In this document: positions 1 through 40,333 of the stretch, piece by piece | Numbering within the stretch: position 1 is the stretch's first letter | How the letters are laid out: every line of letters starts with the position of its first letter | NCBI GenBank assembly: GCA_017443945.1 | Contig: JAFSXS010000015.1 | Location: 1-40,333 of the forward strand | From: Synergistaceae bacterium | GTDB lineage: Bacteria; Synergistota; Synergistia; Synergistales; Aminobacteriaceae | Direction: 5' to 3' | Length of the DNA: 40,333 nucleotides | Notes under the pieces: generated by a model | What the model saw: only the letters and a program-made list of their open reading frames with translations | What the model was told of the DNA's origin: nothing | Database searches by the model: none | Position numbers and translations under genes: made by a program

Positions 1-291
1 GGGTGGGATCAACCAATTGTAATGAGCCAATATCTTAACATGTGATAATCGCTATTATGAGAAATAAACTTTTTTATTATTCGCGCTGCAAAGCATTAAC
101 GGGTGGGACTAGTGATTCAAACTCGGACTCAGAATCTATTGCATTAACCATCATAAATGACAATAAATTATTTCTTATGCAGTCAAAGGGACGGCCCCGA
201 TTGTAAAAAAGTTTTTCGCTTTTGACTTTGCTTGTATATAATAAAAACGTGTAAAATTATTCACATAAATTTTGCAGGAAGGTCATAAAAC
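1..291. other. Left-end intergenic region, no gene seen
   Basis: AT-rich, with no convincing coding frame. It opens with GGGTGGG at the very edge and has a second GGGTGGG at 101-107. Near 211-232 the minus strand reads GCAAAGTCAAAAGCGAAAA, which resembles the start of the repeats at 39885 and 40174. A TATAAT box at 237-242 could be the -10 of the downstream gene, but no -35 stands at a normal distance. Confidence 0.5.
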
Positions 292-1188
292 TTGAATGAA
301 TTATTTGTCTTCAACACAGCAAGACTCGCAGTAAAGTCAATCATAAAATTTGCGTCAGTCTACCCTAAGCCGGGATTAATTACGCCACTTGACAACAGCG
401 CGCTTGATGGGACAGATTACCCAACTTTAATTGACGGTGCTATGTCATTATTTCAAGCGTTCGTAAATTTTGCTTCGTCCGGTGCAGATACTGAATCAAT
501 GAATCCTCAAGACTCTTTTACGATTCTGAAATCTTCTATACATATAGGAATAAATGACTCATTACGTGCGACTCGCGGTAAATTATCTATGAAGGGTCAT
601 GTTTTGTGCTTAGGACTCTTGACGGCTGCAGCTGGAAGGTTAATCAAGCAGAAAAGAATTTTGACTCCGGGAGCATTGACTCTCACTGCCTCATCATTTG
701 CAAACGGCTTAATTGCTCGCGAACTATGGACTCTCGAAGAAAAACGCGGCACAAAAATTTTTTCTCAGGGTGAACGGGCTTATATTGCGTATGGTCTTGA
801 AGGCTGCCGGGGTGAAGTTGAACACGGTTATAACATGACTCTTAAAGCGTTAGAAATCTTGCGAAGACTCGAGGCGACTCAGGGACAATTAGATTTTCGC
901 GAGAGAGTTACTCATGCACTTATAGAAATTATGACAGAGAATCAAGACACTTGTTTAACTATCAACGAGGGCATAACAGGACTTATAAACGTTCAGAGAG
1001 AAGCAAAAGAAGTCATCAAGTCCGGCGGGATTCTAACATCAGAGGGCGTTGACGCAATTTTCAGGATGGACAAAAATTTACGTTCACGAGGTGCAGCTCC
1101 GGGGGGGAGTGCTGTTATTATGTCGAGTGCATTATTTATCAGCGGGCTTGCAAATATGAAATTGACTCGTTCGGGCTATGATGAATGA
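292..1188 (+). CDS. CitG/MdcB-like triphosphoribosyl-dephospho-CoA synthase family protein
   Basis: 298 aa. The family transfers the adenine of ATP's partner dephospho-CoA onto triphosphoribose to make the prosthetic-group precursor of citrate or malonate lyase/decarboxylase acyl carrier proteins. Family-like blocks are visible: YPKPGL (residues 24-29, usually PKPGLVD), TRGKLSMKG (94-102, usually T.GvN.HKG), a GCRGEVEHGY block near 170, and APGGSAVIM near 270 (usually SPGGsAdlL). The block residues differ from classical CitG (for example no NTHKG), so the substrate is uncertain. The start is TTG with AGGAAGG nine bases upstream. No citrate lyase genes lie in the window, so the partner enzyme must be elsewhere or the role differs. 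Confidence 0.75.
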   Translation: MNELFVFNTARLAVKSIIKFASVYPKPGLITPLDNSALDGTDYPTLIDGAMSLFQAFVNFASSGADTESMNPQDSFTILKSSIHIGINDSLRATRGKLSMKGHVLCLGLLTAAAGRLIKQKRILTPGALTLTASSFANGLIARELWTLEEKRGTKIFSQGERAYIAYGLEGCRGEVEHGYNMTLKALEILRRLEATQGQLDFRERVTHALIEIMTENQDTCLTINEGITGLINVQREAKEVIKSGGILTSEGVDAIFRMDKNLRSRGAAPGGSAVIMSSALFISGLANMKLTRSGYDE

Positions 1189-1279
1189 CAAATTATACGC
1201 TTTATGACATAATATTTTAAAAATTTGCTCTTGATACACATGAGTCTAATTACAAAATTTTAATAGGGAAATTTTATTC

Positions 1280-3078
1280 ATGATGAGGAAGCGGTTATTA
1301 TTTGCCTTACTGTTTTTGCTTGTAGGTGCGTTGCCTGCCTGCGCGTCGTCAATGCTTTATACTTTCTCGTCGGGTGATATTTTGCTTACTAATGCGAATC
1401 CTGCGCCCACTTACGGATTAGGACGAATCGATTTTGACGAGATAACCGGCGAACCTGTGCCGACTGTCATACTTTCCGGCGATAACAGACAGCACGCGCT
1501 CGGAGAATTTACGCGCAATAATCAAAGGTATATTTACGACTCAAAAGTTCGTAAGCCCATTGAGAATATCACTTATTATGATGTCTATAATGCAACAAGC
1601 GGAATAGATAATAAACTTGTGAGAGATTTTACAATAAACGTGAATCTTAACCCGATAGCGTCATGTGATTTGACTCTTGCTCCTGATGCACAAGGTTATA
1701 TTTACGCGATTCAAGATAATAATATTTTGACTCGTTATGACATGCTTAACTGGGGCGGAACTGTTACCGCTAGACTTGAAACCGGTTATAATGTTTACAG
1801 CCTCGTTGGACTGACTAATAACGCAAATTTTGTATATGTATGGTGTTCGCAGCGTTCAGCAATAAACGCGGACGGACTTATACTCCCGAAAAAAGCGATA
1901 TTTACGTTTATGACACTGTCTCAAGAGATTCAGCGCAAATTATCAGGATTGATGAAGCAGCTAACCCGCCTTCATATAGTGTTATAGTTGTTATAGTAAC
2001 AAGCAAAGACATTAACGCATGGAACATCGACAACGAGTCTCCGATTCCTGATAATAGAGGCGGATTTTATTTCGGTGCTTATTCCGGCGACATAAACGCA
2101 GTACCGGGCAGCAACACCAGCAAAGATTGTACAGTTTATCACTGGAACAACACGAAAAAATTAACGCAGACATCAGTTAAGAACGCACAGACAACAGCAG
2201 ATCTTGTTATCGCTGAAGGACAGCACGCAGGAAAAATTGTTACATTCGTTTATGCGGCGGCTACAAATCTTAACAGCGATTTCAAAATAGAGAGCTACAT
2301 CTGGGACGGCGTTAATAATGTTGATACACGAATTGATGACGGCACTATGATAGGTGCAGAGCTTGAGAAGCCATTTAATGACGGCAGCAACGGAATTTAT
2401 TTCATGATGGAATTAACATTAGCATCAGAAGACTCTGACGCGCTTTGCCACTGGAACAACACAGAAGGCGTTAAAACAATTATGTCGTCAGATATGGAGC
2501 TTGAGGTCGAGAATCCCCCGTTAGATAACAATGTAGGATTTTATTTCGTCAATACAAATTTCCGCGCAGATTCTCCCGAAATTGTCTCAAAAGATGGTCA
2601 AATTACCGTTAGTGTAGACGTTGGCATGGTAAGTGTAGACATGAAACTTTATCATTGCACGGGCTGGACAACATATCCGCAAGTTGTGTGCGATCTTGGA
2701 GTCTTCCGCGCTCCTGCAAATGCTTTCGTAGGTGCAAGCAATGATTTCTTTATGGTCAGAGAGCTTGTACAGTGCGAAAATGGAATTTTAGAGGATCTCG
2801 AACACGATTTATTATTTGTCGGTGCAGGCCCTATCGGCGGAAGATTCAAGATGACAGTATTTGATTGGGACGAGACGACTCAGCCGAATCTAACGAATCA
2901 AAATATTATCGCTACATTTAATGATAGTGATTTAGGCGGTTATGTTGATGTTGCGACGGCGGTATTATTTGATTAGGAGAACAGTGGAAGTCCTAACGGT
3001 TCAGGCGGCTGTAATTCCGGAATGTTTGGTATTATTGCGCTTGGTCTTGCAGGGTTAATCGCACTTAGGAAGAAATAA
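1280..3078 (+). pseudogene. Interrupted secreted protein with Synergist-CTERM sorting signal
   Basis: One gene split in two ways. The 5' part (from ATG 1280) has a signal peptide: MMRKR, a hydrophobic core and ACAS. Reading frame 2 stays sensible to about 1835; the same protein then continues in frame 1 (from about 1834-1840) up to TAG at 2974-2976. The switch fits a single-base deletion near 1831-1845, in a TATGTATG-like stretch. Directly after the TAG, in the same frame, codons 2977-3075 give a GSGGCNSG motif, a hydrophobic stretch (FGIIALGLAGLIAL) and RKK before TAA at 3076. This is a textbook Synergist-CTERM tail for envelope sorting. The body repeats a pattern of a beta-rich segment followed by HWNNT (for example near residues 100 and 205 of the second part), so it may be a beta-propeller-like surface protein; that is inference. 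It is called a pseudogene because there are two lesions, though a sequence error at the frameshift is possible. Confidence 0.8.
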
Positions 3079-3102
3079 ATTATTGCGATAAATAAAAATT
3101 TT

Positions 3103-3140
3103 AGGGCGATGGAGGATATTTGAATCTGTCGCCCTTTTTT
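3103..3140. terminator. Bidirectional intrinsic terminator
   Basis: AGGGCGA (3103-3109) pairs perfectly with TCGCCCT (3129-3135), followed by T6 at 3135-3140 on the plus strand. The other side is TAAAATTTTTATT when read on the minus strand. It sits between the converging Synergist-CTERM gene and hsp20 and can serve both. Confidence 0.75.
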
Positions 3141-3154
3141 GTGAAATTTTTTCT

Positions 3155-3601
3155 TTATGCTTCACTGGTAATGCTTACTTTTTTGTGAGCTTTGTCTTGA
3201 CTCTTCTCGTTTACTTCAATAGTGAGAACACCATTTTTGAATGATGCCTTTGCGCTTTCGGGGTCAGCTTCTACAGGGAATGAGATAACGCGCTCAATTT
3301 TTCCCCAGCTTCTTTCGCTCCTGAAATAGCTTTTATCGTCTCCGCCCTCTTTTGACTCTGACTTTTTCTCCGCTGAAAGAGTCAATCTGTCCGAATAAAC
3401 GTGTAATTCTACATCATCGGGGTTAATGCCGGGTAATTCAGCCTCTGCGAAAATTTTTCCGTCCCTGCGGTATAAATCAACTTTTGCGCCAAAACCTGAC
3501 ATATTAAAATCTTCTCCCGCAAAAAACGGTTTCATGAACGAATCAAACATATTTTCAGGATCCATCATTCTCATAGCAGGATAAAATCTTTCTCTTAACA
3601 T
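3155..3601 (-). CDS. Hsp20/alpha-crystallin family small heat-shock protein
   Basis: 148 aa from the ATG at 3601. That start was chosen over an upstream in-frame ATG at 3625 because AAAGGAG lies nine bases before it. Small heat-shock proteins are ATP-independent holdases in the cytoplasm. An alpha-crystallin domain covers roughly residues 38-140: VDLYRRDGKIFAEAELPG opens it, the L(T)LSAEK strand follows, and the FKNGVLTIEV signature closes it before a short C-terminal tail. The gene is alone, ending at the shared terminator. No CIRCE-type inverted repeat was seen upstream. Confidence 0.93.
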   Translation of the reverse strand: MLRERFYPAMRMMDPENMFDSFMKPFFAGEDFNMSGFGAKVDLYRRDGKIFAEAELPGINPDDVELHVYSDRLTLSAEKKSESKEGGDDKSYFRSERSWGKIERVISFPVEADPESAKASFKNGVLTIEVNEKSQDKAHKKVSITSEA

Positions 3602-3717
3602 TGTAATTATCTCCTTTGTTATCAATTATCAAATTTTTCTGCCGCTGTGAGTCTCTTATCTCTCAACGACGCGAAAATTATAATACTGACATTTAATAAC
3701 TAAATCAGAAATTTTAC

Positions 3718-4887
3718 TTATTTTGACTTTTTGCCGGTAACGTCAAATTTATATGCTTTCTCGTAATTTTGGAACGGCCACACAGTAAGAGTCTTTTGCC
3801 TGTTATTATAAATTGCGCTGTATTGAGTCATTGATATTCCTGTAGGCTTTGTCATGGGATTCTGTGCGACGCTTTGAAGGATAACGAGAGCTGCCGACTC
3901 TGACATTTGAGTTACCCCCGTTTGATTATCTCTGAATCTTTCGAGCTGGCTTGCAATCGTGATAAATCTATTATAGCCGTGTCCATAGCCGAATTTGTAA
4001 ATAGATTTTCCGGTTTTGTCGGTGAATAATTTTGCTTTCTCGCGGAGATTCCCGTTTTTGTAATAAGAGTCTTCAATGTCGTCATAAGCTAGATAAAAAT
4101 TTGTTGCAATGTCTGAACTTATCACGGAAATTATATTATTTCTGCTCTCGATTACTGCGTGATTGCCGATTGAGTCACTCACGAATAAATGCTCGTTCTG
4201 CCAGTCTTCGGGAGAAAGAATTTTATTTGAGAACGCTTTATTAATGGCCTCGTACACGTTTGCGCAGTCGTCGAGAATGTAACGCAGTAAAATACTTGAT
4301 CCGGCGGGAATTTTTGCGGGGTGGTCTCCTGATTTGATGTCAACTCTCATTATTGCAGCAAATAAACCTTTTTCGTTAATGCCGTCCATGCATTCATATG
4401 GAAGAGTGTCTAAAATTTTCATGTCAAAACCTGATTTGCTCGGCCCCTTTGCGCGTAAAAATTTATTGTCAGGGTCGCACCAGATTGCGTCGGCTACTGC
4501 GATTGACTCGTATTTTCCTGAAGGTTTGCAGTGAAGAATGATATTGAGTCCCGTTAAAGTTTGGTCATCTTTCGAGATTCTGTGCGGATAGTCGTAATTA
4601 TGTGCTGAAATTGGGTCGCCTTGCAGATTACGAGTGAAAAACGCCGAACAGCCGTGATTAATATTTTCGTCGCTTGAGATTAACGCATTAATAATTTCAG
4701 GTTTGTAATAATCGCCGGTGTAATTCATGTAATATAAATAGCCTTCACGATCAAGTCTGCGGAAATCATTGCGTGATTCAATTGAGTAAATTATGAATCC
4801 TACGCAAATAAGGAACCACAATATCATATAAGATAGACAAATTTTATAGAATCTGTCAGACCGCTTTATTTTCTCGTTAATGTTCAT
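3718..4887 (-). CDS. Membrane-anchored Ntn-hydrolase (choloylglycine hydrolase / peptidase C45-like)
   Basis: 389 aa from ATG 4887, one base after the stop of the gene before it; TTG 4905 is an alternative. A single membrane segment spans about residues 16-36, so the enzyme domain is probably outside the cytoplasmic membrane. Cys80 in HGCSAFF is the likely N-terminal-type nucleophile, followed by NLQGDPISAHNYDY, which resembles the fold's early G..RN.D block. GINEKGLFAAIM near residue 155 corresponds to the family's NEKGL motif. These enzymes cut linear C-N amide bonds, for example in conjugated bile salts, penicillins or acyl-homoserine lactones. The substrate cannot be told from the sequence. 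Unlike secreted bile-salt hydrolases, the Cys is internal, so either processing or anchoring differs. It is co-transcribed with a glutaredoxin-like gene. Confidence 0.7.
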   Translation of the reverse strand: MNINEKIKRSDRFYKICLSYMILWFLICVGFIIYSIESRNDFRRLDREGYLYYMNYTGDYYKPEIINALISSDENINHGCSAFFTRNLQGDPISAHNYDYPHRISKDDQTLTGLNIILHCKPSGKYESIAVADAIWCDPDNKFLRAKGPSKSGFDMKILDTLPYECMDGINEKGLFAAIMRVDIKSGDHPAKIPAGSSILLRYILDDCANVYEAINKAFSNKILSPEDWQNEHLFVSDSIGNHAVIESRNNIISVISSDIATNFYLAYDDIEDSYYKNGNLREKAKLFTDKTGKSIYKFGYGHGYNRFITIASQLERFRDNQTGVTQMSESAALVILQSVAQNPMTKPTGISMTQYSAIYNNRQKTLTVWPFQNYEKAYKFDVTGKKSK

Positions 4888-4888
4888 A

Positions 4889-5158
4889 TTAATTTGCTGC
4901 CTCAAAAACTTTTTTCACGTTCGCAAAGCACTCTTGTTTTGACTCGCCTCTATGAGACTCATAAATTTTTTTGCCGTCAACGAACATAGAAGGCACGAAG
5001 TAATAATCATATTTTGCTGAAATTTCCGGATGCTTGTTCTCGTCAACCCATTCAATATTGACGTTATAATCTGCTGATAATTCTTTCACGGCCTCGCGGG
5101 CTTGTTTACAGTACGGGCAGCCTTCAATGAAGAACGCTAAAATTTTTTTCTCTGACAT
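4889..5158 (-). CDS. Glutaredoxin-like thioredoxin-fold protein
   Basis: 89 aa, the usual glutaredoxin size. The redox motif CPYC stands at residues 14-17 after the first beta strand (ILAFFIEG). The cis-Pro segment FVPSMFVDGKKI follows around residues 54-65. It probably reduces disulfides or glutathione-like mixed disulfides in the cytoplasm. It is the first gene of a two-gene minus-strand unit with the Ntn hydrolase, and it diverges from the isochorismatase gene. A GGGGGA stretch lies about 10 bases before the ATG. Confidence 0.88.
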   Translation of the reverse strand: MSEKKILAFFIEGCPYCKQAREAVKELSADYNVNIEWVDENKHPEISAKYDYYFVPSMFVDGKKIYESHRGESKQECFANVKKVFEAAN

Positions 5159-5254
5159 TATGATAAATCCCCCTGATTATGTTTTGTTTGATAGTATATA
5201 ATAAACTTTAAATTTTCACTAAGCTGCAAATTATTATTTAGGAGGTCAATTTTT

Positions 5255-5824
5255 GTGCAGAAATCAATTAAAGCGCGCTCATCGTTCCTGTTAATGATAG
5301 ATATTCAGGAAAAATTAATGCCCGCTATTTACAATAAAGACGAGATAATAACTAATTCAATCAAGCTGCTTACGGCTGCAAATGAGCTTTCAGTGCCGGT
5401 TATCGCAACAGAACAATATCCAAAGGGTATAGGCTCAACTTTGGGCGAGTTAAAAAATTTGCTCCCTGAGTCAACTCCCATAATCAGCAAAACTGAATTT
5501 TCCTGCTGTGAGGCTCAAACGTTTGGCGATGAATTTCTAAATATGAACTTCAACGCAGGCACAAGAGACACGGCGGTTTTATTCGGGGTTGAGACTCATA
5601 TTTGCGTGCTTGCAACGGCGATAGATTTAATCAGCAAATATAATTTGAACGTTGTAATAGCTGCTGATTCGTGCGGAAGTCGGAGCGAAAAAAATCACCT
5701 TCTTGCACTTGACGCAGCGAGATCAATGGGCTGTCTTGTTGTTCCCGTCGAGACAGTAATTTATCATATGCTTGAGAGGGCCGGCACACCGCAATTTAAA
5801 TCACTTCTGCCGATGTTTAAATAA
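5255..5824 (+). CDS. Isochorismatase-family cysteine hydrolase
   Basis: 189 aa. The catalytic triad of the family is in place: Asp16 in LLMIDIQEKL, Lys79 in ISKTEFSC, and Cys117 in GVETHICVLATA. This is the single-domain YcaC-like form rather than an EntB fusion, so an amidase or hydrolase role (nicotinamidase-like) is more likely than siderophore synthesis. The substrate is unknown. The start is GTG 5255 with AGGAGGT ten bases upstream. A TATAAT box at 5197-5202 is the likely -10. Confidence 0.88.
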   Translation: MQKSIKARSSFLLMIDIQEKLMPAIYNKDEIITNSIKLLTAANELSVPVIATEQYPKGIGSTLGELKNLLPESTPIISKTEFSCCEAQTFGDEFLNMNFNAGTRDTAVLFGVETHICVLATAIDLISKYNLNVVIAADSCGSRSEKNHLLALDAARSMGCLVVPVETVIYHMLERAGTPQFKSLLPMFK

Positions 5825-5828
5825 TATC

Positions 5829-7406
5829 TTGGCCAGAAATAGAAAAATTTTGCTCTTCGGGGCATTACTATTTTATTTATATTTCAGGGGAGCAGGGAGT
5901 CACGGATTAATTGACCCGGTCGAGGGCGTTAATGCGTCTGTAGCTTTGCATATGAGTGCGGGAGGAAGTTATTTTTTGCCGAAAATGGGCGAGATTCTCA
6001 CTGCTGGGCGTTCTCTCGGTACTTGGTGGCTTGAGGCTTTAGCGTTAAAAATTTTCGGGTGGAGTGAGTTTGCTGTTAGATTTTGGTCGACTCTTGCGGG
6101 CTTGGGGATTGTTGCGGCTTCTGTCTTGTCTGCGCGTCAAAACGATGAAGACTCAGAGCGTAAAGGCTGGCTTGCTGCTGTAATTTCTGCGAGTATGAGC
6201 GTTTGTTTTGTCTCTGCACAAATTGCTTCGTCGAATGCGATTTATTCATGTTTGACGGGATTTGCGATGACGGGAATAATTTTATCGCAAAGAAATAAAA
6301 ATTGGCTGATTCTCTCACATGCTGTATCGTCATTTGCTTTTATTGCTCATGGGCCTGAAGGAATAATTTTCACGTGGCTTGCTGTAATTTCATATAGTGT
6401 TTTGTGTGATGACTGGGATTTGCTGAAGGATTATTTTACTTGGCCTGCTGGAACGATAACGGGCGTAATAATTTCGGGATTCTATCTCGTCATGATAATA
6501 GCGTTGAATCCTAATTTATTATATTTCATGACATTTCAGAATCAAATTTATTCGTTCGGGGGCATTGTGGGAGCGGTAATTTTTGCATTTATCGCATTTG
6601 CACCATTTCACGGTTTTATTATTCGTGCGGTACGAGAAATTTTGCCGAGTGAATATCCTGCAGAGAGGAGCACCGAAATTTTTATGCTGGTCTGGGCGGG
6701 AGTTTTTTTTCTGGGTGCAGTGCTTGAGGGCGATGTTATGTCGCTTGCGTCGTGTGTTCCGGCGTTAAGTGCTATTGTTGCTAGAAGGCTTGACTCGTGG
6801 CTTGAGCAGGAAAAATTATTTTCTCTCCGTGAAGCTGTCATGATAAATACTTTAATACTTGTTCCGGCGTTGTTTATAATTCTGCCGTTCTTTACCGTAA
6901 AATTTCCAGTTATGGGAGCGTCTTTAATGTCATTGATTCCGTGGCTGATTCTGACGGGATTATTTTTGCTTGCCTGCTGGTATTACACGAGGACTCGTCA
7001 AATTAAAAAATGGGTTCGCAATGTCTCGGCGGCGGCGTTGCTGTGTTTAATGCCATTGTCGGGCGTATTTAATCTCACGAGCGAAATTTATTCAATTGAT
7101 GAAATAGGCTTAAAGCTGCGGGATTTAGCGCAGGGCACTGACAGAATCATTCAATACGGCGTAAATTACCAGTCTATATATTTCTACACGTTCAGAAATT
7201 CTGAATTAATAGAAGCTCCATTAACGGCAGGTGTCGACGATTGGCAGTTTACGACAAATTCAGAGAGATTAAATTCTTTATGGTCAGGCAGTGAAAGAGT
7301 TTTTCTGATAATGGCAGCAGGGACTCACCCGAATAATTTTTTGCCGGGCAATAATATATTTCACATTTTGGACGCTCAGGGGATGACGTTACTTAGCAAT
7401 AAGTGA
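5829..7406 (+). CDS. ArnT/PMT-like membrane glycosyltransferase (GT39/GT83 type)
   Basis: About 525 aa from TTG 5829, the first plausible start after the upstream gene. An in-frame TTG at 5772 would overlap that gene by 53 bases, and neither has a strong ribosome site. A polytopic protein with roughly ten membrane segments. The first extracytoplasmic loop carries LIDPVEGVNASVALHM, the position of the conserved acidic catalytic motif (DE in PMT/ArnT). GWSEFAVRFWSTLAG matches the family's next conserved helix. Such enzymes move a sugar from a polyprenyl-phosphate donor to lipid A, proteins or glycans on the outer face of the inner membrane. The acceptor is unknown. The strict DE pair is replaced by D-P-V-E, worth noting. 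Confidence 0.75.
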   Translation: MARNRKILLFGALLFYLYFRGAGSHGLIDPVEGVNASVALHMSAGGSYFLPKMGEILTAGRSLGTWWLEALALKIFGWSEFAVRFWSTLAGLGIVAASVLSARQNDEDSERKGWLAAVISASMSVCFVSAQIASSNAIYSCLTGFAMTGIILSQRNKNWLILSHAVSSFAFIAHGPEGIIFTWLAVISYSVLCDDWDLLKDYFTWPAGTITGVIISGFYLVMIIALNPNLLYFMTFQNQIYSFGGIVGAVIFAFIAFAPFHGFIIRAVREILPSEYPAERSTEIFMLVWAGVFFLGAVLEGDVMSLASCVPALSAIVARRLDSWLEQEKLFSLREAVMINTLILVPALFIILPFFTVKFPVMGASLMSLIPWLILTGLFLLACWYYTRTRQIKKWVRNVSAAALLCLMPLSGVFNLTSEIYSIDEIGLKLRDLAQGTDRIIQYGVNYQSIYFYTFRNSELIEAPLTAGVDDWQFTTNSERLNSLWSGSERVFLIMAAGTHPNNFLPGNNIFHILDAQGMTLLSNK

Positions 7407-7449
7407 TTTATAATGATAATATATTCATGAAAGAGGGATTTGCACATAA

Positions 7450-8178
7450 ATGAAGCTGAAATTTTTTGCAGTAGTTCTCGTAATATTAATTTTTTCGCCG
7501 GTTGCTTACTCCGGTGAAGCAGTCAATCAAGATAAAGATATTCATTCTGTTGTAGGCGGTTTATATGCGCTGTCTGCTGCGGTGAGTCTTAATAATAACT
7601 CTAACCCCGAAATAAATATTTTGCGCCGTTATTTCATGAGTACTCCGGAAAATGCCAGAGTCGAACGCGTAAATAATTCTATCTGGGTAGGAGTTCCCGT
7701 CGGCAAGTTCTCGAATGCAAGACACTTTTTGCGCTCAAATGCTCCCGCACTGGGAATCACTGACTCGCCTGAAGGTTATTCATGGATGGGCGGAGATTTT
7801 GCGTGGCTGAAGGCTGCTGATATTTCCGGAAAGAAAATAAAATTTTTGACTCTCAAAGCCTCGAAGGGTTCAGGCACTGACTCAGGAATAATTTTTTTGA
7901 CGACTCACGGCCAAGACTCATGGTGGCAGGCAAACCCGGCATTTACAAAGCAGGCCATTAACGCAATATTAAACAAGTACGAAGCTAAAGACGCTCCGAC
8001 ACTCCACGCCCCGGCAGGTTCAGCAGTCAGCATTTATGAATCAGTCAAGCCCGCACCAGTTGCAAAGCCCGGAAAAATGCACGTTGGCGGAAAATCAAGC
8101 GCTGATATGTCAATTGAAGTCGGCGATGTTATGTTTAGTCCGATTCCACGTGTAGGCGGGTCAAATAATAGTTTTTAA
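7450..8178 (+). CDS. Secreted protein of unknown function
   Basis: 242 aa. A clear signal peptide is present: MKLK, a hydrophobic core to about residue 18, and a likely cut after AYS-GE. No family recognised. The mature part has a central region with WVGVPVGKF, GYSWMGGDFAWLK and HGQDSWWQANPAF, and a Pro/Lys-rich segment (residues 199-215) before a glycine-rich tail. GGGATTT-like AGAGGG lies about ten bases before the ATG. It sits between the ArnT-like gene and galE on the same strand, which suggests an envelope role by context only. Confidence 0.7.
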   Translation: MKLKFFAVVLVILIFSPVAYSGEAVNQDKDIHSVVGGLYALSAAVSLNNNSNPEINILRRYFMSTPENARVERVNNSIWVGVPVGKFSNARHFLRSNAPALGITDSPEGYSWMGGDFAWLKAADISGKKIKFLTLKASKGSGTDSGIIFLTTHGQDSWWQANPAFTKQAINAILNKYEAKDAPTLHAPAGSAVSIYESVKPAPVAKPGKMHVGGKSSADMSIEVGDVMFSPIPRVGGSNNSF

Positions 8179-8180
8179 GA

Positions 8181-8275
8181 TTTTATGCCAGTGTTAATTT
8201 GCGATTTTGGCTGTTATTGTTTGCATTATATTAAATATTTAGGAGGTAAATTTTTATGTCAGTATTAATTTGCGG
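8181..8275 (+). repeat. Partial direct duplication of the galE start
   Basis: 8181-8204 and 8252-8275 match at 21 of 24 positions. Both begin TTTTATG and go on to encode M-P/S-V-L-I-C. The upstream copy has no ribosome site and drifts out of similarity after nine codons, so it looks like a leftover of a small tandem duplication at the 5' end of galE. Confidence 0.6.
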
Positions 8276-9245
8276 AGGAGCCGGCTATGTAGGCTCACAC
8301 AACGTCAGAGCTTTTCAGGCTCACGGCGAGGATGTAATAATAATAGACAGCTTAGAACTCGGCCATAAAGAGTCAATTCCTGAAGGCACAAAATTTTATC
8401 AGGGTGATATTCGTAACGGTGAATTGCTTGACAAAATTTTCAGCGAGAACAAAATCGATTCCGTTATTCATTTCTGCGCATATTCCTTAGTGGGAGAAAG
8501 CGTCAAAGCACCATTAAAATATTTTAACAACAACGTCGGCGGTATGATTAGCTTATTAGAGGCAATGCAGCGCAATAATATCGATAAAATAATTTTCTCG
8601 TCAAGTGCTGCAACCTACGGAGAACCCAAACGAGTCCCCATCTTAGAAACCGACGAGACCAACCCGACAAACCCTTATGGCGAAAGCAAACGCATAATGG
8701 AAAAAATGATGCACTGGGTAAGCCTTCAACACGGAATAAAATACGTCTCATTACGTTATTTCAACGTTGCAGGAGCTTGGCACGACGGGACAATCGGCGA
8801 AGATCACAGGAACGAGACTCACTTAATTCCGCTAATTTTGCAGGTACCATTAGGAAAACGCGATCACGTTACTGTTTACGGCGACGATTACCCGACTAAA
8901 GACGGCACTTGTATACGCGATTATATTCATGTTGAAGATTTAGCGAAGGCTCATATTTTAGCACTCGAATATTTGCGTAACGGCGGAGAAAGCACTATTT
9001 TCAATCTCGGCAGCGGAGACGGTTACTCAGTTATGGAAATGATTAATGCCGCAAGAAAAGCAACCGGACTCGATATTCCCGTTGAAATCGGCGCAAGAAG
9101 ACCGGGCGACCCTGCAAGATTAATCGCTGACAGCACAAAAGCTCACGAGATTTTACACTGGCAGCCCGAAATTACAAAAATGGAAGATATTATTGCAACC
9201 GCTTGGAAGTGGCACAAATCTCACCCGAACGGTTATGCGTCTTAA
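8256..9245 (+). CDS. galE: UDP-glucose 4-epimerase
   Basis: 329 aa, normal for GalE. It interconverts UDP-glucose and UDP-galactose using tightly bound NAD in the cytoplasm. The Rossmann motif GGAGYVG is at residues 7-13. The catalytic Tyr141-x3-Lys145 pair lies in NPYGESK, with Ser residues in IIFSSSAATYGEP (113-124) before it. LRYFNVAGA and the C-terminal GARRPGDPA motif are typical. AGGAGGT precedes the ATG by nine bases. It heads a tight unit with the PAS/GGDEF-like gene and rsmA, and it supplies activated sugar for the surface glycans implied by other genes here. galT is about 13 kb away. Confidence 0.95.
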   Translation: MSVLICGGAGYVGSHNVRAFQAHGEDVIIIDSLELGHKESIPEGTKFYQGDIRNGELLDKIFSENKIDSVIHFCAYSLVGESVKAPLKYFNNNVGGMISLLEAMQRNNIDKIIFSSSAATYGEPKRVPILETDETNPTNPYGESKRIMEKMMHWVSLQHGIKYVSLRYFNVAGAWHDGTIGEDHRNETHLIPLILQVPLGKRDHVTVYGDDYPTKDGTCIRDYIHVEDLAKAHILALEYLRNGGESTIFNLGSGDGYSVMEMINAARKATGLDIPVEIGARRPGDPARLIADSTKAHEILHWQPEITKMEDIIATAWKWHKSHPNGYAS

Positions 9246-9248
9246 ATC

Positions 9249-10493
9249 ATGACTATATGGAGCGGAGTTCTTGACAGCTGCCCCGGCCTTTTATGCTGCG
9301 TCGTAAATATTAAGGGGAGATTAATTCACGCGACAAACGGTTATAAGTCTGCTGCTTTGCGGTTGTTCGGACATAAGTGCGAGACCGGGAGCAATTATCC
9401 GCCTATGATTACGGATTTAGATAGAGCTTTGCACGATTTATTAATGGCTGCATGTCTGGGAAACACTGACGCTATAGAAGTAAGCGAGGAAAATAAAATT
9501 TGGGAAATTACAGCTTCTCCCCTTAAAGTTGAACCGGACGGAATTGTCGGTGTAGTCATGCGCATTACTCCCAGCGTAAATAATCAAGATCGGCCCGCAA
9601 TTATTCAAAGCAACCCGGATATATTAAACTCTGTACCGTTTAGAGCAGGAGTCGTTGACATGGATGGAGTCTTTCTCGCTGTAAATAAATTCTTGGCCTC
9701 GTCCGCTGAAATCAATTTTGCAGGAGAAAATATTATTAATCTCGTCGATGATGAAGAAATCGGCTCACAGCTCGCGGAAATAATTAATAATCGCGCAGGA
9801 CAGCTTGAATGCAGAATGTTCGCGATAAAAGGAGAACAAAATTTTTTCTCGTTCAGCGACTCAGATTATCTCGACAAGGAATTTAACGCAATCCCCAGCA
9901 AAGAGCCTGAAGACAGAATTATTAATATTCATGCAAGCCCTATCGACTGGAACGGATCAGACGCTGTTATGCTGACATTTGAGGACGTTACTAATTTCAG
10001 GAAAACAAGAGAACAGCTGCGAAAAATTTTGACGTTCGAGAATCATACGAATCTGCTCAATAAACGCGGGCTCGAACATGCAATTTTGCGCGAGTTATCA
10101 AGCACAATAAAAGAGTCAGGCTATCTGAGTCTCATAATTCTTAATATCGATAACTTGAAGCAGATAAACGAGTCTGACGGTTACATGTCGGGAAATAGAA
10201 TCATGCGCGATTTCGTTAATGGAATGCAAAAAATTTTGTCCCGCCGCAGTAAAAGCACTCTAGGACGCTGGAGCACTCACGAGTTTATGATTTTGTCTGA
10301 TTGTTCGGGAGCGTCTGCCGTTACTATCGCTGATGAGATTCGCAATAGATTCGACAGAGTCAAATTAAGTGCGGGGGTCGCTGACTTAAATTCAGGGATT
10401 TATCCGGGCGTCCATGAATTTATCGGGGCTGCTTATGACGCAATGACTCAAGCAATAAAATCTGGCGGAAATAAAACAGTTTTAGCGCGTTAA
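9249..10493 (+). CDS. PAS protein with degenerate GGDEF domain
   Basis: 414 aa, starting three bases after galE stops and ending three before rsmA. Two PAS-like regions (about residues 5-108 and 125-250) precede a GGDEF-fold domain (about 262-412): HTNLLNKRGLE, then LNIDNLKQINESDGY, then the signature position. The signature reads RWSTHEF (340-346) where active diguanylate cyclases have R-Y-GGDEF, and the first metal-binding Asp is Asn299. It is therefore very likely unable to make cyclic di-GMP, and may act as a nucleotide sensor or purely as a regulatory scaffold. No membrane segment is seen, so it is probably cytoplasmic. Confidence 0.8.
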   Translation: MTIWSGVLDSCPGLLCCVVNIKGRLIHATNGYKSAALRLFGHKCETGSNYPPMITDLDRALHDLLMAACLGNTDAIEVSEENKIWEITASPLKVEPDGIVGVVMRITPSVNNQDRPAIIQSNPDILNSVPFRAGVVDMDGVFLAVNKFLASSAEINFAGENIINLVDDEEIGSQLAEIINNRAGQLECRMFAIKGEQNFFSFSDSDYLDKEFNAIPSKEPEDRIINIHASPIDWNGSDAVMLTFEDVTNFRKTREQLRKILTFENHTNLLNKRGLEHAILRELSSTIKESGYLSLIILNIDNLKQINESDGYMSGNRIMRDFVNGMQKILSRRSKSTLGRWSTHEFMILSDCSGASAVTIADEIRNRFDRVKLSAGVADLNSGIYPGVHEFIGAAYDAMTQAIKSGGNKTVLAR

Positions 10494-10496
10494 ATT

Positions 10497-11288
10497 ATGA
10501 TAAAGACTCTAAAACGTTTCGGGCAGAATTTCTTAATCGACAAAAATATTTTAGCTTTCATCATAACGCGTGCAGGTTTAAGCGAGTCAGACTGTATTCT
10601 CGAAATAGGCGCAGGAGAAGGAGTCTTGACTCGTGAGATTCTCGCAAAAAAAGTTAAATGCCTTCACACTATAGAAATTGACGAGAGATTAAAGCCTTCA
10701 CTTGAAGAAATTGCGGTAAATAATCCCGCTTTAAATCTTCACTGGGGCGACGCAGTAAAATTTGATTATGACTCATTGAGGCCGTTTCCTAATAAAGTCG
10801 TCGCAAATATCCCGTACAATATTACAACGCCTTTAATACGCGAATTAATAAAATATCCGGAAATAAAATATTACTTGCTCATGTTACAGAAAGAGTCAGC
10901 CGAACGAATCACGGCCAAGCCCGACACTAAAGCGCGTTATCCTTTGGGCGTAATTATTGAGTCAATGGGGCGCGCAGAAATTGTGCACAGGGTCTCGCGA
11001 AATTGCTTTAAACCTGTTCCGAAAGTTGACTCGGCACTCGTTGAGATCGTGATAAATAAAAATTTTGAGCTTGCAAGAGATAATTTATTCAGCGATTTAT
11101 TACACAAAGGATTTGCGCACAGACGGAAGACTCTATTAAATAATTTGCGGGGATTCATGAATATTGAAGATTGGCGGGAGATTCTGAAAGATTCTGCGAG
11201 TTTGAGAGCTGAAGATTTGACGTGCGAAAAATGGCTTGAAATTTATCGTGATTTGACAGCTCACATAATTCCGATCCTATGCAGTTAA
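10497..11288 (+). CDS. rsmA: 16S rRNA dimethyladenosine transferase (RsmA/KsgA)
   Basis: 263 aa. It dimethylates two adjacent adenines in the 3' end hairpin of 16S rRNA using SAM, a late ribosome-assembly checkpoint. Visible motifs: KRFGQNFL near the N terminus, the SAM loop LEIGAGEGVLT (35-45), the catalytic VANIPYNI (about 102-109), FKPVPKVDSAL (about 167-177) and FAHRRKTLLNNL. It follows the PAS/GGDEF-like gene with a three-base gap, so it is probably translated from the same mRNA as galE. Confidence 0.96.
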   Translation: MIKTLKRFGQNFLIDKNILAFIITRAGLSESDCILEIGAGEGVLTREILAKKVKCLHTIEIDERLKPSLEEIAVNNPALNLHWGDAVKFDYDSLRPFPNKVVANIPYNITTPLIRELIKYPEIKYYLLMLQKESAERITAKPDTKARYPLGVIIESMGRAEIVHRVSRNCFKPVPKVDSALVEIVINKNFELARDNLFSDLLHKGFAHRRKTLLNNLRGFMNIEDWREILKDSASLRAEDLTCEKWLEIYRDLTAHIIPILCS

Positions 11289-11314
11289 TTTATCGCGCGA
11301 ATACGTTCGTTCTG

Positions 11315-11329
11315 CCCACCCACCCACCC
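11315..11329 (-). repeat. Perfect G-quadruplex motif
   Basis: Four CCC runs separated by single A bases, so the minus strand has four GGG runs with one-base loops, the most stable arrangement. It lies 26 bases after the rsmA stop and about 55 bases before the tRNA promoter. The same unit occurs at both window ends. Confidence 0.75.
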
Positions 11330-11383
11330 GAATTTAAGGGGTAGCGCGAATGTGCAAAAGTTTACTGGAAAATTTATCGTGAT

Positions 11384-11411
11384 TTGACAAAACTGTAAAA
11401 TTTGGTATTAT
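11384..11411 (+). promoter_or_regulatory. Sigma-70-type promoter of tRNA-Val
   Basis: Consensus TTGACA (11384-11389), 16-base spacer, TATTAT (11406-11411). The expected start is about 18 bases before the mature tRNA. Confidence 0.8.
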
Positions 11412-11435
11412 ACAAGGCGTTTTGCCAATCTGGCC

Positions 11436-11507
11436 GGGTGGTTAGTTCAGAGGTAGAACGCTTCCTTGACACGGAAGAGGTCAGAAGTTCGATTCTTCTA
11501 TCACCCA
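11436..11507 (+). tRNA. tRNA-Val (anticodon GAC)
   Basis: A full cloverleaf. GGGTGGT pairs with ATCACCC (one G-T), the D stem is GTTC/GAAC, and the anticodon stem CTTCC/GGAAG holds loop TTGACAC with GAC at 11468-11470. The T arm is AGAAG-TTCGATT-CTTCT. Discriminator A at 11507. CCA is not encoded. It has its own promoter and terminator. Confidence 0.96.
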
Positions 11508-11520
11508 TAGCAAATAAATA

Positions 11521-11560
11521 CTCCTTCGATAAATAAAATTGTCGGAGGAGCTTATTTTTT
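11521..11560. terminator. Terminator after tRNA-Val, shared with terB-like gene
   Basis: CTCCTTCGA (11521-11529) pairs with TCGGAGGAG (11542-11550) over nine pairs including one G-T, then T6 at 11555-11560. On the minus strand the hairpin is followed by TATTTATTTG, so it may also end the converging TerB gene. Confidence 0.85.
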
Positions 11561-11568
11561 CCTGCAAA

Positions 11569-13461
11569 TTAATTATTCTTGAACAAAAGAGTCATGAGCT
11601 TCAAAACGTCGCGGCCTCTTTCCTTTGTTGATTTCTTTAATTCGTCTGGGGGGATTTCTTCATCTTCGCGCAGTCTCAAGACTTCACACACGATCGAATT
11701 AACTTCGGGATTATCCTTGAAATCAGGCAGAAAACTTACAGCATCAAGCAATAAATTTTTCACGCTCTTACGTTCAGAGTCAGACAGCCAAGCGCACATA
11801 AATTCGCCGTAATAATCGGGCCCGTATTGAGTCGGCGAGTCAAGCGGCTTTTGTGCCTCTAACCTGATATTATCGTCCTCTGTCAACGCAAAAAAATCGT
11901 TCATTCGCTGTCTTAACGGCTCAAATATTCTATCTTCATCGACTGCAACGGACGCGCAAATAAATTCAAGCATGAAAGAAGCTACTCTATAACTTTGCGA
12001 TAACTGCGTGCCCGGTTTAAGCTCAAGAAATAAAATTTTGTCGTCCCAGTGATAATCTCGTCCGGAAATTCCTAAATCGGGGACAATCTGCCAGCCTTCA
12101 ACTTGTGCGGTGTCAACTATTGCTTTGCGTTCTTTGCCGGTTAATTTTACGTCGGGCGAGGTGTTGAACTTGAATAATTTTCCGAGATCGCCAAGAGTCG
12201 CAATTAATGGAAGTTCGCTTCCTTCCGGCCTTAGAGTCTTTATGAACGCTTCAAAGTCGGGGCGGTCCTCAAGATTCGCTAAATCAGGTACAATTTCGGC
12301 GGGTTTATTTGCAGTCAGGAAAACTTCCCACGAGTCTAATAACGGCTTGAATATCGTTAAATCCTTAAAGAAGTCGGGAACTTCTACAGTTTCGCTATCT
12401 TTCTTGCCGAGCTTTATAGACGGGTTATTCGGCGTGTAAGAAACTTTATAAACGTCTTGAGGCTTCGAGAGCACTAAACCGCCCTTGCATAATTCTTTAT
12501 AGATCGGCGTAAATTTCTGCAGCGCTTCATCAGAATGAGGCAGCCAAGGTGTATTTTCACGGTGCAAATGCTGTGATGTCCTCGCAACAGTAAACGCTAC
12601 AGCACTTGGAAGAGGCAGCATTGAATTAGCGTAAGAGTTCAGCAAAATATCAAGCAAGCCCTCAGGAACAACTAATAAACGTTTGCAGAAATTCAATAAA
12701 TCTTCGTCGGGCAGCCAAATTTTTATAGCAAGCCACGTCATGAAAGTTATTATATTGTCCGCTAAGACCTGCCAGCGCATTAGAGGCAGCAATCTAAACA
12801 CTTCATTTATGCATATGCCCAAGTCTAATTTATCAACTATTGTGCGTCGTTCAATGCCGTAAAGCCATATCGTTGGGTAGCAAATGTGTAAAGGCGGTTG
12901 GATTCTTGCACCTGACAGCCACGTTAAATAAATTCCGCGTTGTAATGCAGTCATTGAAGCGTAAGACTCTGCACCTTCTGCGGGTAAATTTTCGCCGGGC
13001 TTGGGAAATTCTATCGGCAAAGTTACATCAATGCACGATGGCTCAGGGGTTGCGCATTCTCCATTTGACCAATAAGCAACAGGACCGGGAACGACCATAT
13101 TATCAATTTGTATAGATCCTGCCCGGCCGCACCAGCGTAATAAATTCGATTGTGCCTGCGCTTTTTTCTTAGGTTCGCTCGATAGTCCATAGGGTGACTC
13201 TTCTCCTGCGGGCGCGTGTGCTGAATATGTAGCACCTGCAACTGTGTCAGCGTCAGTTACAGGACGTGCAGACAAAACAAATCCGCCTTCATCAGTGTCT
13301 TGATTCTCGTCGGGCAAATCAAGCGACTCGGGGTCTTCCACTACAACGGGGGCAAGTTCTTCGCTTTCATTCTGCGAGTCATTAGTTGAAGTTTTTGACT
13401 GCTGACGTAAAAACGCTCCTACAGCAAGAGCCACGAACAAGCCTATTACTAGATAAATCAT
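11569..13461 (-). CDS. Membrane-anchored TerB_N/TerB_C domain protein
   Basis: 630 aa. An N-terminal membrane helix (residues 2-18) is followed by an acidic, low-complexity linker to about residue 105. Then comes a TerB_N domain (about 108-310): RWCGRAGSIQID, GPVAYW, ALQRGIYLTWLSGAR (172-186) and WLYGIERRTIVD (199-210), which match the family's qRaaYLeWL..GR and YGLERR signatures. The central part (about 340-470) is poorly conserved. The last 150 residues look like TerB_C (SQSYRVASFMLEFICA, then an acidic EDDNIRLEAQKP). TerB-type proteins belong to predicted membrane-linked stress and phage-resistance (Ter) networks. No TerD, TerC or TerY partner is here. No start problem: GTG/ATG at 13461 follows a weak site. 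Its task is unknown. Confidence 0.75.
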   Translation of the reverse strand: MIYLVIGLFVALAVGAFLRQQSKTSTNDSQNESEELAPVVVEDPESLDLPDENQDTDEGGFVLSARPVTDADTVAGATYSAHAPAGEESPYGLSSEPKKKAQAQSNLLRWCGRAGSIQIDNMVVPGPVAYWSNGECATPEPSCIDVTLPIEFPKPGENLPAEGAESYASMTALQRGIYLTWLSGARIQPPLHICYPTIWLYGIERRTIVDKLDLGICINEVFRLLPLMRWQVLADNIITFMTWLAIKIWLPDEDLLNFCKRLLVVPEGLLDILLNSYANSMLPLPSAVAFTVARTSQHLHRENTPWLPHSDEALQKFTPIYKELCKGGLVLSKPQDVYKVSYTPNNPSIKLGKKDSETVEVPDFFKDLTIFKPLLDSWEVFLTANKPAEIVPDLANLEDRPDFEAFIKTLRPEGSELPLIATLGDLGKLFKFNTSPDVKLTGKERKAIVDTAQVEGWQIVPDLGISGRDYHWDDKILFLELKPGTQLSQSYRVASFMLEFICASVAVDEDRIFEPLRQRMNDFFALTEDDNIRLEAQKPLDSPTQYGPDYYGEFMCAWLSDSERKSVKNLLLDAVSFLPDFKDNPEVNSIVCEVLRLREDEEIPPDELKKSTKERGRDVLKLMTLLFKNN

Positions 13462-13484
13462 TGTGAGATTCTCGCCTGCTTTCG

Positions 13485-14372
13485 TTATAAAATTTCCAGC
13501 TGATATTTTTCTAACATCATGACGGGATTATATGACAATTTCGCCTCTCTGAGTCCAGGTTCGCCCATGTCTTCCTCTCTGTTAATAAATTCGTAGGTTT
13601 TCGCTAAATTCTTGAGGAACAAAAAATTTATTGCTTGATAACTTCCGGCATATTCAGCAAAGGCCTTCTCAAAGCAGACATCTAAATTTTGCGGGTCTAA
13701 TTCCTGCGCGATAGTGTAAGCGATTATTTTATCGTCAACTTTTATCAGACCGCCGGTGAAATTAAATTCTTCCCAGTGATTTAATGCTTCCTTTATTGCT
13801 AAGTCTTCATCTAAGAGTGAGGCTGCTTCGTCCTGGTTGAGAGTCGAGTCTCTGTGAATCCTCCAGCGTTCTTGAAATTCCATGACTGAGTCAAAATCTT
13901 CGGGCTTCATCGCGTAATAATCCCATTCGTAGCCGTCAAGAAAAGTTCTGACTCTGTTGCGTTTATGTGCAAAGGCTTTACCCTTGAGCGAGATTAAATC
14001 TTTGCATGAATAAATATATTCGTCCTGATCGCGGTCTTTAGTGAAGCGCAGATTTTCACGTGAGTCCAATAAATTTTTTAAATCGCTTGGAACGTCATAG
14101 ATTATATTTCCTGAGTCAAATTGCGATAACTCCGAGTCCCAGTCAATATTTTTATCGCGCCAATTTCCGCACGGTCCGAAATATCCGGGGATGGGGCCTC
14201 CTGATCTGAACCAAATTAAATTTTGCGGACTGAATGCGATTTCAATCGGGTAAGCGTTCCTCCATGCCCATAAGCAAAAAAATGAGTATTCTGCATAATG
14301 AACCGGCGAGTCATGATAATAGCGCGTATAAATTTCTTTGTCCTGCCATTGTAACGGCCTAAAGTCGAGCAT
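13485..14372 (-). CDS. DUF2156 / LPG-synthase C-terminal domain protein
   Basis: 295 aa, a stand-alone version of the GNAT-fold domain found at the C terminus of MprF lysyl-phosphatidylglycerol synthases. Typical blocks: LKGKAFAHKRNRVRTFL (about 128-144), then FTGGLIKVDDKIIAYTIAQ, FEKAFAEYAGSYQAINF (about 234-250) and the closing NREEDMGEPGLREAKLSY. The fold transfers an acyl or aminoacyl group, here perhaps to a lipid or glycan. No membrane segment, so it is soluble or peripheral. It is adjacent to and upstream of the TerB gene with a 23-base gap, so they may share a transcript. Confidence 0.8.
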   Translation of the reverse strand: MLDFRPLQWQDKEIYTRYYHDSPVHYAEYSFFCLWAWRNAYPIEIAFSPQNLIWFRSGGPIPGYFGPCGNWRDKNIDWDSELSQFDSGNIIYDVPSDLKNLLDSRENLRFTKDRDQDEYIYSCKDLISLKGKAFAHKRNRVRTFLDGYEWDYYAMKPEDFDSVMEFQERWRIHRDSTLNQDEAASLLDEDLAIKEALNHWEEFNFTGGLIKVDDKIIAYTIAQELDPQNLDVCFEKAFAEYAGSYQAINFLFLKNLAKTYEFINREEDMGEPGLREAKLSYNPVMMLEKYQLEIL

Positions 14373-14414
14373 TTATATAAATTCCCTTCGTTGAGTGATA
14401 AAAATTTTATACTA

Positions 14415-14448
14415 CAAAAAAAGCGGCTCTCATGTAACAAAAGCCGCC
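14415..14448 (-). terminator. Intrinsic terminator of HU gene
   Basis: GCGGCT (14423-14428) and AGCCGC (14442-14447) form the stem. On the minus strand it is followed by a T7 run (complement of A7 at 14416-14422). It lies 26 bases past the HU stop. Confidence 0.85.
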
Positions 14449-14473
14449 TGTTAATAAATCAATACCAGAAAAA

Positions 14474-14767
14474 TTATTTGCTGATAGGAGCGTCAATAAC
14501 TTTGTCCTTCAGATCTTTGCCGGGTCTGAATAACGGGACTTTCTTTGCCGGGATATGAACAACTTTTGTAGGATCTTGAGGATTGCGTCCTTCTCTCGCG
14601 GCTCTCTCTTTGACTTCAAAAACGCCGAAACCTACAAATGTGCAGCGGTCTCCCTTGGCAAGTGCGCCTTCTATTTCCTTGAATACTTCATCAACGACGG
14701 GAGCAACATCTTTTTTGCGCATATTAAGTTTTGTAGTGATAGCGTCAATAAGTTCTGCTTTAGTCAT
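14474..14767 (-). CDS. HU family DNA-binding protein
   Basis: 97 aa, normal HU/IHF size. The start MTKAELIDAI and the central GFGVFEVKERAAREGRNPQ (about 46-64) hold the family signature, followed by the beta-arm region VVHIPAKKVPLFRPGKDLKD. It forms dimers that bend and coat DNA in the nucleoid. AGGAGGTG precedes the ATG by seven bases. A single-gene unit with its own promoter and terminator. Confidence 0.96.
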   Translation of the reverse strand: MTKAELIDAITTKLNMRKKDVAPVVDEVFKEIEGALAKGDRCTFVGFGVFEVKERAAREGRNPQDPTKVVHIPAKKVPLFRPGKDLKDKVIDAPISK

Positions 14768-14797
14768 GATTTACACCTCCTGATTAAACTTTTCTGC

Positions 14798-14825
14798 ATT
14801 GTATCAGCTTTTATGAATTATGCAA
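14798..14825 (-). promoter_or_regulatory. Promoter of HU gene
   Basis: On the minus strand, TTGCAT (14825-14820), 16-base spacer, TACAAT (14803-14798), leaving a leader of about 25 bases that contains the ribosome site. Confidence 0.65.
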
Positions 14826-14841
14826 GAGATTCACGGGCATT

Positions 14842-15735
14842 TTACAAGGATTCTTGCATATTTTCATCAAATAGGCACAAATAAGCGCGTCTTGCTTTGG
14901 CTCGTTCGTCCCTGTGCTGCCATAAAAGACGGAAAAATTTAATTGCTCCTGTTATGCCATGCTTGAATATCATATAAGGCACGTACAAAATATCAGGCCT
15001 GATAAATTGCTTGAGTCCTAATTTGCGATAAAAGCCGTTTTGTTTCTGCCTGCACAAATAAAATTCAAATTCGCGTTCTATAGACCTTTTTTGACGTGTA
15101 ATGCTGCTTGGATTTTCTGTAATATAATACAGGGCATCGGGAATAACTTTGAAATTTTTGACATGCAGGCCGATTTGATATGTGTAGAATGTATCATCAT
15201 TAACGCCGTTGACCTCAAATTTTATGTTATGTTCTCTGATGAATGACATTTTGACGAGCTTATTAACGGGATTCATGTTCCTAAACTTTATAAGAATTTC
15301 CGTATTATGATTTGCGTTTTTCAGGTAAGCCTTCACAGATTCATTGCCTAAAATTTTAACATTTTTCTCTGTGCCGTCAGAGTTTATAACCTTCATACAG
15401 AAAAACAGGCAGTCAATTTCTTCACCGCCTGTATATTTGTCGAAAATTTCAAAGGCTTTCGGCGCAAATTCGTCATCTGCATCAGCTGCGATAAAATATT
15501 TTCCTTCTGCGCGTTCGAGTCCTTTATTGCGTGCGTGCCCTGAGTTGACGTGTTCGAGAAAGAGAATATCTAAATTTTTGTGCGTTAAAGTCTTGAGTAT
15601 CTCGACATTTTCTATATTGCTTCCGTCGTCTGCTATTATAACTTGAATATCTTCACGTTCGGGAATACTTGCCAGCATTCTCCGCAAAAGTTCCGCGCTG
15701 TTGTAATGCGGAATAACAACAGAATATTTATACAT
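14842..15735 (-). CDS. Family 2 glycosyltransferase
   Basis: 297 aa, GT-A fold. The N terminus YSVVIPHYN leads into the nucleotide-binding ADDGSN (35-40). VNSGHARNKGLERAEGKYF is typical, and the metal-binding motif is ADADDE. The C-terminal part is longer and basic, without membrane helices. It adds a sugar from a nucleotide-sugar donor to a surface glycan at the inner membrane's cytoplasmic face. It is last in a three-gene minus-strand operon with a frameshifted GT2 gene and a CDP-alcohol phosphotransferase. GGAGGTAC lies just before the ATG. Donor and acceptor are not predictable. Confidence 0.88.
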   Translation of the reverse strand: MYKYSVVIPHYNSAELLRRMLASIPEREDIQVIIADDGSNIENVEILKTLTHKNLDILFLEHVNSGHARNKGLERAEGKYFIAADADDEFAPKAFEIFDKYTGGEEIDCLFFCMKVINSDGTEKNVKILGNESVKAYLKNANHNTEILIKFRNMNPVNKLVKMSFIREHNIKFEVNGVNDDTFYTYQIGLHVKNFKVIPDALYYITENPSSITRQKRSIEREFEFYLCRQKQNGFYRKLGLKQFIRPDILYVPYMIFKHGITGAIKFFRLLWQHRDERAKARRAYLCLFDENMQESL

Positions 15736-15754
15736 TGTACCTCCGATAAAATTT

Positions 15755-16736
15755 TTAGCTTCTCATCTGCCACCTCCTGTAAAGACCGGCGAACAGGTGA
15801 AAAATCTCCGGCCCTGAGTAGCTTAATAATGCCGCGAGTCTTTCGCGTTTTCTTGCGTGAGAGTCAAATATTACGGTTTTGCGGTACTTTGTCATTTCCT
15901 GCCAGACCTGCATACGTTCATGTTTTAACGCTCGTGGAATTTGGAAATATCCGACTCTGTTCATACTGAATGCACGTGAAGCGGCGGCCTTCTCAAGCTC
16001 AGGGAAATTTTCTTTGATATCGCTATACAGTTTTTGTGATACAGGAATGCAAGAAAGCATTTTGGGTGTGTAGCTTTGTCTCATGGTGCTGCCGAAATAA
16101 ACACGGTATAAATATAATTTCTCCGTTGTATAAGCTACTCGATCACATTCACTGATAAAACGATATGTAGTAGCAAGATCCTCGTAAATTAATCCGACGG
16201 GGAATCTTACATTCTCAACAACCTTTCGCTTGAATAATTTGCAGTGGGGCCCAGTATGTGGAGCTTTGCAGGACTGATACAGGAGTCCTCGTATAATTTC
16301 TTGAGGCGGTAGACAAAATGTTTCGATTTGATTCTGTTGCCCCCCCCCCCCCCTCGTGCAAATTACTGAATTTCACAACAGAACAAGCAGACATATCAGA
16401 GTCGTAGTCTTTCAAGAGCGAAAATAACTTTTCGACATAATTAATTTTTGCTATGTCGTCGCTGTCAATGAACGTAATATAATCGCCTCTGCACCTGTCA
16501 AGACCGTAATTTCTTGCGTGTGCCTGGCCTTTATTTTCTGTGTGATAAACGGTTATCCGCGAGTCTTTGCGTGCATATTCCTCGCAGATTTCCCCGCTTT
16601 TGTCCGGTGAGCCGTCGTCGACAAGTATTATTTCGAGATTCGTATATGTCTGATTGATTATGCTGTCTAAGCAGTCTCGTAAATAATTCTCAACTTTATA
16701 GACTGGCACAATTACGCTGACTAATTCATTATTCAA
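15755..16736 (-). pseudogene. Family 2 glycosyltransferase split by a poly-G frameshift (candidate phase-variable gene)
   Basis: Starts at TTG 16736, with AGGAGG at 16748-16753. The N-terminal GT-A half is normal: VSVIVPVYKVENYLRDC, LVDDGSPDKSG (39-49), NKGQAHARNYGL, and FIDSDD (89-94). At residues 129-132 a run of 14 G (16340-16353) throws it out of frame and it stops at 16215. One frame over, the strand encodes VRFPVGLIYEDLATTYRF, LYLYRVYFGSTMRQSY and then reads on to TAA at 15755. That is exactly the conserved second half of GT2 enzymes. With 13 or 16 G the two halves join into one protein of 326 (13 G) residues. It is annotated as broken in this sequence; it may be a phase-OFF state or a homopolymer read error. 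It lies between the CDP-alcohol transferase and another GT2 gene. Confidence 0.85.
16340..16353 (-). repeat. Poly-G tract (14 G) inside a glycosyltransferase gene
   Basis: Fourteen C on the plus strand, G on the coding strand. Off by one from the 13 or 16 that restore the frame. Confidence 0.97.
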
Positions 16737-16760
16737 ATTTGTAAATTCCTCCTCAATAAA

Positions 16761-17528
16761 TCACAATTTCAGAGTGAAATTTCTATAACGCATAGCCCTT
16801 AACGTGTAAAGACTTATAAATACAACCGCACCGCCGCCATAATAAAGCAGCATATAAATTATTATCAGGTCGAGAGCATTAAATATCGCAGCCAACAAAA
16901 TCAATAACGGCAAAATTCCGCCGATGCCCGGTTCTTGTTCGAGCCTTACACGGAGACTCCCGGAATTTTCGTGATCCGTCCGTTTTTCGTGATGAGCCGG
17001 AATAATATTTTTGTCAGAGAGTTCACGCGCTACATTTTGATATTTCTGGTAAATCAAACGCGTTAATGTATCACAGCTCGAAGCAATTGCTCCCGCGAAA
17101 ATAAAATAAGGATTACTGCAAGAATCTAATACCCCCCCCCCCTTAGTATAAAATACTGATGTCCCGATACATACTCCCAGAAAAGCAACAAGAGTGTAAC
17201 TGCTCTCAGCGTCAACAAATTCACCAAATGCCTGAGCCTTTACACAACGCGCTAAATTTCCGTCAGTGCAGTCAAGAAGCAGCCAGCAAGAAATTAATAA
17301 CGCGCCTATAATATTACACTCCCAGCGGCCAAATAAAAACATTGAACATGCAAGAAGCCCGACAAAAGTCGAGAACACTGACACAGAATTTGCTGATATT
17401 CCATGATTGGCGCAAAAACTCGCAGTATAAAACGATAATGGCCGATAAAAAATTTTTAGCAGTATAGGATCTTTGCGCCTCTTCCATTCGGGTAAATTAT
17501 CCCTGAAAAATTTTGCAGTATATCGCAT
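16761..17528 (-). CDS. CDP-alcohol phosphatidyltransferase-like membrane protein
   Basis: 255 aa, several membrane helices. The family signature is largely there: Asp86, Asp89-Gly90 (CTDGNLAR), Gly102 and Asp106 (FGEFVDAES). The fourth Asp, expected at residue 110 and the usual catalytic base, is Ser110, so activity or chemistry may differ. Members move a phospho-alcohol from CDP onto a lipid or polyol at the membrane. Together with two GT2 genes downstream it probably makes or decorates a phosphoglycan or glycolipid. An 11-G run encodes Gly130-132 in a loop (in frame here). The stop lies 24 bases before the next gene's start. Confidence 0.75.
   Translation of the reverse strand: MRYTAKFFRDNLPEWKRRKDPILLKIFYRPLSFYTASFCANHGISANSVSVFSTFVGLLACSMFLFGRWECNIIGALLISCWLLLDCTDGNLARCVKAQAFGEFVDAESSYTLVAFLGVCIGTSVFYTKGGGVLDSCSNPYFIFAGAIASSCDTLTRLIYQKYQNVARELSDKNIIPAHHEKRTDHENSGSLRVRLEQEPGIGGILPLLILLAAIFNALDLIIIYMLLYYGGGAVVFISLYTLRAMRYRNFTLKL
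17132..17142 (-). repeat. Poly-G tract (11 G) inside the CDP-alcohol transferase gene
   Basis: Eleven C on the plus strand. In this sequence the coding frame is kept through Lys-Gly-Gly-Gly-Val. A gain or loss of one G would cut the protein at about half length. Confidence 0.95.
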
Positions 17529-17576
17529 TATAAATATCTCCTTGTGTTAGTTAATCTGAAATTGTTAATTAAATTA

Positions 17577-17605
17577 TTTGTAGCATAGAGAAAAAATTAT
17601 TGCAA
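17577..17605 (-). promoter_or_regulatory. Possible promoter of the glycan operon
   Basis: On the minus strand TTGCAA (17605-17600), 17-base spacer, TACAAA (17582-17577), about 50 bases before the CDP-alcohol transferase ATG and just past the valS terminator. The -10 match is weak. Confidence 0.35.
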
Positions 17606-17616
17606 GATAAAATAAT

Positions 17617-17646
17617 CCTCCCCGCATTTATTCATTCACGAGGAGG
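17617..17646 (-). terminator. Terminator of valS
   Basis: CCTCCTCG and CGGGGAGG (read on the minus strand) form eight pairs including a T-G, then ATTATTTTATCTT. Located ten bases past the valS stop. Confidence 0.75.
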
Positions 17647-17656
17647 CAGAAAATTT

Positions 17657-20323
17657 TTATTTGCTCAAGCTCTCAAGATTCGCCCTAAGTCTTTCAACCT
17701 GTGCGAGTCCCTCACTAACTTTTGTGCGTTCCTTCTCGACTACTTCAGCAGGTGCGCGCGATACAAAGTCTGCTTTATTCAATCTCGCCTGACTCGACGC
17801 AATATTTTTCTCAATCGACTCTATTTCCTGAGTCAACCTCGTTATTTCTTTCGCAACGTCAAGAACATCGCCAACCGGCAATTTTATTTCTGTCTCGCCC
17901 GTAACTGATGACAATGACGCGCCGTAATTCCAACTTTCTGAAGGCTCCTCAAGCACTACATCACGAATCTTGCACAAATTGCACACTTGATTCAATGAGT
18001 CACGTAAAATTTTCGCGCTCTCTGAGTCTGATTTTACGCGTATTACAGCCTTATTCAACCATTGCTGCGGGGGTACGTGAGCTTCTGCACGCAAATTACG
18101 TAATGCTCTGACAGAATCTTGCAAGACTCTCATTTTTTCTGTTACGCCGTCAAAAATATATTCCTGTTTCGACTCCGGCCATGACGAACGCATTATATAA
18201 TTATCGCCATAACCAAACGCCGACCATAGTTCTTCTGTTACAAACGGTATAAACGGATGCAATAACGGCAATGTAACTTTAAAGACTTCTTCAAGCACTC
18301 CCGCTGTAGTTTTGCGCCTGTCCTCGCCTTCATCGCCTTTTAACGCAGGTTTTGACATCTCCAAATACCAGTCGCACACATCACCCCACACAAAATCATA
18401 AAGACTCCTTGCTGCTGTGCCTATGTCGTAAGAGTCAATTAATTTGCGAACACTCTCGGCCATTTCCTGTGTACGAGTCAAAATAAATTTGTCGTGAAGG
18501 TGCAAATTATTCGTGTCGATAGCGTGAACTTCGTCATCAAGATTCATTAATGCAAATCTCGCAGCGTTCCATAATTTATTCATGAAAAATCTATATGTCT
18601 CGATTCTTGTCGACGATAACAAAATGTCCCGTCCCTGAACCGATAACGCCGCAAGAGTCATTCTCAGCGCGTCAGCTCCGTACTGCTCAATCATTACTAA
18701 CGGGTCTATGACGTTGCCTTTGGTCTTGCTCATTTTTTTGCCGTGTTCGTCGCGAATGAGTGAATGAATATAGACATCTCTAAATGGTACGTCGTCCATA
18801 AATTCAAGCCCCATCATTATCATACGCGCAACCCAGAAAAATATAATGTCAAAGCCTGTTACCATTAATGAAGTCGGATAAAAATATTTTAATTCCGGCT
18901 TATCGTCAGGCCAGCCCATTGTAGAAAACGGCCATAAAGCGCTGCTAAACCATGTGTCTAAAACGTCGCTCTCTTGAACAATATTTTTGCTATGACACTT
19001 TTCGCACTCTGTAGGGTCAATTTCTGCAACGGTTATGTGTCCGCAGTCCTTGCACTCCCACGCAGGGATTCTATGTCCCCACCATAATTGGCGCGATATG
19101 CACCAGTCGCGGATATTTTCCATCCAGTTAAAATAAGTTTTCTCCCATTGTTCGGGAACCCAGCGAATTTTTCCTTCTTTGACGGCTTTGACTCCTCGTT
19201 CTGCAAGTGGCTTAGTCTTGACAAACCATTGTTCTGACAAATAAGGCTCTACAGTTGTCCCGCAGCGTTGGCAATGTCCGACGGAGTGTGTTATTTGCTC
19301 GGTCTTGAATAATAATCCGAGTGATTCTAAATCTTTTACTGACTCTGTGCGAGCGTCTTTAATTGTCATGCCTTGATATTTGCCGGCGTTCTCGTTCATT
19401 ATGCCTTGTGAGTCAATTACTTGAATCTGCTCTAAATTGTGGTTCAGCCCTACAAGAAAATCATTAGGATCATGAGCAGGAGTAATTTTCACGCAGCCCG
19501 TACCGAATTCAGGATCTACCATGTTATCTTGAATGATGGGAATCTCTCTATCAGTCAGGGGGACTCTTACATGCTTACCGATTAAATGTTTATATTTCTC
19601 GCTTCTAGGATGCACGGCAATAGCTACATCGCCGATTATTGTTTCGGGTCTTGTTGTTGCGACCAAGATAAATTTTTCTTCGCAGTCCTGCTCTACTAAC
19701 GGGTATTTGACGTAATAAAAATTTCCCTGCTCCTCGCTGTATTCGACTTCCAAATCAGAAATTGCAGTTGCACACCTCGGGCACCAGTTGACGATATATT
19801 TTCCGCGATAAATTAAATCTTTCTTGTACAACCTCACGAAAACAGCACGAACAGCGCGCGATAACCCCTCGTCAAGAGTAAATCTTTCACGCCTCCAGTC
19901 GCAAGAGTTGCCGAGTCTCTTCATTTGCTCGATTATTCGTGAGCCATAAACTTTTTTCCATTCCCAGACCTTTTTTACAAATTCTTCGCGGCCAAGATCG
20001 TAACGTGAGATACCTTTTTTCGCTAAATCCTTCTCGACGACATTTTGAGTCGCTATTCCTGCATGATCTGTACCGGGAAGCCATAAAACGCTGTAACCTT
20101 CCATTCGTTTAGCGCGGCACATAATATCTTGAAAAGTGTGATCGAATGCATGTCCGACATGAAGTGAGCCGGTTACGTTCGGGGGCGGGATAACGATAGA
20201 AAATGCTTTTGCGTCGGGGTTAATTTCTGCGTTGAAGAGTCCTGCGTCGAGCCATTTTTTATACCATTTCTGCTCGATTGAGTCGGGTGAATAATTTTTC
20301 TCTAGATTTCTGTTGCGATTCAT
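17657..20323 (-). CDS. valS: Valyl-tRNA synthetase
   Basis: 888 aa, normal length. It charges tRNA-Val with valine and edits misactivated threonine. The class I HIGH box lies in PPPNVTGSLHVGHA near residue 50, and the KMSKS loop is GKKMSKTKGN near residue 530. The CP1 editing domain has VATTRPETIIGDVA. Several Cys pairs (CPRC, CQRC, CKDC, CEKC) suggest zinc ribbons. The C-terminal 70 residues form the coiled-coil arm that grips the tRNA. Its ATG overlaps the stop of the threonine-aldolase-like gene (ATGA), so the two are translationally coupled. The tRNA-Val gene is about 6 kb away. Confidence 0.98.
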   Translation of the reverse strand: MNRNRNLEKNYSPDSIEQKWYKKWLDAGLFNAEINPDAKAFSIVIPPPNVTGSLHVGHAFDHTFQDIMCRAKRMEGYSVLWLPGTDHAGIATQNVVEKDLAKKGISRYDLGREEFVKKVWEWKKVYGSRIIEQMKRLGNSCDWRRERFTLDEGLSRAVRAVFVRLYKKDLIYRGKYIVNWCPRCATAISDLEVEYSEEQGNFYYVKYPLVEQDCEEKFILVATTRPETIIGDVAIAVHPRSEKYKHLIGKHVRVPLTDREIPIIQDNMVDPEFGTGCVKITPAHDPNDFLVGLNHNLEQIQVIDSQGIMNENAGKYQGMTIKDARTESVKDLESLGLLFKTEQITHSVGHCQRCGTTVEPYLSEQWFVKTKPLAERGVKAVKEGKIRWVPEQWEKTYFNWMENIRDWCISRQLWWGHRIPAWECKDCGHITVAEIDPTECEKCHSKNIVQESDVLDTWFSSALWPFSTMGWPDDKPELKYFYPTSLMVTGFDIIFFWVARMIMMGLEFMDDVPFRDVYIHSLIRDEHGKKMSKTKGNVIDPLVMIEQYGADALRMTLAALSVQGRDILLSSTRIETYRFFMNKLWNAARFALMNLDDEVHAIDTNNLHLHDKFILTRTQEMAESVRKLIDSYDIGTAARSLYDFVWGDVCDWYLEMSKPALKGDEGEDRRKTTAGVLEEVFKVTLPLLHPFIPFVTEELWSAFGYGDNYIMRSSWPESKQEYIFDGVTEKMRVLQDSVRALRNLRAEAHVPPQQWLNKAVIRVKSDSESAKILRDSLNQVCNLCKIRDVVLEEPSESWNYGASLSSVTGETEIKLPVGDVLDVAKEITRLTQEIESIEKNIASSQARLNKADFVSRAPAEVVEKERTKVSEGLAQVERLRANLESLSK

Positions 20324-21378
20324 AAAGTTTTTATCTCCTGTATTAAATTTTCTATAGCTTCATCAGTTGTAGCCCAGCTTGTACAAAATCTTACTGCGAG
20401 TTTATTATCTTGCAAGGGCCGCCAAGTTTCATAATCAAATTTAGCTGATAAAATTTTGTGCTGCTCCTGAGTCAAAATCGGGAACTGCTGATTTGTAAAT
20501 GATTCTACCAAGAACGGAATTTTTTGCGCGTTAAATGCACGTTTAATCTTCATTGCTTGTTTATATGAGTGAGTCGCGTTTGCAATATATAAATTATCGT
20601 CATCAAATAATGCCTCGAACTGAAGACCGACTATGCGTCCCTTAGCTAATAATCCGCATTGCTGTTTAATGAACGTGCGGAAAGTCTTTAAATTTTTTGT
20701 CGATAACGTTTCAGGATTGGGAAAAATTACAGCCTCGCCGAACAAAGCCCCGTTTTTAGTTGCTCCGATATAGAATGCATCACAAAGCCGTGAAATATCT
20801 TCTAAAGCTGCATGATCTGACTCAGAGACTAAGCCCGCGCCGAGTCTGGCACCATCGAGAAAAAGTTTTAAGTCATACTCATTGCAGACGGATTTAATTT
20901 TTTCGAGCTGCTGACGTGTGTAGAGAGTCCCTAATTCCGACGAGAAAGAAATATAAACGAGTCCCGGCTGTACTGAGTGTTCGTGAGTCTCATCAGCATA
21001 GAAGGCCGCTAAATATTTTCGTAAGTCTTCAGGATCAAGTAAGCCATTATGATTCGGCAATGTCAAAATTTTATGGCCGGTTGACTCGATTGCGCCTGAT
21101 TCATGAACGTTTATGTGTCCAGAGTCAACGCTGATTACGCCCTCGACAGGATTCAAGAAAGATTTTATCACGGTTGTATTTGTCTGAGTCCCGCCTAACA
21201 TGAAGAAAACTTTTGCGTCAGGTCTGTTAATGAATTTGCGTATTAAATCTTTTGCGCGTTTGCAGTGGTCGTCGACTCCATAGCCGGAAGTCTGTTCGAG
21301 ATTTGTGCGTGAAAGCATGTCCAAAATTTTGGGGTTGCAGCCCTCTTGATAGTCAGTCTCAAATTTTATTTTCTGCAA
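20320..21378 (-). CDS. Low-specificity threonine aldolase-like PLP enzyme
   Basis: 352 aa, fold type I, beta-eliminating lyase group. It most likely splits threonine or allo-threonine to glycine and acetaldehyde. Landmarks: FMLGGTQTNTTV (phosphate-binding loop, about 59-70), HINVHESGAIE, LFLDGARLGAGL with the PLP-pyridine Asp (about 174), and the Schiff-base lysine in FYIGATKNGALFGE (near 206). It precedes valS with a four-base overlap, which is unusual company; the two may simply share a transcript. AGGAGGCTAC lies before the ATG. Confidence 0.85.
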   Translation of the reverse strand: MQKIKFETDYQEGCNPKILDMLSRTNLEQTSGYGVDDHCKRAKDLIRKFINRPDAKVFFMLGGTQTNTTVIKSFLNPVEGVISVDSGHINVHESGAIESTGHKILTLPNHNGLLDPEDLRKYLAAFYADETHEHSVQPGLVYISFSSELGTLYTRQQLEKIKSVCNEYDLKLFLDGARLGAGLVSESDHAALEDISRLCDAFYIGATKNGALFGEAVIFPNPETLSTKNLKTFRTFIKQQCGLLAKGRIVGLQFEALFDDDNLYIANATHSYKQAMKIKRAFNAQKIPFLVESFTNQQFPILTQEQHKILSAKFDYETWRPLQDNKLAVRFCTSWATTDEAIENLIQEIKTL

Positions 21379-21455
21379 AATGTAGCCTCCTGTTATGATA
21401 AAAAATTGTGAAATAAATTATATTACGTTTTTGTGAGAGTGTAATTAAAATTTGG

Positions 21456-21481
21456 GAACAGTAAAAAATTTTTGCCTGTTC
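21456..21481. other. Hairpin in the divergent folK upstream region
   Basis: GAACAG (21456-21461) pairs with CTGTTC (21476-21481) around an A/T-rich loop, and a C-rich run follows. A role as operator or minus-strand feature is open. Confidence 0.4.
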
Positions 21482-21521
21482 TCCCTCCCCGCCCAGATTC
21501 GTGCAAATAAAGTGTATCGGC

Positions 21522-21527
21522 TATAAT
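21522..21527 (+). promoter_or_regulatory. TATAAT box before folK
   Basis: A perfect -10 26 bases before the ATG. No good -35 is present at 16-18 bases, so this is a weak call. Confidence 0.35.
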
Positions 21528-21553
21528 TTACGCGTGAAAGGGTGTAATAAATC

Positions 21554-22051
21554 ATGAAAATTTATTTCGGACTCGGTTCAAATTTGGGCGACAGATTAAT
21601 TAATTTGCGTGAAGCTGTGCAAAAACTTTCGACTCTGGGAAATATCATCAAAACAAGCAGCGTTTACGAGACTCAAGCGTGGGGAGGAGTGAGTCAGCCC
21701 GATTACTTGAACGCATGTATATTAATAGAGAGCAAATCGAGTCTTGAGCCTCACGAAATATTAACGCAGATAAAAACTTTTGAGTCCCAGCTTGGCCGCG
21801 TGCCTTCTGTCAGGTGGGGAGCTAGAAAAATTGACATTGATATTTTGCTGATTGACGAAATTATTTATAACTCGCCTGATTTGATTATCCCTCACGTTAA
21901 TTTACCTGATAGATTATTTGTTCTCGTGCCGTTAAGTGAGATTCTGCCGGAAAAATGGACTCACCCGCAAAATAATAAAAATGTTCATGAAATGATTGAC
22001 TCTTTGCGCAATAAAGAAAGCTGGCCGGCCAAAATTAAGAATCTGTTATAA
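21554..22051 (+). CDS. folK: HPPK, folate pathway pyrophosphokinase
   Basis: 165 aa, normal for FolK. It transfers pyrophosphate from ATP to 6-hydroxymethyl-7,8-dihydropterin in folate synthesis. Signatures: YFGLGSNLGDR at the start, TSSVYETQAWGG (35-46), and the metal-binding RWGARKIDIDILL (about 91-103). AAAGGGTG lies before the ATG. No folP or folB neighbours, so it is a lone folate gene here, divergent from the threonine-aldolase-like gene and convergent with galT. Confidence 0.96.
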   Translation: MKIYFGLGSNLGDRLINLREAVQKLSTLGNIIKTSSVYETQAWGGVSQPDYLNACILIESKSSLEPHEILTQIKTFESQLGRVPSVRWGARKIDIDILLIDEIIYNSPDLIIPHVNLPDRLFVLVPLSEILPEKWTHPQNNKNVHEMIDSLRNKESWPAKIKNLL

Positions 22052-22114
22052 CAATCAATCAAAGAGGGACTCCGAAGCATTTAACGAAATCCGCTCTTAT
22101 GAAAGATTATAAAT

Positions 22115-23629
22115 TTATTTCAGCACTGACTCAGCAAATTTATCAAACGCTGCGAGTCCTTCGGGTGTGCGCTTATAGACCCCGCTGTCCGTCAAAACCT
22201 GCGCGAAAACGTGTCCGACTTCATCACGAATCATTTTTCTGATAATTGACTCGTCGTGTTCATGCTTTAAATTTTCGTGTTTAGCGCGTAAAGACTCATA
22301 CCATTTTTCGTGAATCTCAAGCTCTGACGGTAAATTTTCTTTTCCTGCAAGCCATGACTCGCAAATTTTTTCGAGCGAAATTTTTAATCTTGCAGGCAGC
22401 ACAGCGAGTCCCATTACCTCAATCAGGCCGATATTTTCTTTCTTGATGTGATGAACTTCTGCATGAGGATGAAAGATTCCTAATGGGTGTTCATTGCTAG
22501 TTCTATTATTGCGCAAAACTAAATCAATCACGTAATTTTCGCCGTTTCTTCTTGCAATGGGCGTTATAGTGTTATGGGGTTCACCGTCGGAATATGCGAG
22601 AATATTTGCGTTTTCGTCAGTCCATTCGCGCCAGGCTGATAAAATTTTGTCGGCCAAGTCAATTAATTTTTCGGGATTGCGTGACTCGAGTCTTATAGCT
22701 GACATAGGCCATTTGATTCGAGCTGCTTTTATTTCGGGATCAGAGAAATTATATTCATGTTCGGACGGTGCATTATTCATCGCAAAAATATATCTTCCGC
22801 CCTGATAATGATCGTGAGAAAGAATCGAGCCTCCAACAATTGGCAAATCAGCATTTGACCCGACAAAATAATGAGGGAATCTCGTAATAAATGCAAATAA
22901 ATTCTCGAAAGTTTCCCGATTAATTAACATTGGCACGTGATTCTCATCAAGAACTATGCAGTGTTCATTATAATAGCTATAGGGCGAATACTGGAAATAC
23001 CAGCTGCGGCCATTGAGATTTACGGGGATTAACCTAATATTTTGCCGTGCCGGATGTCCGTGATGACCGTAAAAGCCTTCATTCTCGCGGCATAATAAAC
23101 ACTTTGGATAACCTGATGACTTTATTGCGCGGGCCTTTGCGATGTCGCGGGGGTCTTTCTCAGGTTTTGACATGTTGATTGTAATATCTAATTCGCCGAA
23201 ATCAGTTAAAGTTTTCCAGCAGATATTTTTTGCTGTACGTTCGGATCTGATATAGTTCGAGCTTACACCGAGTTTATAAAAATAGTCAGTGGCTTCAACT
23301 GGTGAACGCGAATATAAAGACTCAAATTTTGCGATAACATCAGACGGCCGGGGGGTCAAAGCTCCCATTAATTTTGTGTCGAGTAAATCGCGCTCGGTCT
23401 CGGTATTCTCGATTAAATTATTTTCTGCTGCCCAGTCTAAAATTTTTGCGAGAATTGAGTCGGGCGAAGTCTTGTCAGCTAATTCACTTGATAAATTTTT
23501 CTCGAACTCGAACGAATTTAGGCCGAGAATCCCTATTAAAGAATTTACAGCCCATATTTTATCATCAGGTGAAATTAATTCATGATGTAATGCAAACGCG
23601 ATTAAATTATTAAGCTCGTGATTAATCAT
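22115..23629 (-). CDS. galT: Galactose-1-phosphate uridylyltransferase, class II
   Basis: 504 aa, the longer Gram-positive-type GalT, not the short HPHPQ form. It swaps UMP between UDP-glucose and galactose-1-phosphate in the Leloir pathway. The family block is clear: GSNADLPIVGGSILSHDHYQ near residue 265. A CLLCRENEGF region lies about 70 residues before it. galE is in the window but galK is not. The start MINHELNN at 23629 lies six bases after the preceding gene's stop, so both are read on one transcript. Confidence 0.94.
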   Translation of the reverse strand: MINHELNNLIAFALHHELISPDDKIWAVNSLIGILGLNSFEFEKNLSSELADKTSPDSILAKILDWAAENNLIENTETERDLLDTKLMGALTPRPSDVIAKFESLYSRSPVEATDYFYKLGVSSNYIRSERTAKNICWKTLTDFGELDITINMSKPEKDPRDIAKARAIKSSGYPKCLLCRENEGFYGHHGHPARQNIRLIPVNLNGRSWYFQYSPYSYYNEHCIVLDENHVPMLINRETFENLFAFITRFPHYFVGSNADLPIVGGSILSHDHYQGGRYIFAMNNAPSEHEYNFSDPEIKAARIKWPMSAIRLESRNPEKLIDLADKILSAWREWTDENANILAYSDGEPHNTITPIARRNGENYVIDLVLRNNRTSNEHPLGIFHPHAEVHHIKKENIGLIEVMGLAVLPARLKISLEKICESWLAGKENLPSELEIHEKWYESLRAKHENLKHEHDESIIRKMIRDEVGHVFAQVLTDSGVYKRTPEGLAAFDKFAESVLK

Positions 23630-23635
23630 AAAAAT

Positions 23636-24298
23636 TTACTCCTTCCACGAAAATTTTAGCGAGAGAATCGCCCATGTATCTTTATTCGCAAATTTGTAGG
23701 GCTTTGCGGTTGCTGTGAAAGTTGCCGGCCTGATTGATTTATTGTTGGAGTGATAAATTTCGCCGGTCATTGTTATAATTTTGCCCTGTCTTGAAACTTT
23801 CTGAACGTCTGCATATAAAAGTGTGTCGCTCGTAAAAGTTGCGGGGTTGAAGTGATAATTTTTCCCGTCAAAATGTGCTTGTTCGGGTTCGTCTGCTGGG
23901 TCGCCGTCTTCTGCGCCTTCTGGGAGGGTGCCTAATATACTTGCGTGCTTTACAGGAAGATCGAAATATTTACGCACTGACTCAGTGATAAATTTTGCGT
24001 CAATTATTTTGCTTCCATAAGGGCAATTTTTGTCAGGACAATTTTTTATGCGGGACTTATTATTTAGCAAATTATGAGCTATCCCGAAAAATATTAAGCC
24101 TTCATTCTCTGAACTATTGCCGAAATGAGTCATGCCTTCATCGCCGTTACGCTGTACGTCAAAATCGTAGTAATTTGCTTCGGTGAAGTTGCTGATAAAT
24201 GTGCTCATGCGCTTGAGTTCGTCGTTTTTGCTGTCTGCTCCCATAGTGAAGAGTACAACTGTTAATAGAATAATCCCGTAAAAAATTTTGCGTCTCAT
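23636..24298 (-). CDS. Secreted protein of unknown function
   Basis: 220 aa from ATG 24298, chosen because it makes a clean signal peptide start (MRRK, hydrophobic stretch, then MGADS) and has GGAG 12 bases upstream; ATG 24316 would add six residues. The mature part has a CPDKNCPYG pair of Cys and a charged acidic segment. No family recognised; a role in the envelope or periplasm is only inferred. It is probably the first gene of a transcript with galT. Confidence 0.65.
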   Translation of the reverse strand: MRRKIFYGIILLTVVLFTMGADSKNDELKRMSTFISNFTEANYYDFDVQRNGDEGMTHFGNSSENEGLIFFGIAHNLLNNKSRIKNCPDKNCPYGSKIIDAKFITESVRKYFDLPVKHASILGTLPEGAEDGDPADEPEQAHFDGKNYHFNPATFTSDTLLYADVQKVSRQGKIITMTGEIYHSNNKSIRPATFTATAKPYKFANKDTWAILSLKFSWKE

Positions 24299-24388
24299 AA
24301 TAAAATATTCCTCCATTAATTATAAAATTTTCTGCTAAGAACTATATCAAGACACGATTATTTATGTGAAGGGTGTTATTACGTGAAA

Positions 24389-25715
24389 GTGAACTACCGC
24401 AACTTATAGAAGTGGCGGCTTCCTAATTCATCGAGGCCGCGCTCCACTCGTACTGGCTGAAGTCGTCTTACATCCTCTCCAAAGGCGTTAATTTCCTGCG
24501 TCCCACAGGTATTTTTATTTGCTAACAAAATCATATTTCGAGCCGCATGTTTGTCTCTATCTTCTTCATAACCGCATGAACATTTATATATTCGATCTGA
24601 AAGTTTTATATCTTTCTTGATTTTTCCGCAGCATGGACAATATTTTGTAGTAGGCTCACTTGATGAAAGCACTATAACTCTTTCATTATTAATTAATTTT
24701 GCCTTCACAAGTCCTAATATTGAGTGCTGTACAGTTTTTCCGAATAAGCCTTTATGCCAGCCTTTAATATTTTCATCTTGCATATAGACTTGTTCATGCT
24801 CTAATAATTCATGAGTGATTTTGTTTGCTGCGTCTCGTTTTTTGTCAGTTAAATTCTGATAGGCTTTTCTCAATAACTTTTTTGCTTTGTATCGATTGCT
24901 GGAACCCTTTTTGCGTCGTGCGATTAATCGCTGGCATTTCTTAAGGCGTCTCATTTCTCCAATCAACACTTTAAATTTTTTGCCGTCTGAAGTAGTTATT
25001 GATGTCTTAATGCCCATATCTATCCCGATTTCAGGTTTATATCGCTTTGTGCCGCTTAATTTGTCTTGATATGTTGTTATAGCAATATAATAGCCATCCG
25101 GAAGATTCAATAATTTTGCGTTCGCGTATTCTATGCCGGGAATATTGAAAAATTGTTCTGCTCCTTCGATTTTAATTTTTTTGCCGAAACCCTGAAGTCT
25201 AATATATTTACTGTCATAGAATTTATAAGTTACTTCATACTGTTGAAGATTTATAGAATCATATTCAGATTTGTAGCGTAATGCTCCGACTTTATGATTA
25301 CTTTTCCGTATTGAAGCAAGAGATTTCATATTATGTTTTATGCCCTGAATAACAGATTGCCTCATTTGTGAACTTAAATATTGCAATTCATGTATTACGG
25401 GCTGTCTATTTTTATCAAGGCTGCTGACAGTTTGAATCCTGCTGTCATATTCATTAATGTCATTTTCTTTCATGAAGGTTAATGCATCGTTATAGAGCCA
25501 CTTAGCCTCAACAAATAACATTTTTAGACGTAATTTTTGCTGTTGATTCATATGAGAGAAATCTATTTTTACACGATACACGCGGCAAACTTGACTCTTA
25601 CGTTTTTTGCGAGTCTCTGCCCCCTGTTCTCGTATTTTATTATTCTTCGCGATTCGCTCTTCTTCAGTCATTGCATTATTATAGCGCAATTCATTTCCCA
25701 CTTATGGAAGTGGGA
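24389..25715 (-). mobile_element. IS200/IS605-type element carrying tnpB only
   Basis: The gene is bounded by two similar subterminal hairpins: 25696-25715 (perfect 8-bp stem with a CCAT-type loop, upstream side) and 24397-24418 (stem with one mismatch and a CTAT loop, downstream side). Both share an ACTT-loop-AAGT core. After the downstream hairpin comes GGTAGTTCAC, a common right-end signature, which ends at 24389. No tnpA (Y1) gene is next to it, so it needs a transposase in trans. The exact left end is not fixed. Confidence 0.75.
24394..25671 (-). CDS. tnpB: TnpB (RuvC-type RNA-guided nuclease)
   Basis: 425 aa from ATG 25671; a GTG at 25701 inside the left hairpin gives 435. It is the ancestor-type nuclease of Cas12 and acts with an omega RNA from the element's right end. 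The RuvC residues are intact: Asp in GIDMGIKTS (about 218), Glu in MQDENIKGW (about 300) and Asp in DRDKHAARN (about 373). A zinc finger, CPCC...CSCG, stands at about 345-366. The TAG stop lies within the right-end signature, so coding and omega RNA overlap. It is the only convincing gene here that ends in TAG. Confidence 0.92.
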   Translation of the reverse strand: MTEEERIAKNNKIREQGAETRKKRKSQVCRVYRVKIDFSHMNQQQKLRLKMLFVEAKWLYNDALTFMKENDINEYDSRIQTVSSLDKNRQPVIHELQYLSSQMRQSVIQGIKHNMKSLASIRKSNHKVGALRYKSEYDSINLQQYEVTYKFYDSKYIRLQGFGKKIKIEGAEQFFNIPGIEYANAKLLNLPDGYYIAITTYQDKLSGTKRYKPEIGIDMGIKTSITTSDGKKFKVLIGEMRRLKKCQRLIARRKKGSSNRYKAKKLLRKAYQNLTDKKRDAANKITHELLEHEQVYMQDENIKGWHKGLFGKTVQHSILGLVKAKLINNERVIVLSSSEPTTKYCPCCGKIKKDIKLSDRIYKCSCGYEEDRDKHAARNMILLANKNTCGTQEINAFGEDVRRLQPVRVERGLDELGSRHFYKLR

Positions 25716-26022
25716 GTCTTCTTGCGAGTCCTGATAAAATAATAAAAACTGTTCATGAATCAATTTTTCAAGCACAAAATAATTTATTACTAATACTTTT
25801 ACTAATACAAAAATGTTGACTCGTTCAATTAATCGCAATGACTCGCAAAGAAAAAAAATTTTTTATCGCGCTGATTCGTTCACATAAATTTTTTCACGCA
25901 CAAGCACAAAGACTCGCAAAAAATTTTATCGCACCATGACGAGCAAGCAATATATTTCTGTTTTTCCCGTTTTCGTGTAAAATAAGTCAAAAATTTTTAT
26001 CCAGTTACTAGATAGAACGGGG
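25716..26022. other. AT-rich intergenic region before flhA
   Basis: No gene seen. It has recurring short words such as GACTCGCAAA (twice, at about 25839 and 25911) and runs of A and T. A promoter candidate lies at its end. Confidence 0.5.
25955..25983 (+). promoter_or_regulatory. Possible promoter of the flagellar operon
   Basis: TTTCTG (25955-25960), 17-base spacer, TAAAAT (25978-25983), 40 bases before the flhA ATG. The -35 is weak; a flagellar sigma promoter was not seen. Confidence 0.35.
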
Positions 26023-28182
26023 ATGAGTTTCACATTGGCAGAGGCCGCTGGGATCGCAGGAGTTTCTGACATTCGCAAAAAAGTTCAAAGCTATTCCGAT
26101 ATTGGCGTGGCTTTGTTAATGGTACTCATTATTATAATGATGGTTGTACCCCTTCCGACGTGGCTAATAGATTTGTTGCTGTCTATGAATATCACGCTTG
26201 GAGTAGTTACGCTTTTAGTTACATTTTATGTGAAGCGCGCATTAGATTTGTCGATATTTCCGACGTTATTATTAATTTCTACGTTGTTCAGGCTCGCACT
26301 AAATGTTTCTACGACGAGATTAATTTTACTTTACGGCAACGCAGGCGAGTTAATAAATGCATTCGGAAATTTTGTCGTCGGAGGAAATTACATCGTAGGA
26401 ATTATCATGTTCTTGATTCTCGTAATAATTCAAATGTTAGTAATCACCAAAGGCGCAGAAAGAGTCGCAGAGGTCGCAGCACGATTCACACTCGACGCAA
26501 TGCCCGGTAAACAAATGTCAATTGACGCAGATTTAAATTCGGGACTAATCGACGAACAAGGCGCAAAGCAAAGAAGGCAGGACATACAGAAAGAAGCAGA
26601 TTTTTACGGAGCTATGGACGGTGCATCAAAATTTGTTAAGGGCGACGCTATAGCAGGACTCATAATCACAACTATAAATATAATCGGCGGTCTGTCAATC
26701 GGGATATTTATGCGTGGTATGGACGCTGCAAACGCTGCATCACATTATAGTTTATTAACAGTAGGCGACGGACTTGTCGGACAAATTCCGGCGTTGTTAA
26801 TGTCTACCGCAATGGGCGTTATAGTTACAAGAGCTGCTGCATCGTCAGAACTTGGCCCCGATTTAGTAAATTCTTTCACACGTTATCCGAGACCGTTATA
26901 TATTGCCGCAGGTATGTTATTATGCATGGGATTATTGCCGGGAATGCCGACGATTCCATTTTTGACTCTTGCTGTGTTAATGGGCTTTCTTGGTTACACT
27001 GTCGGACGTGAAGCAAGTGTTCAAGCAATCGAAGCAGAAGAGCAGGCAGCAAAGACTCCATTACCGGCGGGCGCACCTCAACAGGCAGGAGCAGCAGCAG
27101 GAACATCAGCACCCGCAGAAGGCGCAAAATCTGAACCAGTTTCACCCGAAGACGTTATGAAATTATTAACAGTTGAACCAATGGAAGCAGAAATCGGTTA
27201 TGCAATTATCCCGTTGATTGACCCTGCACAAGGCGGCGACATGTTAGACAGAATCGGGACAATTCGTAAACAAATGGCTCTTGAAATGGGAATAGTTGTA
27301 CCTCCCATAAGAATACGTGATAATATTCAAATTAAGCCTACTGAATATATTTTGCGCGTAAAAGGTGCTGAAGCTGGACGAGGAGAATTACTCCCAGATC
27401 ATTATCTCGCAATGAACACAGGAGGCGCAGAAGAAGATTTAATCGGCGTTCCTACGAAAGAACCTGCATTCGGACTCCCGGCGTTGTGGATTTCTCCTGA
27501 TTTGCGCGACAAGGCCGAAGCAATGGGTTACACTGTTGTTGATGCTCCGAGCGTGCTTGCGACTCATTTGTCGGAAGTTATTCGCAAAAACGGCGCAGAA
27601 TTATTGACTCGTCAGGAAGTCCAGAAATTAACTGACATGGTAAAGGAGACAGCCCCCGCCGTTGTGAGTGAGTTATTAGCGTCGCTTTCACTGGGAGAAA
27701 TACAAAAAGTTTTGCAGAATTTAATACGCGAACAGATTCCGATTAGAGATCTTGTTACAATTTTTGAGGCACTAGCTGACTACGGCAAAATGTCAAGAAG
27801 TGTAGATTTTCTCACAGAACGCGCAAGAGAGGCATTATCACGACTCATTTCTCTAAAGATTCAGGGCCCCGACGGAGTAATAACAGCTGCGACTCTTTCG
27901 CCAAACTGGGAGCAAAAAATTATGGCAGGAGTCGACGGAGATTTAACACGAGGCTGGCAATTAAATTTAGATCCCCGCGAGGTTCAGAAGATGATAAATG
28001 CAATTTCGCGCGCAATGGAAGAAATGATTGTGAAAAATTTGCCTCCTGTTTTGCTTGTTCATCCTGATGTAAGATTAATAGTCAGAAGATTAATAGAAGG
28101 CTCGATAACAAATATTTTCGTAGTGTCATATAATGAAATAACGCGCGGTATTCAAGTTAAAACCGTTGGAATGGTGGAATAA
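26023..28182 (+). CDS. flhA: Flagellar export gate protein FlhA
   Basis: 719 aa, normal FlhA length. It is the large membrane protein of the type III flagellar export gate. About eight membrane helices occupy the first 330 residues, with the strongly conserved stretch FPTLLLISTLFRLALNVSTT at about residues 85-104. An Ala-rich linker (about 335-375) leads to the cytosolic chaperone-docking domain. The ATG has GGGG nearby; flhF begins right after its stop. Partner export genes (fliPQR, flhB) are not in this window. The TnpB element lies just upstream. Confidence 0.97.
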   Translation: MSFTLAEAAGIAGVSDIRKKVQSYSDIGVALLMVLIIIMMVVPLPTWLIDLLLSMNITLGVVTLLVTFYVKRALDLSIFPTLLLISTLFRLALNVSTTRLILLYGNAGELINAFGNFVVGGNYIVGIIMFLILVIIQMLVITKGAERVAEVAARFTLDAMPGKQMSIDADLNSGLIDEQGAKQRRQDIQKEADFYGAMDGASKFVKGDAIAGLIITTINIIGGLSIGIFMRGMDAANAASHYSLLTVGDGLVGQIPALLMSTAMGVIVTRAAASSELGPDLVNSFTRYPRPLYIAAGMLLCMGLLPGMPTIPFLTLAVLMGFLGYTVGREASVQAIEAEEQAAKTPLPAGAPQQAGAAAGTSAPAEGAKSEPVSPEDVMKLLTVEPMEAEIGYAIIPLIDPAQGGDMLDRIGTIRKQMALEMGIVVPPIRIRDNIQIKPTEYILRVKGAEAGRGELLPDHYLAMNTGGAEEDLIGVPTKEPAFGLPALWISPDLRDKAEAMGYTVVDAPSVLATHLSEVIRKNGAELLTRQEVQKLTDMVKETAPAVVSELLASLSLGEIQKVLQNLIREQIPIRDLVTIFEALADYGKMSRSVDFLTERAREALSRLISLKIQGPDGVITAATLSPNWEQKIMAGVDGDLTRGWQLNLDPREVQKMINAISRAMEEMIVKNLPPVLLVHPDVRLIVRRLIEGSITNIFVVSYNEITRGIQVKTVGMVE

Positions 28183-29670
28183 ATGAGAGTTACGAATCAA
28201 ATTACATTTACAGCGAAAGACGACGCAGAAGCACTAAGGCTCGCAGCTGAGAGACTCGGCAGGGACGCTGTTATTTTATCTACGCAGGTAATCAAAGAGG
28301 GTGGAGTCTTTGGCCTCTTTCAGCGTTCAGTCTTGAAGGTTACAGCAGGAATAATAGAAGACGACTCGCCCAAACCTCAGCCCGCAAAGCCGAGAACACC
28401 TGCAAATAATTCAACAGTTGCAGCTATGGACGATGAGACAAGACGAGAAAATTTAATCGCCTTCCAAAAATTAATGGAGTTCAAGGAAAAATCTTCAAGC
28501 GGTCAATTACCTTCACAGCCCGTAAATAATAACTCGAATCAAGAGCAGCCTATCACATTAGGTGAAGAAGGTTATAGATTGCCGTCTGACAACGTAAAAA
28601 TTTCGCCTGAAGGTTTGCGCAATGCATACGGATTAACAACGAGACCCGCACCCGTTACACCTCCTCCGCAACCTGCGCCCGTAATGCCTCCGATTATGAA
28701 TCAGACTCAGCCTCCAGCAATTAATAACGATGACGCAAAGGCACTCAAGAATCAAGTCGGAGCGCTCGCAGATAGAATCGATTTATTGCTGCAAAGAATT
28801 TCGGCAGTAGAGTCAGGAGTCGCAGCTCAGGCAGCACAGGCACAGAAAAATAACGCGTTTCAAGCTGGTATGCCAAATTTAACGGGAGAAGATTCCGGCG
28901 TTGAAGGCCGTTTGCGTTCGTCAGAGGTCGACGAGAAATATATACGCAAATTATTAGCAGATTATAGTATCATGGCTCGCAAGGACAAGAATAAAAAATT
29001 GCCGTTCACAAAGTGGCTTGCGACTCAAATCGAGTGTTCCGGCGACAATGGAAGCGACGCAGCAGGAGGCCGAAAAGTTATGCTGCTTGGCCCCACAGGA
29101 GTCGGAAAAACTACGACGATTGCAAAATTAGCGGCGATTAAAGCTCTATGGGAACATAAAAAAGTTTTGCTGCTCACAAGTGATACATACAGAATCGCGG
29201 CTGTCGAGCAGTTAAAGACTTACGCAAAAATTTTAGGTGTCCCCATTGAAATAATATTTGACATTGCTACGATTCCCGGAGTCGTCAATCAGCACGAGAA
29301 CGCAGAAATTATTTTACTCGATACCGCCGGACGTTCACAGCGCGATAAAAAAAATATGGACATGTTCGAGAATTTATATAACTCTTTTGCGCCCGATGCT
29401 GTTCATTTAGTGTTATCTGCTAACATGAAATATAAAGATATGCTCGACGTTGTAGAACATATTCCAAATATACCGGTGTCGCATTTATTATTTACGAAAC
29501 TTGACGAGACTGTGAGCTACGGATCAATTTTTAATATTCATCAAGTTATGGGATGTCCAATATCGTTTTTGACGGTTGGTCAGAATGTCCCGAAAGATAT
29601 AGAGACGGCTTCAGGCTCAAGAATTGCAGATTTTCTCATGAAGTCCGAAGAAGAACGCAAGAGGGGTTAA
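28183..29670 (+). CDS. flhF: Flagellar biosynthesis GTPase FlhF
   Basis: 495 aa. SRP-type GTPase that sets flagellum position. N-terminal B domain (about 1-65) with MRVTNQITF..., then a Pro/Ala/Asn-rich linker (about 66-230), then the NG domain: GPTGVGKT (303-310), DTYRIAAVEQLKTY, LLDTAGRS and TKLDE. It is immediately adjacent to flhA (stop TAA then ATG), so translation is coupled. FlhG encoded next is its known partner. Confidence 0.95.
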   Translation: MRVTNQITFTAKDDAEALRLAAERLGRDAVILSTQVIKEGGVFGLFQRSVLKVTAGIIEDDSPKPQPAKPRTPANNSTVAAMDDETRRENLIAFQKLMEFKEKSSSGQLPSQPVNNNSNQEQPITLGEEGYRLPSDNVKISPEGLRNAYGLTTRPAPVTPPPQPAPVMPPIMNQTQPPAINNDDAKALKNQVGALADRIDLLLQRISAVESGVAAQAAQAQKNNAFQAGMPNLTGEDSGVEGRLRSSEVDEKYIRKLLADYSIMARKDKNKKLPFTKWLATQIECSGDNGSDAAGGRKVMLLGPTGVGKTTTIAKLAAIKALWEHKKVLLLTSDTYRIAAVEQLKTYAKILGVPIEIIFDIATIPGVVNQHENAEIILLDTAGRSQRDKKNMDMFENLYNSFAPDAVHLVLSANMKYKDMLDVVEHIPNIPVSHLLFTKLDETVSYGSIFNIHQVMGCPISFLTVGQNVPKDIETASGSRIADFLMKSEEERKRG

Positions 29671-29674
29671 AGCA

Positions 29675-30649
29675 ATGCCGGCAGATAATTATAACCCAGA
29701 TCAGGCGGGGGATTTAAGGCGAATGGTGCTAGACAATAGACAACAAACAAGGATTCCTCAAAGGCTGCATACAATTTCAGTATTGAGCGGCAAAGGCGGA
29801 GTCGGAAAAAGTAACATATCTGCGGCGTTATCGTTTGCGCTTGCTGATTACGGAAAAAGGGTCGTGCTTATCGATGCAGATTTAGGCATGGCAAATTTAG
29901 ATATTTTGTGCGGTGTTACGAGTGCAAGATATAATATTTCGCATTTAATCGAGGGATCGCGCAATTTAAACGAGATTCTTGTACACTTCAGGTCGTCGCA
30001 GAGAGCCTTACACAAACACGGGAGTGTCGCATTACTTCCGGGCGGTACAGGCTTGAAAGAAATTGCAGATTTGGATGATTACTCGATGGAAAGATTATTT
30101 GCTTCATTGACCGGCCTTGAAGAAATTGCGGATTATTTAATCATGGACGCGGGCGCAGGTATTCATAAAGGCGTATTATCGTTTGCATATGCTTCTGAAA
30201 TTACGTTATTAGTTACGACTCCTGAACCTACGAGCGTTAGAGATGCATACGGCGTAATAAAGTCTTTGGGCTCAAATGCGTGGGGAGGCTCGGAAAATCC
30301 TGCGTCGGGCTTAATGTTGATAGTAAATATGGCTTCAAGCACTAGAGAAGCTCAAGAGGTCGCCGAAAGAATTAGACTCGCGTCAATGCAATTTTTAGGT
30401 AATGCACCAGTTTATTTGGGCTGTGTCCTGCGTGATAGCTTAATAGAAGAGTCAGTTAAGAACTGGAAAATTTTTTACAGGTCAGACCCCGAATCGCCTG
30501 CAAGTATCTGCGTTAGAAATTTGGCCGGTGAATTATTGAGATTTTGCGAGGGTGCTAATATAAAACGTGAACAGCTGCCGGAAAAATCCGGGGGAGTAAT
30601 CGACTTCTTCAGGAGGCTGACAAAGAATCTTTTTTCCGACAAGAAATAA
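29675..30649 (+). CDS. flhG: MinD-like flagellar number regulator FlhG (YlxH)
   Basis: 324 aa. The deviant Walker A SGKGGVGKS (38-46) and LIDADLGMANLDILCG identify the MinD/ParA ATPase family. In the flhF-flhG pair, FlhG stimulates FlhF GTP hydrolysis and limits flagellum number. The N-terminal stretch with Gln/Arg (DNRQQTRIPQR) is the site used to activate FlhF in related proteins. It starts four bases past flhF. Confidence 0.94.
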   Translation: MPADNYNPDQAGDLRRMVLDNRQQTRIPQRLHTISVLSGKGGVGKSNISAALSFALADYGKRVVLIDADLGMANLDILCGVTSARYNISHLIEGSRNLNEILVHFRSSQRALHKHGSVALLPGGTGLKEIADLDDYSMERLFASLTGLEEIADYLIMDAGAGIHKGVLSFAYASEITLLVTTPEPTSVRDAYGVIKSLGSNAWGGSENPASGLMLIVNMASSTREAQEVAERIRLASMQFLGNAPVYLGCVLRDSLIEESVKNWKIFYRSDPESPASICVRNLAGELLRFCEGANIKREQLPEKSGGVIDFFRRLTKNLFSDKK

Positions 30650-30664
30650 ATATAAAGCTATAAT
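30636..30664 (+). promoter_or_regulatory. Possible internal promoter for cheB onward
   Basis: CCGACA (30636-30641), 17-base spacer, TATAAT (30659-30664). It overlaps the end of flhG and gives a leader of about 85 bases before cheB. Confidence 0.45.
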
Positions 30665-30697
30665 AATTATGAATCGAAAATTTATCGCAAATTATAG

Positions 30698-30757
30698 AAA
30701 GGAGGTCGAATCTGCTGCCATGTGTAAAAATTTAGCAGACAGCAGAAAAATAGAATG
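30698..30757 (+). promoter_or_regulatory. cheB leader with hairpin between ribosome site and start codon
   Basis: A strong AAAGGAGG (30698-30705) stands about 50 bases before the cheB ATG (30755), too far for normal use. A perfect 7-bp stem, TCTGCTG (30711-30717) with CAGCAGA (30740-30746), lies between them. If folded, it brings the site to about 13 bases of the start. The same stretch also holds a 15-codon ORF starting at ATG 30720 whose stop (TAG) lies past the cheB start, so coupling is another option. Confidence 0.55.
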
Positions 30758-31828
30758 CCACCATTAGGCAGAATAAGAGTTCTTGTAGTTGATGACAGTG
30801 CATTAATGCGCCAGTTCATAAGCGATATTCTTAAATCAGATCCGAGAATTGAAGTAGTCGGGACTGCTAAAGACGGCAAAGACGCACTTGCACAAATAAA
30901 ATTATTGAAACCTAATATCGTTACAATGGATGTAGAAATGCCCAATATGAGCGGCCTTCAAGCACTCGAAGAAATAATGAAGACTAACCCTCTGCCCGTT
31001 ATAATGGTCAGCTCGATGACTCAAGAGGGTGCAGAAACAACAATGAAGGCTCTTGCGCTGGGATGTGTTGATTTTATCGGTAAGCCGTCGGGGTCAATCT
31101 CATTAAATATTCGCGAGATCGGCCAAGAATTAATTGATAAGGTCATAGCAGCAAGTACAGCAAAATTAAGAACGAAAGCAGGATTTTTCGGAGGCGGCGC
31201 GAGTGTCTTACATGCTCCCGAATATCGCAGAATGACTCCGCCCATGCACACGGGAAGGCGTGATATAGTAGCGATTGCAAGTTCAACGGGGGGGCCTATG
31301 GCGTTAGGTGAATTGATTCCCAAATTGCCGAAAAATTTTCCTGTTCCTATTGTAATTACTCAGCACATGCCGAAAGAGTTTACAACATCGTTCTCTAATA
31401 GGTTAAATGCGTCTTCACAATTAGAAGTTGTAGAAGGTTTTGACGGATTGACTCTCAAGCCCGGACGAGTGGTAATCGCCCCCGGTGGAAGTCATTTAAT
31501 CGTCAAGCGTAGAAACGGTGCAATGGTGTGCGGACTCTCTGATGCTCCGCCGGTTTTGTCAGTTAAGCCCGCAGCAAATATAATGTTTATGAGCGTTGCA
31601 GATGAGTACGGCGGAAATGTTTTATGCGTTATCTTAACAGGAATGGGCAGAGACGGCACAGACGGAGGAATAGCACTTCACAAAAAGGGTGCTTACGTAA
31701 TCGCAGAGAGTCAGAAAACATGCGTTGTTTATGGAATGCCTAAGGCCGCTGTTGATGCCGGAATAGTTGATGAAGTTCTGCCGCTTAATGAAATTCCTGA
31801 TGCAATGGTCAGACTCGTAAAGAATTAA
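30755..31828 (+). CDS. cheB: Chemotaxis methylesterase/glutamine deamidase CheB
   Basis: 357 aa, a typical two-domain CheB. A receiver domain (1-125) has DDSA near 13-16 and the phosphate-accepting Asp59 in MDVEMP. The effector domain follows, with the catalytic serine in ASSTGGPMAL, His in QHMP and Asp in GMGRDGTDGG. It removes methyl groups from receptors and deamidates glutamines to reset sensing. No other ATG is plausible; frames upstream of 30755 are blocked by stops. Confidence 0.95.
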   Translation: MPPLGRIRVLVVDDSALMRQFISDILKSDPRIEVVGTAKDGKDALAQIKLLKPNIVTMDVEMPNMSGLQALEEIMKTNPLPVIMVSSMTQEGAETTMKALALGCVDFIGKPSGSISLNIREIGQELIDKVIAASTAKLRTKAGFFGGGASVLHAPEYRRMTPPMHTGRRDIVAIASSTGGPMALGELIPKLPKNFPVPIVITQHMPKEFTTSFSNRLNASSQLEVVEGFDGLTLKPGRVVIAPGGSHLIVKRRNGAMVCGLSDAPPVLSVKPAANIMFMSVADEYGGNVLCVILTGMGRDGTDGGIALHKKGAYVIAESQKTCVVYGMPKAAVDAGIVDEVLPLNEIPDAMVRLVKN

Positions 31829-31848
31829 ATAAGGGGGAAAAATTTATC

Positions 31849-33918
31849 TTGGCCGATATGGATATGAGTCAGTATCTGGGAGCATTTCTCGATGAGACTG
31901 ACGACAACGTACAAAAATTAGATGATTTATTACTCGCTCTGGAAAAAAATATGGTCGATATGGACGTAATAAATGAAATTTTCAGAGCAGCCCACACGCT
32001 AAAAGGTATGGCGGGCACAATGGGATTTACAAATATGATGGGCTTGACTCACGCAATGGAGGACAGACTCGACGCAGCTAGAAAAGGTACAAGGCCGTTG
32101 ACTGAAGCAGATATGAATCTTTTATTTCAGGGACTCGACACACTTCAAGAAATGGCAGACTCAATCAGAGGCGGCGGAAATGACTCACATATTGATGTTT
32201 CGGGAATGGTACAAGAATTAAGGCGTGAAGGCCCTGCACCTGCACCAGCTCCGGCACCTGCAGCAGAGTCGGAATCGTCTTCAAGTTCTGAAGGCTCGAA
32301 TCTTTCATCGCAGGACGCAGAATGGGTAAAGGCTGCAAACGCTGAAGGCAAAAACGCTTTTAGTGTTCATGTTACATTGAGTGAGAGTTGTTTATTAAAG
32401 GCTGCACGCGCTTATATGGTCGTGAATAGACTCGAGGAAATGGGCGAAATTTTCAAGGCCGAACCTCCGACAGAAGCACTAGAGAAAGAAGAATTTGATT
32501 TCGACTTCACTGTTTATGTAGCAACGCCCGCACCTGCTGAAGAAGTCAAAGCAGCTATTGAGAAAATCGGCGACGTTAAATCGGCTGACGTTGAAGAAGT
32601 TCACGCAAGCGAATCACCTGCACCCGCTCAAGAGTCAGCACCCGCACCAGAGACAAAACAGGAAACACCAGCACCAGCACCGGCAGCACCTGCACCAGCT
32701 CAAGCACCAGCACCAGCTCAGCAGCAGCCCCCAACCGGACGCAAAGAAACTATCAAGAAGGGCGGACAAACCGTCAGAGTCGATATAGGCAGGCTCGATA
32801 AATTAATGAATCTTGTAGGCGAGCTTGTTATCTCACGTGCCAGAATCGAAAGACTCGTTCAGGAAGCAAGACTCAGACAATTTGATGATACTTTATCGCA
32901 GTTAGGCAGAATTTCCGGCGACATTCAAGAGCTCGTTACAAAATTGCGCATGGTGCCTGTATCATTTACATTTGATAGATTCCCGCGCTTGATTCGTGAT
33001 TTGTGCAAAACGTTAAATAAAAATGTTGAGCTTGTACTTGAGGGCGAGGATACGGAATTAGACAGAACAGTTATTGACGAAATCGGCGATCCTATGGTGC
33101 ATTTGATTCGTAACTCAATGGATCATGGAATCGAACACCCCGACGAACGCAAAGCACTCGGCAAACCCGAAAAAGGTATACTCAAAATCGCAGCTTATCA
33201 GGAAGGAAGCGGAGTCGTTATTGAAGTATCAGATGACGGCGCAGGCATTGATCCCGAAAAAGTCAAGAAAAAAGCTGTTGAACGAGGCATAATTTCAGAC
33301 GACAGGGCCGCAATAATGAGCGATGAAGAAGCCCAGCAATTAGTATTATTGCCCGGTTTCAGTATGGCAAAGCAGGTTACAGACTTATCCGGACGCGGAG
33401 TCGGAATGGACGCAGTAAAAACTAAAGTCGAGCAGCTCGGCGGACAATTTGATTTATCCAGCAAGAAAAACGAAGGGACTCACGTTTATATAAGGCTGCC
33501 TTTAACGCTTGCTATAGTTCTTTCACTGTTAATAAAGGTCGGCAACGAGACTTATGCAATATCGCTTGAGAACGTCGAAGAAACTATAATGGTACGCAAA
33601 GAAGACATTAAGACAGTTCACGGCGAACCTACAACACTTTTGCGGGGAGAAGTGCTTTCACTTAATGATTTAGGCGATATTCTAGGCTCTGAAGGTGTCG
33701 AACATGACAGATACGAATATCCCGTAGTTGTCGTGAAAATCGGCAAGAATAAAATCGGCTTTATCGTGAGTGAATTAATCGGCCAGCAGGAAATAGTTAT
33801 AAAATCGCTCGGTAGATTCTTGGCGAAAATTGACGGGATAACGGGCGGGACTATTTTAGGCGACGGCAATGTAGCATTAATTCTCGATGTAGCTTCGTTT
33901 TATTCGACAAAAGGCTAA
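31849..33918 (+). CDS. cheA: Chemotaxis histidine kinase CheA
   Basis: 689 aa. P1 has the phosphorylated His49 in FRAAHTLKGMAG. A long Ala/Pro-rich linker (about 255-300) follows the P2 region. Then come the dimer helices (RLDKLMNLVGELVISRAR), the HATPase domain (HLIRNSMDHGIE, DDGAGI, GRGVGMDAV) and the CheW-like C-terminal domain. The start is TTG 31849 with AAGGGGG upstream. It phosphorylates CheB and CheY; cheY, cheW and cheR are not in this window. Confidence 0.96.
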   Translation: MADMDMSQYLGAFLDETDDNVQKLDDLLLALEKNMVDMDVINEIFRAAHTLKGMAGTMGFTNMMGLTHAMEDRLDAARKGTRPLTEADMNLLFQGLDTLQEMADSIRGGGNDSHIDVSGMVQELRREGPAPAPAPAPAAESESSSSSEGSNLSSQDAEWVKAANAEGKNAFSVHVTLSESCLLKAARAYMVVNRLEEMGEIFKAEPPTEALEKEEFDFDFTVYVATPAPAEEVKAAIEKIGDVKSADVEEVHASESPAPAQESAPAPETKQETPAPAPAAPAPAQAPAPAQQQPPTGRKETIKKGGQTVRVDIGRLDKLMNLVGELVISRARIERLVQEARLRQFDDTLSQLGRISGDIQELVTKLRMVPVSFTFDRFPRLIRDLCKTLNKNVELVLEGEDTELDRTVIDEIGDPMVHLIRNSMDHGIEHPDERKALGKPEKGILKIAAYQEGSGVVIEVSDDGAGIDPEKVKKKAVERGIISDDRAAIMSDEEAQQLVLLPGFSMAKQVTDLSGRGVGMDAVKTKVEQLGGQFDLSSKKNEGTHVYIRLPLTLAIVLSLLIKVGNETYAISLENVEETIMVRKEDIKTVHGEPTTLLRGEVLSLNDLGDILGSEGVEHDRYEYPVVVVKIGKNKIGFIVSELIGQQEIVIKSLGRFLAKIDGITGGTILGDGNVALILDVASFYSTKG

Positions 33919-33933
33919 AAGGAGTAATGTTTA

Positions 33934-34572
33934 ATGGCTGATATAGCGTCGTTCAATGCGTTACAGCTTGATGCAATTCGTGAAGTCGGAAATATAGGCA
34001 CTGGCAACGCTGCTACTGCTTTGAGCGGCTTATTATCGCGTATGATAAATATGAACGTTCCGCAGACTGAATTAGTTTCGATCTATGAGCTTGCGGAACA
34101 TTACGGCGACCCTATGCAGATAGTCGGTGCTGTTTTCGTGCGGTCTCTTGGCGGCTTTCAATGCAGCTTGATATTTATTCAGAATGAGGAAGACGCAAAT
34201 TTAATGGTCGAGTTGTTGTTAAAGCAGCAGTTCGGCTCGCAAATTCCGATTAACGAGATACCGCAGGACATGATTGACAGCGCATTAAGTGAAGTAGGAA
34301 ATATAGTATTAAGCTCGTTCTTGAACGCTATAAATTTATTAATCGGCACTCAGCATCAAATAAGCGTACCCGGTGTAGCACATGATATGTTGAGTTCGAT
34401 TCTTGATGTAGTAGCTTCGATTTATGGGCAGATGGGAGAGACCGCCCTGCTCGTTAATACAGAACTAAGCGTAGAAGGTCTTGAAGATGGCCGGACAATT
34501 TCCGGGCATATAATATTAATTCCCGACCCTGATGCCCTCGATTTGCTGCTAAGAAAGCTGAAGGTGATGTGA
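33934..34572 (+). CDS. cheC: CheY-P phosphatase CheC
   Basis: 212 aa. Two phosphatase-type helices are seen: AIREVGNIGTGNA near the start and SALSEVGNIVLSSFLN at about 115. These carry the E..N residues that remove phosphate from CheY-P. It usually works with CheD, encoded next. AAAGGAG lies before ATG 33934. Confidence 0.94.
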   Translation: MADIASFNALQLDAIREVGNIGTGNAATALSGLLSRMINMNVPQTELVSIYELAEHYGDPMQIVGAVFVRSLGGFQCSLIFIQNEEDANLMVELLLKQQFGSQIPINEIPQDMIDSALSEVGNIVLSSFLNAINLLIGTQHQISVPGVAHDMLSSILDVVASIYGQMGETALLVNTELSVEGLEDGRTISGHIILIPDPDALDLLLRKLKVM

Positions 34573-35063
34573 TGGCCGAACCTAGTATTGTTTTAGGCAT
34601 GGCAGATTTATACGTCGCAAGAGCACCTATAAAACTTGTAACTCTTGGGCTTGGCTCGTGCATTGGGCTTGTAGTGTTTGACCCTCTCGCAAAAATTGCC
34701 GGGATGGCTCATATAATGCTGCCTGACTCACGGGGTCTCAAAGGTTCGGAAAAAGTCGGCAAGTTCGCCGATACTGCTGTGCCTGCCATAATAGAAGAAA
34801 TGTTAAAGCAGGGTGCTAACAGATCCAGAATAAAAGCGAAAATCGCCGGAGGTGCGCAAATGTTCGCGTTACCCGGTGCAAGTGCGGAGTTCCTGACTGT
34901 AGGCGCAAAAAATGTACGTGAAACAACCATGAGGCTTGCAAGAATGGGAATAGCTCTCGTTGCTTCTGATACAGGCGGCAATAAGGGACGCACTATAGAG
35001 TTTTCGACAAGCAATTGGATGCTGAAAATTAAGACGCTCGGAAAAGGAATAAACGAGATATGA
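34572..35063 (+). CDS. cheD: Receptor glutamine deamidase CheD
   Basis: 163 aa from ATG 34572, which overlaps the cheC stop in ATG/TGA fashion; a GTG one codon earlier is possible. Catalytic Cys30 (LGSCIGLVV) and His47 (GMAHIMLPDS) are visible, with Thr in the A-G-GAQMF region after. CheD deamidates receptors and binds CheC. Its stop overlaps the next start. Confidence 0.94.
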   Translation: MAEPSIVLGMADLYVARAPIKLVTLGLGSCIGLVVFDPLAKIAGMAHIMLPDSRGLKGSEKVGKFADTAVPAIIEEMLKQGANRSRIKAKIAGGAQMFALPGASAEFLTVGAKNVRETTMRLARMGIALVASDTGGNKGRTIEFSTSNWMLKIKTLGKGINEI

Positions 35064-35815
35064 CGACAGACGAGGAAAAAAAATTATGGGATGATTTTTC
35101 CCGGACTAGATCACTAGCTGTCCGTGATGAAATTGTAAAGCGTTATTTGCCGCTGATTAAATATGTAGTCGGCAGAATGGCTGTAACTCCTCCGCAGGGA
35201 CTTGATTATGAAGATATTTTAAGTTTCGGCGTGTTCGGACTTCTTGACGCAGTTGACAAATTCGACCCGTCAAAAGGTTTTGTATTCCAGACTTATGCAA
35301 TACCGAGAATCAGAGGTGCAATTTTAGACGAGTTACGTAAATGCGACTGGTTCTCACGTACAGGGCGCGAAAAAGTTCAGAGGCTCAATAAAGCTATGGA
35401 AAAAGTTTTGCGCGATAAAGGCGAGCTTAAAGACGAGTGGCTCATTTCTGAATTAGGCATAAGCGAAGAAGAATATTACGAGACTCAAGAATTAGCCTCG
35501 CGGGGTTATATTACTTCACTCGATGACACTAACCCGTTAGATGACGGCGATGTACCTATTGAAGCAACTATTGCAGACGATAGAGAGACAGCAGCTGACA
35601 GGTTAGACGACGAGAGCGACAGACAGCAGTTAATAGCAGCTTTACAGGAGTTGCCGGAAAAAGAACGCACAATGTTGAGTCTTTATTATTATGACGGGCT
35701 GACTCTAAAGGAAATCGGCCAAGTTTTAGGCGTGTCAGAGAGCAGAGTCTCACAGATTCACGGCAAAGGGTTATCAATGTTACGTACTATATTAAAAGCT
35801 AAGATGAATGAATAA
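35060..35815 (+). CDS. fliA: Flagellar sigma factor FliA (sigma-28)
   Basis: 251 aa. Region 2 includes LDYEDILSFGVFGLLDAVDKFDP and FVFQTYAIPRIRGAILDELRK; region 4 is at LTLKEIGQVLGVSESRVSQIHGKGL. It directs RNA polymerase to late flagellar and motility promoters. It starts with a four-base overlap with cheD, so the sigma factor is produced with the chemotaxis proteins. An anti-sigma FlgM was not seen here. Confidence 0.95.
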   Translation: MTTDEEKKLWDDFSRTRSLAVRDEIVKRYLPLIKYVVGRMAVTPPQGLDYEDILSFGVFGLLDAVDKFDPSKGFVFQTYAIPRIRGAILDELRKCDWFSRTGREKVQRLNKAMEKVLRDKGELKDEWLISELGISEEEYYETQELASRGYITSLDDTNPLDDGDVPIEATIADDRETAADRLDDESDRQQLIAALQELPEKERTMLSLYYYDGLTLKEIGQVLGVSESRVSQIHGKGLSMLRTILKAKMNE

Positions 35816-35847
35816 ATAATTTTTTCTCACTCAGGAGGTGAATTTAT

Positions 35848-37464
35848 TTGCTCAACACAGACGTATTTGATCTGCACGCACAGTCCGACGGGATTTATTT
35901 ATCGTGTAACAGCAAAGATTTCAAGGAAAATGACGTTTATGCGTTCTTGAAAGAATATGGAATCTTGCGCTATGACTTCAAGGCGATACGAAATTTTATT
36001 AAAGACGGTCAGACATGCAAAATTTGCGGACGTAACCCGGCACTTGAGAAAGACGCAAAAGTTAATGTCTCACTCGCAGGCGATAAAATGTCAGCGTCAA
36101 TCACTATAGAACCGCCGTTTTTCGCTAAACCTTGGCCGAAGCTCGATGAAGTTATTGCGGTTTTACATGCTTACGGAATCAAAGTCGGAATCGATACAGT
36201 TGCAATACAATCATTATTAGCGCGTAAACTTGCAAATGAGTCAGTTGTCGTAGCAAAGGGGACTCCACCTATCGAAGGCAGCGACGCATATATTGAATTA
36301 ATAAAGGATCCTGATAAGCCGTTCGAGGTCAGAGACGATGAAAAAATTGACTTCTGGAGCCGCAGCACTATTGTTACAGTTCACCCCGGCCAGGAAGTTG
36401 CGATAAAACATCCTTTAGTGAACGGCAAAACCGGCGTTGACGTTACCGGAGCAGCAGTCAGAGCACAACCAGTAAAAAACGTAGAATTTTCTTTCGGTGA
36501 AGGACTCAAGCGCGACCCTGAGAACCCGTTAATTTTATTAGCAGTCGCAGAAGGTCAGTTAAAGAATGATAAAGGCCGTCTTGTTGTGCTGCCTGAATTA
36601 ACTATCGGGAATGATATAGATTTCAGCGTCGGCAGTATTGATTTTACGGGAGCTGTTAATATTCGCGGTTCGGTGCGTGAGGGCTTTCACGTTGCAGCAC
36701 AGGGAAATATCGAGATTAACGGCATGATTGAAGGCGCAGACGTTGACTCGCAGGGAGTAGTAATCATTCACGGCGGTGTCAGAGGCATGGGCAAAGGCAC
36801 TATACGCGCAAATAATGACGTGAGTCTAAGTTTTGCGGATCAGGCTACAATCAGGAGCGGCGGAAGTATTCTCGTGAAAAACTCTGTCCTTCACAGCAGA
36901 TTATATGCACGCAGGGCTGTTATTTCGTTAGGAGGCGGCAGACATTCACAGATTGCAGGCGGGCGGGTTGATGCAGGTCTTGAAGTCTCTTGCAATATTT
37001 TAGGCTCTGAAATGGGCACTAAGACAGAAATTATTGTCGGGACTCCTCCTGATATGCTCGAAAAGCGAAAAGTTTTCACGGGAGAAATTAAACGCTGCGA
37101 GGAAAATCTTGAGAAAATCGAGCCGAATTTTGCATTGTTGAAAAAATTAGAGTCAGCTGGTCAATTAGACGACTCAAAACGCGCCATGATGATGGATTTA
37201 ACAAAAATGAAGTTCCAGCTTCAGGCAGCACGCGATAATATGCAGAAGGAGCTTGACGACCTCGAAGAACAATTAGCACTAGTCCGCGATAAAGGCATTG
37301 TCAGAGTCAAAGATATTTGTTATCCCGGAGTTGTTATTTCTGTCAGAGGCTTAAATTATATCGTTCATGAGATTTGCAAATTTACGTCATTTATTGCCGA
37401 CGACGAAAAACGCTGCATTGTCTTAAAACCGTTCGATTATATGGCCGGCCACCTTGGAGGATAA
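35848..37464 (+). CDS. FapA family protein (DUF342)
   Basis: 538 aa. FapA-like proteins are found near flagellar genes; their role is not settled. An N-terminal mixed domain leads to a long beta-helix-like repeat region (about 245-370: VNIRGSVREGFHVAAQGNIE, GVVIIHGGVRGMGKGTI, IRSGGSILVKNSVL), then a coiled coil (about 395-475). The start is TTG 35848 with AGGAGGTGAA upstream. It follows fliA in the operon. Confidence 0.88.
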   Translation: MLNTDVFDLHAQSDGIYLSCNSKDFKENDVYAFLKEYGILRYDFKAIRNFIKDGQTCKICGRNPALEKDAKVNVSLAGDKMSASITIEPPFFAKPWPKLDEVIAVLHAYGIKVGIDTVAIQSLLARKLANESVVVAKGTPPIEGSDAYIELIKDPDKPFEVRDDEKIDFWSRSTIVTVHPGQEVAIKHPLVNGKTGVDVTGAAVRAQPVKNVEFSFGEGLKRDPENPLILLAVAEGQLKNDKGRLVVLPELTIGNDIDFSVGSIDFTGAVNIRGSVREGFHVAAQGNIEINGMIEGADVDSQGVVIIHGGVRGMGKGTIRANNDVSLSFADQATIRSGGSILVKNSVLHSRLYARRAVISLGGGRHSQIAGGRVDAGLEVSCNILGSEMGTKTEIIVGTPPDMLEKRKVFTGEIKRCEENLEKIEPNFALLKKLESAGQLDDSKRAMMMDLTKMKFQLQAARDNMQKELDDLEEQLALVRDKGIVRVKDICYPGVVISVRGLNYIVHEICKFTSFIADDEKRCIVLKPFDYMAGHLGG

Positions 37465-37470
37465 AAAATT

Positions 37471-37806
37471 ATGCAGCCAGTAAATTTATTGATGTCAAAT
37501 TTGAATGTCGAAGCAAGCGCACGCCATGCCCCGAATGCCTTAGCAGCCGCTCAGGAAACAGGACAGAGTCAGGAAATTATACGCGATGGAATTAGAATCG
37601 TTCAAACCGTGCAAGCAAGTGAGGCAATGAATAACGCCCAGCGAGTCCACCGCAAAAATTCTGATGAGCAGCAGCAAGACCAGCAGGGACAAAACCGGGA
37701 CAGCTTCGAGCATACCAAGCAAAAAGAAAATGAATCTCCCGCAGCAAATGCGCCTTTAATCCGGGAGAACGTCAGGAGCAAAAAAAGTTTTGAATTTCTC
37801 GCATAA
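37471..37806 (+). CDS. Small hydrophilic protein of unknown function in the flagellar operon
   Basis: 111 aa, Gln- and Glu-rich, with a QQQDQQGQN stretch near residues 67-75; no membrane segment or known domain. It starts six bases after fapA, so it is very likely translated with it. Similar small genes can sit at this place in flagellar loci of other bacteria, but none was recognised here by name. Confidence 0.75.
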   Translation: MQPVNLLMSNLNVEASARHAPNALAAAQETGQSQEIIRDGIRIVQTVQASEAMNNAQRVHRKNSDEQQQDQQGQNRDSFEHTKQKENESPAANAPLIRENVRSKKSFEFLA

Positions 37807-37814
37807 ATATTAAA

Positions 37815-37856
37815 TCCCTCTGGAATGAATTTATAAGCCGGAGGGAAAAATTTTTT
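37815..37856 (+). terminator. Terminator of the flagellar/chemotaxis operon
   Basis: TCCCTCTGG (37815-37823) pairs with CCGGAGGGA (37838-37846), nine pairs including one T-G, followed by an A5 and T6 (37851-37856). It ends a run of roughly 12 kb. Confidence 0.9.
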
Positions 37857-37869
37857 AGGGGGGCATATC

Positions 37870-38823
37870 GTGAACTTAAAGCGCAAACTAGGTTTAATAA
37901 TTCCTCATTTCGGTTTTGTCGGCAGAGCTATGCAGGATATAAATCAAGCAATTTTTCACTGGGATGAACGCCAGCATGATAAAACTTTCGGGAAATTGAA
38001 TCCGGATTTGAAATTTTTTGTCGTTCGCGGAAATAGTTTAATGGGCTTGCTTGCACTGTATTTAAATAACTTGCCGGTGATTTATGACGCGCTCGAAAAA
38101 GGCTTTATCCCCTATGTAGATTTCAAGAATTACAAGACTCAATATAATATAGACTCTCCCGTAAATGACTCTTTAAACGCGTGGGAATACTATTTTGAGC
38201 AGCCTTCTAATTATACGCTTGAAGAAATTTATCACAGCAAAAATGTCAGGTTATCAGGCTGGGAATTTTATTCTATGCCGAAAGAGCCTATGACTCCCGT
38301 AAATGATTCTATAATGCGCGAAATGATTAAACGAGTACCAGTCAAGAAATATATTTATGACACCGCAGAAAATAAAATCAAGTCTGACGGCATTGACAAA
38401 ATGATTGGTCTTCTTGTGCGCGGGACTGATTATGTAAAATTAAGGCCGATCGGTCATCCAATACCCCCAACTCCGGAAAATGCAGCCTCAAAACTTGATG
38501 AATTTATGACTAAATACGGGCAGCACAAAATTTTTCTGGCAACTGAAGACGAGAATATATATAATTTTTTCGTGAAGAGATACGGCGATTTAATTTATAC
38601 GAGCGATACTAATTTAGTAAAATATGTCGGCACTGATTATTTATGCAGCGAGATAACTTCATCGAATAAATATAAATTTGGGCTTGATTATCTCGTCAAA
38701 ATGATATGTTTGTCGCGTTGTAAATTTCTTATTGCGTCTCATACGGCCGGTACACGTTTTGCAAGATTCCTCAACAATGGCAGCTACATTGACGAGTATA
38801 TATTTAATTTGGGCAGATATTAA
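37870..38823 (+). CDS. Fucosyltransferase-like protein
   Basis: 317 aa, cytoplasmic with no signal peptide. The RGTDY motif (184-188) fits the GDP-fucose-binding motif I of alpha-1,6/O-fucosyltransferase-like families, and KIFLATEDENIYNFFVK and LIYTSDTNLV match the second half of such folds. The N-terminal AWEYYFEQPSNYTLEEIY block is shared with uncharacterised relatives. It may add fucose or a related sugar to a surface glycan. GTG 37870 is preceded by a GGGGGG run (37858-37863), an unusual ribosome site. Confidence 0.6.
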   Translation: MNLKRKLGLIIPHFGFVGRAMQDINQAIFHWDERQHDKTFGKLNPDLKFFVVRGNSLMGLLALYLNNLPVIYDALEKGFIPYVDFKNYKTQYNIDSPVNDSLNAWEYYFEQPSNYTLEEIYHSKNVRLSGWEFYSMPKEPMTPVNDSIMREMIKRVPVKKYIYDTAENKIKSDGIDKMIGLLVRGTDYVKLRPIGHPIPPTPENAASKLDEFMTKYGQHKIFLATEDENIYNFFVKRYGDLIYTSDTNLVKYVGTDYLCSEITSSNKYKFGLDYLVKMICLSRCKFLIASHTAGTRFARFLNNGSYIDEYIFNLGRY

Positions 38824-38860
38824 ATTTTCAGCTGAATAAAGATTTGTGACGGATTACCGG

Positions 38861-38950
38861 AGCCGTTTGCTCTCGTTGGTTGCAGCATAAACACGTCTGG
38901 CGCAAACATGTAAAAATTTTTACAAATATTCAACTTTATTAGCTATAATG
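38861..38950 (+). repeat. Whi-flanking repeat, copy 1 (promoter-like)
   Basis: GTTTGCTCTCGTTGGTTGCAGCATAAA, then a stretch with TTTACA (38919-38924), 19 bases and TATAAT (38944-38949). The core CTCTCGTTGGTYGCARCATAA is shared with the copies at 39885 and 40174. GTTG-loop-CAGC makes a short hairpin. It lies just before whiA and could promote it. Confidence 0.6.
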
Positions 38951-38952
38951 AA

Positions 38953-39128
38953 AATGAGACGCAGAAATAATATTTTTCGCAAAGGAGGTAAATTTTTTAG
39001 GTGGATAAAGATTTGTGGCTCGCAGGACTCTGGGATGAATGGCTGACGGACTCTATAAAGTCAACTCATGCGGCAGACTCAGAAGCAAGCGGCTTATTAA
39101 TGGGAATGAGACGCAGAAATAATATTTT
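38953..39128 (+). repeat. 24-bp direct repeat around the whiA start
   Basis: 38953-38976 (whiA leader) and 39105-39128 (inside whiA) are identical over 24 bases, 152 bases apart. The internal copy encodes part of the Arg-rich stretch of the N-terminal region. Confidence 0.75.
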
Positions 39129-39846
39129 CACGACTAACAGATTAAGAGCTGCAAGACGACTCACAGGGCCTGGAAAATTTAGACTCTGGCCTATGACGAG
39201 TTACGCGAAAAAATTTAATCTACAAATTTCCATGATAACGAGCAAGAATCATAAACCTTCTGTGAAATTTACATGTCCTAACGAAATATTAAAGCCTCCC
39301 GGAAAAAAATTTTACTGGTCATGGCTTAAAGGCTTATGGGGCAGCACAGGAGGTCTGTATTTCCCGAAAAACGGTTATTATTTGACGCTAATTATATCCG
39401 ACGAAAAAATTTCAGAATTGGCCGCAAAAATTTTAGAATCTACTAATTTGTCATGGAACAATCACAGAAATGAATTTACCCTCCGCAGGCACGACGATAT
39501 TATGACGTTCTTATATAATGCCGGTATGCCTTCAGGAGCGTTACAATTTGAAGATATCGCAATAATCAGATCCGCACGCAGCAGAGCAAATATCGCACGA
39601 AATTACGACGCAGCCAATATCGCACGTTCAGTCAATGCAGCACGCGAACAAATAAAACTTGCCGAAAAAATTTTATCTCTGGGAATGCTCGATAAATTGC
39701 CGGGAAAATTGCGCGAACTCGTGAAAGCAAGACTCGATTATCCTGACGCTACACTTGAAGAACTCGGCGCAAAATTAGAGACTCACATTACAAAGAGTGC
39801 CGTTAAATACCGTTGGTCAAGAATACAAAAATTTTTCTCGCAATGA
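39001..39846 (+). CDS. whiA: DNA-binding protein WhiA
   Basis: 281 aa. The LAGLIDADG-like half includes GSTGGLYFPKNGYYLTL (about 115-131). The C-terminal helix-turn-helix region begins with RNYDAANIARSVNAAREQ (about 200-217) and has ELVKARLDYPDATLEELG (near 250). WhiA affects cell division and, in many bacteria, binds its own promoter and other genes. The start is GTG 39001 with AAAGGAGGT upstream. No rapZ or yvcK neighbours are found here, unlike in Firmicutes. Confidence 0.93.
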   Translation: MDKDLWLAGLWDEWLTDSIKSTHAADSEASGLLMGMRRRNNIFTTNRLRAARRLTGPGKFRLWPMTSYAKKFNLQISMITSKNHKPSVKFTCPNEILKPPGKKFYWSWLKGLWGSTGGLYFPKNGYYLTLIISDEKISELAAKILESTNLSWNNHRNEFTLRRHDDIMTFLYNAGMPSGALQFEDIAIIRSARSRANIARNYDAANIARSVNAAREQIKLAEKILSLGMLDKLPGKLRELVKARLDYPDATLEELGAKLETHITKSAVKYRWSRIQKFFSQ

Positions 39847-39884
39847 TAGACAGATATAACGAATTATAGTGAAAACACTTAACC

Positions 39885-39966
39885 GCAAAGTCAAAGGCAA
39901 AACCTTATCGGTTACTCTCGTTGGTCGCAACATAAGAACATATATTTTTACAGCTATTTATGTGCA
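39885..39966 (+). repeat. Whi-flanking repeat, copy 2
   Basis: 82 bases, 79 identical to copy 3. AACC-TTATC-GGTT and GTTG-GTCG-CAAC hairpins are present. TTTACA, 19 bases, TATAAT follows at its end (39950-39979 region). Confidence 0.8.
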
Positions 39967-40173
39967 TTTGCTATAATATTAGCGCATGAATAAAGAAATA
40001 AAATTTTTATCTGCAAAAGTTTTTATTTTTTGTGTGAGGCATTATTATAACTGTGAAAAATTAATATTTTTGTAGTTGCAAATGTAGTTGTAAAATTCTC
40101 ATCTTTCGTAAAACATTGAGTGAAAATTTTTCTATGAATATTATATACTGAAAATTTTTTAAAATATATAAAT

Positions 40174-40255
40174 GCAAAGTCAAAGGCAAAACCTTATCGG
40201 TTACTCTCGTTGGTCGCAGCATAAGAACATATATTTTTACAGCTATTCAAGTGCA
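40174..40255 (+). repeat. Whi-flanking repeat, copy 3
   Basis: 82 bases, 79 identical to copy 2; TTTACA is kept but no TATAAT follows. The GTTG hairpin partner changes to CAGC as in copy 1. Confidence 0.8.
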
Positions 40256-40317
40256 AGAATCCGGGAAAAATTTCATCGCCCATTTGAAGCGCAAATAAAT
40301 TGTATCCCCGCCGCCTC

Positions 40318-40333
40318 GCTCCCACCCACCCAC
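40318..40333 (-). repeat. C-rich end sequence (partial G-quadruplex)
   Basis: CCCACCCACCCAC runs off the edge of the window; the same unit as at 11315 and, in reverse, at position 1. Confidence 0.7.

Follow-up and report, generated by a model that had tools for sequence, protein, structure and literature searches.

The locus at positions 1280–3078 of the window, the whole 40,333-nucleotide stretch of DNA analysed here, is very probably a pseudogene of recent origin, derived from a gene for an accessory surface protein that is sorted by MrtS and predicted to be β-propeller-like. The stretch is contig C15 in the 2.4-Mb metagenome-assembled genome (MAG; 114 contigs, 96% complete, 3% contamination) of a Synergistaceae gut bacterium belonging to a rumen-type lineage. 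The gene at this locus is a further case of a known kind of surface protein, the Synerg-CTERM kind, and it is broken. Related species carry intact and differently broken copies, which points to an ordinary dying gene rather than a switch between anchored and released forms.

Lesions and age of the window gene

The gene is divided over two open reading frames on the forward strand. The first (1280–1987) has an ATG start and encodes the signal peptide together with the N-terminal region of the protein; it is homologous to relatives until about position 1876, then continues out of frame to a TAG at 1985–1987. The second (1840–2976) encodes the remaining body and is homologous from about 1876 to its TAG. 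Residues 24–232 of the open homolog in genome G007 matched the window in frame +2 by tblastn. A one-base frameshift had been reported near 1835 by the first-pass annotation; it is present, but homology to relatives puts it at about 1871–1881, some 40 bases downstream.

A run of six A (1889–1894, forward strand), 8–18 bases past the frameshift, is the only obvious slippage-prone site nearby. Slippage there could sometimes restore the body frame and give a signal-peptide-bearing, tail-less, released protein. Few residues would be changed by such a slip, and a homolog in G006 also changes frame at a homopolymer. However, six A is a short run for efficient slippage, the body additionally lacks about 55 codons, and the aligned run of G007 is interrupted; we consider this highly improbable.

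Both lesions originally described were found, and two further changes had been overlooked. One is the in-frame loss of the approximately 55 codons relative to G007, with its junction at about 1909–1914 (forward strand) between two YN/YD-coding sites; G007 residues 233–283 have no tblastn match in the window gene. As nucleotide alignment of this region was poor, the position of the deletion was taken from the protein alignment. A comparable block is missing at this site in the congener G026 as well. In the intact protein of G016 the block corresponds approximately to residues 208–266, a length that would roughly equal a single propeller blade. The other change is a 9-base near-duplication (1981–1998, forward strand; VIV VIV), adding three residues relative to relatives.

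The in-frame TAG (2974–2976, forward strand) follows one codon past the last invariant body residue (F377 of alignment A1) and is flanked by Asp before and Glu after. It had been placed exactly before the sorting tail; the stop is present, but it lies where the linker begins and precedes the signature Cys (3010–3012) by 11 codons. Beyond it the detached tail frame (2977–3078, forward strand) is open, as first described, through the linker, GGCNSG motif, hydrophobic stretch and RKK to a TAA at 3076–3078. Measured against intact homologs, the gene has several frame-breaking lesions, as a pseudogene does: the frameshift and the TAG, in addition to the in-frame loss. The copies in G007, G016 and G022 are open.

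In the window genome the frameshift would allow only the first third of the protein to be made behind the signal peptide, with the 55-codon block gone and the tail cut off by the TAG. From these sequence features we infer that the locus gives no functional product and that the gene was dispensable in this lineage. The first open reading frame could still yield a functional secreted fragment, and a recently split, still useful gene would also fit, with which the otherwise clean reading frames agree. Because the sequence was assembled from a metagenome, sequencing or assembly errors might instead account for one or both of the point lesions, leaving the gene open save for the in-frame loss. Neither site is a long homopolymer, though, and breakage is common in this gene family, since other genomes show different, unmistakable lesions, among them a large insert and a sizeable deletion; we hold such errors to be very unlikely. 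An assembly error at the frameshift alone would leave the TAG, block loss and duplication standing.

Inactivation of the pseudogene appears recent, one of the two options raised by the first-pass annotation. Besides the TAG, no stop was present in the 563 body codons counted. Taking one stop in 563 body codons as the clock gives roughly 28 neutral substitutions, or 1.6% per site. For the tail, the same clock gives 1.6 substitutions and 0.04 expected stops (P(no stop) = 0.96; 95% upper bound, 0.19 stops). Amino-acid-changing positions were not in excess on the window lineage, with 46 lineage-specific changes falling at the first two codon positions and 21 at the third, compared to 41 and 22, respectively, for the intact G007 gene (Fisher p = 0.71), in a weak test that counts only sites where the outgroups (G016, G025 and G032, two of them broken copies) agree. 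No relaxed phase is visible on the window lineage, and the inactivation is therefore taken to be recent.

The sorting tail and the question of readthrough

The window tail alone scored 12.1–12.2 bits against the Synerg-CTERM model TIGR04564, below the cut-off of 22.5. The tails of the same gene in G025 (23.8 bits) and G032 (23.7 bits) exceed this cut-off, and the Synergist-CTERM label first given to the window gene therefore holds by homology rather than by its own tail score. The layout of such tails is seen in 2977–3078, with the signature Cys, a hydrophobic stretch and a basic C-terminal end. This tail is not in frame with the signal-peptide-bearing body (frameshift at ~1876, TAG at 2974). 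The window gene descends from a Synerg-CTERM member but is broken.

MrtS, the predicted cognate protease of Synerg-CTERM tails, is encoded in the same genome (NF040589, 263 bits; cut-off 130). It was reportedly described in a 2024 paper. At E-values up to 10, TIGR04564 gave 16 matches in the genome; the other 15, several of them weak, lie in uninterrupted frames of at least 230 amino acids. With other tailed genes and MrtS in the genome, the sorting system is present and its window substrate broken. The window gene shares with Synerg-CTERM/MrtS proteins the tail layout, signature Cys, above-cut-off homologs and a protease in the genome, and differs in its frameshifted body and its tail severed by the TAG. 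Literature searches on Synergist-CTERM/MrtS, CTERM sorting in Synergistetes and pseudogenes of rumen Synergistetes returned nothing on the window gene.

In the MYXO-CTERM system, according to PMC11980579, such tails are cut by a related intramembrane protease (myxosortase MrtX) and tag variants are released. That system has in common with Synerg-CTERM a Cys-containing signature, a membrane helix, a basic end and the related protease; it belongs to another phylum and another tail family, and the processing shown for MYXO-CTERM would extend to Synerg-CTERM by analogy. If it does carry over, the intact protein would be exported, held by the tail helix and probably lipidated on the Cys. An intramembrane protease would then free it from the helix, and the protein would stay surface-anchored.

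The second option raised by the first-pass annotation was that the TAG is partly read through, giving an anchored form with the tail and a free form without it. The tail is indeed open, with its signature Cys, hydrophobic stretch and basic end, MrtS is present, and an unrelated tailed gene in G030 has a TAG 23 codons ahead of its tail match. Against this, none of the 37 tRNAs found has a CUA anticodon (the MAG being 96% complete, a missing contig is possible), and the best match to the PylS profile, at 21 bits, is far below the cut-off of 178. The RNA flanking the TAG shows no more folding than shuffled sequence does (z = −0.67). The 15 other tails of the genome end long open frames without stops, and in alignment A1 none of the 10 other homologs has a stop between body and tail, the two being in one open frame at the TAG site. 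The frameshift upstream takes the signal peptide out of the frame of the TAG, so that a ribosome would arrive at the TAG without it unless it had slipped. In-frame stops of all three kinds (5 TAG, 6 TAA and 2 TGA) occur in S8-protease matches of the genus. We regard readthrough as exceedingly unlikely; readthrough or recoding of the TAG was rejected on the tRNA inventory, the lack of a PylS match above cut-off, the fold at the site, the 15 uninterrupted tails and the upstream frameshift.

Readthrough had been proposed on the premise that an unneeded tail should decay, which does not hold over this span. The tail DNA of the pseudogene survives because the time was too short for about 100 bases to be hit. 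With 0.04 stops expected and two gutted relics in relatives (G035 and G023) that retain a legible tail with much of the body gone, tail survival is uninformative on readthrough. In general, a sorting tail that still looks intact downstream of a stop lends little weight to readthrough: some 100 bases of tail should outlast the inactivation of the body, as the two relics demonstrate.

The base after the window TAG is G, because of which stop context alone is undecisive. Among 28 mechanical open reading frames of at least 200 codons in the window, 3 end in TAG, a count that says little since two of these are pieces of this gene. A promoter and terminator scan returned 9 promoter-like sites (5.5 expected) and 1 terminator-like site (2.0 expected), and was not used.

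Repeated loss within the genus

Homologs were found in 13 of 43 genus genomes: 12 of them, the window genome included, and the gutted G035 through a full-length query. The contig scan gave no match with the window protein as query and 9 loci with the alignment as query. The relatives are mostly Synergistaceae or Synergistales MAGs from goat, sheep and deer rumen or reticulum. In G007 the upstream neighbour is citG-like; that of the window gene is similar, and is named from a match under the cut-offs. A more distant relative in a Synergistes MAG (L091) has an open frame of 618 amino acids.

Further decay in relatives, in combination with clean reads over both lesions, had been named beforehand as the mark of a plain pseudogene. 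The decay is seen in the sense that eight of the 13 copies, including that of the window, are broken, each differently (G000, G006, G013, G023, G025, G032, G035 and G041). The G025 copy has a frame change past the signal peptide, a TGA and an insert of about 365 bases whose ends are hairpin-like. G032 carries a 13-base tandem duplication, G013 a TGA and a TAA, and G041 a TAA. In G035 about 480 codons are gone and the frame is changed, while G023 retains scattered fragments. The frame change in G006 (L025) lies at a seven-G run directly past the signal peptide; this tract may be phase-variable, or the change may come from faulty assembly. Five copies are in open frames (G007, G012, G016, G022 and G026), a tally that includes G026 with its in-frame loss, G012 with an unclear start codon and G007 with a tail reaching about 22 residues past the basic cluster. 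The count of 8 in 13 excludes weak matches or matches to tail, signal or C-terminus only (G021, G039, G040, G051, G075, G076 and G078), as well as a third place in G035 and a second in G016.

As a control, none of the 30 best-scoring S8-protease copies was broken (8/13 vs 0/30, p = 9e-6), a biased comparison, since choosing the best scores means choosing intact copies. Across all 120 S8-protease matches of the genus, 13 have an in-frame stop. What the control shows is more decay in an accessory gene than in a widespread one, and nothing beyond that. The C45-like hydrolase gene next to the pseudogene was unusable for this purpose, being present in 1 of the 43 genomes, its own.

The family is thus one of accessory surface proteins with many independent losses inside one genus, and this repeated loss is the only mildly notable point of the locus. 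Listeria inlA, a surface protein gene whose product uses a different anchor, offers a parallel. According to PMC11555985, inlA carries premature stop codons and is recurrently shortened by them in natural isolates; the protein is unrelated, and the variation lies within one species, whereas the window case compares species. Loss or release of an anchored propeller-like protein might be favoured now and then in rumen-type Synergistaceae, for example if phages used it as a receptor or the immune system targeted it; stops that cut off the tail and frame changes at homopolymers would then act as switch points. We think this quite unlikely.

The G025 insert (L033:1632–1976) interrupts the homolog and resembles a small IS200/IS605-type element.

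In the genus-wide TIGR04564 scan, nine places with short tail frames among the matches listed were examined, leaving out frames that begin in the first few hundred bases of a contig. Four of these (L035, L040, L041 and L042) end at a contig edge and L038 adjoins Ns. L043 is a second tail after a complete gene end, and L036, L037 and L039 are different genes in which the frame changes ahead of the tail. At L043 (G009:C8) the second, near-identical tail-bearing stretch lies about 200 bases after the end of the tailed gene, as if duplicated. In L036 (G029:C71) and L039 (G011:C276) the frame changes in the linker just ahead of the tail. L037:1115–1240 (G030:C272) shifts frame within the body and carries an in-frame TAG 23 codons ahead of its Synerg-CTERM tail match; this TAG, like that of the window gene, is flanked by Asp before and Glu after.

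The intact protein and other genes of the window

Intact relatives comprise a signal peptide, a body of about 600 residues with a predicted β-propeller-like fold, and a Synerg-CTERM tail that includes the signature Cys. Pfam gave nothing above cut-off for four open-frame homologs. The predicted model of the intact G016 protein is mostly β (pLDDT 75, pTM 0.75). Its best structural matches were eIF3b, DPP4 and similar proteins (Z 9–11.6, rmsd 4.5–8.5), the top one at Z 11.6 and rmsd 4.7 over 336 residues; these are presumably propellers. The model suggests a surface-anchored, propeller-like protein with a putative binding or scaffold role.

The C45-like hydrolase gene (3718–4905, reverse strand; 48 bits, cut-off 85) has no match in the 42 other genus genomes and was possibly acquired. 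Further along, positions 26023–37464 hold a flagellar and chemotaxis cluster (FHIPEP, SRP54-type GTPase, ParA-like, CheB, CheA-like and FapA).
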